Of a stretch of DNA of 64,000 bases, positions 1-64,000 are shown one piece after another. Made by a program: the position numbers and the translations under genes. Under the pieces are notes generated by a model. The model had not been told where the DNA came from. It did not search any database and was given only the letters and a program-made list of their open reading frames with translations. This DNA is from Bolinopsis microptera (taxonomy: Eukaryota; Ctenophora; Tentaculata; Lobata; Bolinopsidae): contig NC_087084.1 of NCBI RefSeq assembly GCF_026151205.1, positions 8,922,894-8,986,893 on the forward strand, read 5' to 3'. Positions within the stretch are counted from its first letter, which is position 1. Every line of letters starts with the position of its first letter.

Positions 1-1352
1 ATAAATAGTGTTTACAACACTACTAGTGGGGTTTAAAGAGGTGTTTTAACAGTTTGACCACCCCCTGCCAAGTTGGTATGTCACGTACACTGGTGATGGT
101 ATTATGGCGACAGTGTTATGGTTACTGTAATCATAATTCTCATGGAGTTCACCCCGTGAATGGCAGCTTCGTAGTAATGAGATGACGAACAACAGTAGTT
201 TTAACCGTAGGATCTTTATTGCTGTCTACAAGATAAGATAAGATAAGACAAGGCTCTAGGTAGAAGAAACATCTGTTTGTTAAAATATTGCTATTTTTAA
301 ATATAAAATTCCTCGCCTTTTTGTCGTTGGTATGATCAAATATTTAATAATTCGTGACTGAAAGTAAAGGACAAAATTTATATTTGTTCCCTTACCGTTG
401 GGGTTATGAAATTCGTTATGGAAATATTCTCTTAATCTTAAAATCTGAGAAATTTAAAAGTGGATGACAAGCGCAAACTTGTTAATTCAATCCACAAAAT
501 TTCAACCATAAAAGTGCGAAGTACTCGACATACCTTACGATTTTTTTGCATTTTTCTGCGTTTTGTTATATTCAGAGCGTGAAGAAATCCGTTAAGTACA
601 TTAATTATCATCGCGACTGAACGCAGGAATGCCTTGACCACGATCTCGGAATGTCCTGTTTGTTCTGGCATTTTTTAAAAGGTTTCTATGTCCGAGTTAA
701 TTTTAGGGACCTAAACTTTTCGGTTGTAGTTGAACGTGGTAAGTTTAGGGGCTGTTAACTTTTCGATAAGTTGAAACAGGCAAGTTAATTATTTGCAGAT
801 TATATAATATGACACATGGAACATATTATGGTATAGGAATTTTGCATTCCTGGATAAAAGCTGATAGTGTTCTCATGAATTTCAGTTGAAAAATTAGCAC
901 TTGATTAAAATTACTGTTCAGACAAACATCAGAGGACATATTATGTACTTTCAGTGCTTCTATTATATATAATTCCCTCAATAGGGGATGGGCGGAAAAT
1001 TCTACTCACGGTTGTCACTGAAAAACAGTGATATGAGCACTGCATACCTCGCATTCCTTTAAATCACCGATTAAAAGTTAAACCATAAAAAATAAAAATG
1101 ACAACGACTCGCGGAATTGCAATTTCTTTGCTGGATTTATCGACAAGGTTTTCCTCCACCGAAAAGTCTCACTAGAGAAGTAGAACTAGACGAATTGCAA
1201 CATGTTCCCTCCATTGAATCGAATTATTTGTGCGGTCAATTGGAATTTATAAAAAATGTTCAACAATTCTGGACGTGACTGTCGTGATATACTAGATTGT
1301 ATTAATGTAGAATTAATGAACTTAGTGAATTATTATTGGATCTTCTTTTCAG
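1..1352. other. No recognised gene; probable intron/upstream of hemopexin gene
   Basis: I see no exon here with both splice sites and conserved coding sequence. The first recognised exon of the downstream hemopexin gene begins at 1353 in the middle of a blade. Earlier exons must therefore lie upstream of the window or be hidden here. A short open frame on the minus strand at 438-671 has no recognised motif and is probably chance. Confidence 0.5.
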
Positions 1353-4300
1353 GTGGCCCCGTAACAACTACGTGTACTTCTTCACTTACAACAAATACTA
1401 CAGGTCAGTTATTTAGTCATTAGTCATTCAGTTTATCTGTACACCCTGAAACCCTCCCCCCGGCCCCCCCCCCCCCGGCCCCCTCCCCACCCTCATTTAG
1501 ATTTTACCGCATTTACAGTTTACCTCTGAACTCTGCTAGCTTTTAAGCGTATTCTTCGAAACTACAATTCCTAATTGATAGGAAACAGATATTAGATCAT
1601 ATCACTACAGTGTAGCCACCTATAAATAGGAATATTTTAACTGCCGATGTAAAACCCATGGAAAATTTGTGACAAACAAAAAAGTATCGCGCTCCACCAA
1701 GAGCGTCAAGAACAAAGTTATTTAACTTTTAGAAACGTTTCTACAGAACTACAGGTTTGTTGCAACCTATAGTATCCAAGCCACAAACTCTAATAAGTGG
1801 AATGTGCTCCGTGGTCACTGGTCACGTGGTGTAGTGCCAACTAACACTGCTTACAATTGAAAAGTCTCAACTCTTAGTCCTCCGCAAACCATCACTCCGT
1901 GAGTTGGAGACTCCGTCGATTCTTTCCAGCTCCTTCAATCACTCAGCCGAATGATCAAGAAACTCTCATGTAGCTAAGTCTCGAGCAGAGACAGTTTGTT
2001 TCACACTATCTTAGCTGTTACTGGCTTTCAGATCTAATTCTAGATCATTCGGTGTATCCTGTAAATGAACGATTACTTAGGTTAGAATATTAGAATTGGA
2101 ATACAATATTGAAAAAGCTTTCCGGCTCAATTGTAGGCCAGATAAATCATACCGGTGAGATACAAGATGAAGAATGAACATGGATACTAAGTTTCCTTTT
2201 ATGAACAAAGCGACAATCGACATATTCTTCTAATTTTCACAATATTTTCTCGTCTGGTTAAACCTGATTAATTAAACAGACACAGACATTTCCTATACAC
2301 TACATAGAACAGTGTCTGTTACAGTACCCTCCGCAATACCCGTTACAATACCCTCCGCAGTACCCGTTACAATACCCTCCGTCTAGAAGTCGGTAGTCTG
2401 ATGCTAACGACCTGCGCGGCAATCAATAACCATCACTTTTCTATATCACTTTTCAGTTTCCCGAGCAAAATGTAAGATCTTAAATCTACTTTAGCGTATC
2501 ATGAAACAAGGTATAAGATTGATTTAAAGAATTGTAATTGCAAGTGTGCAGAAGTGCAGGATGTGTGCAGGTTTAATTTTTTACATGAACGCGCGCAATG
2601 TGATACGCTGGAATACAAATGAACACGGAAAATGATCAAGTAACGAAAACACGTAACGGAAAATTATCCTTGATCGAATACAAAGACAAATTCTTTAGAG
2701 TAAACCGTATTATCATTAATTTACCTCATACTGTATTATGAAGGTTTACATAATGCGAGGGAATCTCATGAATATTTGTAGCTAAAGATGGTAAGTGTTT
2801 TTTTATAAGTTATTTTCAAATAGTTCCCGTTACTATTTTTGAATTTATCTCGAATATCTGCAAACCGGGCAGTTTTAAGAGTTCCAATCATCAGGATTTA
2901 TCCGTAACAATGTTCTGAATGTATAAATTGTGTATGAACACGGTGTCTTGTAATGGAGAATATTCTAGTATAGGGCTTAGGATGTTACATTTTGGAAAAT
3001 GTCAAACACAAGGAAATTTCCTTTTATTTTAATATTGCTACAACTTACTTACGAAGAACGGTCTTTAATTTGCTGGTAAGTTTATCAATTGACCACAGAT
3101 TTGCACCAGTACATTTGCATTATAATTTAGTGAAAAACTTCAATCTATATTTTGGTATAATATATTAATGGTGGCAAATAGTGACAACATCACTTCTCAC
3201 AATATGAAAGCAAACTTGGTTTTTATATCTATCACCAGTATAAATAGATATTTTATTAAATATATAGTTTCCGGACTTGAAGTTTCATGACGATTACTAG
3301 CCTTAGGGATAATTTCGAGGAGAATAACATCATCAAAGTTGATCAGGTGCCCTTCCCATTACTTTACCCACAAACATGACATGCAAAGTTAGGGTTAATT
3401 GCAGCAGCTCCTACGCGGTCACCTCATAAAAAGCAACAATTTATCGGTTCCTTAGAACAGGTAATAATTATTATAGACTTCAGCAACGCAGCTAATCGGA
3501 GCGCTGAGCCTTGAACTATACCTCCAGGCTGTAGTTGAGCTACTAGTTCGATAAGTTTCGGATACTTTCCGTTTTTAATGAAGCACAGAATTGTAGATTC
3601 GGTTGAATACATTGACTAAAGGAAATGTTGTACAAGTAGAAATTTATTTACATCAGTTTTTGGAACATTTTCCGTATTATTGTTAGTATATTTTATATTT
3701 TTAACGCACCTGAATAGAAGGATTATGAAAAGGTTATCAGAATAAGAACAAAGACTATCCAGTCGGCCAGTCTCTCTCTCTCAGCTATATTTATCATTTA
3801 GACCATTGATCACATATTCCTTTCAACAATTCACCACTGTCCCTAGAACTCTGTTTTATTAGTGATAGGCAAAGTTCGCATGTTCCCAGCCATTTCTATA
3901 CCCCCTTCTCCTCCAATTTTACGTATGCCCATTGTGGGAAAATTACATTAGTGCAGCATTTCGATCATTTGTAAACCACTTCTTCTCTGTTTTAGGATGC
4001 TGACGTAATATGCTCCCTAATAAGTTCTTTCTAACCGTATTTTTAAATTATTCAGCTCTTTACAAATCTTTAACAGACCTCAACTAACCCTCTTATAACT
4101 CTTCCCTCTGACCCTCTTCGAGCTCTTACCAAAAACCTATCTAGCCAATACTCCCTTTGAAAACATCTGCAGTATCAAGAGGATTTTAATAATACCACGA
4201 GTCACGACTCTATCTCATCTATCCACTATTTAGTTATAGGTAAAGACAGCAACTCTCTGTGTGATATTACGAAGATTATGTTTTATATATTTTTGTTAAC

Positions 4301-7233
4301 ACTGCGACTCTCAGGTATAACTCTGCTATAGGTACGATGGACCCTGGGTACCCTCAACCGCTGTACTTATGGCAGGTAAGCAGCCAATCATGCAGCAGCA
4401 TTTCAAACTTTCGAACAATCATAGCGAGGTTTCACAAACCATCCAATCACAGTGAACTTAATTTTGTCATGTTTTCCCGTTTGTAATACTGTGTCATAAC
4501 GTTCATCTTCCAAACCGATTAACCACGTGTCACTGGTCACGTGTCTCTGGTCACGTGTCACGTGTCACGTGTCACGTGTCACTAGTCACGTGGATTAAGT
4601 CACGACTACTGAGTACTGATTGTATTGCTTGGGATGAGCTAAATTTAAGGTGCCATGAGTTTGATGAATATGCTTCGCATATGCGCATTTTTATTGTGAT
4701 TCCGTGACAAAACATAAGGCTCCCTCACGAAATGTCTGACACCCTGAGTGCACCTGGTCACTGAGCTATTCATAGCAGCCAATCGCAATGCTGTATTTGT
4801 GTCATGTGGCTCTCTTTAGCCAGTTACAAGCGAGAATCCTCAGAATCAGTCGATTTTTTTTCAAGCTTCAATTTACAAGTCCCCGCCCTTGCAACATATA
4901 TTGGATATTCGCGACATAACTTCTACTAACATTTCCTGAATTCTTTTGTTAGGAATATGAAGTATTTTAATATTTAGAATGCCATAACCGATAACAGCTC
5001 GGGTTAAATTTTGCAGGTGTAAATATTTGGTGCTTCACGGCAATTTTGGGAATTGGTTAAATTATTCTTTGCACTCAAACATCAAACCGTATCATGAGTC
5101 CATGACACTATTCCATTTGGGACAAATTGATGGACGTCCATTCGACGGAAATAGGAATCCTAAAACATTTGAATCTCAAAACCATGGGGTAACAAATTTT
5201 CGCCTTCGATTCTTCTATTTTGAAATAAACTAGTCAATATAACATGTCAACAGTTGCAACCTGGGGATACATATCATGGAAGTGTAATGGTACATGTTAC
5301 ATGTACGGGTTTTAACTATTGGAAATTGAAATGTTGCTTGGTTGGTGGCGGGGGTGAGAGTGTACTTCAGATACTGTGACTTTTTATTGCTTTTCAAACA
5401 AAGTTACAACGAATACTTCATGTAGTGCATCCTGGGTTTGGACAGGATATGCCCGTTTAAAAGATTTCCATCACGTTACATTACATAATTCTCAATAAAT
5501 GTAATAAATCTGTAGTGTTGTAATTAGTTTATGTATTGAAGGAAGGGGTTTAAGGAAGGGGTTTTAATTAAGGAAGAGGGTTTGAAATTACTTCCTGGCT
5601 GTTTGATTGGAGAAAATTTCTTATTTTTCTAAAATTAACTGAAATCGTAGATACTAAGTAAATTTAATCACCTTCACCTATTACCATATATATCATCTCA
5701 AAACATGCTATAAAGTAGAGCTTAAAGTTTAAAGTAAATTTATCTGAAAATTAGCAAACATGATTAGCTTATTTTTCATATTCTTCTCAGTTGCTCTTAA
5801 CGATATCAATCTATTTTAGTAATATCATTACATTTTTAAAACTTTAAAAACGGACTAACTGAGCAAGTCCAAAATATTCCCGTATTTTAGCATTATTAGC
5901 ACCTTTCTGCAGGGAGTACCTACCAACTTTGACGGTGCCATGACCAGCATGGATGGCGGATACACATTCTTCTTCATCTACCACGTAAGTGAAACGTGTG
6001 ATTTATAGATGTGTCCTAATTTGGTATTTCTCCGTGATTCATGACCGATGTTTCTGGTCGTGTGTATGACGTCAATGCTTCACCGATAATTATTGAAAGT
6101 TCGCACTTCGCACCTCAACGCCGAGAATATTCTGTTGATTACGTTTATAAGAGCAGTGCTTTATAACATTACATTTACTTAAATCAAATCATTTCATTCC
6201 GAGTTTCGTCATAAGGTTAAACTCAATTTCCTATCATTTTTCTGGGTTCAGTTTCACGCAATACGTTTTACAGTCACACAATCGTAACCTGGTAAAACAT
6301 TTTTGGAACGCGCGGAGATTATCTTGCAGCTCAAAACGTCTTAAAGACATTCAGCTTAGCGATTTGCGCGCACCACGCGCTACATGGGAAAATTTTCATT
6401 GACCGTTCTGAATTTTGATACTGACTTTATATTTTTCAGTACTACTTCCCCTTCAACAACCGCAAAGCGAAAGTAGAGACAGATCAAGTTCAGGAGATCA
6501 AATACTCTTTCTTCTTGTGCGAGGAAGAAGTCGCTGATGACGAGAATAGAGCGAGGTATAGTTGGAACTTTTACGGTACTCGATCCCCACCATAATTGTG
6601 ATTGATCGAATTATCGACACTTTATGAATGATTCACTAATTGAAATCGTAAATTCTGCAACTTGAGCCTTACATTTATATCGATATCATTACAGGTTCCT
6701 GAGAAATACCACTTCTGATCTCGACGACAAAGTGAATGATGAAAATTGGAACCGATTCAAAGATCTAGAAATAGATCTTATCGGTGAGTTGGAACACAAA
6801 TTTATAATGCCTATTGTTCAGTTATTTAGGGGTGAGACGAATCAAGAATCAATGGTCAACCATCCTGATCTAACTTCCGATTTTAATTTAAACGTTACAG
6901 TAGATCATTGAATTTTGATACGACTGAATCGTGCTCCGATAAGCTGTAAGCAAAGTCACTTACAAATTTGGTAGTAGGAGACCGTTCACTGTGTATTTCT
7001 TCGAACATTGCACAAAAATCCCCGGATAAAAAGTCAAAAGAAAATGATAGTAATCGTTTATAAACTATGAATAAATTAACAACAAATTGATGTTGAACAA
7101 GTTAAACTATGTTGAACAAGTTGAACTAAACAAATCCTCTCCAGGTGTCAGCCGTGGTTACTCCACTCTTCAGGAGGCCCTTTCCTGGAACTTACTCCTG
7201 ACCATCAGTTTATACTTGTGTCTCCTTCGATAG
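1353..7233 (+). CDS. 3' part of a matrix-metalloprotease-like hemopexin-domain protein with GPI-like tail
   Basis: Six exons join in frame: 1353-1403, 4315-4375, 5913-5984, 6440-6555, 6695-6783 and 7145-7233 (TAG stop at 7231). Each has an AG acceptor, and each of the first five has a GT donor. Exon one reads a blade ending in YVYFFTYNKYYR. Exon two continues to MDPGYPQPLYLWQ, and exon three starts GVPTNFDGAMTSMDGGYTFF. This is the typical order of hemopexin repeats in matrix metalloproteases. The last blade closes with FFLCEEE, the position of the conserved disulfide cysteine. About 30 polar residues follow, then the C-terminus WNLLLTISLYLCLLR, a short hydrophobic tail after small residues. 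That suggests GPI anchoring, as known for some membrane-type MMPs. The catalytic domain is not in the window, so a protease is inferred only from the hemopexin homology; a non-enzymatic hemopexin protein is possible. Confidence 0.8.
1404..4314 (+). other. Large intron of the hemopexin gene
   Basis: No coding exon was recognised. It contains a C-rich low-complexity tract (about 1450-1492) and three copies of a ~20-bp unit at about 2330-2385 built around TACAATACCCTCCG. A CT-rich stretch lies near 3770. Confidence 0.5.
4510..4600. repeat. CACGTG-rich tandem motif array
   Basis: Seven or so repeats of GTCACGTGTCA-like sequence lie within the second intron of the hemopexin gene. CACGTG is a palindromic E-box core. 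The array may be a simple repeat rather than a regulator. Confidence 0.5.
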
Positions 7234-7392
7234 CTTCTACTTTAGGATTAGAGTTTCTTTCTCGCTTTGTTGCCATAGCGTGCGCTTGAGGCTGGATTAG
7301 ATTTCTGAAGAGAATTTCACCCCCGAACTGAAATTTAGTCCCGTTAATTTATTGAAAATAGCAAGATGAGCGTAGAAAGTGTTGGACATTCT

Positions 7393-7394
<2 letters not shown>

Positions 7395-7437
<43 letters not shown>
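7395..7437. repeat. (TG)n microsatellite
   Basis: About 21 consecutive TG dinucleotides lie roughly 160 bp after the hemopexin gene stop codon, probably in its 3' UTR or just beyond. Confidence 0.95.
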
Positions 7438-7438
<1 letters not shown>

Positions 7439-7479
7439 CTGACTCTGATAGGATCACAGAGTTCATCAGTCTTGTCCAA

Positions 7480-8744
7480 GATTGTGTTTCTTAATTTTAT
7501 GATTTGTCTTTATTTGTCCTATGTCGTGGGTGAATTTGTCCTTTGGGCTAGATTTCTTGAAACTTTGAGATATTTTGAAAGAAGAAGAAAATACAAGAAA
7601 CTTAGGGTGCAATCATGCTCTGTAAGTTTACACCTTAGATAGAACAGTTCAACAATTAATAGTTGAAACTCGATAAATTATAATAATGTAATTTATGTTT
7701 ACTTGAATATTTGAAGAACCGGCTGTGGTTTAAATTATTTGACTTTTCATTTTTCATATACCCGTTGATATGGATTCGAATATATTATTTTCAAAACCCC
7801 TGTTGGTCGACCCTTTTTTCATGTATCTTATCAGTTTGCCTTTCGACAATGTTGATATTTGCCGATTGAGTATATATATAATACACCATGCCACATATCC
7901 AAATCCGGAAGGATTTCCTAGCAAACTAAAACATTTTCGTACATCAAGAAGTAAAAAACATTTTTCATAACAAGGGGTGCCTATTTGTTTCATGGTAACA
8001 GTCAATCGAGAGATTTTCTAGTCGAAACTTTTTGTTTATGTTATCGAGATTGAAATCAGAGCGTAGTCTACTTTACAGATTTACTAATGATTGATCGTTG
8101 AAAATCGCAAATCAGCCGAAATAAAGATTGAACCATATGAAAATAATAATCGTGACCGAGAGTGCACGCAGGAATAATAAGAATATGTATTAAATTATTA
8201 TTTTTAGCTCTGAAAAGTTTATTTTTATTTCATGTAAAAGTTATCAAAACCCGATTTTAACTAAAATTAATTTACGACATTGTAAATATTGTAAACTTTT
8301 TGTAACTGTGTGTTTGTTTGTTACTTTTTCTTTATTTCTGCTCGAAGCACAACACTGTTTTTCATCATCCACAAAAGTTCGTCCACAAAAGAATAGCAGA
8401 AATATTGAATATCTTGCGAGACTCTTATGTCTTACTTTGTGAAATTTTGTAAAATCTCGTAAAATGAGGCAGAAATATCGAGAGCGTGTATTCTATGTTT
8501 CGTAAAAGTCTTAATTCGAATTTCAATTGAAATACAAGTTTGTCTGTTCACTTTTTTAGCGTCTGTACACTACAACCAACTTGGTTTTCCGAAGCATCAA
8601 GATGATACTATAAGTGTTTCAAAAAGTAGAGAGAAAATTTATCTTGTGGTAATATATAAAATGCTGATGCCGAACAATATTACTATTACGGCAGAAAAGC
8701 TTCTATTCAAAATTTTTCCAAAATGTTTCGCTCTATTCTGAATA
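7480..8744. other. Intergenic, nothing recognised
   Basis: AT-rich sequence without conserved coding content. An AATAAA hexamer near 8118 could serve the upstream plus-strand gene, but that is only a guess. Confidence 0.4.
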
Positions 8745-9206
8745 TTTTCCGTTCATCAATAGTTTTCTTTGATAATCTAGTTTTCAGTACCTCACTCGTG
8801 TCTTTTGCCATCCATGATCCACTGTGAACCAATTAATTGGTCATTAAGGAAAAATTCAGTTAAAACATCGAGATTCGGTTCGCGTAATTTTCCTTTCGTC
8901 AATGTTTACTCCGGATATTCAGCTTCCAGTACCTCGATGGTAACTTCTGTCATTCACACTGACATTACTGGTTGGTCACTGGTCAAAAATTCAGTCAAAC
9001 CTATTGAAATTAGGTCAAGAAAACGTCATTAAAACTTCTCTTCAATACTCTTCCAATATTTGTACTTCTATTCTGAAATCTGAAGATTTTCCGTTTATCC
9101 AAGTTTTCTTTGGTAATCCAACTTTCAGTGCCTCAATCGTGTCTTGTGTTATCCACAGTGAAATGAACTCATTCATTGATCATTGAAGAAAAAGTCAGTC
9201 AAAACA
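8745..9206 (+). repeat. Three diverged copies of a ~120-bp unit
   Basis: Units near 8745-8870, 8888-9000 and 9088-9206 share the order TTTTCCGTT..., TTTTCTTTG, TCAGTACCTC and a closing AAATTCAGTCAAAAC. They differ at many positions, and the third is preceded by an extra ~80 bp. This looks like an old tandem array. Short open frames across it carry no recognised domain. Confidence 0.6.
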
Positions 9207-9291
9207 TACAGGGTGGGCCAAACGTCAGTGGACATACGTTGGCCTTAATAGCTCAGTCACTGAGTGCCCAATTGAAATAATTCTTTCTGGT

Positions 9292-9500
9292 ATGACTTAC
9301 TACCACCACTGGTTCGAGGGATTTGTCTGCATGACCAGATTGAAGAAACTGGATAATCATCTCTTGCTTAAGACACCAAAATATAAAAAGTCTAAAGTTG
9401 ATGACAGACGTTTCGCAAGCCATGCACCGGTTGCATGGAACTCTCTTCTGATACTAACTGTTTCAAGCGAATGTTGAAGAACCATTTTCATAATCAGTTT
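9292..9500 (+). pseudogene. LINE reverse-transcriptase C-terminal fragment
   Basis: The frame reads DNHLLLKTPKYKKS then DDRRFASHAPVAWNSLL. This matches the conserved region near the C-terminus of CR1/Jockey-type LINE ORF2, where R-F-x2-x-AP-x2-WN-x-LP is common. The frame breaks soon after and the rest of the element is absent, so this is a decayed 3' fragment. Confidence 0.6.
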
Positions 9501-9879
9501 TGATGTATTTTCTTTTGCCTTCGCCTTATAATGGGTCATACTTTTGTTCACATTTACACACTTCCTCGCATTACTCACAGTCAACCGCTCTAACATGGTT
9601 AACCACCTTCCTTGTGTTGTTGGTTAACCATTTGAGCGGGATATAAACACCTCATTTCATTTCAAATACATATTATGTTGTATTTTAGATCTTAATTTCA
9701 TGTCATTTGTATATTGTATCTCCACAATCTTTTACTTTTTATTGTTCATGTTTATCATTATTATGCCATTCAATTTCATATAAACTTAAAGCGCTGGTTA
9801 TGTGTAACTATAAATTAAATAAATGTTATTAATGAGAAAAGTAAATAATCGTTTACAAAAAGATTTCGGTTTTATTAAC

Positions 9880-10610
9880 AGGAACCAGTTTGTATCAATT
9901 GGATCCTCTGAATCCTCAGCCAACCCCATTATTTACGGTTTTTATAATCTACATAAAGTTAAACGATCTTCCTCAAATATCAGAAATAGCTAATTTCATC
10001 ATGTACGCAGATGATGCAAACATTTTCCTAACAGGAGAAAATATAAACGAGGTTTATGATAAGCTAAAAATTCTTAGCGAAGTCTTAGTTAAAAATAAAT
10101 GGGTAGATAACAACGGTTTAGCTCTAAACCTTTAAAAAACGAATTATATGATCTTTTCTCGGCAAAGAAACCTCATTTATCGCGATGTAGTAATTTCTGC
10201 CTTCTGGTGTCACAATCGCGATCGAAAGAAAAACAGAAGCCCGTTTTTTAGGAGTTATAATAGATAACAAGCTGAACTGGTCGCAACATATTTCTGCCAT
10301 GAAAATGAAAATGGCCAGATACATTCAACATTGGAGTGTTTTTTTCAACATGTACAAACTTTTAAAATATTTCCTCTGTAAGTACGTTTACAAATATATC
10401 ACAGCTTTGTGCAGTCTCACCTTAATTACTGCTCCCTCGTCTGGAGTTTTGCTGCCAAGTCCCATATAGAAACACTGTTTGTAAAACAAAAAATGGGTCT
10501 TAGAGCAATACTACCAGTAGCGCGGCTCAGCCCTGTATCGTACAAACTCTACACCATAGTGAAACGACCGTGGGGGTCACGACGTGATATAAATACAATA
10601 TAATGGGACT
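9880..10610 (+). pseudogene. Decayed LINE reverse-transcriptase fragment
   Basis: One frame at 9890-10135 contains NDLPQISEIANFIMYADDAN, which carries the YADD catalytic motif of reverse transcriptase. The following conserved blocks appear in other frames, including SHLNYCSLVW at about 10412, so several frameshifts separate them. The type is Jockey/CR1-like. Endonuclease and N-terminal reverse-transcriptase parts are missing. The 3' sequence GAAACGACCGTGGGGGTCAC near 10560 recurs at about 50563. Confidence 0.65.
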
Positions 10611-10808
10611 AAGGAAATCAGAGCGCAACATCAACCGTAATGCTGATAATAACTATGTCTCAATACCATAAGCACGCCATCACAGAATCAATTTCACTGC
10701 ATACCATTTCAGTTACACTGCCATCAATTCGCCAGCAAATACGGCATGATGCTATGCGACTGATAACAGTCGTTAAATTTAAAATTTTGGAATAGCTAGC
10801 TAGCCGTA

Positions 10809-13095
10809 CTGCCGTTCCCTGAGAAAACGCATAAAGTCACATCGATGTCGTTTTGAAAAAATGGGACAAACGTGTTCGTCGGTTTTTAGGTAATTTTACT
10901 TGCATAATAGGGGTTAATTTTGACATTTGTGCGTGAATAAATTATTGTCATATGTCCTAAACATGCTTAAAAGCATAAATTCACCAACACTGATCTATAA
11001 AAACCATTTTTTCTCCAGAATAGCTAAACTATTTTCCCATCCGCATTGGACTTAATGCCTTTTTTGAGGGAATTGCGGACTTACTGCCTTTTATCAGGAT
11101 TTCAACCGATTCCTCTCTAGAAAGGCAGTAAGTCCATTTTTCCTCAGATAAAGTCAACACAAAAAATACAACATTTCTATATTTTTGATCATATCCTTGC
11201 AATATAATTATGTCAATGTGGGCCTCCTATGCATTGCAAGTGTGTAATATTGACGAAAAATAGATAATTTCTCGCTCAAAATGCCTATAAGTTATAATTT
11301 CTTAAATATCGAACATTTTGGAATAATTTTTACAGCATCGTATTCAGCTCCAAATTTTTCAAAAGATGTTTCAATAATTCACACAAGGGGGGACCCTTGT
11401 GTTCAGGTTTAAAAATTTTTAAAATAACATTTCTTTAAATTTTGAAATATTAGTACCAAAATGTTTTGCTTGCTGAGCTGATTACGACCACATAAAAATT
11501 GTTTCGATATAACTAAAACTGTGAAAGTTGTAGGCCAAAAACTATGAAAACTGCAAATAAAGTCTGGACTTAATGCCTTTTCTCAGGGAAGGTTTTGGGA
11601 TAACGAGCTAAATATTGACGGTTTGTGTGACTTACTGCCTTTCGTGACAGCTAAAACAGTATTTCATAACTTGATTTATGGACACGTTCATTTGAGTTTG
11701 AGGATATTGGTAAACAAAAATAATAGCGTTTTCGACGATAGTGGCTTAGCCTTAATTTTGACATCTATTCACCTAGCACGTGCAGAAGTTCTGAACATTA
11801 GCCACGTAACCCATACTCCCATATGCACCGCTCAGAAAGAAAATCTATTGTTGTTAGGCACTATAATGTTTCAAATGTCACATTTTGTGTGACTTAGTTA
11901 ACTGCAGTTGTTTAATTATCATTCCTTGGTCTGAAATATAGTAAATTAAATGTGACAAAATTAACTTTCCCTGCCCCAACAATATCAAGATAGTGCACGT
12001 TTAAATTGGCATAGGATGCTTTATTACAGGTATATTAATCGATCCGAACTACGAAAAATATTTTTTAATCTGATGACGATTACCTAACTCTTATAATAAC
12101 TGATGTGACAAAGCAAAGTAAACATGTCTTGCCCCTATTTTGAAGAACTATACCTCTATTAGAATAATATGTAACTTAATCATCAACAAATTTTTGATAA
12201 ACTAGTTATTTTGCCAGCAAGGAGCTAACAGAGTTATAATGATTTTTTTGTGACGAAATTACCCTATTTTTGACCATGTTGTGGTAGTTTAATTGTGACA
12301 CTGTTAACAAATTACCACCTGATAATGATTCATGTGACTGGTGCATGGTACTAGCAGTGTTGTTTGATCCATAGTACGTAATATATAAGGGGTTTAAGCT
12401 GGTATATCATTATTTGTTCAATTTCACACATGTTCAGATATCATCAAGATAATGTGACAAATTAAACTTGGTTGTGCCTTCTGTGTTTTAATTCCTTACG
12501 ACTATATGATATAATAACAATTCCCAGCACTTTCAGGCCATCAAATAAACCTACACTACTCAGCATTGCTTATCAGGGTGCCCTAAACATTCATCACATA
12601 TTTTCTTTGTGTGTGACAGAGTAAACCTGAGTTTACTCGAAAAAAGTCGTCAAATATGTAGGTAATGGTCATATGTACCCATCCAATCAACTGGACACTC
12701 AAAAATTTGGTCAAAAACGGCAGCAAGGGGTCCATGTTTACTCCGTCACATGTTTAATGTTTATAGTGTGACAATGTAACTATTTCCGTGCCGGCCGTAT
12801 TTAAGCGATATCTTATCACCTGATTAAGATATCGTTATGTGACAAAGTTAGCCTAGAGGATGAAACGATTATCCTAACCATCAAGGGTTTATGTAATTGC
12901 ATAGTGTGACAAAGTCAACTACACTGTGCCTTTTAATAGGGTCACTTATATTTACCAATATCCTCAAACTCAAATGAACGTGTCCATATAGCTTAAGTTG
13001 TAGAGAATCTTCTCCTGAAAATGTTGGTACCAATATCTCAAAATTTCGAAAAAATATGGACTTAATCATTAATGCGTTTTCTCAGGGAACGGCAG
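10809..13095. mobile_element. Non-autonomous DNA transposon with inverted ends (2.29 kb)
   Basis: The ends are inverted copies of CTGCCGTTCCCTGAGAAAAC at 10809 and 13095. CGTA is present immediately outside both ends, a candidate 4-bp target duplication. The end motif recurs inside in both orientations as GGACTTAATGCCTTTT...TCAGGGA near 11048, 11083, 11565 and 11628. A second inverted pair lies at about 11686-11714 and 12951-12984. Short blocks around GTGTGACAAAGT recur between 12100 and 12920. No transposase was recognised; the 89-residue frame at 11623 has no known motif. The superfamily is uncertain. Confidence 0.65.
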
Positions 13096-13115
13096 CGTAG
13101 CTACTAGCTATGCGC

Positions 13116-13954
13116 CTGTTTCCACTCTAACAACTCTAAAAGCGCATTAATATGATAATTTCAACTAAAGGCAACTTTTTATGTGCTCAGCTATGTTTTG
13201 TTCGACAAGCTCCATTTTAATCGTTTTAATAAGATCTCATCTTGTGTGAGTTTTAAATTTGAATTGATAACACTTATTATAATTATATATATATATTATT
13301 TGAGTAAACATTGGCTGGTACTTCGGGCCGGTCCCCAACAAAACAAACAAAAAATAAGTAAAAATTGAAAAGTGCAGCAGCCGGAAGAAAATACATTAAC
13401 ATATAATAAACTTTGAAATTAACCAGAAAAATGTTTCATGATCATTAAAACAAGAATTTCGCCGCGGTTAAACCACGCAAGATCAATTTTCCCTACATAC
13501 AATGTACTTGTACCATTAATTCTTTCGAGTGAAAATTAAAGTGTGACTGGAAAAAAGTACAACATATTTACATAATATGTTTTTTAATAAATGAGTGGGA
13601 TTCGTGCATGGTAAAAATTGACGATTTATTTGACCAATGTAACGCCGCGCATCAATAGTAAATAAATCCAGAAAATTGCGGAAAATAACTTTGCGAAGGA
13701 GGAACTTCACTGTAATTTAATTAAATAACAATATCAGACGCTTCCTATACACATAATTATAGGGGAGTGGTCTATATTGCGAAGGAGCCGAGTTTTGTCA
13801 TCAACGTAGCGCCGTCGGGCCACCTCATATATACAAACCCGATTACTTATTCCCTACGATCTTTTTGCCTTCGGCAAGAGTAGGAAAAAAAATTGAAAGT
13901 ATAACACTGAAAGGTAATGTCTATTGTAAATATTTTGTTCCTATCCCGGTCTTC
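13116..13954. other. Region without recognised gene; downstream of Ly6 gene
   Basis: AT-rich sequence between the 2.29-kb transposon and the stop codon of the minus-strand Ly6 gene. It probably includes that gene's 3' UTR. A 64-residue minus-strand open frame at 13516-13710 has no recognised domain. Confidence 0.4.
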
Positions 13955-16466
13955 TTACAACATATGGAAGATAAATGCCAAGAGGGGCGCCAAAACAAAT
14001 GCGAGAGTTGACGCAGAATTGCATTTGGTCGTGGTGCAGTCCGAACATTTATTTGCTGTCTTCGCTGTTAAATCATAATCTAAATCACAAGGTCCACAGC
14101 CGTTGTGGGGCACGGTGTAGGTACCGTCTGCACTCTCTCCAGGACTGAAATAATGAATGGTGATCATTAAGTTCTCCGGTTGAATGCACACTTTATACCA
14201 ATAATTTAAATTGGTAGGTTTCAGTATTGTTAATGAAACTGAGCAATTTAAAGTTAGGCTATGCAAACTGGAAAACTAAGAGCTTAACTATTTAACTATT
14301 GTCAGTTATCCACGAACTATCACTTATTTTGACTTCAATTGATGAGTGACAATTTAAATATTCGTTATTTGCTGTGAATCCTCATCTCCGTACCTGTTGC
14401 ACATGGGAGAGGTATGTTCTTGGTAGCAAGTCACTGCAGCTGCTACTTTGTTCCATTTTGATGCATTATAGACGTGGTTGTAACACTGAAATTTTTCCGT
14501 CCACGCTGAAGGTTTATTTTTACAGCGATTGTTGGGTTCATACAAATTTATGGAGGTTGCGAAATTGAGTGTTCAAGACTTTTATTTTCAAAGCAGGACT
14601 AATAATAATAATATTCTGTTTAACTTTACTGGATTCTCTTATTGAGCCGCGGATTAATATTTGATGTGGAAGGTATATAATCGCAAATGTATTTACTTGT
14701 GCAAATGTATTTACTTGTGCAAATGTATTTACTTGTGCAAATGTATTTACTTGTGCAAATGTATTTACTTGTGCAGAGCTAACCTTGGATGTCTTTAAAA
14801 AAAGTAAGGAAAAGTCGATATAAGATAAACTTGTCACTATATAGTGTTGTCATTATATAGTGCGTTTTGCACACTATATAATGACAAAGATCAGCTGTCA
14901 TTATAAAGTGCTTGTCACTATTTTGTCACCATATAGTGTGATTACCACTTGGTAGTGCCACTTGTGTGTTACATCCTTCCTCTGCTGTGGCAACGCATTG
15001 TGCACATGTCGCAGTACTGTCAGCAGGGCACGATCCACATCCGTACGCTTGAGAACTCAAAGAGAGACCTCCGTAACCGGCACCTCCGTAACCGGACCAC
15101 ACTGGACTGAGGGAATGATGGGTTGTTATATTGATGTCTTAAAGTTAGTGAATACTGAGTAGAAAATATAGGAGGATTTGTCGTTTTGTAAAAGTCACTG
15201 GTCAATTGTTAACTAGATGACACCACTCATCAATTACTCGATATTTGTGTCTTAAAATTTTTAGAGTGAGAGTAACATTTTCTGAATTCTTTAATTGTTT
15301 CTTAAAATTAGATATAGTTTCTTTAAACTGGAAAAGATTCTACTTACGATGTACAATAAGTAACTGTACCAACCCCAGGACACACCACATCCGCGAGGCT
15401 GCCATCAGTCATTTCCTTGCACTTATTGGTATTAGGCGCTGCAGTAAATGATTTTTGTATTATCATTCCATACTTATATCTTAAAATTTTCCTTTAAAAA
15501 CTACAAATCTTATTCTGAACGTGACTACGATTTGTTTCGATTGCCCATCAACACAGTTAAATGATCAAACTGTGTCAGTTGTGAGTTGTGAAGATAGTGA
15601 AAACTGACATGGTAATTAGGTAATAATATTACTTATTAGTATACATACCTTAAGCTAGGAACGTTATGTCTATTGTCTATTAGTATTGTCTCCATCGCAA
15701 ATTCAGATTTACCTGGAGTTACGTCTACGTTACATCCTTTGTCTGCTGTGGCAACGCATTGGGCACATGTCGCAGTACTGTTAGCAGGGCACTCTCCACA
15801 CCCGTACGCTTGAGCACTCAGACCTCCGTTCTCCGACCACACTGGACTGAGGTCGAATGGTGGGTTGTTATATTGATGTCTTAAAATTAGTAATAGTATG
15901 CTGAATGTAAAACATGGAAGGAGTTGGGTTCGATGTTGGTTTGGACACCCGTTGAAAGTCACATCAAAATAGTCAAAATATTGTAAGTTCATTTGTGAGA
16001 TGTTATCATTAATCAATGACTCGAGAGTATTTAAAACCATCAGAATGGAAGTAGTTTTTTAAATTTTCCAGTATTCAATTCTGAAATTAAAAATATTTAA
16101 TTTTATGGAAAAAAGGAAAAGTTGCAACTCACGATGTACAATTGCCAACTCCGTCCTCGCAGTCCTCGGCAGTGACGCCATCAACGCCATTACACTTCAT
16201 GACTGCCGCCGCTGAGGGTGTTCACTGGTTTATTATCAAATTTGTATTGTACTAATACTATTTATCTTTGATGTTTGAAATCTTCTAATCTTATTTAAAC
16301 ATAACAACAGTCTGTTCGATTGCATAACAAAGCAGTTGTATTATCATACGGTGGCACTCGTTAACAGAAAGAAATTAGCCAAGCACACGATGTTCGATCC
16401 TCTAAAAAATAAACATTACTTACAGACAGCTGAGAAGACTCCTATCAGGATCACTAAAACCTTCAT
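13955..16466 (-). CDS. GPI-anchored three-domain Ly6/uPAR (three-finger) protein
   Basis: Seven exons on the minus strand join into 269 codons plus stop: 16466-16424, 16211-16133, 15846-15713, 15438-15348, 15106-14946, 14505-14394 and 14144-13955. Exon one encodes the signal peptide MKVLVILIGVFSAV. Each later pair of exons encodes one cysteine-rich domain: domain starts are phase 1 and the intron inside each domain is phase 2. This arrangement matches the known uPAR/Ly6 gene structure. Domains one and two contain YGCG(E/S)CPA, CAQCVATA and GCN. Domain three ends NKCSDCTTTKCNSA, the C-C-CN signature of the three-finger fold. The C-terminus STLAFVLAPLLAFIFHML is a classic GPI attachment tail. 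Exons three and five are nearly the same apart from a YGG insertion, showing recent domain duplication. The ligand is unknown. Confidence 0.88.
14693..14776. repeat. 18-bp tandem repeat, about five copies
   Basis: GCAAATGTATTTACTTGT repeats about five times within the intron between exons five and six of the Ly6 gene. Confidence 0.9.
14835..14955. repeat. Cluster of inverted CACTATATAATGACA motifs
   Basis: Five or six copies of a TGTCA(C/T)TATATAGTG motif lie in alternating orientation, giving several possible hairpins. The cluster abuts, and slightly overlaps, the donor of Ly6 exon five. It resembles a small inverted-repeat element. Confidence 0.5.
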
Positions 16467-16705
16467 TTTTCTGCTTTGACGTTTAGCTAATTAATTAAGA
16501 GTCGTATTATTTTTTATCTACAATAAAATCACAATATCAAAGTTGTTAAAACCATCCACCGACAAACTGGAATCAATAAACATCAGCTACAAAAATTGCT
16601 CCTTGTTAAATCGTAACAAGTTCGCGATACACATTAGCAGGTTCGAAATGTTTCTATTTGAGCTAGGATTAGGAACCGACCGGATATCCGGCTGAATCCA
16701 GATCC

Positions 16706-16733
16706 GCATTTCAAGATATGCATCTTGAAATGC
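16706..16733. repeat. Perfect 28-bp palindrome
   Basis: GCATTTCAAGAT, ATGC, then ATCTTGAAATGC form an uninterrupted palindrome about 240 bp upstream of the Ly6 start codon. Confidence 0.9.
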
Positions 16734-16789
16734 ATATTTTTCGTCACATTTTAACTCGAATCCCTAAAAATCAAAGCTTTTTTCACTAG

Positions 16790-17150
16790 ACTTTGAAAAA
16801 CCGAAAAAATATTTTCGGCTTATAATGAACAGGGTAGCAAGAAACGTGGAGAACCGAGAAAAGTGGTTTTCAGAAAAACTGGAAAAATGTGTACTTTTCG
16901 GTACTATTTTCGGTCCAAGTCATTCTCGATATGTACCTCTCGTATCGAGAGCTCCCGTTTCCGAGCTCGTGTGGCAAAGGGGAGGCCTGCCTTCCGAGAT
17001 CGCATTACCAGGGGAAGCCTCGAGTCCAAAATTGTGTATCGAGGAGTGGGTGCGGACTTTGAAAAACCGAAAAAATATTTTCGGCTAATAATGAACAGAG
17101 TAGCATGAAACGTGGAGAAAAGTGGTTTTCAGAAAAACTCCGAAAATTTT
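16790..17150 (+). repeat. Partial tandem duplication, ~267-bp spacing
   Basis: A block beginning TTTGAAAAACCGAAAAAATA occurs at about 16792 and again at about 17059, followed in both by TTCGGCT(T/A)ATAATGAAC and GTGGTTTTCAGAAAAACT. The overlapping open frames at 16825-17108 are not recognised and look like a by-product of the duplication. A poly-C tract follows at about 17224-17240. Confidence 0.6.
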
Positions 17151-17639
17151 TTGAAACCTAAATAAAAAAGTTGGCCCTTTTTGGCCCCTTGCCCAGATTG
17201 TATGGGGGCGATGGCCCCCTGTCCCCCCCCCCCCCCCCCTTCCTACACCCCTGTCAAAACCAATTAAAAAACTGCTTGATCAGATACGACAGTTGCGCCC
17301 AATCGATATATTGAAATTCCTCCAATTATAATAAAAGTAAACTTTATTCAATAAAAAATCGTACAATCATAACGATGGACGCAAAGCTACGAAGAATTGA
17401 GAGTTACGGAATACCGTATTCGTCCGAACTTCATTTTTAGATTTTGCACATTTATTTATAATTTAATTTTACTCCCTCCAAACGTCCAAACCGAATGTTA
17501 ATTCCACAAGTTGCAGGAGGGTCTGTGGCCTCTTAGTTTGTCATCCACGAACTGAGTCTTAAGTACAAATTTTTACATCTGAATCTGACATGGCGAATCA
17601 GATCACGTCACTTATGATTGGGAACCTGTTAAGTGTTAA

Positions 17640-18240
17640 TGGCCTGTTAAGGTGTGGGAAACGGGCGCAACTGTCGGTAGGCCTTTAGAATACACTTGTC
17701 CTAAAAAACGGGAGCATTACGTTGAATCAGGTGATTGGGTTGGCACAAGATCCTCACTATGGGAATCGTGCAGAAAGCCCAATTACGGTATCCTAGCACC
17801 CTGTCACATGATTAGCGATTATGTAATCATTTATTACCAGATCAAATCTAGAACCTTCTACGACATTCAGATTCAGAAGTCGTTTTATTAGCCGAGATTC
17901 AATGTGCAGAAAGCCCAATTACGGTATCCTAGCACCCTGTCACATGATTAGCGATTAGGTAATCATTTATTACCCAATCAAATCTAGAACCTTCTAGTTC
18001 TACGGCATTCAGATTCAGAACAGAAGTCGTTTTATTAGCGGAGATTCAATGCGGTAAAAAAGTGATAAATAGTGGCTATTCTTTAAAAATTTCGAGTCCA
18101 AAATATTGAAAGTGAAACTTTTCAAAAAATTTATTAAAATTAGTTCATCATACGTTTTACGTAATTATAAACATTTTTGATCAGAATATATTTTTGAAAT
18201 ATTTTTAAAAAATGTATTGATTATTTAATTAATCAAGGCC
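17640..18240 (-). mobile_element. Partial copy of the 3.18-kb pogo/Tc1-like element family
   Basis: This stretch is the reverse complement of sequence at about 29150-29760. Shared landmarks are the block around CCCAATTACGGTATCCTAGC and the AT-rich subunit with TCTAGAACCTTCTA and GAAGTCGTTTTATTAGC. Two copies of one subunit are present, near 17780-17890 and 17905-18050. The element is truncated and has no coding capacity. Confidence 0.65.
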
Positions 18241-18486
18241 AACGTATGTATACTAACTTTTGGCCCACCCTGTATATATAGCAATAATGGACACGATAGG
18301 TATAGGAGTGGATTCTGCTCCGAACATTCTGCTCATAACATATAAATTGGCTGTCTATGGTCTAGTGTATTGGCCCGACGCTGATTCCTAGTGAATCATT
18401 GAATAATTTCCGCTATTTGAATTCTCTTTATCATTGAATAAAAAACATCAAACAATTAGAATAATATTAACACAGATTTCTTGCAG

Positions 18487-18731
18487 GACCATCAGATCTA
18501 GATGCTAGTGACTATAATGACACAGACTGGCCATACGTTATAATAGTTTTCATAATGATGGGGGTCTATGACTATATACTTTTAGTTTTATCATACGTGG
18601 TCAAAAAGTGTTCAACTTGTGTATGTGATTGTGAAGTCGGCGAAATTTTTCAAACTATTAATAAAAACCCAGTGAATGTTTCTGAGAACCCTAGGAGTAG
18701 GAATCTGTATACTATGAGAACTATAATTTAA
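18487..18731 (+). pseudogene. Degenerate dispersed member of the PPxY membrane-protein family
   Basis: The sequence begins after an acceptor TTTCTTGCAG|GACC, the same intron end seen at 47308 and 56792. The intron sequence before it, with GTGAATCATTGAATAATTT, is also conserved. The frame encodes a hydrophobic segment WPYVIIVFIMM...YILLVLSYV, then KKCSTCVCDC and NPVNVSENP, matching the cysteine cluster and NPxN/ENP motifs of the other copies. It stops at 18729 without the C-terminal PPxY motif and has no methionine just before the membrane segment. A further ENP-containing remnant lies in another frame at about 18770. Most likely it is a pseudogene or a very divergent short member. Confidence 0.65.
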
Positions 18732-18739
18732 TTATAGAC

Positions 18740-19419
18740 ACTGACAGTGACGAAAACGAGATAAATGTTCATGAGAACCCTATACAGGCACGGCCTGTAT
18801 TAATATAATGATAGGTTACCGAGGTATGGTTCAAGCTGAAGCTTTTCTCGAAGGTAGCTAAGCAGTAAGCATGTCAAAGGAGGAATGCCCCACCAACACT
18901 CAACATAAGAAATAAGGATGATATTCAGATATGGCTCATTAAACTTCGATAGCAAAATATAATATACATATGGAATATACACATATTTAAAAACTACGCT
19001 GTTAAATAATCCAAAGTGAGAGTGCCTGCAAATTTGGCTGCAAAGTTGGCGAATTCTTCAACTTAATTGCGATGATTTTTGTCTCCCAATTATCCGCACA
19101 AAAAAATTTGTAGTGTTGAACATGCAGGTGCTGAATCGCACTATTTGCAAAATATTACTGCTCCTACATGTTGCCTCATATCACGAACACAAGATTATTC
19201 AATTGTAAATGAGGTTTAATCACTGTAAAATTTACATGGCTCACCCTGGTCATTAGAAACACCCCTAAAAGTTGACTAATTGAGGCTAACGAATTAGCCT
19301 CATCACTTTTCAAAAAGAACTTTCTCATGTTACGTCCATAATATCCAAGTTGCAAGTATAATCCATAGTGATTATACTTGATCGAGATTCAAGCTTTAAC
19401 CTCATTCGAGGTGAAAATT
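18740..19419. other. Intergenic, nothing recognised
   Basis: No conserved coding sequence or named repeat was seen apart from the family remnant near 18770. Confidence 0.4.
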
Positions 19420-19674
19420 TGACCAAAACCCATAATCATGGGTAGAGTGGACCACTGCCAGTGTCTCCCATTTATTTACAATTGTAATAGATTAAGAAGA
19501 ACTACCCGAATTATTCGTAAGCCGTGAATGAATGGGAAAAGCGAGCGACCGAGTTCATTCTCTGTATCATTTTGCATTTGCGGACGGTCATTCAAATTAA
19601 TAGCATTTCCTTTTGTTTGGGAAAGAGAGACTCTGGCAGCGGTCCACTCTACCCATGATTATGGGTTTTGGTCA
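19420..19674. mobile_element. 255-bp MITE-like inverted-repeat element
   Basis: Inverted ends TGACCAAAACCCATAATCAT and their complement span about 50 bp each. The interior has no coding capacity. A truncated inverse copy matching positions 19509-19674 lies at 43272-43437, so the family is mobile or dispersed. Confidence 0.75.
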
Positions 19675-20064
19675 CATAGATATATACCTAAATAGATAGA
19701 TATACTTCACGACAATCTGTTGTAAAACAGGGGTTTCAGAAAACCCACTTCCCGATACTGAGATACTCCTGAAATTTGAAAAAAAGGTTTACAGTCGATT
19801 TGGTCAACGTCTAGACGCCCTGCAAAGTTTCAGATCTCTATAACTCAATTCTAACATGGTTTTTAAGGCACCTGAATATGGCAATTTTGGGTTTTTTACC
19901 GAATTCCATATAACATGCTGGCGCGGATTTTGCGCAAATTTCTTTAAAACCTCCACATAACAATTTCTTATTCCTGTCATCTTTAACATTGAATTAGAAT
20001 GTTTTGAACTTAAATATACCTGCTGAACTACTTTCGATGAGTCTTAATGCCTGAAAAACAATAG

Positions 20065-20175
20065 AGGGTATAATAGTAAAGGGGGTATAATAGTAAAGGG
20101 GGTAAATAGTAAAGGGGATAAATAGTAAAGGGGGTAAATAATAAAGGGGGTAAATAGTAAAGGGGGTAAATAGTA
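20065..20175. repeat. G-rich minisatellite (GGGGGTAAATAGTAAA)n
   Basis: Seven units of about 16 bp lie in tandem, the first two being a slightly longer variant containing TATAATAGTAAA. Confidence 0.9.
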
Positions 20176-20874
20176 TTTTGAATATAAGAGCGACGGTCAT
20201 GCTTGCCGGCATTGTGATAAAATGGCTGATCAAATCAAAATTTAGGATTGACGTTTTTAATTTCAAACTAAAAGTAAATTAATGATAACAACTCAACACT
20301 TGATAAGATAATATCAGCAACTGTTTCTACATGCATTATTATCAACAAAAAAAATGCATACTCGAAATCAACTTCGAGTTCTATCAGTATCCTTATTCTC
20401 ATTTCATATTTCTAGGCGTGCGAAATTAAATATAATCAAACCACTTGTAACTTTCTAAAAGGTTATCAATCAGTCAATCATGTAATGTTGAAATGAAGCT
20501 AAGAAAATATTTATATTTCCGAAAACAAAACAAGATTAGAAACAAAATTGTATTAATTGATATCATAATCCAAATAGCTCGACAAAAATTAAAACAATTA
20601 TTAAAAAGCAGCAAAATTAGCAAAACAAAATTTAAAATTAAAATATCATCGGAATTGTGCCAAATATATGAGGGCAACATAGAACATTTTTGACACAATG
20701 ATTGTATGATTCTAGGTTTTGATTGGTCATTGCTAGAGTCTGATTAGTTATTCAATGTCACGTGTTAGAATAAATATGGTTTACCTTCCCACCACACAAT
20801 GTACAGAGTGGCACAATATCTTTTTATTTGCATGATAACATGTAGTAATTATATTATATTTTATAATATCCTCA

Positions 20875-21181
20875 TCTTCTTACTTATAATTCAGAGAATT
20901 CTTTCTGTCTGTCTGTCTGTACGACCGCCCACGTGCAAAACAAACGAAAAATATGAACTTGCGTAGTAACCATGGTAACGAGGGTTGTTACACGCACGTG
21001 CACGTGCAAAGATTGTTAAAACGGCATTTTTTATCGGTTTTGTTGATATTACGTTGTGTTTAGTGCGAGCAACATTTTAATCGGCTGTATCTTCGGTTTG
21101 TTTAGGATATTTTTTGACGCGATTTAAACTTATTAACAAAAAATACTATTAGCTTCCTCCCTGTGACCACGGGTTTTCTAG
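20875..21181 (+). mobile_element. Non-autonomous Helitron-like element, copy 1 (307 bp)
   Basis: The element begins TCTTCTTACTTATAATTC directly after an A and ends GGGTTTTCTAG directly before a T. A short hairpin-forming CCCTGTGACCACGGG precedes the end. Helitrons characteristically start TC, end CTRR after a hairpin, and insert between A and T without target duplication. A second copy occurs at 48198-48494. The interior has CTGT repeats and a CACGTGCACGTGC block but no reading frame. Confidence 0.75.
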
Positions 21182-21382
21182 TATCATGATAAAATAGTTT
21201 ATATAAACCAAGCTGATCGAATCAAAAATTTAGGATCGATCTTTTAAATTTCAAACTAAACTAATGATAACAACTCAGCGCTTTATAAGATAATCGGCTA
21301 ACTTTTCTGCACACATTTTTATGAAAAACATCGTCAGTATTGTAGATAAGGATGATCAGCTTGACTTTAGTCAGTCAAATCT

Positions 21383-24300
21383 CTAGTTGTTCAGACCTTC
21401 AGTCTCCTCTTCATTTCTAACAAGGCTATACCAGGCAGTAAGTCTTCTCCAGTACCCGACATATCTCCTCCTCAACTCCTCCTTCCTGCAGATCAAGATG
21501 ACTGGATATAGCACCGCGTATATTAGAGGCAGTGTGAACTCAGTGAACGCCATCAATACTCCTATATCTGCTATATCTTTATCAGTGTGACGCTTCCCCT
21601 CAACGTGTTCAGCGTCGGCAATAAGCCAAAATACGAGCTGACTGAGAAAGTACGCTGCATTGCAGATGAAGAAGAGGGGGGATATGGAGAATACTGTGAT
21701 TGACACGTGACGGGTGGTGTTTAGCATCAGTGGGGTAACCTGTATTATTAAGTCAGCATGATAATTGGGGGCCTAAACAGTAGACAACTGTAGGGACTAC
21801 GGGTGGAAGATGAATAATTAAAATTCCAACAGCATCTTGTTCCCTTCATTATGCTGATTCCGGGAAGCATTCTCTTTACGCCCTCATCATACTGTAGAAT
21901 GAGATATCGTTCATTTAAAATTTGGTAATTATAGGCCTATCAAGGAATGCAGCCCAATTAAGAGCTGATCAATAACAGCTACTTGTGCCATATAGGGGAT
22001 AACTGAGGTCACGCGACATTCGGTCCTATCACGTGACAGCTAATCCTATCACGTTACCTTGATTCTTAAACCGTCGGGCACACGATCACATTCGAAACGT
22101 GTCGTATGCCGACTAGGATATTTTGTGACGTCACCAGAGCTAAAGCTACTTGATCAGGCCTTATATGGAATGATATAGTGTATCACGTGTAATTGGATCC
22201 AATTATAGGAGCTGCGCAATCATTGTAGCATATTGATCAGGTATCACCTTCTGAAACCCAGCAGGCAGCTGGCCCAGAGAATCGAAAATAGAAGGATTTT
22301 TTATTGATGAAAATCGAAGCGAAAACCTTGTAACCCTATGTTTTCGAGGACGCTGAACAAGATTAAACTGGTTATAATTATCATACTCAAGGGCAAATTG
22401 CTTTAAAATGCACTTGAATGTCATAGATGTTATTATAAGGGGGGGGGGGGGGGGGGGGGATCCAAAAAGGACAAGACATTGGCGGACATTAGCGGACAAA
22501 AGTGGTCAAATTTTATGTGGTTCATCCTGTAGAATCTACAGGATGAACCACATCAAATTTGACTCTACAGGATTCTACAGTGTAGATCCTGTTTTAAAGG
22601 TATATTGGGGCACGAAGTGAGATGTCGAGGACTGTTGTACTTGGATACAATTACAATATCTAGACCTATCAGAAATGCAATGGTGGCATTTTTTATAGAA
22701 ATGACTATGGGCTTCGAGACAATACCAGCTGAAATTAAAACAGGCTGGCAAAAATTCTTTGATTCTCATCAAAATTGTTATGGTTTAAAAAGACAAGAGA
22801 AAAAGAACAGAATACGCGGTCAGAAGAAATAACTTTTACTAATGGGTAACAATATCAGACCAGACTAAGAAGTCAGTGAAACAAGAAATTTTCAATGAAA
22901 CAAGAAATTTAATTTTAGCAAATTTGACAGAATAAAAAGATGTAAAACAATTCATAAAATATAATGCCCATTTGGTGTATGACTTTTTGTCCTTGACTGC
23001 TAGTTTGGTTTTGGAAGGACAGGTAACTAACGGGGCAAGGAATGCGCGTGCCTGAAAGCTTTTGCACACACCGAAAAGCTAGTTCAGTTAGGTTTTTAGA
23101 GACAAGGCTCATATTAGGACTAGAAGAAATTTATTATATTAGTAGACATTAGGGGTTCTGTTTAAAGTTGTTACTATAGGTTGCAGTCTTGTTGTGACAA
23201 AAAGTCTACACTAAAACATGCTTTAGTTTATATTGTGTAGTTCAAGGATATAAAATGTAGCCTCAAGGTGGATATTAGAGAGCTGGCGAAAGATTATGGC
23301 CTTTGTATCAATGGTTATAATAAGCTATAAATATTTTAAACTATACAGTCACTGACTTACTGGTGTGTGTGTGTGTGGGTATTTATAGACATGCAGCCCT
23401 AGAGCGAATCAGAATGCAGGATCGATATCACGTGACCATGGGCAAGCCAATACGTGTTGTACGAACAATGTTGGCTTTGTTTAGGGTTAAGGTTAGGTAC
23501 TACATAGGTTATTTTTAACAAAAGGTGGTAAATTTCCTAAAAGGAATAAGAACGATCATGCCCAACCTGTCCGTGAGATAAACGTGATATAACAGATGCT
23601 GATAAATGATAATAATAGATACAGAAATTAGTTGACCATCGAAATCATTTTGACGAAACATTTTGATAAGAAGTAATGATTGGAACAAATCGTCGAATTG
23701 AATTTGATTGTTCTGGAAAGCCAATCAAATTCAAAAGTCATAATGTGTTCAAAGCTATCTATTATTGTAAAATTAGTTGACCATCAATAAGTTTGACCCT
23801 GGACTCCGTATAAACTTTTATTTCGCCACTCTTTCCTTAGCTCTCACTTCTCAATTTAAACTTTTATTTCGCCACTCTTTCCTTAGCTCTCTTATCTTTT
23901 TAGATTACACAAACCTTTATTTCAACTTTTTATAACGGTTTTTTCAATCATGTACGATATGGCTTATCTAAGATAATTTTTATCCGTTAAAGTTGTGACG
24001 TTTTTACCCGTTTTTCTAGAACTTTCCTAACGTCTATGCTATTCATAGCTTAACACGTACATATTATTTACCACGTGATAAGGTTTACCGGTTACACTTT
24101 AGCTGTGCCCATATTTAACGGTTATGTCGAGTATTTTAGGGTACTTTTCTGGTTCTCCTCCACAGAATTCGGATAATAAAAGGACCTTAGATGATGTAAG
24201 TGCCAGTAGTTCACCTTCTGACAAGGATACCAAACGTCCAAATTTAAATGTTTCACGCTCTCCAATTAAGTCCGAAGAGCAGTCGATGGTAACGCTAATA

Positions 24301-27300
24301 GAAAATCTATTTGTTAATTTTTCTAATCAAACTGTTGCCAGACTGGATGCAATCTCCAATAAACTAGAAAGCTTCGATTCTAGATTAAATTCAATCTCGT
24401 TAAAACTTGATTCGTATGATACCCGAATGTCTTGTATCGAGGAGAGAGCGGGGTCCCATCAACTCGAAACCACAGATTTGTCAGACCGTGTCGTTGCCTT
24501 GGAAAACTTAAATGTTGAGCTTGAGGCGAAAATAGAAACTCTCTCAGGGTCAAACTCAGCTAACTTAGAGTCAGGATGGGAGCCAGTAGGTTCTCCTGAG
24601 ACCAAAATAGCCTTACTTGGTGATTCTAATTCCGGGGGGAAAATCAAATTCGGACAGGGAAAAGGGACCTTAGGGGCCGCTTTACCTGGATCCGATACCT
24701 TTGTAGCCAAGGTCGAGGATTTACCAGAGCCGGAAACATATAATGGCATTTCTGATCTTATTTTAGCAGTAGGCACTAACAACTTAAAAGTAGATTCTTG
24801 TATCCCGGAAGATTTGGTCAAATCTACCTTCACCTACATAAGCAAAGTCAGAAAAGCACATCCTTCGTGCCACATCTTTTGTCCCGGGGTTCTCCCATCT
24901 ACCTCCACTGTAATCAATACCAGAATCACAAAGTACAACTTTTATTTGAACGATATGTGCCAACATTTACCAAATGCATCATACGTAGATATGAAAACAT
25001 TCCAAAGCAACAACGGCAAGCTGCTACCGAAATTCTCAGTAGGGAATTCGGACTCTTTTCATCTTAACGAATCCGGCTTGAAGGTTTATTTTAGCCGACT
25101 TAAATTTTCCCTTAGGGCCAGACATGGCCTCCCTAATATCAAAAGGGGTCAACGTAGGCCAAACGATCCTCCAGCAAGCTCTGGTAACCATTCGTAACTG
25201 TTATAATATAGCCTATTTATTTATTAGTTGATAAACTTTTAGTATATCACAGCACTCTAGCGTGTGTTCACTGTATTGTATTGTATTATCTCGTACGATT
25301 TTCGAGAGACCCCTTCAAGTTTTAACACTTAACTCACGCATAGCAATTATGCAGCGTGTGCCTTTTCTTCAAGTAGTGGTTCACGGGTTCCGTGGGGTGG
25401 GAGCTACGTGGTAGGGCTTAAGGGCTCTTCTTCAACTTCTTATCTGTTATTCAACGTGCGTATCTCCTCATATTATTTTACCCGCTAGTTTTTATAATAT
25501 TGTATCCGTCAGCCTGATTCTATTGAATTTACTATTGATTGACTTGCTCCGTGCAGTCGTTTTCCAGTTAAGGTAACTTAGCATTTATAAAATTATCCCC
25601 TCTCATTATAACACCTGTATAATACCGACGTCGAGAGACCAGTTTTTTGTCCACGTGAGTTACCTCTTTATCACCATCAATTTCACCTATTTATTATGTT
25701 TTATAGGTATTTTAAAAGGGTCTGTTTGACTCGTACTGATTTTTTGTACAGTGCATTATTCATTATTCAAAAGTTTAAAAAAATCTTTATAAAGGCTATG
25801 CCAACAAACATACAAAAAAAACTCTTGCTCGGTGTATAACCGGTATCTATTTAAACATTATGATATAGTTGCTATCATTCTCATTTTGTTCTAGATTTTC
25901 TGATCTTCTATCTGCTACAGTTTCGGGTAAACTGTCACAACTTCTCCTTGCGACGCGTTCACTCATGTTTCCAAGATACAGTGTGTTTCTCACCTTGCTA
26001 CCTCGTCACTTCGATTATTGGTTCTACTATTATTCCAATAATAACTGTTATAATAAGGGCGGGGCCAGTGTAGGTTGTAGTACAAACAGGCTGTATTATT
26101 GTAGAAATTATTTTTCTACGATCGTTTTCCGTGTTTCTATGTCGCGTGTGCATGTTTTTTGTGTTATTTCCATTGTATATACTCATTTTTTCACGACACC
26201 ATCACCTTCATTTCTGGGGTTTAATTCAGGGGGGGGTAAAAAGCTACACTAAGGAAGGGCGGGGCCATTTTCAGATTAACAATGACTCCGCAAAATAACA
26301 GCAATAGTGGGTTGGCATGCCCAAAAATCGGTTCTTTTAACTGCAATGGTATGGGTAACCCGATTAAACGTAATCTTGTTTTAAACTGGCTTAAAAATAA
26401 ACCTGAGCAAATCATTTGTCTCCAAGAAACACACTCAACTCCTCAAGTTGAGAGAGACTGGAAACATTCTTGGGATGGGGATATAATCTTTAACCATGGC
26501 ACTTCAAACTCAACCGGTATTGCTTTCCTTGTTAAAGCTGATGCTCCGAATCTCCATATTATTAACCAGCGTAGCATCAGCCAAGGTCGTGCGACCCTTG
26601 TCGAGTACAGTTAGAATACGACTCTCTCAAACTGTGTTTAGTGAATGTCTACTGCCCCAATAATGACGATGTTTCATTTCTCGAAAACGTATTTCTAGAA
26701 TCACTCAGTCGTGCACGAGATGATCATATAATATTTGTGGGAGACTGGAACACGGTTCTGAACAACATGTTGGACAAACAGGGGGGGGTCTACCACCCAT
26801 GCAAATAGTCGCTGCCAGAATTTTCTCAATGATTCCATTAACGACTATGGGTTTAGTGATATTTTCCGTCTTAACAGAGGTGCTGAGGCACGGGTTTGTT
26901 ACTCATTTTAACAAAAAGTACAAAACTCAGTCTAGATTAGATTTTTTCTTGATTCAAGATAGCCTGGTCAATCTACCTGTATGTGATACAGAAATAAGCC
27001 ATGGCTATAAATCTGATCACAGCTACATCTCGCTATCCCTCCAGGGCTCTACTATTGCACACGGAAAAGGATATTGGAAAATTAACAACTCTCACCTCCT
27101 AGATCAAAATTTTATTAACGAAATAAAGAAAATCATTCATAATACAAAAGAAGATAGCTTTGATTCTTACAGGGGTCTTTGGGACGTTATAAAAATCAAA
27201 ATAAAACAGTTTGGAATGACCTTTGGTAAAAAGAAAAAAAAAGAAATCACATTGAAAAAAGAAAAGTTAAAAAAAGATATTGAAGACTGTAAAAACGATT

Positions 27301-30300
27301 CGAATCTAGTAAACTGTACGATACTACAGAAGAAATTATTTGAAGCAGAGTTGGATTTAAATCATATTATAGATCAGGAGGTGAGAGGTGCAATTACCAG
27401 ATCACGTGTGAAATGGACAGAGGAGGGGGAGCGCTCGACTAAATACTTTTTTGGACTTGAAAAATCAAACGGCAAGAAAAAATGTATTAGTAAATTGATA
27501 GACAACGACGGAAATGAACTAACGGACCAGGATAACATCTCTAGTCACGTGGTTAACTTTTATCAGAATCTGTATAACTCAACTAACCCATCTCCCACTG
27601 AGATAGATAATTATGTAACCAGCAGCGAGCTTGAGCAAATCCCACAGGAAATTACTGAAACTCTGGAGGGACCTATTTCGTTACACGAAATGGATGCTAT
27701 TGTGAACAAGTTAACAAACAATAAATCCCCAGGTTGGGACGGGTTATCTGCTGAATTTTATAAAACCTTTTGGTTGGATATCAGGCAGATCATTTACGAC
27801 TGCTATCTAGAATCTATTGACAGTGGATGCCTGTCGCCTTCGCAGAGAATAGGTATTCTTACTCTTATTCCCAAGCCTAAAAGCCCAGTGGAACTTAACT
27901 ACATAAAAAATTGGAGACCTATTACTCTGCTTAACATTGACTATAAAATCTTCACACATATAGCTAAGAATAGGATTATGAAAGCTATCCCCAGCATAAT
28001 CAGCAAAACCCAGTCAGGCTTTCAAGCAGGCAGGAGTACAGCAGATAATCTTATTCTCATGTCAATGGTTCTGGAATCATTTAACAACGACTCGGAACAA
28101 GAGGGTCTCCTTTTACAGATTGATTTTGAAAAATGTTTTGACTCGGTAGAACATAACTTTGTCTTCAGTACGCTTGAAAAATTAGGTTTCAGTGATTATA
28201 TTATTAAGTTGATTAAAGTGGCTTTTCAGGCGTGCTTTAGCTACGCAAATATTAATGGGTTTTTAAGCGCACCTATTTATCTCCTCAGAGGTCTTCATCA
28301 GGGTAGCCCACTCTCTCCTATTCTATTTCTACTTGTGGCTCAAACTTTCTCGAATAAACTTCAGATCAACCCTAATATCAGGGGTATTAACATATCGGGT
28401 GTGGAAATTCTACAGAGTCTCTTTGCAGACGACACTGATCTGTTTCTGAAAGCTTCAATAGAGAGTGTAGAGGCAGTTATGGTAGAACTCAGAACGTTTG
28501 CTCAGTGCTCGGGGTGTAAAGCTAACATCGACAAAACTAGATGTATTCCTTTAGGTCGTGCTCGCCTTAATACAACTCTTCTAGCGTCCCTTCAAATGAA
28601 CTACGGCAATGATTTTTTAACAAATAACTTTACGGCTTTGGGTATAGTTTATAGGAATGATTGCTCACTTATGGATATATAGTACAGTCAAATCCGTCCT
28701 AATTTAAGCCTTTGTCGGACAAAATTCGCAACAAAGCGATTTTAACGGGATATGGTCGGGACAGGTCCCAGGAATCATTCCAGAGAGTTCCCAAAATCCT
28801 CGACTTCAGGAAAATCCACAATTACCACTTTTTTACCACCTTTTTACCACTTTGGTTTTCTGCAAATAAGTCACGTTCTGAATATCCTAGAAGATTCTAG
28901 TTTAAAGCATTGTGTTTAGAAAACAAAGAAGAACAACTTTTCCTTTAACAACTTTTTCAAAAATAAATTATTTAATTAATAAATTAAATAATTAATAAAA
29001 TTTCAAATATTTCAAAAATATATTTTCATAAAAAATGTTCACAATTACATTCCACGTGCAATGAACTAATTTTTATAAAAATTTTCACTTTCAATATTTT
29101 GGACTTGTAAAATTTTCGAAATTCGTAAAGAATAACCACTATTTATCACTTTTTACCACATTGAATCTCCGCTAATAAAACGACTTCTGAATGTCGTCGA
29201 AGGTTCTAGATTGAACCAATGTGTTCAAAATATAAAAGAGAACAACTTTTTATCTGACAACCTTTGGATTAGATAATTAATTGATTTATTAATTAAATAA
29301 TAATTAAATTTTTAAAAATTTCAAAATATACTTTTTATCAAAAATATTTGCCGTGACGTAAAATGAATTTACTTGAATAACAGAACATACACCGTCACAT
29401 AGATTAGATAACAGATTTAAAAAATTCAGATAAATGGAATAAACGGTAAAATATCAAAATTTGTACGATACTATTATAGCTTATTTATAAATATTTACAC
29501 ATCATATCTCTCGACTTACAGAAACATCAACTGGATTAGACCACAGAACTGCCTCTCTGCAAATCAAAACATCTGCAAAACGATGTGCGAAACGGATTGA
29601 AAATGACGAAGTTATCAAGCAATTTGTTTATCTCGTTAGCGAAATTGATTGGGTTATCAATGATTACCTAATTGCTTATCACGTGACAGGGTGCTAGGAT
29701 ACCGTAATTGGGCTTTCTGCACGATTTCTGTGCCACGCTTTCACTGGATCAGACACCACCAGTCGGATCCACGGAGTTGGTAAGGATCGGCTATTCAGAA
29801 CGATTCCGATAGTGGGAATCTAGTGCACTAAGCTACGGAGAAAGTCACGAGAAATTTTTGGGCGAGCGAATTAGGAACTTAGTAAGAGCCTAACGTATGT
29901 GTACTATACCACCTCCCCCCTCCCCCGCACAATAATTTACCCTGTCTGTAATCCGGTTTGAGGATTTATCATTTAGTGCGATCTCTACGTTACAGAATGG
30001 ACATTTGTTTAAACTGTGTTCGCGGACTAAAGATGGTCCTGTCTCAGTTACAACGAACTCCTCTTCATTGGCCGATATAATAGTTAACAGCACTATGTTT
30101 ACAGTATGCACTGAAGGGGTATCCTAGTTGCTTGAACTTTTAACAGGTGCCCCGCCTCATTTAAACCTCAATTAAGTTTCCTATCATTCGGTTGAGTCGA
30201 CCGTTGAGATCCCTTAGATCCAATGGATCCTTAGCTACTCCCTAGACTAGGTGACACTGGGATTCGAACCCTGAACCTCTGCGCAGAAGGCGGATGCTCT

Positions 30301-33300
30301 AACCGCTAGGCTAGATATGAATCTTTGGAACTGGTCTATGGTCACTGTCTGCAATAATACACACAAGACGTCACTCAGAGCTGAATCAGTCATGCCGTTG
30401 TACTGCCGTTTAATTTCGTTCAGTGACCAGGGGTTGTTGATCCAACCTGTGGTGCGTTGATTTCTTTATTTATACAAGGTATGAGAGGCGTCAGGATAAA
30501 GAATAGGACTGTACGTATCCGTTTCAAATTTGCTGGGCATAGTTTAAAAGTTAGTGCACTTACTTAAAAGATAAATAGTTTAAATAGTACCTGAGGACAG
30601 CAACCCTTTCCATATTTCATTCCATGCAAATTTACATTGTCGATCATTCGCCCTCTTAAAGCTATTCACCGAAACTAACTCCTCATTTGCCTGGTAAATT
30701 AAAACATTGTATTGGTTAAGAATAGCTGATTTCATAAAAATCGAGATCACTAGATGAAGCAAGACTTTCAGTTCTTGAACAGAAGTCGCAATCTTCAACA
30801 GCAGACATCAAGTGCGAACAGCTCCCGCCAACATTCTTATCGTGTTTACCATCAGCAGCAGGTGTGGGATGAGAATGACCTAGATCCGATAAGCTGGGAT
30901 GGAAGATGAACAATGGGACACATGTACCAGTGACCACTCTTATGAGTACAGCTCCGAAAAAGCTCATTCAAAAAATCAGTTGCAAATGTTTAAAGTCAGG
31001 TTGTGGCAATGCTTGTTCATGCAGAAAAGCAGGAATACATTGTGGATCAACCTGCCTCAAATGTCAGGACAATTGCAGCAATGTGCCAGCTGAGGACTCA
31101 TAAGTTAGACTGTTATCTAGTATATATATGGTTATATAAAGTACTACTTCGATTTCCCGATTAATTTAATGGAAATTTGTTAATTATTCGTGATATGTAA
31201 TTTTAAAATATTTTGATCAAAAATAATTTTTATAATTTTTGGATATTTGTTTAATAATCGAATTAACTAATTAATTAATTATCTAATCCAAAGGTTGTCA
31301 GATAAAACTTTGTTCTCTTTATATTTTGAACACATTGGTTCAATCTAGAACCTTCTACGATATTCAGAAGTCGTTTTTTTAGCGGAGATTCAATGTGGTA
31401 AAAAGTGGTAAATAGTGGTTTTTCTTCTCAAATTTCGTAAATTTTAAAAGTTCAAAATATTGTTAGTGAAAATTTTCAAAATTTTCATAGAAATTAGTTC
31501 AATATTCGTGGAATGTAATTGTGAACATTTTTCATGAAAATGTATTTTTGAAATATTTTAAAATTTATTAATTATTTAATTAATTAAATAAATAATTTAT
31601 TTTTGAAAACGTTGTTAAAGAAAAAGTTGTTCTTCTTTGTTTTCTTAACACAATGCTTTAAACTAGAATCTTCTAGGATATTCAGAACGTGACTTATTTG
31701 CGGAAAACCAAAGTGGTAAAAAGGTGGTAAAAAAGTGGTAACTGTGGATTTTCCTGAAGTCGAGGATTTTGGGAACTCTCTGGAATGAATCCTGGGACCT
31801 GTCCCGACCATATCCCGTTAAAATCGCTTTGTTGCGAATTTTGTCCGACAAAAAGACGGATTTGACTGTACTAGTACTAATAGTCAACAGTAATTATAAT
31901 GATAAATTGATTAAGGTTCGGTCTTGGATTAACAGGTGGAACAAGAGGGATCTGACGGTAATGGGTAAATGTACAGTTATCAAAACTCTCCTCTTTTCCC
32001 AATTAACATACCTGGTTCCTCCTCTCCCCAGACCAGATGCTTCCTTTATCAGAACTTTTGACACGATTATATTCCATTTTCTTTGGGGTTGCAAACGGGA
32101 TAAAATAAAACGTGAAATCATAACCCGAAACAAGGAACATGGAGGCCTGGGACTATTTTATTTATCCGATTTTATTATAGGTCTTAAAACTAGTCTTATT
32201 TCAAAGCTACTAAATGATTCCTTTCACCACACTTGGAAAGATATTATGATAATGCAACTGAAATTTCCCGAGCATATCACCATCTCTGTAGAAAACGGTC
32301 TCGCAAATATCAACTGTAATTTTACACAGGACGTACTTGATTGCTACACTGAGTGGAAGATTAGTTCGGCTAATGCAGCCTTGGGTTCTATAGATCACTG
32401 TGTGTGGTCCAACCCAGCAATAACTGACATCGGGTCCAAACTTTGGAACAATCATCTTATTGATAGGGGAATATTTTACATCTCAGATTTCCTTTCTATA
32501 GACCAAAGTACACTCCTTAACTACGATATGTTCATGAACAAGTGGGAGCTGTCTCCGAATACGATTTCCAAAATTGATTACTGTAACATTATCATGGGGA
32601 TACGGAGATATAACTGTCCCACGATTAACTCAAGGAATATCGAATTTGTTGACCCGAATATAAAACTTCAATTTTTACATTCTGCAACTGGGCAGGTGAA
32701 GGGAAGCAAAATTCGGGATAAAATGTACGATTCTATTTGCCCAAACGAGCTGTCTCCTTTACGTCAGTGGGTTATCGACTTGAACAGTCATTCCATCGAC
32801 TGGGCAGTCGTTCTAAGCAACCTGTTTTTCTTAGTATCTAAAAACTTTAAGTTGATTCAATTTCAGTACAAACTTTTAATGAGGATCACAACTTGTAGAT
32901 ACATGAGACATAAGATGAAAATTGTTACAGATACTCCCATGTGTAGCCTGTGTAAAACATATTTAGAAACTATTCCTCATATTTACCTCCATTGTATTCA
33001 CACAAATAGCTTCATCACAATACTTGAAGACTTTATTAAAGGAAAATCGATAGAAATTACGAAGATCCTACTAAAATTAATTTTATAATCTGTAATCACA
33101 CTTCACAAATTATAAATTATTTTAATATAGTTGCCAAATGGTACATTAGCAAAAAATTTCAGGCAGGAGACTTGCCGATCTGGCAGGGGTATATCAAACT
33201 TCTTAAGCTATCACTTCAAGGAGATAAAATAGGTCACAGAAGTTCTATTGTGTCGATCTTGGCCGATTAGGGTAATATGTCCACTCCATTTTTATTGCTG

Positions 33301-33739
33301 TCTAAGTTATTTAATTTTTATCAGTTATTGTTACAATCTTGCAGTACTACTAGTAGCTGTCTTTTTGTAGTACATGCCCTGCTTCCTTCCTTTCCTAAAT
33401 TTCTTACAAGCTCCTCCAGCCTCCTCTCTCACACCCTTTTCACTCACTTCATTTCACTCATTCACTTTATATTTTATTACCACAGTATCTGCCAAAACCA
33501 ACATGGCCTAAGTAGAAAGGGGCCTTGACGTTGTTTCCCGCTTGGCCCTGCATCCCAAGCTGACGGTTGGCCTCCACTCTAAAGAAACTTACCTTCAGTG
33601 GAGGCCGATGGTCAACAATTAGCGATGTAAGAGCTTGGCGAGTACAAATCCTGACCTCCTTTTACACCTTTGGGACGACTTTCGCAAATGCGAGAGGAAT
33701 GACCCCGAGGAGGGCTCCATTGGTTTTAGTAGGTTGCAT

Positions 33740-33829
<90 letters not shown>

Positions 33830-36800
33830 AAAAAAAAAAAAAAAAAAAGGATATAAAATGTAGCCTCAAGGTGGATATTAGAGAGCTGGCGAAAGATTAT
33901 GGCCTTTGTATCAATGGTTATAATAAGCTATAAATATTTTAAACTATACAGTCACTGACTTACTGGTGTGTGTGTGTGTGGGTATTTATAGACATGCAGC
34001 CCTAGAGCGAATCAGAATGCAGGATCGATATCACGTGACCATGGGCAAGCCAATACGTGTTGTACGAACAATGTTGGCTTTGTTTAGGGTTAAGGTTAGG
34101 TACTACATAGGTTATTTTTAACAAAAGGTGGTAAATTTCCTAAAAGGAATAAGAACGATCATGCCCAACCTGTCCGTGAGATAAACGTGATATAACAGAT
34201 GCTGATAAATGATAATAATAGATACAGAAATTAGTTGACCATCGAAATCATTTTGACGAAACATTTTGATAAGAAGTAATGATTGGAACAAATCGTCGAA
34301 TTGAATTTGATTGTTCTGGAAAGCCAATCAAATTCAAAAGTCATAATGTGTTCAAAGCTATCTATTATTGTAAAATTAGTTGACCATCAATAAGTTTGAC
34401 CCTGGACTCCGTGTCTGGCTTGTCTGGCTTGTTGATTAAATTACTGTATCAGACATTAAATCTTTAGATAGTATTTTAACTGAGCATTTTTTCAGCATCG
34501 CGAAGAGCAGGCTGCAGCAAAAGTAAAAGCAAACCCGAAGTACTTTTATAGTTATAATGCCAAGAAGTTTTCAAAGAAGAAAAGCCATACTTCGTTCACA
34601 CATTGAACATAACGATCTTGATTATATGTATTTAACAATGCAATATGTATATAAAGATTTTAATTCCAAGTGGTGGTAGAATAATTTAAAACGTAGCACT
34701 GTAAATGCGCCCGCTATTCAATTTCAACTTATAACAACTTAATCAAATTGATGAAATTCAAGTGCATTTTGAAGCGATTTACCCGATACTATGAGATTTT
34801 TTTTGTAGTAATAACACGACTTGTTCAATTCAAGCCCGTTCAATACCTGGCCTGGGTTGCGGACCACAGGCTTCGTTATTTACAATAACTGAGATTTATA
34901 GGCAAAGATAGCGGTGCCAGCCGTTACCTGGGGACCCCAGGCTGTAATATTCACAAACATTATAAAGCTGCGGAGGAATGACAAGCTGGGATGAGCGCGG
35001 CCCAGGAATGCCAGCCGTTAAGCCGCTCAGCTTATCGTATTACAATTGATAGCATCATTCAAATTTCAATTACGCTTTAAAGCAATTTACACGAGAGTAT
35101 GATAATTATAACCAGTTTAATCTTGTTCGTCCTCGAAAACATAGGATTACAAGGTTTTCGCTTCTATTTTCATCAAAAAAAATACTTCTATTTTCGATTC
35201 TCTGGGCCAGCTGTCTGCTAGGTTTCAGAAGGTGATACCAGATGCTGTTATAATTGAGCGCTCAGCTCCTATAAATATAATTGGATCCAATTACACGCGA
35301 TACACTATATTATTCCATATATGGCCTGATCAAGTAGCTTGAGCTCTGGTGACGTCACAAAATATCCTAGTCGGCATACGACACGTTACGAATGTGATCA
35401 CGTGCCCGAGGATTTACGAATCAAGGTCACGTGATAGGATTAGCGGTCACGTGATAGGACCGACTGTCACGTGACCTCAGTTATCCCTTATATGGCACAA
35501 GTAGCTGCAATTGATCAGGTCTTAATTGGGCTGCAATCCTTGACAGGCCTATAATTACCCAATTTTAAATGAACGATGTCTCATTAGACATCGGGCTACC
35601 GGACAACTGAACCCAATTTGGACTTTTCCTAGACAGGGTAGCTTGGGAAATTAATTATAAACCCAATCAGTCTACCTAATTAACTTTGAAACGACAACTG
35701 AACCCAATCGTCACTAGAAATCACTAACAGTTTAACAGGTTTCCAAATACAGTTCTAGTTTAGCTGGTGCCTGGTTTCTAGTGCTATAATTTCGGTCTGT
35801 TGAGGTTGGTGCTTCGGAGTTGTTGGCAGATCCGGACTTATCTGCTCGTGATCGTTGGACAATTCTCGCGAGGGATTCTAGTTTAGGTAGTACCACGTTG
35901 ATTTCGGGTGGGCATGTAGATAAGGCTTCGGTGAGGAGGTTTTGTGTTGCTGAGAGGTGTTGGTCGGCAGCTTTCCGCTTCAATTCTGCTCTGAACTCTG
36001 CTTTCTCAGCTACTAAGTTGTCATGGTCGTGGGAATGAGGTTTGGCACCGCTGGCCAAGGACTGATCTCCATGGTCAAGGAATACATGAGCAGGACATTT
36101 CTTGACTCTGTACTTCTGGCATCTCCAGGTAGAGGTAGTAGGGGTATCTCGATCCATTCTCCGGGCTCCTCTTTGTCCGCTAATGTACTTGCTGAAGACA
36201 ACCATGATTCGATACTGTGACCACCATCTCTCTTCCTTATGTATTAATCCGATCTGTATAACAAGCGTACTAATAGATGACAAGGTCTCAGGTGCCTTTC
36301 GATCGCGAGATCTGATCTAACAAGCTTACGTGTTCACGAAGCGTGCCGAAAAGGATACGATCCACTGCTCCTCAAGCATCGAGATCCGACCCAGGGCTCG
36401 AGATCTGAACCATGGCAGGCCCTCCCAAAGCATCAGGAGTCACGAGATCTGAGTCAAGTAACCTGAGCCAAGTATCCAGCGTGCTAATGGTGCGTTCCAT
36501 CAGCTTTGGAAGACATGAAACAGTGGAACTATAAGAAGCCCATCAAGATCCGTATCTACAAGGCTAACTTTCAAAGCTAGACGGACACGTTGTCAGAATG
36601 CCAGAACACAGTTTCCCAATTTTTTACGGGATTAGAAACCAAACTATGGGAAGAGACTGAGAGGACGACTCCGTAAAGGCTGGATGGCCTGTGTTCTCGA
36701 GGATGCGGCTGACAGGTGTCGATAACATCAGCAGAGACGTAGTAAAACAGTTAGCTCTAAAACGAGTGGAACACCGTAGAAGAGATGTGTGTGATGCAGG

Positions 36801-39800
36801 CCACTGGCCACTCCAACGACTAGGAGGAGACCTCTTCAATCTTCATGTAGCATGTATGTATTAATATTTAACCGGGGTAAGCACAGGGCTCCAATGCTCT
36901 AAATTACAGTGGTCATGATCTATCCTATAGTGATAATGACCACAGTCCCCTGCATTCCTTGATAGGCCTATAATTACCAAATTTTAAATGAACGATATCT
37001 CATTCTACAGAATGATGAGAGCGTAAAGAGAATGCTTCCGAGAATCAGCACAATGAAGGGTATAAGATGCTGTTGGAATTTCAATTATTCATATTCCGCC
37101 CAGAGTCCCTAGACAACTGCAATTAAATATACAAGGGCAACTAAGTAAGGTGTAGTGACCTGGGGGTCACACCTAGACAATCCAAAATCATCAGGTTTGC
37201 AATATACAGCAGCAGCTGTCGCAAATCCAGTCGTGGATAACGTTTCTTGAACCAGTAGTGCGTCCAGGAATGAAGGTGATTGAAGAAGACATGTTGATGT
37301 TGTTCGATGCTTTGGTAGAATTATCGTGACGTTATTTATGGCCCAAGCATATGAACTTGTTATCCCAATCGGAGATATACCTTCATACGATGCCGCGATG
37401 CGTGTGATAGGAATGAGGATCATATGCTGCTTAAGAGTTACCCAGTGGATCACACACTGCATACGTGGCTTGAACTGACACGAAGGAATTATGATCAGTG
37501 GATAACTTCGAAACACGTGATGTGAACCGACGAATCGTATTCGCAAGATCACTTCGAAATAAGTGACGTGAACCGACCCGACGAATCACTTAATGGTCCA
37601 TAAGAAGGATAGGATGTGACCTGAACTTGGAAATAAGTCAGGATATTTTGTCGCACTAGAGTACGCTACCTAATAATAATAATAATAATAGGATTATGGC
37701 CACATGGCCATCTCGACAAAACTTGAAACCCAACTGCACTCTACGCTATTGCAGTTCGCACAATATTATCAAAAAGAAAAATGTTCCTATCCGGAACATT
37801 TAATGATTAATTATTTTTAGGACGTTAACATGTAGTTCTGAATTTAACAATCAAGAAACATTGATTCCTCGGTATTTAGCAATCAATGGGTTATTAGACA
37901 TGAAATGTGCATATGAATCATGCTCACATGTATTTATTTTTGACATCAAGGTTTCGCTGAGATCCCAGAAGTGACCCTTTGACGATGCTCCACTCGCTAT
38001 CAGTTCATTTTTATAACATTGAAGTCGAGCTTTGAATGCGTCTACTGAACTGGCTTCTTTAACCGAACTTGGTACTTTGTTCCAGTAATTGGCAACACGG
38101 TTACTGAGGACCTGATTTCCTCTTTTATCTTTTAGGATCTTGGTACCGCTACGTGATATCCTGAAAAGATCTTGTCCATAGTCCACTTTACCCGTCGTTA
38201 TTTTAAAGGTTTCAATAAGATCACCCCTCATACGGCGCTCCAGTAGTGTTGTTAACTGGAGGATTCTCAGTCTCTCATCGTATGGTAGGATACCAATCCC
38301 GTCGATTATTCGTGTAAATTCTCTCTGAACGTCTTCTATCTTCTTAATAGTCCTCCAGTTTCCGTGCTCTGCTGGTAGATTCCACACTTGCACAGCGTAT
38401 TCGATGTGAGGTCGAACTAGAGTTCTGTAGACATTTAGCATAACAAATTTGTTACGGCAGATCAAACTTCGTTTGATCCAGCCTATAACAGACTTTGCTT
38501 TTTTCACGGACTTATCTATATGATCACTCCAGTCCAGGTTTCTGGTAGTTAGAACTCCAAGATCCTTTTCTGCCTTCACTTGGGGGAGGCGTTCCCCATT
38601 CATGAAGTACTCGTGCATTGGATTGTTACGCCCAATATGTAGTACCTTACACTTGCCATCCTTCACATTGAATCTTAGGAGCCATTCCTTCTCCCACGCA
38701 TTGAGTTTCAGTATATCATCTTGTGCAACACTGTGCTTAGCTGTGCTCGTTACTAGCTTAAGATCGTCCGCAAAGAGTGATACGAAGCTCTCAATTCCAT
38801 CAGGGAGATCATTTATGAAGAGCAGGAAGAGCAGGGGGCCCAGCACGGTTCCTTGAGGGACCCCAGATGTTACAGCAAACACTCTAGAAAATGATGATCC
38901 AACCCTGACGCGAAATGTTCTTCCTGTTAGAAAGTCTTCCACGACTGCAAGGGTGTTGCCAGATATTCCAAAGGATTGTAATTTTCTCAGCAATCGTTTG
39001 TGTGGTACAGAATCGAAAGCCTTCTGAAAATCGAGATACAGTATATCAGCTGACCCGTCCTTCTCTAGTATCTCACTGACAATGTCCATACATTCCAGTA
39101 GGTTCGAGACGCAGGATCTTTTTGGTAGGAAACCGTGTTGTTCATTCACAATCATGGGGGATACGTGAGCTAGAATATGGTTCCTTAAAAACCTCTCAAA
39201 GATCTTGGAAAGAACGCACGTTAGGCTAATAGGGCGATAATTGCTGGCTTGGGATTTATCCCCCTTTTTATGCAATGCAGTGACATTTGCCTGCTTCCAG
39301 ATTTCGGGAATCTTTCCCTCGTTGTAGCATTTTTGGAACAGTGCTGTGACTGAATCAGCAAACTGTTTGTTTTCGGCTAGTGTTTTCAAAAGCTTGGGGT
39401 GTATATCATCAGGTCCAACGGACTTCCAGATGTTAACTTTACGAAGTTGATCTTGAACTTCACTTGTATTGAATTTCAGGTCAGGAATCGTCTCCTTTGC
39501 GCTGTCTCCGGGTAGTGGGTCAGGTATTGAGGCCTGATCCTCCTTTACAAACGTGCTCTCAAAGAAAATCCCAAGTTGGTTAGCCATATCATGTGCTGAG
39601 TGGAGTTCATCCCCACTAGCATCTCTGATTCCAGATATTGCAGCCCTAATCTTGCGCTTGGAGTTCATATAGCTGTAGAAAGCTTTTGGATTTATTTTTA
39701 GCTGGGCTGCTGCTTTATTCTCATAGCATATCATGAGCTGCTGTTGCTTCTTCTCGTAAGCACTCTGCTGATGTAGTGCATGATTCAGGTTTTTTGATGT

Positions 39801-42720
39801 CGGGTCGTTTTCAAAAATAGACCACAGTTTTTCTTTTAGCTTCCGTGCCTTGATTAGACATGGTTTGTCCCAGACCGATCGTGATTTTATTGCACCTGCA
39901 CGATTTATCCTCAATTTGACGACTGGAACAGCTTCAGCAATGGTGTTGGCATTGGCCTGAATCAGATTCCAGTGCTCTTCAATAGTCAAGTCATGATTGG
40001 CACTCCATTGCAGCGGCCCTGCTGTATCAATGATTAGATCTTTGTTTGCTTTTGACCAATTTTTCTTCTGTTGAGTCACATACTCATCATGGTTAGCAAT
40101 TGACCACTTACTGATAATTCCCACATGGTCTGATTTTCCCAGCGGTGCGGTTATTTGAACTTCCTGAAATATGGCGGGGTCTGAAGTCATAACATTGTCA
40201 AGAGTTGACGATTGCACTGTTGTTAAAACCTTCCTTCTGCGAGTTTTAACATCGTCTCCGATAACCCAACTGAGATCATGTTTTGCGAAAAAATCAAGAT
40301 AGCACTGTTGAATCAGGAATTTTTGATTAATTGAATTATTCGGACATTTAACTACACCTAAATCCCACACAACATCAGGAAGATTGAAATCTCCCATCAT
40401 GATTAGTTCGGTATTAGGGGCTAGATTTTCAATCGCTACGGACAGATTAGATAACATTGATTGACACTTATCGATTGTTAATGAAGGGGATCGGTATATA
40501 ACAAATAATGCAATATCAATACAATCAGAATTTAGCATGACACATATGCAATCAGGTACATTTATTGTTACATTGTGAGATTGGATAGAATCATGCACAT
40601 ATATACAAGAACCACCACCTTTCCCCGTTAATCGATCTACTCTATACAGCCTAAAGTTCGCTAATGCTACCTCTGCATCATACACATCTGCACTGAACAT
40701 TGTTTCTGTAATTCCCAAAACCTTGCAGTCGCTGGATTCGGCTACAATTTGCAGTTCACTGATTTTATTCTTCAAGTCATTTGCATTTGAATAAAAAACT
40801 TTCAGAAAATGACTAGCATTGTTTCTTAGTTTAGAGTTATAACTAGAGACAGCTAATAGGTCGCAACGTTGCCGGAGTTTTCCGATTCCGTACCACCTGT
40901 CAATAGTCCCTTGGAACCACTGTCCTTCGTCCGCTCCCGTCTTTTTTGCCGCGCCTCGTAGTTCGCCCTTCTTTCAGCCTGGGATAAGTCTGGATTTATC
41001 CAGTAGTCCTCACCATCCTTGAGAACCTTGCAGCCATTTCCGTACTTGTGCTTGCTACGGGCAAGATCCGGTGTCGCAAGCACAACAACAAGGGGTCGTG
41101 GCTTTGTTCTTTCCTTATTAGAGCCAGACCCGAGAGGGGGACCAGCTCTGTAGCAGCGTTCTATCTGGTCGGTTGTGACATCTAGAACCGTGGCAGCTAT
41201 CAGCTTATCGGCTGCGATCCTGTCCTTTATCTCTGTTAGTGAGCTCTCGGGAACAGTAGTGATCACGACGTTCCTGATACGCTTCTCTTTGTCGAACACA
41301 TCAGCTTCCTGTCGAGCTGTGGTCTGAGATACAATCTCAGACTGGCTTTCCTTAAGCGCAGATGCTAAACTGTTCTCGAAACATTTCTTCGTCTCGCGGC
41401 CAATGATACTTTCTGTATTCTTCACAACGTCAGCAAATGTTTTTGTCATTTTGTCTGTTTTGACTATCGTGGAGACAGTTTCAGTCATAATCTCTTTCAG
41501 GTGTTCTTTAACGACCTGCTTCACTTCTTTCTTCATATCTATACCTGATACATCAAGATCTTGCTTCCAGTTTTCCAAAACAGTCTTGACTTCACCAACA
41601 ACGTCACTATAGGTCCCAATTAGCGTATCTGCTCGGGCATTCAAGCTCTTGTTTTCCGTTTGCAACTCTCTGATTATGAGCTGCAAATCTTTGATCTCAG
41701 CCGATGCTCGCACATTCTCCTTTACAATGTAAGTGTATGATGTAGCACCCTTATCAGTGATAACAGGCAGAATGCTTGACTTCATGAGGTTGAAAATCTT
41801 CAGCTTTGAATTATCAAACGCCTTTTGACTGTCTTCCTTCGATCTGTTGCTTTTATTTATAGTCGGGAAACTATCCAATATATCGGAAATTTCAGTGTAG
41901 GCCGTCTGAGCCTTGGCTATATGGTCGGGCATCAAGTTACAAGTACAAGGGGTGCAGTACTGTTAGTGTTAAAACGAAGAGAGAGAAATTTGACGCAAAA
42001 CAAAAACAGATTTTCAGAACTGAAAACTACCTGGATCGTAGTGCGACACGTACTGTAGTGCGACAGAGGATGTTTTTGTCGGACTTCGCACTAGAGTACG
42101 TGTCGCACTAGAGTACGTGTCGCACTACAGTACGATTACCATAACCTGTCCGTAGACATATATGGATGATTCAGATGGAGAATTGGAGAATCAAGATACA
42201 TCGGTTTATATTCGCAGACGATTACTGTGATGGCGTCTGCAACATGAAGCATCATTAATAATGACATTATGGCAAAGCAAAGGCAAGCTACAATTTTCCT
42301 TAGGCGCTGGAAATTGATCCGGTGGAATGGGTTGGAGACATTAATGGTGATGGAGATGGTCATCACGAGATTGAACACCTTGGACCAGTTGACACCAGGG
42401 AGGGCAGTTAGCATGTAGTAAACCAAGCTCCTATAAAGAACAGTCACATCAACCAGTCCTGTGTACGCTAGGATACTGATCACTGAGAGTACCAACTCTC
42501 CTTGTGCTCTGACTCTTAGAATGTCAGACAGGGCAATACCCATGAACAAACTGGGGATCAGCTTGTTTCTGTCCTTGTAGTAATTGATAAAGATGACAAT
42601 GTTTTGGATCACAACTATCAGACTCAAATGTATGGTGAGAGGGGCTAGGTAGAAGAATGCTCCTTTGAAGACTAGGAAGACGGTGTGGTCAGGAAGGTGT
42701 TTTACGCTCGACTGGTTCAT
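21383..42720 (-). CDS. Seven-helix receptor (class A GPCR-like), first and last recognised exons
   Basis: Exon 42720-42146 starts with ATG and encodes about four hydrophobic helices: FFYLAPLTIHLSLIVVIQNI, then a segment with FMGIALSD as in helix two, then helices three and four around a SNPFHRINFQRLRK loop. It ends in phase 2 at a GTTATG donor. Exon 21739-21383 follows a CAG acceptor in phase 0. It encodes ITVFSISPLFFICNAAYFL (helix six) and a helix-seven block ending LPLIYAVLYPVILICRK, then a short cytoplasmic tail and stop. The helix-five exon, which must start in phase 2 and end in phase 0, was not identified. The usual DRY motif is not visible. The 20-kb intron is filled with transposons. 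That the two exons belong to one gene is inferred from strand, order and complementary helices. Confidence 0.6.
21765..22435. repeat. Left arm of a dispersed long inverted repeat
   Basis: This segment is the inverse of 35070-35590 continued at 36945-37115. Shared landmarks are GCCGACTAGGATATTTTGTG, TCCTATCACGTGAC and GGCCCAGAGAATCGAAAATA. A poly-G run (about 22439-22460) follows the inner end. Confidence 0.7.
22436..23245. other. No gene recognised; contains a perfect hairpin
   Basis: A perfect 19-bp-arm palindrome with a one-base centre lies at 22515-22553. The open frames at 22605-22832 and on the opposite strand have no recognised domain. Confidence 0.45.
23246..23809 (+). repeat. 564-bp direct repeat, left copy
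   Basis: It matches 33849-34412 at a constant offset of 10603 bp, with no indel seen. It directly precedes the 5' end of the 10-kb LINE; the other copy directly follows its poly(A) tail. It includes a short TG microsatellite near 23363. Confidence 0.85.
24124..25197 (+). CDS. LINE ORF1 protein with coiled coil and SGNH esterase-like domain (357 aa)
   Basis: The N-terminal ~50 residues are serine- and proline-rich. Residues about 55-140 form a heptad-like region (RLDAISNKLESFDSRLNSIS) that suggests a coiled coil and oligomer formation. From about residue 160 the motifs ALLGDSNSGG, AVGTNNL and DSFHLNESG appear in order. They match the Ser, Asn and Asp-x-x-His blocks of SGNH esterases, a domain known in ORF1 of several LINE clades. 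The C-terminus is basic (IKRGQRRPNDPP). The frame is open throughout. In the element this protein would act as the RNA-binding partner of ORF2. Confidence 0.8.
   Translation: MSSILGYFSGSPPQNSDNKRTLDDVSASSSPSDKDTKRPNLNVSRSPIKSEEQSMVTLIENLFVNFSNQTVARLDAISNKLESFDSRLNSISLKLDSYDTRMSCIEERAGSHQLETTDLSDRVVALENLNVELEAKIETLSGSNSANLESGWEPVGSPETKIALLGDSNSGGKIKFGQGKGTLGAALPGSDTFVAKVEDLPEPETYNGISDLILAVGTNNLKVDSCIPEDLVKSTFTYISKVRKAHPSCHIFCPGVLPSTSTVINTRITKYNFYLNDMCQHLPNASYVDMKTFQSNNGKLLPKFSVGNSDSFHLNESGLKVYFSRLKFSLRARHGLPNIKRGQRRPNDPPASSGNHS
25198..26281 (+). other. Inter-ORF region of the LINE
   Basis: About 1.1 kb lies between the two LINE ORFs. A 127-residue open frame at 25869-26252 has no recognised domain. 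A G-rich tract lies just before the ORF2 start. Confidence 0.5.
26282..28682 (+). pseudogene. LINE ORF2, endonuclease and reverse-transcriptase part (frameshifted)
   Basis: The endonuclease starts in frame at 26282 with PKIGSFNCNGMGNPIKRN and CLQETHS. It shifts frame near 26614 to LVNVYCPNND and FVGDWNTVL, and shifts again near a G-run at 26781. A third break lies between RLNRGAEAR and FNKKYKTQSRLDFFL; the SDH motif follows as GYKSDHSYIS. The reverse transcriptase is open to 28682: NWRPITLLNIDYKI, then LQIDFEKCFDSVEH, GLHQGSPLSP and the catalytic FADD at about 28422. The frame ends at the insertion of the DNA transposon. Three breaks show that the copy cannot make an active protein. Confidence 0.85.
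30246..30322 (-). other. tRNA-derived sequence (SINE head or tRNA pseudogene)
   Basis: On the minus strand the A box reads TAGCCTAGCGG and the B box GGTTCGAATCC, both perfect RNA polymerase III promoter matches at normal tRNA spacing. The anticodon loop would be CTTCTGC, giving anticodon TCT (arginine). The two acceptor strands do not pair, so an intact tRNA is unlikely. The sequence lies inside the DNA transposon. Confidence 0.7.
30840..31103 (+). pseudogene. C-terminal CXC-type cysteine-rich relic
   Basis: A frame ending at 31103 contains ISCKCLKSGCGNACSCRKAG then HCGSTCLKCQDNCSN, nine cysteines in close spacing. Just upstream is WDENDLDPISWDG in another frame, followed by VPVTTLMSTAPKKLIQ. 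This order (tryptophan-rich stretch, then V-x-TT-x4-AP, then the cysteine cluster) recalls the C-terminal tail of many invertebrate transposon-linked proteins. It lies in the nested transposon and is broken at its 5' side. It may be the last remnant of the element's own protein or captured sequence. Confidence 0.5.
31872..33270 (+). pseudogene. LINE ORF2, C-terminal part after the insertion
   Basis: After the nested transposon the frame continues with NSNYNDKLIKVRSWINRW and RDLTVMGK, the usual region following the reverse transcriptase in L1/Tx1 elements. LPRPDASFIRTFDTIIFHFL follows. The conserved C-terminal zinc-like motif appears as CSLCKTYLETIPHIYLHC near 32940-32995. A small frameshift near 33085 precedes the last stretch (AKWYISKKFQAGD), which ends at a TAG around 33268. 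Confidence 0.8.
33742..33848 (+). repeat. Poly(A)-rich LINE tail
   Basis: About 105 bp of A with scattered single G marks the 3' end of the LINE on the plus strand. Confidence 0.95.
33849..34412 (+). repeat. 564-bp direct repeat, right copy
   Basis: It matches 23246-23809 from the first base after the poly(A) tail. The match ends at ...GGACTCCGT, where the left copy runs into the LINE 5' end. Confidence 0.85.
34490..34610 (+). pseudogene. Short LINE ORF2 fragment (endonuclease-RT linker)
   Basis: One frame reads HREEQAAAKVKANPKYFYSY then NAKKFSKKKS. The NPKxFYxY motif is typical of the linker between endonuclease and reverse transcriptase in CR1/Jockey LINEs. No flanking parts were found. 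Confidence 0.5.
35732..36283 (-). pseudogene. FLYWCH-type zinc-finger fragment (183-aa frame)
   Basis: Within the frame, TTSTWRCQKYRVKKCPAHVF followed by HSHDHD gives the C...C...H-x-H spacing of the FLYWCH zinc finger. An alanine- and glutamate-rich helical region follows (EKAEFRAELKRKA) and a charged C-terminus. FLYWCH fingers occur in host proteins and in Mutator-like transposons. This one lies in the insertion splitting an inverted-repeat arm, so a transposon origin is more likely. No transposase core was seen next to it. Confidence 0.6.
36560..36850 (+). pseudogene. Decayed LINE C-terminal fragment
   Basis: GHVVRMPEHSFP in one frame and LRGRLRKGWMACVLED in another match the C-terminal GH-x-RM ... 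RGRP-x-K-x-W-x-D region found after reverse transcriptase in many LINEs. At least one frameshift and several stops are present. Confidence 0.55.
37109..37552 (-). other. Unassigned 147-residue open frame
   Basis: The frame contains PKHRTTSTCLLQ and a hydrophobic end VTTPYLVALVYLIAVV. It is on the same strand as the receptor gene and could hold the missing helix-five exon. However, no convincing splice pair or helix-five pattern was found, and part of it overlaps a repeat arm. I regard it as unassigned. Confidence 0.2.
37851..40775 (-). CDS. LINE ORF2: AP-like endonuclease plus reverse transcriptase (~974 aa)
   Basis: Endonuclease motifs come first: GITETMFSADV, then MMGDFNLPDVVWD and GKSDHVGIISKW. 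The reverse transcriptase follows from about residue 480: SNYRPISLTCVLSKIFERFL, GFLPKRSCVSNLL, YLDFQKAFDSVPH, SGVPQGTVLGPLLF and the catalytic FADD. The C-terminal block LRPHIEYAVQVWN is the usual LVRP-x-LEY motif of CR1/Jockey types. The open frame extends upstream of 40775 through FYSNANDLKNK, the normal endonuclease start, and past the ORF1 stop without an ATG. ORF2 may therefore be translated by frameshift or reinitiation. It nicks target DNA and primes reverse transcription of its own RNA. Confidence 0.9.
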   Translation of the reverse strand: MKNKISELQIVAESSDCKVLGITETMFSADVYDAEVALANFRLYRVDRLTGKGGGSCIYVHDSIQSHNVTINVPDCICVMLNSDCIDIALFVIYRSPSLTIDKCQSMLSNLSVAIENLAPNTELIMMGDFNLPDVVWDLGVVKCPNNSINQKFLIQQCYLDFFAKHDLSWVIGDDVKTRRRKVLTTVQSSTLDNVMTSDPAIFQEVQITAPLGKSDHVGIISKWSIANHDEYVTQQKKNWSKANKDLIIDTAGPLQWSANHDLTIEEHWNLIQANANTIAEAVPVVKLRINRAGAIKSRSVWDKPCLIKARKLKEKLWSIFENDPTSKNLNHALHQQSAYEKKQQQLMICYENKAAAQLKINPKAFYSYMNSKRKIRAAISGIRDASGDELHSAHDMANQLGIFFESTFVKEDQASIPDPLPGDSAKETIPDLKFNTSEVQDQLRKVNIWKSVGPDDIHPKLLKTLAENKQFADSVTALFQKCYNEGKIPEIWKQANVTALHKKGDKSQASNYRPISLTCVLSKIFERFLRNHILAHVSPMIVNEQHGFLPKRSCVSNLLECMDIVSEILEKDGSADILYLDFQKAFDSVPHKRLLRKLQSFGISGNTLAVVEDFLTGRTFRVRVGSSFSRVFAVTSGVPQGTVLGPLLFLLFINDLPDGIESFVSLFADDLKLVTSTAKHSVAQDDILKLNAWEKEWLLRFNVKDGKCKVLHIGRNNPMHEYFMNGERLPQVKAEKDLGVLTTRNLDWSDHIDKSVKKAKSVIGWIKRSLICRNKFVMLNVYRTLVRPHIEYAVQVWNLPAEHGNWRTIKKIEDVQREFTRIIDGIGILPYDERLRILQLTTLLERRMRGDLIETFKITTGKVDYGQDLFRISRSGTKILKDKRGNQVLSNRVANYWNKVPSSVKEASSVDAFKARLQCYKNELIASGASSKGHFWDLSETLMSKINTCEHDSYAHFMSNNPLIAKYRGINVS
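40853..41935 (-). CDS. LINE ORF1 protein (360 aa), coiled coil plus RRM/CTD-like region
   Basis: The N-terminal half is helical and heptad-rich (ELQTENKSLNARADTLIGTY). The C-terminal half contains RNVVITTVPESSLTEIKDRI, QIERCYRAGPP, RPLVVVLATPDLARSK and a basic tail RRANYEARQKRRERTK. This order matches L1-type ORF1, where an RNA-recognition fold is followed by a C-terminal domain. The protein would coat the element's RNA. The stop at 40853-40855 lies about 80 bp before the first usual initiator of ORF2. Confidence 0.8.
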   Translation of the reverse strand: MMPDHIAKAQTAYTEISDILDSFPTINKSNRSKEDSQKAFDNSKLKIFNLMKSSILPVITDKGATSYTYIVKENVRASAEIKDLQLIIRELQTENKSLNARADTLIGTYSDVVGEVKTVLENWKQDLDVSGIDMKKEVKQVVKEHLKEIMTETVSTIVKTDKMTKTFADVVKNTESIIGRETKKCFENSLASALKESQSEIVSQTTARQEADVFDKEKRIRNVVITTVPESSLTEIKDRIAADKLIAATVLDVTTDQIERCYRAGPPLGSGSNKERTKPRPLVVVLATPDLARSKHKYGNGCKVLKDGEDYWINPDLSQAERRANYEARQKRRERTKDSGSKGLLTGGTESENSGNVATY

Positions 42721-43271
42721 AATCGTGCTGGTTAAAGGGATATCATGGTTAAATTAATGATGAAGATAAACTTTGCGAAAAGCAGTTCCTGAGTTCCTTA
42801 CTGAAAACTCGACAAATCATTAATCAAACCCAAGTTCAAGAGTTTTTTATAGCAATTACAAGTTAAATCAAAATAAGAAAGTAAAAAGGAAATAATGGAC
42901 GACGGACGTGGCACTTAATAAATTGAGCAACTTTTTCGGAAGAAAAATATTCATCAGCTAAGAGACATTACGGGAAGAAGGAGAACATATAAAATTGCCA
43001 ATATTCCGTTAACATTCTACTCAATCTACTATTATTACAGTATTACTATTCTACTTTTAGCTGTATATAAATTTGCAAAGAGAAGTTCAATAAAAATAGG
43101 AAAGGCATACCATTCTTGATTGGTACATTCTGTGGACATATCATACTTTGTTTCTTCGGAATATCTGAAGTATAATGTTTAAGTTCATGATATTCAACCT
43201 CTTGGAATTAAAACCTAAAAAGGTCGTCCCACATCCACTAAATTATATGCAATATTTTGTGTACCAAAATT
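42721..43271. other. Upstream of receptor exon; nothing recognised
   Basis: This should hold the 5' UTR or promoter of the minus-strand receptor gene. No clear core promoter motif was identified. Confidence 0.35.
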
Positions 43272-43437
43272 TGACCAAAACCCATAATCATGGGTAGAGT
43301 GGACCGCTGCCAGTGTCTCTCTTTTCCAAAAAAAAGGAAATGATATTAATTTGAATAACCGTCTGCAAATGCAAATTGATACCGAGAATGAAATCGGTCG
43401 CTCGCTTTTCCCATTCATTCACGGCGTACGAATTGTA
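43272..43437. mobile_element. Truncated inverse copy of the 255-bp MITE
   Basis: It is the reverse complement of 19509-19674 with modest divergence, starting at the intact end TGACCAAAACCC and breaking off inside. Confidence 0.75.
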
Positions 43438-44400
43438 ATAAAGCTTATTCAGCTTGTTATTGTAATAAAGCTTATATAATAAAGATATATTTTATGACAT
43501 TTTAAGGGGGTATACAACCCAAATGACCTCACAAGAAGTTTAGTGACCGTCTAGCGCACCGATTGATTCCGGTCCCGGCCAAAAGAAAGCGGTTCCAGTC
43601 GAGCCTTGGATATATCTCTGATTGATTTCAATCAAATGAAATTTTGGTTAAGTGAGTTAATACTTCGCAGGAATAGACTTCGGAATTTAAGACAGTCAGT
43701 TAATCCTACTTGTCACAAATTATATTTGACTAGTCTCACATTTAAGTTTCCAAGTCACTTAGGAATTAGGATGCTAAATGACTTGTTAAAGTCAAGGTCC
43801 TTATCTGCAGGAGAAACACGAGGCTATTACTGAGAGACTCCAGAATTACATCAAGACTTCGCTACTCAACAGGTTTTTAACTCGAGTTATGGACTTAATC
43901 ATTTTATCAGAACTTGATCAAGATTCATGATAACATAATACTGATTTTCTGGTAATTTTTTTTTGGCTTTCGTTTAAACTGTTTGCCGGGGTTATTTAAT
44001 TGAGTCTTCCCACCCGGAGGCTTCCCTGTAATAATGTCATGTTGCAGGTTTGTTACAATCGATGAGAACAGTTCCTCGCTGGAATACAACCGGGAGAGGG
44101 CCGAGTTGTGTGGCGTGGAGGCTAAGATCTGGCTGAGTGGCAAGGGCTTCTTCTGTCACTGGTAGTGGTAATGTGACGTTTCACTGATGTTATATTAGTA
44201 TCGTAACTTATATCATATTCTATTAACTTATGTTAAACTTAATATCATAACTTAAAATAATTATTGTTCCGGACGGTAGTGCTTTTGCGGGGTGTAACAA
44301 GTTTACAGTTATAACCTCACTTTATTAATAATTGTTTGGTGTAATAATTGTTTTGTTAAACTAATGATTGCTTGGTGTATTTCTCTAACTAACATCTTGG
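43438..44400. other. No assigned gene; two unassigned open frames
   Basis: A plus-strand frame at 43606-43833 (RNRLRNLRQSVNPTCHKL) and a minus-strand frame at 43925-44143 (MPLSQILASTPHNSALSRLY) look compositionally coding, but I recognise neither. The second could be an exon, since a basic PGKQFKRKPKKN stretch follows. No splice model could be supported. Confidence 0.3.
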
Positions 44401-44404
44401 TCAG

Positions 44405-44656
44405 GCATATAAGATAGCTGCACGGAGGATGAGACTCGCAGGTCATTTAGCCAGACATGAAGAGCTATTGAGTCATCAACTTCTCTTCTGGGAACCCCTT
44501 CAAGGACATCGTCGAAGGGGAAGACCACATCTCACATACATTGATATCCTTCGGAAGGACACGGGGCTTGACGACAGCAAAGAGATTAACAAACTCATAC
44601 TGGATAGACAGATTTGGAAGAAGACTATTTCTGTTCGGACGTTGAAGCCGCCCTAA
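44405..44656 (+). pseudogene. LINE C-terminal fragment
   Basis: The frame RRMRLAGHLARHEELLSHQL, then HRRRGRPHLTYIDIL and DRQIWKKTI, matches the conserved C-terminal GH-x-R ... GRP-x3-W/Y-x-D ... DR-x-x-W block of LINE ORF2. The reverse transcriptase itself is absent, so it is a 5'-truncated copy. It ends near a short GTAAGTC repeat. Confidence 0.65.
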
Positions 44657-44892
44657 GTCGTAAGTCGTAAGTCAGGCATATACGGAGACCTCTCTGCTAG
44701 CTCCAGCTCCTACAAGGACCTAATCCTAAAACATCAACGTCCTGCTGTTATTCAGAGCACTGATGTGGCTGGACGGAGACCAACCTCTAAAATTAGACTT
44801 GTTCTTCCCGGTATGTGGTGTTTGTGGGAAGCCAGTGCCGTTAATAAAAATTAATCTTCTTTTCCTGTAGATTAATTTGTATCACCTGACGG

Positions 44893-46528
44893 TAAGGTAT
44901 GACCTATATTTGTGTTAGAGCTGCAAGGTATGACCTATATTTGTGTTAGAGCTACAAGGTATGAACTATATTTGTGTTAGAGCTAAAAGGTATGAACTAT
45001 ATTTTTGTTAGAGCTACAAGGTATGAACTATATTTGTGTTAGAGCTACAAGGTATGAACTATATTTGTGTTAGAGCTACAAGGTATGCACTATATTTATG
45101 TTAGAGCTACAAGGTATGAACTATATTTGTGTTAGAGCAACAAGGTATGAACTATATTTGTGTTAGAGCTAGTAGCTACAAGGTATGCACTATATTTGTG
45201 TTAGAGCTACAAGGTATAAACTATATTTGTGTTAGAGCTACAAGGTATGAACTATATTTGTGTTAGAGCTACAAGGTATGAACTATATTTGTGTTAGAGC
45301 TAAAAGGTATGAACTATATTTGTGTTAGAGCAACAAGGTATGAACTATATTTGTGTTAGAGCTAGTAGCTACAAGGTATGCACTATATTTGTGTTAGAGC
45401 TACAAGGTATGAACTATATTTGTGTTAGAGCTACAAGGTATGACCTATATTTGTGCTAGAGCTACAAGGTATGACCTATATTTGTGTTAGAGCTACAAGG
45501 TATAAACTATATTTGTGTTAGAGCTACAAGATATGAACTATATTTGTGTTAGAGCTACAAGGTATAAACTATATTTGTGCTAAAGCTACAAGGTATGAAC
45601 TATATTTGTGTTAGAGCTACAAGGTATGAACTACATATATTTGTGTTAGAGCTACAAGGTATGACCTATATTTGTGTTAGAGCTAAAAGGTATGAACTAT
45701 ATTTGTGTTAGAGTTACAAGGTATACACTATATTTGTGTTAGAGCTACAAGGTATGAACTATATTTGTGTTAGAGCTACAAGGTATGACCTATATTTGTG
45801 TTAGAGCTACAAGGTATAAACTATATTTGTGTTAGAGCTACAAGGTATGAACTATATTTGTGTTAGAGCTACAAGGTATGAACTATATTTGTGTTAGAGC
45901 TACAAGGTATGAACTATATTTGTGTTAGAGCTACAAGGTATGAACTATATTTGTGTTAGAGCTACAAGGTATGAACTATATTTGTGTTAGAGCTACAAGG
46001 TATGAACTATATTTGTGTTAGAGCTACAAGGTATGAACTATATTTGTGTTAGAGCTACAAGGTATGAACTATATTTGTGTTAGAGCTACAAGGTATGAAC
46101 TATATTTGTGTTAGAGCTACAAGGTATGAACTATATTTGTGTTAGAGCTACAAGGTATGAACTATATTTGTGTTAGAGCTACAAGGTATGAACTATATTT
46201 GTGTTAGAGCTACAAGGTATGAACTATATTTGTGTTAGAGCTATAAGGTATGAACTATATTTGTGTTAGAGCTACAAGGTATGACCTATATTTGTGTTAG
46301 AGCTGCAAGGTATGAACTATATTTGTGTTAGAGCTACAAGGTATGAACTATATTTGTGTTAGAGCTACAAGGTATGAACTATATTTGTGTTAGAGCTACA
46401 AGGTATAAACTATATTTGTGTTAGAGCTACAAGGTATGAACCATATTTTTGTTAGATCTACAAGATATGAACTATATTTGTGTTAGAGCTACAAGGTATG
46501 CACTTTATTTGTGCTAGAGCTACAAGAA
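44893..46528 (+). repeat. 31-bp minisatellite, about 50 copies
   Basis: The unit runs from GCTACAAGGTATGAACTATA through TTTGTGTTAGA. Copies vary at a few positions, mainly GAACT/GACCT/GCACT and ATG/ATA. Two units carry an added GTAGCTA. The central copies are the most uniform. A five-copy version of the same array lies at 49790-49947, in front of the second segmental duplicate. Confidence 0.95.
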
Positions 46529-47332
46529 CCAAGCTTTTTCAATTTTAATCACTCTTCCTAGAATACAGATTCTACAACAATTTCAAGGCCTCGTGTAATT
46601 TAGAGGCCTGGTGTAGCTTCAATGAGATGTGTGTAGTGGAGACTACCTCCCGTTACATGATATGTGTTAGTAAGTAAAATATAATATTAAGAAACTAATT
46701 TTTCCTATCAATGGGCTCATGTTACGTTTATGATTGAATGTGAATTCCATTCTGTAATTTTTACAATTTTATTTCGTTCATTCGTTGCCAAGCCGACAGT
46801 TGTGGTGGTGTTTGAACAATGAACATCGTCCCAGAATAAATGAAATTATGAACCACACTCACGCAATCCTGAGAAAGTCCCAGCCGCATTACTGATCTAC
46901 AATTACAGCGGCTAATGTTCTACTTTCCTTTGTTTTTCTATAATTTTCTCCATTCACACGCTTTTGTTTCCATCAGTAATGACTATCAGTATCACAATTT
47001 TGTCATGTGATTAGAATCTAATTTACCAGTATGAATCCGATTTTTTCCGTCGGGGAACAGTCTTACAGAAGTTACATCTGGGAACCAGACCAATCTTAAT
47101 GTTGGTATTCTTTATTTAACATGAATAAAACTTATTTAACATAAATAATGAAAACTGAGCTTCCTTTTTTATACAATTCATGACTCCAAGACTATTTTGA
47201 AGTATGACCCGACACTGATGCCTACGCTTTACTGCCCAGTGAATCATTGAATAATTTTTGCAATTTGAATTCTCTTTATTATTGATAATGAAACAGATAT
47301 CTTGCAGGACCAGCAGCGGATCAGAACTAGAT

Positions 47333-47734
47333 ATGGGTGAAGCAGTTCTCATAATATTGGGGATCTCTGTGCTTTTAATTGTATCGTGCGTGTGCCAATG
47401 TTGTTCATGTGATGGTGAGGAACTTTTGCCAACTGTTCCTGAAAACCCAGCGAATATTACTGAGAACCCTGTAGCTCATAGAACACAGCTTGAACAAGAT
47501 TCTATCAGATCAAATTCAGCATCAACTCAACCACGAGGAAATCCAAACAGAGTTGCTCATTTTAATTTGACGACCCCTGGAGACGAAACGACAGAAACAA
47601 CCGGAGTTATTATAACGTCGGGACCCCCCAGGTATCCGTACAGTGCCGCTGAGGTGGCGTCATGGGAGTCACCAGATATATCACCTCCACAAGATGCTCT
47701 TCCCCCTTCTTATGATGACCTTTTTAAGTCTTGA
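47333..47734 (+). CDS. Small single-pass membrane protein with C-terminal PPxY motif, copy A (133 aa)
   Basis: The likely start is the ATG at 47333, directly before a membrane helix (AVLIILGISVLLIVSC). The frame upstream of it differs between copies, so the preceding exon is probably untranslated. An acceptor CTTGCAG|GACC lies at 47307/47308. After the helix come a cysteine cluster CVCQCCSCD (possible palmitoylation), two ENP repeats (ENPANITENP), a Ser/Thr/Pro-rich cytoplasmic region with TSGPPRYPYSAAEVASWESP, and the C-terminus LPPSYDDLFKS. PPxY motifs bind WW domains, for example of NEDD4-type ubiquitin ligases. The architecture recalls WBP1/Shisa/VOPP1-type proteins but lacks their cysteine-rich ectodomain. 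Homology is not established. Confidence 0.7.
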   Translation: MGEAVLIILGISVLLIVSCVCQCCSCDGEELLPTVPENPANITENPVAHRTQLEQDSIRSNSASTQPRGNPNRVAHFNLTTPGDETTETTGVIITSGPPRYPYSAAEVASWESPDISPPQDALPPSYDDLFKS

Positions 47735-48197
47735 AATTGTAAGACGTTAGAGTTTGGAAATCTTGTTTAAATCTTGAAACTGTTTGAGATTTTAAATCAG
47801 TGCTTTCAAATGTTTTACTTGAGATCAATGTGAATGGAGAAGATGGAGAAGAAGAGAGAATAGAGCGCTAACACGACAACAGAACCGATCTGAATGGCAG
47901 CGAGAATTTTTTTAAATATGTTCTATAATTATTACTACTACTAGAGTTCACATTTTCTGATAAAATATTTTTACAAAATCTGATGACTATTTCAACTCCT
48001 CTTGGAAACATTGGACCATCTTCTTAGAACATTGGACTATCAATATTATTTATACCTCATTTTTTTCTAACAAATGTGGACGATTAAAACTATGTTTTGC
48101 TCACCTCCACTGCTCTGCATTCCATTGTTTTTATATACTATGTACTATATCTTATATCGTTTTATAGATTCGAGTGACCATCATTTTTAGCCCAGGA

Positions 48198-48494
48198 TCT
48201 CTACTATAATTCAAAAGATTCTTTCTGTAGGATGTACGACCGCCCACGTGCAAATCAGACGAGAAATAGGAAGTTGCGTAGTTACCATAGTAACGAGGAT
48301 TGTTACACGCACGTGCACGTGCAATGATTGTTTTAACGTCATTTTAATCGGTTTTGTTGATATTACGCTGTGTTTAGTACGAGCAACATTTTATTTGGCT
48401 GTATCTTCGGTGGGGATGAATACTTTTTGACACGATTAAAACTGACTTCCAAACAATACTATTAGGTTCCTCCCTGTGACCACGGGTTTTCTAG
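48198..48494 (+). mobile_element. Non-autonomous Helitron-like element, copy 2 (297 bp), with empty site preserved
   Basis: It starts TCTCTACTATAATTC after an A and ends GGGTTTTCTAG before a T, with a CCCTGTGACCACGGG hairpin near the end. The paralogous sequence in copy B (52013/52014) is uninterrupted: CCCAGGA directly followed by TTTATTTATAAA. Insertion between A and T without duplication is the Helitron signature. A related copy lies at 20875-21181. Confidence 0.85.
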
Positions 48495-49547
48495 TTTATT
48501 TATAAAATATTGTCAAAAAATAATTGAGGTCACTAAGTATCGTACATAACAAGTGACGCGGTGTTTCTGTAATACCAAATTTGATGAAAATAATTATTCG
48601 ATACTGCCATGTTTTAAAATACTGTCAAATATTTTAATTCCAGTTTGGTGGGTTCATCAGAAGGATTAAGGAATAAGGATACGTCTGAAACAATGACCGA
48701 AGACCAACAAATTCTGTGAAGTTGGAGATCAAACAAATAAAAATGCATCAATGCTATATATTTTGGACAAATTATTTCAAAGTCAGACTGAATACAACTT
48801 TGTTAATAAAATATAAGCTTAACCAGATTTAAATAATATTATATAACATCAACTGAATTCTTAACCAAAATTGTTAGTTTATTGTACCGGCGGCCTGCCA
48901 ACCAGTATAGTTATTAGTTAATCAAGATTCTAAAATCCATCATTCATAAAATATTATCAATCAAACAAATTTATTCCTAAGTTTAAAGACTCATTTTGAT
49001 AAACCGAACCTAAGCAGCTCTCTTTTTTCAATACTAGTTTCAAAAACAAAAATAAAAATACTGCCCTTGCAGTATTTGCTCAATTTTGACTAAATATACA
49101 AGTATAAAGAGGCTAATTTCTAAAATAAGCAAAGGAAATTTGTAAAATTTCTGGTTTTAGATTTTAAAAATATTTTAGTCAGATCTTTTTGATCATGAAA
49201 AAGCAACTATTTAAAAAATATTTCTGTGCCATATCTCACATTGCGATAGCTTGGACGAAAACTTGAACGGCGAAAGATCAATTTAGAAATCCAATCGCGT
49301 CGGTCCTCGACAATGAGTGCAATTTATTAATTTAATCTATTACATACTTTATATCATGAAATCAATCAATTAATAAATAAATTAAACTAATACTCATAAA
49401 AACTGTTGATTTTCCCCGATACTACATTGAAAACTGGTCCGTTACATCTAACAAACCAATTTCTTTATATCACTTTACTCGGCAAACCAGTAAAGTGGAG
49501 CTGAACACGATAATTTGGACAACAGCCAACAATCTGGCTCGTTACAT

Positions 49548-49789
49548 AACAACAACACAATATAACACACTTAAACACTAAACAAGACTAAAGATTCACA
49601 TTATTATTACATTTGTTTGTAATTGTATTACTATTACTATATCTGTCATCCTAATTCCTATCAGTTTTATAACCTTGGTATCAGCTTTTGTCTATTATTT
49701 CTCGTTCTTAGACTGAATTTTACAATCGTAATTCGTAATTGCTCATTTTAATGCTCAAAATATCAAATAGATATCTTTTTCAGTACATG
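49548..49789. other. Unique spacer between segmental duplicates
   Basis: AT-rich sequence not shared with copy B. No feature was recognised. Confidence 0.4.
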
Positions 49790-49947
49790 TTTGACCTATA
49801 TTTGTGTTAGAGCTACAAGGTTTGACCTATATTTGTGTTAGAGCTACAAGGTATGACCTATATTTGTGTTAGAGCTACAAGGTATGAACTATATTTGTGT
49901 TAGAGCTAAAAGGTATGAACTATATTTGTGCTAGAGCTACAAGAACC
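49790..49947 (+). repeat. Short array of the 31-bp minisatellite (five copies)
   Basis: It has the same unit as at 44893-46528 and directly precedes duplicate B. The array was thus part of the duplicated segment and has expanded in A or contracted in B. Confidence 0.9.
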
Positions 49948-50642
49948 AAGTCGTTTCAATTTTAATCGCTCTTCCTAGAATACAGATTCTACAACAATTT
50001 CCTCGTTTAATTTAGAGGCCTGGTGTAGCTTCAATGAGATGAGTATAGTGGAGACTACCTCCCGTTACATGATGTGTGTTAGTAAGTAAAATATAATATT
50101 AAGAAACTAATTTTTCCTATAAGTGGGCTCATGTTACGTTTATGATTGAATGTGCATTTCATTCGATTTCATTTCGTTTATTCGTTGCCAAGCCGACAGT
50201 TGTGGTGGTGTTTGAACATCATCTCCCAGAATAAATTAAATTATGAACCACACTCACGCAATAATGAAAAAATCTTATAAAGTCCCACTCCCAGTCGCAT
50301 AACTGATCTACACTTACACTTTACAGCGGCTACTGTTCTATTTCCCTTTAAGTTTTTTTATATTTTTTATCCGTCAGTAATGACTATTACTATTAGTATT
50401 AGTATCACAATTTTGTCATGTGATTAGAATAGTTTTGACGCGATGTTACTACTTCTAGACTCGACTAAATTTTTTCGAAGTAGCGCACGCCGGGCCAGAC
50501 CATTATGATTAACATTGTCATACGTTGTATGACCCGCCTGTATCGTTGAAACTCTACTATAGTGAAACGACCGTGGGGGTCACGATGTGATACAAAATTA
50601 ACAATAGTCAAAAAATGTTTACCAGTAATATAAGTATGTATC

Positions 50643-50946
50643 CGATTTTTTCCGTCGGGGAACAGTCTTATACTATAAGACTGTTCCCCGACGGAAAAAA
50701 TCGCATAAAGCTGAATTAGGAAGCTCAGTTTTCATTATTTATGTTAAATAAATTTTATTCATGATAAATAAAGAATAATAACATGTAAGACTGGTCTGGT
50801 TCCCAGATGTAACTTCTATAAGTTATAGAAGTTACATCTGGGAACCAGACCAGTCTTACATGTTATTATTCTTTATTTATCATGAATAAAATTTATTTAA
50901 CATAAATAATGAAAACTGAGCTTCCTAATTCAGCTTTATGCGATTT
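50643..50946. repeat. Compound perfect palindrome (30-bp and 124-bp arms)
   Basis: Two adjoining perfect inverted repeats are present. Arms of 30 bp, 50643-50672 and 50674-50703, surround one base. Arms of 124 bp, 50698-50821 and 50823-50946, also surround one base. They overlap by the six bases AAATCG. Copy A has only single, non-inverted versions of the two segments at about 47037-47165. Confidence 0.95.
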
Positions 50947-51137
50947 CTTACTCCAAGTAAGTGCCAAGACTATTTTGAAGTATGACCCAACATTGATGTT
51001 CATGCTTACGCCGTACTGGCACTACCCAGTGAATCATTAAATAATTTCTGCAATTTGAATTTTGAATTCTCCTTGATCTTATTATATTGATAATGAAAAA
51101 AAATTCCTGCATGACCAGCAGCGGATCATAACTAGAT

Positions 51138-51539
51138 ATGGCCATGGGTGAAGCAGTTCTCATAATTTTCGGGATCATCTTTATGCTTTTATTCATATCG
51201 TGCGTGCGCAAATGTTGTTGTGATGGTGATGAACATTTGCCAACTGTTCCTGAAAACCCAGCAAATGTTACTGAGAACCCTACAGCTCATCGCACACAGC
51301 TTGAACAAGATGTGAGACGGGGTCAAAATGTCACGATTAATGAAGCAGCTGTAATTGTTTCACCATCCGCTCCTGCTTTTAACTTGTTATACAGTGCTGA
51401 GGTCACATCTATCAGATCAAATTCAGCACCAACTCAACCACCAGGGAATCCAAACAGAGTTGCACCTGATATATCACCTCCACAATATGTTCCACAATAT
51501 GCTCCTCCCCCTTCTTATGATGAGCTTTTCAAGTCTTGA
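51138..51539 (+). CDS. Small single-pass membrane protein with C-terminal PPxY motif, copy B (133 aa)
   Basis: Paralogue of the 47333 gene. It starts MAMGEAVLIIFGIIFMLLF, then has RKCCCDGDE, ENPANVTENP, a rearranged middle with VTINEAAVIVSPSAPAFN, and the C-terminus YAPPPSYDELFKS. The splice acceptor of the other copies is changed here from CAG|GACC to CATGACC. An in-frame TAA lies before the start, supporting initiation at 51138 or 51144. If the intron cannot be removed, the copy may be silent or transcribed from a new start. The reading frame itself remains open. Confidence 0.6.
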   Translation: MAMGEAVLIIFGIIFMLLFISCVRKCCCDGDEHLPTVPENPANVTENPTAHRTQLEQDVRRGQNVTINEAAVIVSPSAPAFNLLYSAEVTSIRSNSAPTQPPGNPNRVAPDISPPQYVPQYAPPPSYDELFKS

Positions 51540-53248
51540 AATTGTCAGAGTTTTGAATCATCCCTGTTTCATGTTTATATCTTGAAACTGTTTGAGGATT
51601 TAAATCAGTGCTTACAAATGTTTTACTTGAGATCAAAGTAAAGATTTAGATAGCGAAGACACAACGCTAACACAACAGAACCGATCGGAAAGCAGAAAGG
51701 CAGCGGGAATTTTTTTTAAATATGTTCTCTAATTGTAACTGCTACTAGAGTTGACATTTGCATTTTCTGATAAAGTATTTTTACTAAATCTGATGACTAT
51801 TTCAACTCCTCTTGGAAACATTGGACCATCTTCTTGGAACATTGGACTATCATTATCAATATTATTTATACCTCATTTTTTTCTAACAAATGTGGACGAT
51901 TTAAACTATATTTCTCTCACCTCCACTGCTCTGCATTCCATTTTCTTTATATATTATGTACTATATCTTATATCGTTTTATAGATTCGAGTGACCATCAT
52001 TTTTAGCCCAGGATTTATTTATAAAATATTGTCAAAAAATAATTAAGGTCACCAAGTATCGTACTTAACAAGTGACGCGGTGTTTTACATCAAATTGTCC
52101 ATCCTAAACACCGCGTTTCGAAGTGGGAATACTTCAACTATTTGAAGATTTAAGGTTAGAAAACTTTCTGATTCTACTTATTGGAGCAAATTTCTGTAAT
52201 ACCCAAATTTGATGAGAATAATTATTCGATACTGCCATGTTTTAAAAGACTGTCAAATATTTTAATTCCAGTTTGGTGGGTTCATCAGAAGGATTAGATT
52301 AAGGATACGTCTGAAACAATGACCGAAGACCAAATAATTCTGTGAAGTTGGAGATCAAACAAATAAAAATGCATCAATGCTATATATTTTGGACAAACTG
52401 TTTCAAAGTCAGACTGAATACAACTTTGTTAATAAAATATAAGCTTAACCAGATTTAAATAATATTATATAACATCAACTGAATTCTTAACCAAAATTGT
52501 TAGTTTATTGTACCGGCGGCCTGCCAACCAGTATAGTTATTAGTTAATCAAGATTCTAAAATCCATCATTCATAAAATATTATCAATCAAACAAATTTAT
52601 TCCTAAGTTTAAAGACTCATTTTGATAAACCGAACCTAAGCAGCTCTCTTTTTTCAATACTAGTTTCAAAAACAAAAATAAAAATACTGCCCTTGCAGTA
52701 TTTGCTCAATTTTGACTAAATATAAAAGTATAAAGACTAAAGAGGCTAATTTCTAAAATAAGCACAGGAAATTTGTAAGATTTCTGGTTTTAGATTTTTA
52801 AAATATTTTAGTCAGATCTTTTTAATCGTGAAAAAGCAACTATTTAAAAAATATTTCTGTGCCATATCTCACATTGCGATAGCTTGGACGAAAACTTGAA
52901 CGGCGAAAGATCAATTTAGAAATCCTATCGCGTCGGTCCTCGACAATGAGTGCAATTTATTAATTTAATCTATTACATACTTTATATCATGAAATCAATC
53001 AATTAATAAATAAATTAAACTAATACTCATAAAAACTGTTGATTTTCCCCGATACTACATTGAAAACTGGTCCGTTACATCTAACAAACCAATTTCTTTA
53101 TATCACTTTACTCGGCAAACCAGTAAAGTGGAGCTGAACACGATAATTTGGACAACAGCCAACACTCTGGCTCGTTACATTAGAGCAGGTCGGCTGAAGA
53201 AAGCCAAAACAAAGTCGCCGCCCCCTAAAATAGCCCCCCACACACCAC

Positions 53249-55232
53249 TCAGTTAACAGGCTGCTGGAATACAAAGCCCCACTGCCACCTCTGTTCGGGG
53301 ATACCAGTACAGTCTCCTACATTCAGGTAGGTGTTATCATGACCAAGACAGAGTCCTCCTGAAGTTGTTATCTCTCCTTTTGTGTTTAGTGTCCAATGCT
53401 GGTTTCCTTTTTGGCCATGGCAACTGCCCAGTTGTATTTGGTCACGTGATACAGCGTCCAGACAATTCTCCGCGTTCTGTGACTGTTTGATCTCGTTTGT
53501 TCTCTTGTCAAACTGCCAGTACTGAAACAGATAATCTGGTTAATAAATTTACTTCGACTAACAAGGTTTATAAAATCAAGAATATTAGAAATATTAGTTC
53601 TCATATGTGTCACGTGTCACGTGACAGTGATCCTGGGTTATGATTGGTTGCTACTGGAAACAAGAATAACCTCCGCACAAATGAAATCTAGTAAATATTA
53701 AAGTTTAAATGTTAGATTAACTAACCTGGGAGCCACCCTGACCGTGACAGGAATACATTCCGATTCTAGAGGGAGGACTCCAACCACCTAGATTGTCAAC
53801 ACATCTGTTCTTAGTCCCCATGTTACGAATCTGGGAGTTAGAATCATTATTTAATTATTTCATTATCTCATTATCTCATTATCTTATTATCTCATTATCT
53901 CATTATTTCATTATTTCATTATATCTCATTATCACATTCTCATATTAATATCACATTATCTCATTATCTGCTTAAGTACTAACAATTAACATACTTCATG
54001 GGAGTGACCATTATCATCTGTTACACTTACAGTGCCAATAATTAGCGTGATTCATAACAGAATCTATCCATAACATATGCATGGCTATTCTAGATATTTA
54101 TCACAAAGATAAGCGTAAAAAATGAGTAATTTCTCCTATATCCTAACCTCTCCATGAGCGATGTAATCTCTGCTGGGAACGTCCATCTCTGGATACACAG
54201 TCTCCAGGAACCATCTGCGGGTAAATTAGTTTCACTTTCAATGATAAAAATAGAATCAGATTCACTTTCTGTTTCATTTAATCTAATACTTGCTATCATT
54301 TTAGGTAACACCTTTCAAAACGTACTTGAATGATTTGCACTGTAGGCGTTTCCTAAGGTCCACCCTGCTGGAAATATCTCCCATGTCTACAGATCTGGCG
54401 GGTGGAGATATCTGGTAGAAGAAATCTTTGTACTCATCTAGCCAGACCTAGAGAGGGTTTTAGTTGAGGATAAACCTACAGATATAACTTATTAGGAAAG
54501 TTCAGAACTTTTACTTTATTCTGGTTCTAATGAATTCGATGTTCAAGCGGCGAAATTATTTGAGTAGAGTTAAACTTAAGGATTGACGAAGATTTTATTA
54601 AACCAACTTTTTAAAACACGAAACTTAAATTATAGTGCAATTTTAGGGACAGCATTACAACAAAAAATCATTTGCGAAAATTCAAATAAATTTAGCTCCG
54701 ATTCACAAACCTCGGCAAGTCTCTTAGCGTTTTTAGCCCCCACATCTTTCTTTGAACTGTAGGGAAATGTTTTCCTGTACACGTGAGCAATGGTACTACA
54801 TGTTGATATCTCGAGTATACCACCACACATCCATATCTGAGGGAGTGTGACGTCATGTGAGGGGATGTGACGTCACGTGAGTTAGTGTGACGTCATGTGA
54901 CGTCATGTGAGAGTGTGACGTCATGTGAGACAGTGTGACGTCATGTGAGAGAGTAGGACGTCATGTGAAGGAGTGTGACGTCATGTGAGGGAGTTTGACG
55001 TCACGTGTGGGAATGTGACGTCACGTGAGGGAGTGTGACTTTTGAGGGAATGTGACGTCACGTGAGGGAGTGTGACGTCACGTGTGAACTACATTAGGTT
55101 TCTGTTTAACTTACCCTGAAGGATATTTCAAGGTTCTCAGATCCCCAAACGTCCATTCCCTGATCATATGCACCCAACTCGAAGAAGTATTTCCTATCCA
55201 TGGCGAACAAACCTCCCGCCATTGTTGGTGAC
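53249..55232 (-). CDS. Polypeptide N-acetylgalactosaminyltransferase (GALNT-like), C-terminal half
   Basis: Six exons on the minus strand join in frame: 55232-55115, 54836-54711, 54447-54326, 54214-54148, 53830-53726 and 53521-53249 (TGA stop). The first encodes [20 protein letters not shown] and [17 protein letters not shown], the conserved Gal/GalNAc-transferase block of the catalytic domain. The second has [20 protein letters not shown] and the third [11 protein letters not shown] with [15 protein letters not shown]. The last three encode the ricin B-type lectin domain: [48 protein letters not shown] and QRWQWGF. The enzyme starts mucin-type O-glycosylation in the Golgi. The membrane anchor and the catalytic exons with the DxH motif are not seen upstream to 64000. 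They may lie beyond the window, or the gene may be truncated. Confidence 0.92.
53850..53965. repeat. (CATTATYT)n simple repeat
   Basis: Repeats of CATTATCT/CATTATTT lie in the GALNT intron directly upstream of the exon ending at 53726. Confidence 0.85.
54845..55087. repeat. Minisatellite of TGACGTCA (CRE-like) sites
   Basis: A unit of about 22 bp contains GTGACGTCA(T/C)GTGAG and repeats about eleven times in the GALNT intron between the first two exons in the window. TGACGTCA is the palindromic cAMP-response element; several units also create CACGTG. Any regulatory role is untested. Confidence 0.85.
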
Positions 55233-55599
55233 CTGGCGTGGAAGATAATTATCAGAGATAAATAATTAGTTGCGTTAAAAAATACAGAATAATTTTGAAA
55301 ATTAAAAAAACAACTGTAAGATAAATTCTTGGATTAGCTTTATTTTATTGGCAAACGGATTTATTGCTATAAGTAGTGACTATGTACTTGCCCATACTCC
55401 ATAGTTTATGAACGAAATGTTACATTCGCTTAGCTGAAAACGATCAAGTGCCCAGGACTAAATAATGGGCCGAATATATGCGTGACCAGTGACCACAAGC
55501 GCGAATATATGCGCGGGATGTTTGGATATCCCACGTGATATAGGGTGATATAGCACACTTCTTATAATATGGTCAAATTTGAAATCGATCCTGGGCACA
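55233..55599. other. Upstream intron of the GALNT gene
   Basis: No further GALNT exon was recognised here. The sequence runs into the partial third segmental copy. Confidence 0.45.
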
Positions 55600-57230
55600 G
55601 AAACCAACATTTCCCGCCCTTTCCATCGCCATTTTAATTGTTGTCCCTAGGATACAGACTCTGCAACAATTTCAAGGCCTCATGTAGGGTCCGGGACCCC
55701 CTCATGTAGCTTCTTTGGGACATGTGTAGTGGTGCCCAGGTGGTGCCTCTCTCCCGTAACATGATATGTGTTAGTAAGTAAAATATAGTGTTAGGGAACC
55801 AATTAGTCCTACCAATGGGTTCATGTTACGTTTAATTTCATGACTGTACGTGTATTCCGTTTGGTAATTTCTAGACTTCTAATTCGTTTACTCATTGCCA
55901 TGCCGACATTTGTTGTTACTTGTTATGTTTTTGTTTTTTTTGAAAAATAATTTAGACATCGTTCAAAAAATTAAATTATGAACCACACTTGTGACGCAAT
56001 AATGAGAAATTCCTGTCTAATACCAATTACCAGTATTACTGATCTATAGCGGCTGGTTTTATAATTCCCTCTGTATTTCCCTCTGTAATTCCCTCTGTAT
56101 TTCCCTCTGTATTTCCCTCTGTATTTCCCTCTGTATTTCCCTCTGTATTTCCATAATTTTTCTACAATTTTTCCACAATTTTTCCATAATTTTTCCATAA
56201 TTTTTCCATAATTTTTCCATTAGTTTAGATAGTTGTCATCTGGCCAGACATTATGCAACTTATATTGCAATTCCATTAGTTTTATATCAAAAAAATGTCA
56301 ATTGAATTTTGCGTGGCTAAAATGAAACGCTTGATTCTAATATAGTACTGCAATTTTAACATAAATACAACTTATTTAACATAAATAATGAAAACTGAGC
56401 TTCCTTTTTTATAGGGGGAGGGGGGTCATGAGTATTTTTGAGAATTTTTGAATCTGAGAATTTGACCATTTTCGCCGGGAATACTCAAAAATTATTTTTG
56501 AATCCGAGAAATTCAGCATGGATGTCTCATTTTCTCAAAAATTATTTATGAATCTGAGAAATTCAGCATGGATTTCTCAAAAATTGTCCATTCCAAAATA
56601 GTGCAATGTGGTCCAAAAATACTCAAAATCAATTTTTGAGAATGAGAATTTGGCATTTTCGTCGGGACTCTCAAAAATACTCATGACCAACCCCCGTGAA
56701 TCGATGAATAATGTTAGCAATTTGAATGCTCCTTATTATTGATTACGAAACATTAAACAATAAAAATGATATTAACACAGATTTCTTTCAGGACCAGCAG
56801 CGCTCGATGAACGTCGCAGTTTATGTTTGCACAATAGTGTTAATCTCTGTGGTTTTTGTTGCACTTATACCAATCGTGCTCAAATGTTGTTGTTCATGTT
56901 TGATAAAATGTTGCGATGAGGAGGAGAGAAGTGTTTATGAGAACCCTGTAGCTCACAGAACACAGCTCGAACAAGATTCTATCAGATCAAATTCATCACC
57001 ATCTCAACCACCAGGGAATCCAGACAGAGTTAGACATTTTAATTTGACGACCCCTGGAGAGGATACGACAGATACAACCGGAGTTATTATAACGTCGGGA
57101 CCCCCCAGGTATCCGTACAGTGCCGCTGAGGTGGCGTCGTGGGAGTCACCCGAAATATCACCTCCACAAGATGCTCTTCCCCCTTCTTATGATGAACTTT
57201 TTAAGTCTTGAACTTACGATCTAATCTTGA
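55600..57230 (+). repeat. Partial, diverged third copy of the segmental unit (copy C)
   Basis: It shares ACAATTTCAAGGCCTC, the CCCGTAACATGATATGTGTT block, TTTAACATAAATAATGAAAA and the PPxY gene with copies A and B, but with more differences. Between them lie a 12-bp TTCCCTCTGTAT array (about 56063-56155), a TTTTTCCATAA array to 56220, and repeated TTCTCAAAAATTATTT blocks at 56430-56690. Confidence 0.75.
56807..57211 (+). CDS. Small single-pass membrane protein with C-terminal PPxY motif, copy C (134 aa)
   Basis: It starts at ATG 56807, a few codons after an intact acceptor (TTTCTTTCAG|GACC at 56791/56792). The membrane helix is VYVCTIVLISVVFVALIPIV, followed by KCCCSCLIKCCDEEE. The first ENP unit of copy A is missing and one ENPVAHRTQLEQD remains. 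The C-terminal ~90 residues are nearly the same as copy A, including TSGPPRYPYSAAEVASW and LPPSYDELFKS. The N-terminus is much more divergent than the C-terminus, which suggests gene conversion or constraint on the cytoplasmic tail. Confidence 0.7.
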   Translation: MNVAVYVCTIVLISVVFVALIPIVLKCCCSCLIKCCDEEERSVYENPVAHRTQLEQDSIRSNSSPSQPPGNPDRVRHFNLTTPGEDTTDTTGVIITSGPPRYPYSAAEVASWESPEISPPQDALPPSYDELFKS

Positions 57231-57349
57231 ACTAATCTAGAAACAGTAAATGGTAGCAAAGACAGAAACGTTTTGATAAGTTGCGAGAATACAGACACCT
57301 CCACAAGATGCTCCTCCTCCTTCCTATAACAACATTTTCTACGTTGCAG

Positions 57350-57505
57350 ATGGTAGTGATAGTGGGGATGGTCATGGTAGAGATTAATGACTTGGAGGTA
57401 AAAGCCGATGTTGACACAGACAAATGTGTTAGACCTTGGGATTCATTAGATATATCATCTCCACCTTCTTATGATGAACTTTCTAATCTTGAACTTCGGT
57501 TCTAA
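57350..57505 (+). pseudogene. Fragment of a further PPxY-family member
   Basis: After an acceptor-like TTGCAG at 57349, a short frame begins MVVIVGMVMVEIND and ends SPPSYDELSNLELRF. A CCTCCACAAGATGCTCCTCC remnant just upstream (57298) resembles the tail of copy C. The membrane and cysteine parts are degenerate. It could also be an alternative last exon of copy C. Confidence 0.45.
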
Positions 57506-57786
57506 TCTTAAAAGTAAGTTTTTATGTGATGTTGGAAATCAAAGTGTTTTTTTCTTCAACAAACAGTTTGAACACCGTTCCAGAAAGAATTAAATTCTGA
57601 ACCATACTCAGGAAATAGTATGCAATTCCTGACTTATCCCAGCAGCCTTACTAAATACAGATCTAGAGCGGCTAGTATGCCATTGTTCTATAATTGTTCT
57701 ATCAGTAATTCCGATACGGCGATAAAGCCTGATTTTTTCTTACTTTGATATTTGGGACAGAATGGTAACCGGTCATATTATATATT

Positions 57787-60700
57787 TGGCAAGTTTCCAT
57801 AAACGATATTTTATGATCGGCGCCGATAATCGCTTATTGAGCGCTTTTTCGGCGCTTTTTTTTTTAAAAACCGTTTACAATCGCTTTTTTTACGATTATA
57901 AACGGTTCAAAAAAAATCGCTTATAATCGACTATAATTGGTGTCGTAATTCAAAAAAGCGCTTTTTTGAATTTAAAAGCGCTTATAAGCGCTTTTAAGCG
58001 CTTACTAGCGTCGCTGAGCGATTTGAAAGCGGTTTTCCAGTAGGATTGGCGCCAAAAACGGGTGGATAAGCGGTTGGCCGGATAAGCGATTCGTAGGCGC
58101 TTTTTTGAACCATTTATAAGCGATTATAAGCGCTTATAATTGGGGTGCAATTTAGCTGTTTGTAAAGCGCAAATAAAGCGCTTATAAGCGCTTTTAAAAT
58201 TGAGTCAGGAAAACGCTATATTACATCTTATAACCGCTTATAATCGATTATAAGCGTTTTTTTAGAAATCGCTTATAACGGCTAATTCATCGCTATTTCA
58301 CCGCTTTTACCGCTTTTCCTATCATCCATGGCCAGGTGAGCAGGAATTAAAAAGCGCTTATAAGCGCTTTTTCGATGCTGCCCCTAGCCTGGTCGGAACG
58401 GGGTAGTGCCCAGAATTTAAAAGCGCTTATAAGCGATTTCTCAATTCACCTTAACCTGGTTAGAACTTTCATGTGCTTTTCTGAGCAACCTGGGGTGCAC
58501 CGGCAGAGTCAGGATTTAAAAGCGCTTATAGGCGCTTATGATCGCTTTTCTACCACTTTTCCTATCACCCATGGCATGGGTTGGCAAGAATTATAAAGCG
58601 CTTATAAGCGTTTTTCAATGCTGCCCCTTACCTGGTCGGAACGGGGGAGTGCCCGGAATAAAAAAGCGCTCATAAGCGCTTTTTAAATGCTGCCCCTAAC
58701 CTGGTAGGAACTGGAAATCAGAGTGCCCGCTTATAAGTGCTTTTCTGAGAAACCTGGGGTGCACCGGCAGAGTCAGGATTAAAAAGCGCTTATGATCGCT
58801 TTTCTACCGCTTTTCCTATCACCCATGGCCTGGTTGGCAAGAATTATAAAGCGCTTATAAGCGCTTTTTCGATGCTGCCCCTAACCTGGTCGGAACGGGG
58901 TAGTGCCCGGAATTTAAAAGCGCTTATAAGCGATTTCTCAATTCCCCTTAACCTGGTCGGAACTTGCATGTGCTTTTCTGAGCAACCTGGGGTGCACCGG
59001 CAGAGTCAGGATTTAAAAGCGCTTATAGGCGCTTATGATTGCTTTTCTACCGCTTTTCCCATCACCCATGGCCTGGTTGGCAAGAATTATAAAGCGCTTA
59101 TAAGCGTTTTTTCAATGCTGCCCCTAACCTGGTCGGAACGGGGGAGTGCCTGGAATTAATATGCGCTTATAAGCGATTTCTGAATTCCCCTTAACCTGGT
59201 CGGAACTGGAAATCAGAATGCCCGCTTATAAGTTCTTTTCTGTGCAACCTGGGGTGCACCGGCAGAGTCAGGATTTAAAAAGCGCTTATAGGCGCTTATG
59301 ATCGCTTTTCTACCGCTTTTCCTATCGCCCATGGCCTGGTTGGCAGGAATTAGAAAGCGCTTATAAGCGCTTTTTCAATGCTGCCACTAACCTGGTCGCA
59401 ACGGGGGAGTGCCCGGAATTAAAAGGCGCTTATAAGCACTTTTTCAATGCTGCCCCTAACCTGGTCGGAACGGGGGAGTGCCCGGAATTTAAAATCGCTT
59501 ATAAGCTTATAGTTATAAGCGATTTCTCAATTCCCTTCAACCTGGTCGGAACTGGAGAGTGCCCACTCATATGTGCTTTTCTGAGCAAACTGGGGTGCAC
59601 CGGCAGAGTCAGGATTTAAAAGCGCTTATAGGCGCTTATGATCGCTTATCTACCGCTTTTCCCATCACCCATGGGCACCTAAGGATTTGAAAAGCGGTTA
59701 TAAGTTATAAGCGATTACAATCACTTTTTATTGCTGGTTTTTACCGATTTATCTATCATTTATCAACATGGATTTAAACATAGTTGTTTGACTGGCGATC
59801 TAGAAGCCAAGCAAGAAGGCTAAGTGCACGGCGCGGCAAAGTTCTCCGACAATAATTGCCAGAAATTGTAAAGCGCTTGCAAGCGTTTATTTATATGTTG
59901 TTAATGGTGATGGTTGTCCTGGTGGCGGTCGATGCGCGCTGCGTCATCAGTCATACACACTTCACATTCAGAACTTGCAAAAGAAAAATATTGTATATGA
60001 AATTAAATTATTGCGCTGGGCCACGCTCAGTCTGTCAACGAGTATGACAGGCGTCAGGCATGTTCATGTCATTCCAAGGAATCTCTAGCCGGGCTGAGCG
60101 AATCACGACGTCTGAAAAAAGTGCGGTGCTCATTGGATTTTAGTGTGTGCGTGACCAGCATTCACGTACTTGTTCATAATCAATCGTGGACATAAAAACA
60201 AGTGCACGCTGAGTACCAATAGGAAAAAAAGTAATGTATATATACGCTAGTAAAGCCGCGCGCGTGCAGGCGTGCTGAGATAGCTTGTAAAATTTGGTTA
60301 TTAGATAGTAAAACAGCAACAAATAAACCGCGCCAGCTTGCGCGTTTGAGTCGCTCCTACGAAATCGCTCCCCCAAATTTTAAGAAAATTCTTGTGAAAA
60401 GGCCTTTGAGTTTGGGTATGGCATTGATCTAAATCGGTGTATTTTTTGGACGCTGATCCAGAATCACCCGCCATGACGTAGGGTAAAAATATTTCCCTGG
60501 AGAGTTACATGGGCAAAACCGTGTTAGTCACGTGACAGGCTAGTAAAACATGATTTCGATTGTTTAGGGCTCATGTTAGGGTTTGGGTTGTGGTACGCGG
60601 GTTATGGATAGCTCCGCGCGGGGTTATTATATGGTTGGGATTAGGGTTTATGTTAATTTGTTTTGTACGGCTGCAAAACCATAAAAACCAAGGTCACGTG

Positions 60701-63700
60701 AAATTTTTTCCCGATCCATGACTCGTGCCGAAGGCACAAAAGAGTCAAGGACAAGGGTTAGCGATCGAGGTTTTTTTTGTATATGGTAGCTTTGCGACCG
60801 AGCGTGCGTGCGTGCGTGCGTGCGTGCGTACGTGCCTGCAAGCACTGTTATCGCCCACGTGACTACCTGCGCAAAGTTATTTTGCGTGATAATCTGAATT
60901 ATATAATTGTTGGCGCGCGGCGCTGAACCAACCAAGTACATTATTAATTTCATCATGTACGTATCCCACTAGGCACTAATTGATAGCATATTATTATTAT
61001 TTTGAGTTAGTATTACTATTTTGCACAGATCCGTGTCAGGTTGCATAAACAATAAACATATGGTTACATAGAAGTATACACGATTTTCAAATTCAATATA
61101 GAATTATATTAACTGGGCGGCGCACGGCAGTCGGCATGTCACTTCGCCATATTTGCATGTTTATACAAACAGTAAAGACTGGGCCGTCCCCAGGTTGTAT
61201 GGAATATGATAAATACGCCATCACGGATCGTGAAATTGAGCGGCCATCCACAAAAGAAAAGCGGCCGCATTTCTTGTTGGGCGAGCGAATAAGCAAGAGC
61301 CGGTTTTTATACAAAAATAAGCGTACACATGATATACAATGCAATAAAGCTAAGAGTTTCTGCATGTTCGATTATTTTGCACCTAACCATGTGCCTTCGT
61401 GCTGCCGTTGCTCTATTCAGATAGGTAGTGCGCCATCAACATTGAACATTGAGCCGCGCGTGCCAACTGTATAGTAGGATAGTTTTTTAGCGCTTATTTC
61501 GGCCAGCACAATTTTCTTCAAACAAATAAATATTGAGTATCCTTCCCGACCTCCGATTGCAACAAAAATTGGTGAGCTTACTCTGTACTCATAGACTTAC
61601 GAGGAAAGTGTCTGAAATAATACGACAAAAATCAACGAATTTGGTCAAATTACGCGAGTTTTACAGCTACTTTTGCTCCAAAAGCCTGGCATAGCCTGGC
61701 GTAATTAAACCCTCTAAAACGCGCAAATAGGCTTACGTACCTGGGGACCTCAGGCTATCATGTTCATTAATAGAAATTCGGCGGAATGACAGGCTGAGCG
61801 CGGCCCAGTAAAAATAGGCGTGTTTATGCGATTTTACAATCTAACTCAGCGCGCGGCTCTTGTAGCGCATACGTCACTTCTTTTTTATTGGTAGTTGGCG
61901 TGCACGTGATCTTTTGCGCGGCTGTAATTGGTTCTGAACGATCACGTGAATGCTAGTCCAATGAGCATTGCACTTTTTTAGGGCGATGAAAGTCGTAATT
62001 CACTCAGCCCGAATAAATATTTGGCGGAATGCGGAATGACAGGCTGAGCCAAATTCCGACCAGGTTAAGGGGAATTGAAAAAACGCTTATAAGCGCTTTA
62101 TAATTCTTGGCAACCAGGCCATGGGTGATGGGAAAAGCGGTAGAAAAGCAATCATAAGCGCCTATAAGCGCTTTTAAATCCTGACTCTGCCGGTGCACCC
62201 TAGGTTGCTCAGAAAAGCACATGCAAGTGGGCACTCTCCAGTTCCGACCAGGTTGAAGGGAATTGAGAAATCGTTTATAAGCGCTTTTTAATTCCGGGCA
62301 CACCCCCGTTCCGAACAGGTTAGGGGCAGCATTGAAAAAACGCTTATAAGCGCTTTATAATTCTTGCCAACCAGGCCATGGGTGATAGAAAAAGCGGTAG
62401 AAAAGCGATCATAAGCGCCTATAAGCGCTTTTAAATCCTGACTCTGCCGGTGCAACCCAGGTTGCTCAGAAAAGCACATGCAAGTGGGCACTCTCCAGTT
62501 CCGACCAGGTTAAGGGGAATTGAGAAATCGCTTATAAGCGCTTTTAAATTCCGGGCACTACCCCGTTCCGACCACGTTAGGGGCGGCATTGACAAAGCGC
62601 TTATAAGCGCTTTTAAATTTCGGGCACTCCCCCGTTCCGACCAGGTAAGGGGCAGCATTGAAAAAACGCTTATAAGCGCTTTATAATTCTTGCCAACCCA
62701 TGCCATGGGTGATAGGAAAAGTGGTAGAAAAGCGATCATAAGCGCCTTATATAAGCGCTTTTAAATCCTGACTCTGCCGTTGCACCCCAGGTTGCTCAGA
62801 AAAGCACATGCAAGTTCCGACCAGGTTAAGGGGAATTGAGAAATCGCTTATAAGCGCTTTTAAATTCCGGGCACTACCCCGTTCCGACCAGGTTAGGGGC
62901 AGCATCGAAAAAGCGCTTATAAGCGCTTTATAATTCTTGCCAACCAGGCCATGGGTGATAGGAAAAGCGGTAGAAAAGCGATCATAAGCGCTTTTTAATC
63001 CTGACTCTGCCGGTGCACCCCAGGTTTCTCAGAAAAGCACTTATAAGCGGGCACTCTGATTTCCAGTTCCGACCAGGTTAGGGGCAGCATTTAAAAAGCG
63101 CTTATGAGCGCTTTTTTATTCCGGGCACTCCCCCGTTCCGACCAGGTAAGGGGCAGCATTGAAAAACGCTTATAAGCGCTTTATAATTCTTGCCAACCCA
63201 TGCCATGGGTGATAGGAAAAGTGGTAGAAAAGCGATCATAAGCGCCTATAAGCGCTTTTAAATCCTGACTCTGCCGGTGCACCCCAGGTTGCTCAGAAAA
63301 GCTCATAAAAGTTCCAACCAGGTTAAGGGGAATTGAGAAATCGCTTATAAGCGCTTTTAAATTCTGGGCACTACCCCGTTCCGACCAGGCTAGGGGCAGC
63401 ATCGAAAAAGCGCTTATAAGCGCTTTTTAATTCCTGCTCACCTGGCCATGGATGATAGGAAAAGCGGTAAAAGCGGTGAAATAGCGATGAATTAGCCGTT
63501 ATAAGCGATTTCTAAAAAAACGCTTATAATCGATTATAAGCGGTTATAAGATGTAATATAGCGTTTTCCTGACTCAATTTTAAAAGCGCTTATAAGCGCT
63601 TTATTTGCGCTTTACAAACAGCTAAATTGCACCCCAATTATAAGCGCTTATAATCGCTTATAAATGGTTCAAAAAAGCGCCTACGAATCGCTTATCCGGC

Positions 63701-63989
63701 CAACCGCTTATCCACCCGTTTTTGGCGCCAATCCTACTGGAAAACCGCTTTCAAATCGCTCAGCGACGCTAGTAAGCGCTTAAAAGCGCTTATAAGCGCT
63801 TTTAAATTCAAAAAAGCGCTTTTTTGAATTATGACACCAATTATAGTCGATTATAAGCGATTTTTTTTGAACCGTTTATAATCGTAAAAAAGCGATTGTA
63901 AACGGTTTTTTTTTTAAAAAGCGCCGAAAAAGCGCTCAATAAGCGATTATCGGCGCCGATCATAAAATATCGTTTATGGAAACTTGCCA
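57787..63989. mobile_element. Foldback transposon with ~1.9-kb inverted arms (6.2 kb)
   Basis: The ends are TGGCAAGTTTCCATAAACG at 57787 and its inverse ending at 63989. TATATT flanks both sides (57781-57786 and 63990-63995), a candidate 6-bp target duplication, though AT-rich. The outer ~540 bp of the arms are nearly identical. Further in, each arm has about five units, 230-340 bp apart, marked by ACCTGGGGTGCACCGGCAGA. Within the units, 35-90-bp cassettes are separated by AAGCGCTTATAAGCGCTT or variants. The middle 2.3 kb is unique. No transposase was recognised, so it is non-autonomous or of an unknown type. Confidence 0.8.
59700..62035. other. Unique, CpG-richer core of the foldback element
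   Basis: The core is richer in CG dinucleotides than the surroundings, as in the GCGCGCGTGCAGGCGTGC block near 60257, and has a (GTGC)n run at 60802-60828. Open frames at 61136-61474 (112 codons; includes CCRCSIQIGSAPS) on the plus strand and 60648-60956 on the minus strand have no recognised domain. A block at about 61740-61830 (CCTGGGGACC, GGAATGACA, GAGCGCGGCCCAG) resembles 34900-35010. No gene is claimed. Confidence 0.45.
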
Positions 63990-64000
63990 TATATTTTTAC

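Follow-up and report, generated by a model that had tools for sequence, protein, structure and literature searches.

The locus examined here raises the questions of what a 6.2-kb inverted repeat full of short palindromes is, how it came to lie where it does, and which enzyme may have moved it. The sequence studied was the whole 64-kb stretch G000:C13:8922894-8986893, called the window in the following, from an assembly of 264.65 Mb in 232 contigs; contigs and loci are referred to by C and L numbers.

An earlier note on this DNA had suggested a foldback element placed by transposition, and this is what was found: the 6,201 bp of window 57788-63988 form a foldback transposon, with long inverted arms that carry internal repeats around a variable middle, and with dispersed paired copies, mostly flanked by their own target-site duplications (exact in 26 of 32 copies read). 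Its ends read GGCAAGTTTC...GAAACTTGCC with the terminal motif GGCAAG. The ends and flanks had been placed slightly wrongly: the initial T of the proposed TGGCAAG belongs to the duplication ATATATTT, which is 8 bp long and not the 6-bp TATATT suggested before. The inverted repeat itself was described correctly, as the main arms of 1,142 nt (57886-59027 and 62750-63891) show 99% complementarity, while the outermost part (57782-57890 and 63886-63994, 109 nt) is 94% complementary and a gapped alignment of both arms from their ends gave 97.5% over 1,425 columns. Each arm consists of a palindrome-rich outer domain of ~565 bp with a weak 10-bp period, followed by a cassette array (Table 1).

Table 1. 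Parts of the foldback element and its flanks, in window positions.
Feature	Positions	Strand	Remarks
Left target-site duplication	57780..57787		8 bp, ATATATTT
Left terminus	57788..57820	+	33 nt, GGCAAGTTTCCATAAACGATATTTTATGATCGG
Left arm, outer domain	57788..58353	+	Rich in palindromes; weakly periodic at 10 bp; strongly self-folding (fold of 57788-58340)
Left arm, cassette array	58354..59680	+	Inner limit approximate; GCGCTTATAAGCGC-like sites alternate with cassettes of ~45-105 bp; higher-order repeat of ~243 bp
Middle region	59681..62060		Longest frame 61049-61471, 141 aa, without Pfam match
Right arm, cassette array	62061..63423	-	Inner limit approximate
Right arm, outer domain	63424..63988	-	
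Right terminus	63956..63988	-	33 nt
Right target-site duplication	63989..63996		8 bp, ATATATTT

The alternation of cassettes with a palindrome was borne out: GCGCTTATAAGCGC or close variants separate the cassettes in both arrays, and all 47 matches with at most two mismatches in the 64-kb window fell within 57978-63799, inside the element (0.09 expected by chance; none of 100 shuffles gave 47). Palindromic 14-mers with up to one mismatched pair numbered 87 in the element, 14 in the adjoining 6.2 kb and on average 8.55 in mononucleotide shuffles (n=20). The cassettes had been called unique and recurring in a set order, of which the recurrence holds and the order is partly set, while uniqueness does not apply: tandem repeats of 243 bp × 4.6 in the left arm and of 254 bp × 3.7 and 257 bp × 2.2 in the right arm give the arrays a higher-order period of ~243-257 bp, and to the eye a single ancestral unit could have given rise, by divergence, to the main cassettes. 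The left outer domain (553 nt) folded far better than its shuffles (z -9.4; 0/100 as good).

The cassettes contain a second, directional motif, [AG]CCTGG, which in the halves of 23 elements occurred 729 times in the forward and 68 times in the reverse orientation. A perfect GCTTATAAGC preceded it within 90 bp in 414 cases, and in 268 of these 414 the motif sat 27-29 bp after GCTTATAAGC; any tandem array would give such fixed spacing and orientation, which alone are no demonstration of binding. Spacings between palindromes (n=689) were most often 69 bp (122), 10 bp (86) or 65 bp (77), and the periodicity of the arms reached 0.36-0.39 at lag 10. Judged by these motifs, the arms look like arrays of putative protein-binding sites.

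Several other repeats lie in the window. Mirror-image repeats (28822-28999 and 31562-31741) stand between two retrotransposon parts, a reverse transcriptase frame (26724-28682) and a frame with a weak zf-RVT match (31742-33088), so another inverted-repeat element seems to have inserted in a retrotransposon. A 31-bp satellite forms one block of 52 copies (44894-46526) and a second of five (49792-49943), near which three related small frames end in PPSYDxLFKS (47255-47734, 51132-51539, and 56726-57211). A 20-bp repeat in 12 copies (54838-55084) contains the palindrome TGACGTCA.

The earlier note had proposed a search for further copies with the same ends, and this search revealed dozens of pairs. 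A first search scored 40 of 364 candidate ends; genome-wide, 224 ends with up to three mismatches to the 33-nt terminus were then counted, against none for a reversed-pattern control. Pairing 166 of the 224 (95 exact ends and 71 ...GATCGT ends) yielded 72 elements, which range from 89 to 8,961 bp around a median of 5.76 kb, are spread over 13 contigs (C1, C3-C13, and C16) and total 382 kb or, as a lower bound, 0.14% of the assembly; 29 of the 72 were read in sequence. Among the 22 ends left unpaired, two (C7:12909761 and C13:10205286) have facing partners of other spellings ~1-1.5 kb off, and C1:4838742 is faced by another end at a distance of 0.2 kb. At two places, the right end of L013 (C11:11581232/11581238) and C7:13239733/13239740, the end of one copy lies 5-6 bp from that of another in opposite orientation, perhaps through insertion beside an existing copy.

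The tally of exact 8-bp duplications is made up of 16/21 in a first set, both copies of a 4.68-kb size class (L029 and L030), 7/8 small copies, and one copy scored by eye. Inexact ones matched at 7/8 (L019 and L020), 6/8 (L015), 4/8 (L013) and 2/8 (L022) positions, and that of L038 was not exact either. The 18 tabulated duplications are AT-rich and loosely palindromic (~NAAWWTTN). Elements of 89, 111, and 165 bp each have exact duplications, and the smallest of them is scarcely more than two facing termini. In a 222-bp copy on C1 (L062), whose 8-bp duplication is exact by eye, the ends are alike in the last 16 nt only, so a short terminus may suffice, although changes after insertion are possible. 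With 224 ends against a control of zero, 72 pairs and 26 of 32 duplications exact, this is a real and recent family and not an artefact.

The relation among copies was followed in the window element, L017, and L019. The middle (59700-62040) is 98.9% identical in L017 and 99.1% in L019, with blocks common to other copies. Over the outer 1,240 bp, the left arms of these three elements are 99.4-99.6% and their right arms 99.0-99.5% identical to each other, compared with 98.8-99.1% between the two arms of one element and 98.6-99.2% between unlike sides across copies; a side-specific signal is therefore clear for left arms and weak for right arms. L023 has a left arm 99.5-99.6% identical to those of the three and a right arm ~91% identical to any, and from these arm identities it follows that the foldback moved as a finished unit, with arms sometimes replaced. 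L029 and L030 lie on two contigs, have different duplications and show 99.4% identity across 4.68 kb. The middles of other copies are mosaics: the order and orientation of their common blocks change from copy to copy, and some middles also contain fragments of other repeats. Homogenisation of arms within elements was considered and set aside: for the outer 500 bp of 23 elements, the median identity was 99.0% within and 98.0% between elements, medians that take in three low elements (L021, L022, and L024, at 72-81%), and the likeness of arms within an element may be mostly explained by recent copying.

No transposase was recognised among the 22 copies scanned for frames. The largest frame was 212 aa in 21 copies (in L022, reverse-transcriptase-like by eye) and 113 aa in L029, and ten chosen interior frames from these copies matched no Pfam family at E 0.5. 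The earlier note had also proposed looking for a larger, transposase-encoding relative, which the genome searches with the family's ends did not reveal, nor did an autonomous partner emerge from two patterns that let the ends diverge beyond nt 13 or 16. Several candidates for this role were rejected. The 4.68-kb class has no frame above 113 aa in L029, to which L030 is nearly identical. Two C12 ends 18 kb apart (L039 and L040) enclose frames of at most 132 aa, and look like a single element split by ~9 kb of other sequence. L061, a Merlin fragment at a distance of 4.3 kb from one of the ends, is a remnant of another Merlin. On C1, Merlin fragments lie no more than 2.2 kb from an end that belongs to the 222-bp family copy, which sits beside a repeat array like the arms of L059. 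The family, apparently non-coding, probably moves by borrowing the transposase of another element.

Of the possible sources, a Merlin transposase is the one favoured here, and a reasonably likely one. Merlin elements are described as encoding a DDE_Tnp_IS1595 transposase, beginning with 5'-GG and making duplications of 8-9 bp (PMC8101967); the GG ends and 8-bp duplications of the foldback family fit this superfamily, and no such transposase was recognised in the copies scanned. Merlin sequence is common in the genome, with 58 PF12762 matches (63/63 candidates scored) and 122 tblastn matches, fragments included. None of the 58 lies inside any of the 72 pairs, a comparison that 44 tblastn places judged new also entered, so the element is not filed as Merlin, only as possibly Merlin-mobilised.

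Nine of the 58 PF12762 places were read with both flanks, and L059 was read as well. Of nine further upstream pieces, two (L056 and L058) had no clear end. Two complete elements have GGCAG ends with exact 8-bp duplications: L042 and L049, with ends GGCAGTATCGAG with GAGCACAG and GGCAGTTTACAA with GAATATCC. By eye, L059 (GGTAACTCGG with GAATCGTC) has a GGTAAC end and an 8-bp duplication, and the family of L055 begins GGCAACTTGTACG, with GGCAAC. The end search in the nine loci left seven without a pair, at least partly because the 4-kb pieces were too short. The terminus of the foldback family scored better than 96-98% of shuffles against the ends of L049 (187 and 121 of 5,000 as good), whereas 216 and 1,096 of 5,000 reached its score against two B1 ends, 618 against L042 and 3,795 against L059; among the Merlin families with ends read, the similarity is thus marginal or absent.

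The arms of Merlin elements offer a further parallel. In five of ten Merlin loci (L041, L042, L045, L047, and L049; three of ~6 families) one perfect 10-nt palindrome occurs 6-10 times, a different one in each family (GTCCATGGAC, GTCCGCGGAC, and TAGCCGGCTA), while in the other five every palindrome occurs at most twice; no palindrome reached five copies in 14 window chunks (largest 4) or seven flank chunks. The arms of L045, L046, L048, and L059 show a periodicity peak at lag 11 (0.58-0.75), stronger than the 10-bp periodicity of the foldback arms. GGCAAG, the palindrome and the weak 10-bp phase fit this Merlin pattern, which is suggestive only. Some Merlin elements have a second frame with a helix-turn-helix region (L042:2358-3233, minus strand; L049:2039-3172, plus strand), and in L047:1001-2443 (minus strand) the transposase frame is extended by such a region. 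All three resemble CCDC106 (PF15794) weakly, at E 7.6e-5 to 0.1 and below the curated cut-off, and a further frame in L043 had no match. Such a second protein is not mentioned in the available text of the Merlin description (PMC8101967).

Taken together, the element is read as a young copy of a non-autonomous foldback transposon of the cut-and-paste type, fairly likely to be moved in trans, with arms that are putative accessory-site arrays. A DDE transposase, most likely of Merlin (IS1595-like) type, would act in trans on the short terminus, and the arms would be amplified arrays of accessory binding sites, symmetric in the case of GCGCTTATAAGCGC and directional in the case of [AG]CCTGG. Galileo offers a precedent, since additional binding sites for the transposase are present in the repeats of its arms, as PMC4079207 reports from cited work. 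The predicted binder may be the transposase or an accessory DNA-binding protein, and candidates are the transposase itself and the second protein of some Merlin elements, whose helix-turn-helix region scores below Pfam cut-offs. Unequal exchange between repeats would have enlarged the arrays, which would leave arms variable and the outer domain fixed. An unlikely elaboration is that the Merlins of this genome rely on two proteins for recognition, the helix-turn-helix protein reading a family-private motif near the helical repeat, and that the foldback parasite multiplied such sites, thereby capturing the complex of an unseen autonomous relative.

hAT elements also make 8-bp duplications, and the ends of hAT and P elements read CAG/TAG or CA. 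A hAT or P transposase, or one from a superfamily outside those considered here, is a rather improbable source: the foldback ends begin with GG and not with these motifs, and although hAT sequence is common (at least 147 matches at E 1e-5, from 150 of 365 candidates), none of the 146 PF05699 matches compared lies inside a pair, the nearest being 3.7 kb from an unpaired end. The 147th match is on C186, a contig without a listed end. The P superfamily likewise makes 8-bp duplications (PMC4168063).

Mobilisation of a non-autonomous foldback by a Mutator-like (MULE) transposase also appears unlikely. MULEs often have long terminal repeats and make 8-11 bp duplications (PMC6446971), both of which the foldback family has, and PF10551 has 88 matches in the genome (131/131 candidates scored); none of the 87 compared lies inside a pair, and the nearest listed end is 68 kb off. 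The one MULE locus read, L060 (C7:3975000-3979500), has a frame of 501 aa, tentative ends GGGAACCGG/GGGTATAGG that are alike at 18 of 24 nt and begin with GG, an exact 8-bp duplication GCATCAGA, and 15-bp arm repeats seen by eye. Since L060 tentatively shares GG ends, 8-bp duplication, and arm repeats, these features are not specific to Merlin; beyond the GG, its ends are unlike the foldback terminus (3,013 and 4,760 of 5,000 shuffles as good). L060 was also the one control locus for non-Merlin transposons, and a poor one because this MULE is nested in another element, whose ends are those of Merlin A2 and whose 8-bp duplication is TAATATTG.

It is very unlikely that the structure persists because it serves the host, for example as a long hairpin RNA feeding small RNAs, and not as a transposition signal: the strong folding and near-identical arms would suit it, but recent copying largely accounts for the arm identity, copies of 89-574 bp, too short for a full array, have moved too, and interiors vary between copies. 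An assembly artefact, which the earlier note had named as a danger and to which perfect inverted repeats can be prone, is practically dismissed by the same ends at many places with different exact duplications and by sister copies that share one middle and stand at different sites.

For the preferred reading of a foldback moved in trans, probably by Merlin, relatives in architecture are known. FB elements of Drosophila have long or repeat-bearing terminal regions, with 9-bp duplications and other repeat units. The same holds for Rehavkus (PMC6446971), including its 9-bp duplications, and Tm1 of root-knot nematodes is alike in its terminal regions and differs in its repeat units. Tetris and Galileo come very close in architecture. 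In Tetris of Drosophila virilis, an outer flanking domain is followed by an array of 220-bp repeats, then by an inner domain and a middle that varies (PMC4079207). Tetris shares with the foldback family this layout, a middle without apparent coding capacity, its non-autonomous nature, an autonomous partner that was not found, and small relatives, in its case the miniature element DAIBAM. It differs in its ~220-bp repeats, and the available sections of PMC4079207 neither describe these as palindrome-joined nor state a relation to Merlin. Galileo, of the P superfamily in Drosophila, is alike in its very long arms, its AT-rich palindromic target preference and the tandem arm repeats of some copies (a single copy in D. 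willistoni), and differs in its 7-bp (rarely 8-bp) duplications and P-type transposase (PMC4168063). The earlier view that repeats inside the arms are unusual even among foldback elements was therefore overstated, though arm repeats joined by palindromes are not described for either element in the parts of PMC4079207 and PMC4168063 available. The Merlin elements (L041-L049, L059, and PMC8101967) share 5'-GG ends, the 8-bp duplication, and repeats inside the element, tandem repeats having been reported within Merlins. They differ by encoding a DDE_Tnp_IS1595 transposase, and by terminal repeats first reported as 24-462 bp (PMC8101967), compared with ~0.7-2.3 kb in most large foldback copies.

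What is new is that cassettes with two motifs are joined by palindromes, that a Merlin source is possible, and that the sizes span such a range. Searches of open-access full text listed no paper that, judged by its title and the beginning of its abstract, would report Merlin-linked foldback elements. The source elements of foldbacks are often obscure, as the authors of Tetris say of theirs (PMC4079207). Here, a family whose paired copies number in the dozens and extend from 89 bp to 9 kb, with their duplications and defined repeat grammar, makes the function of the arms testable, and if Merlin does move this family, the foldback architecture would have arisen in one more transposon superfamily.
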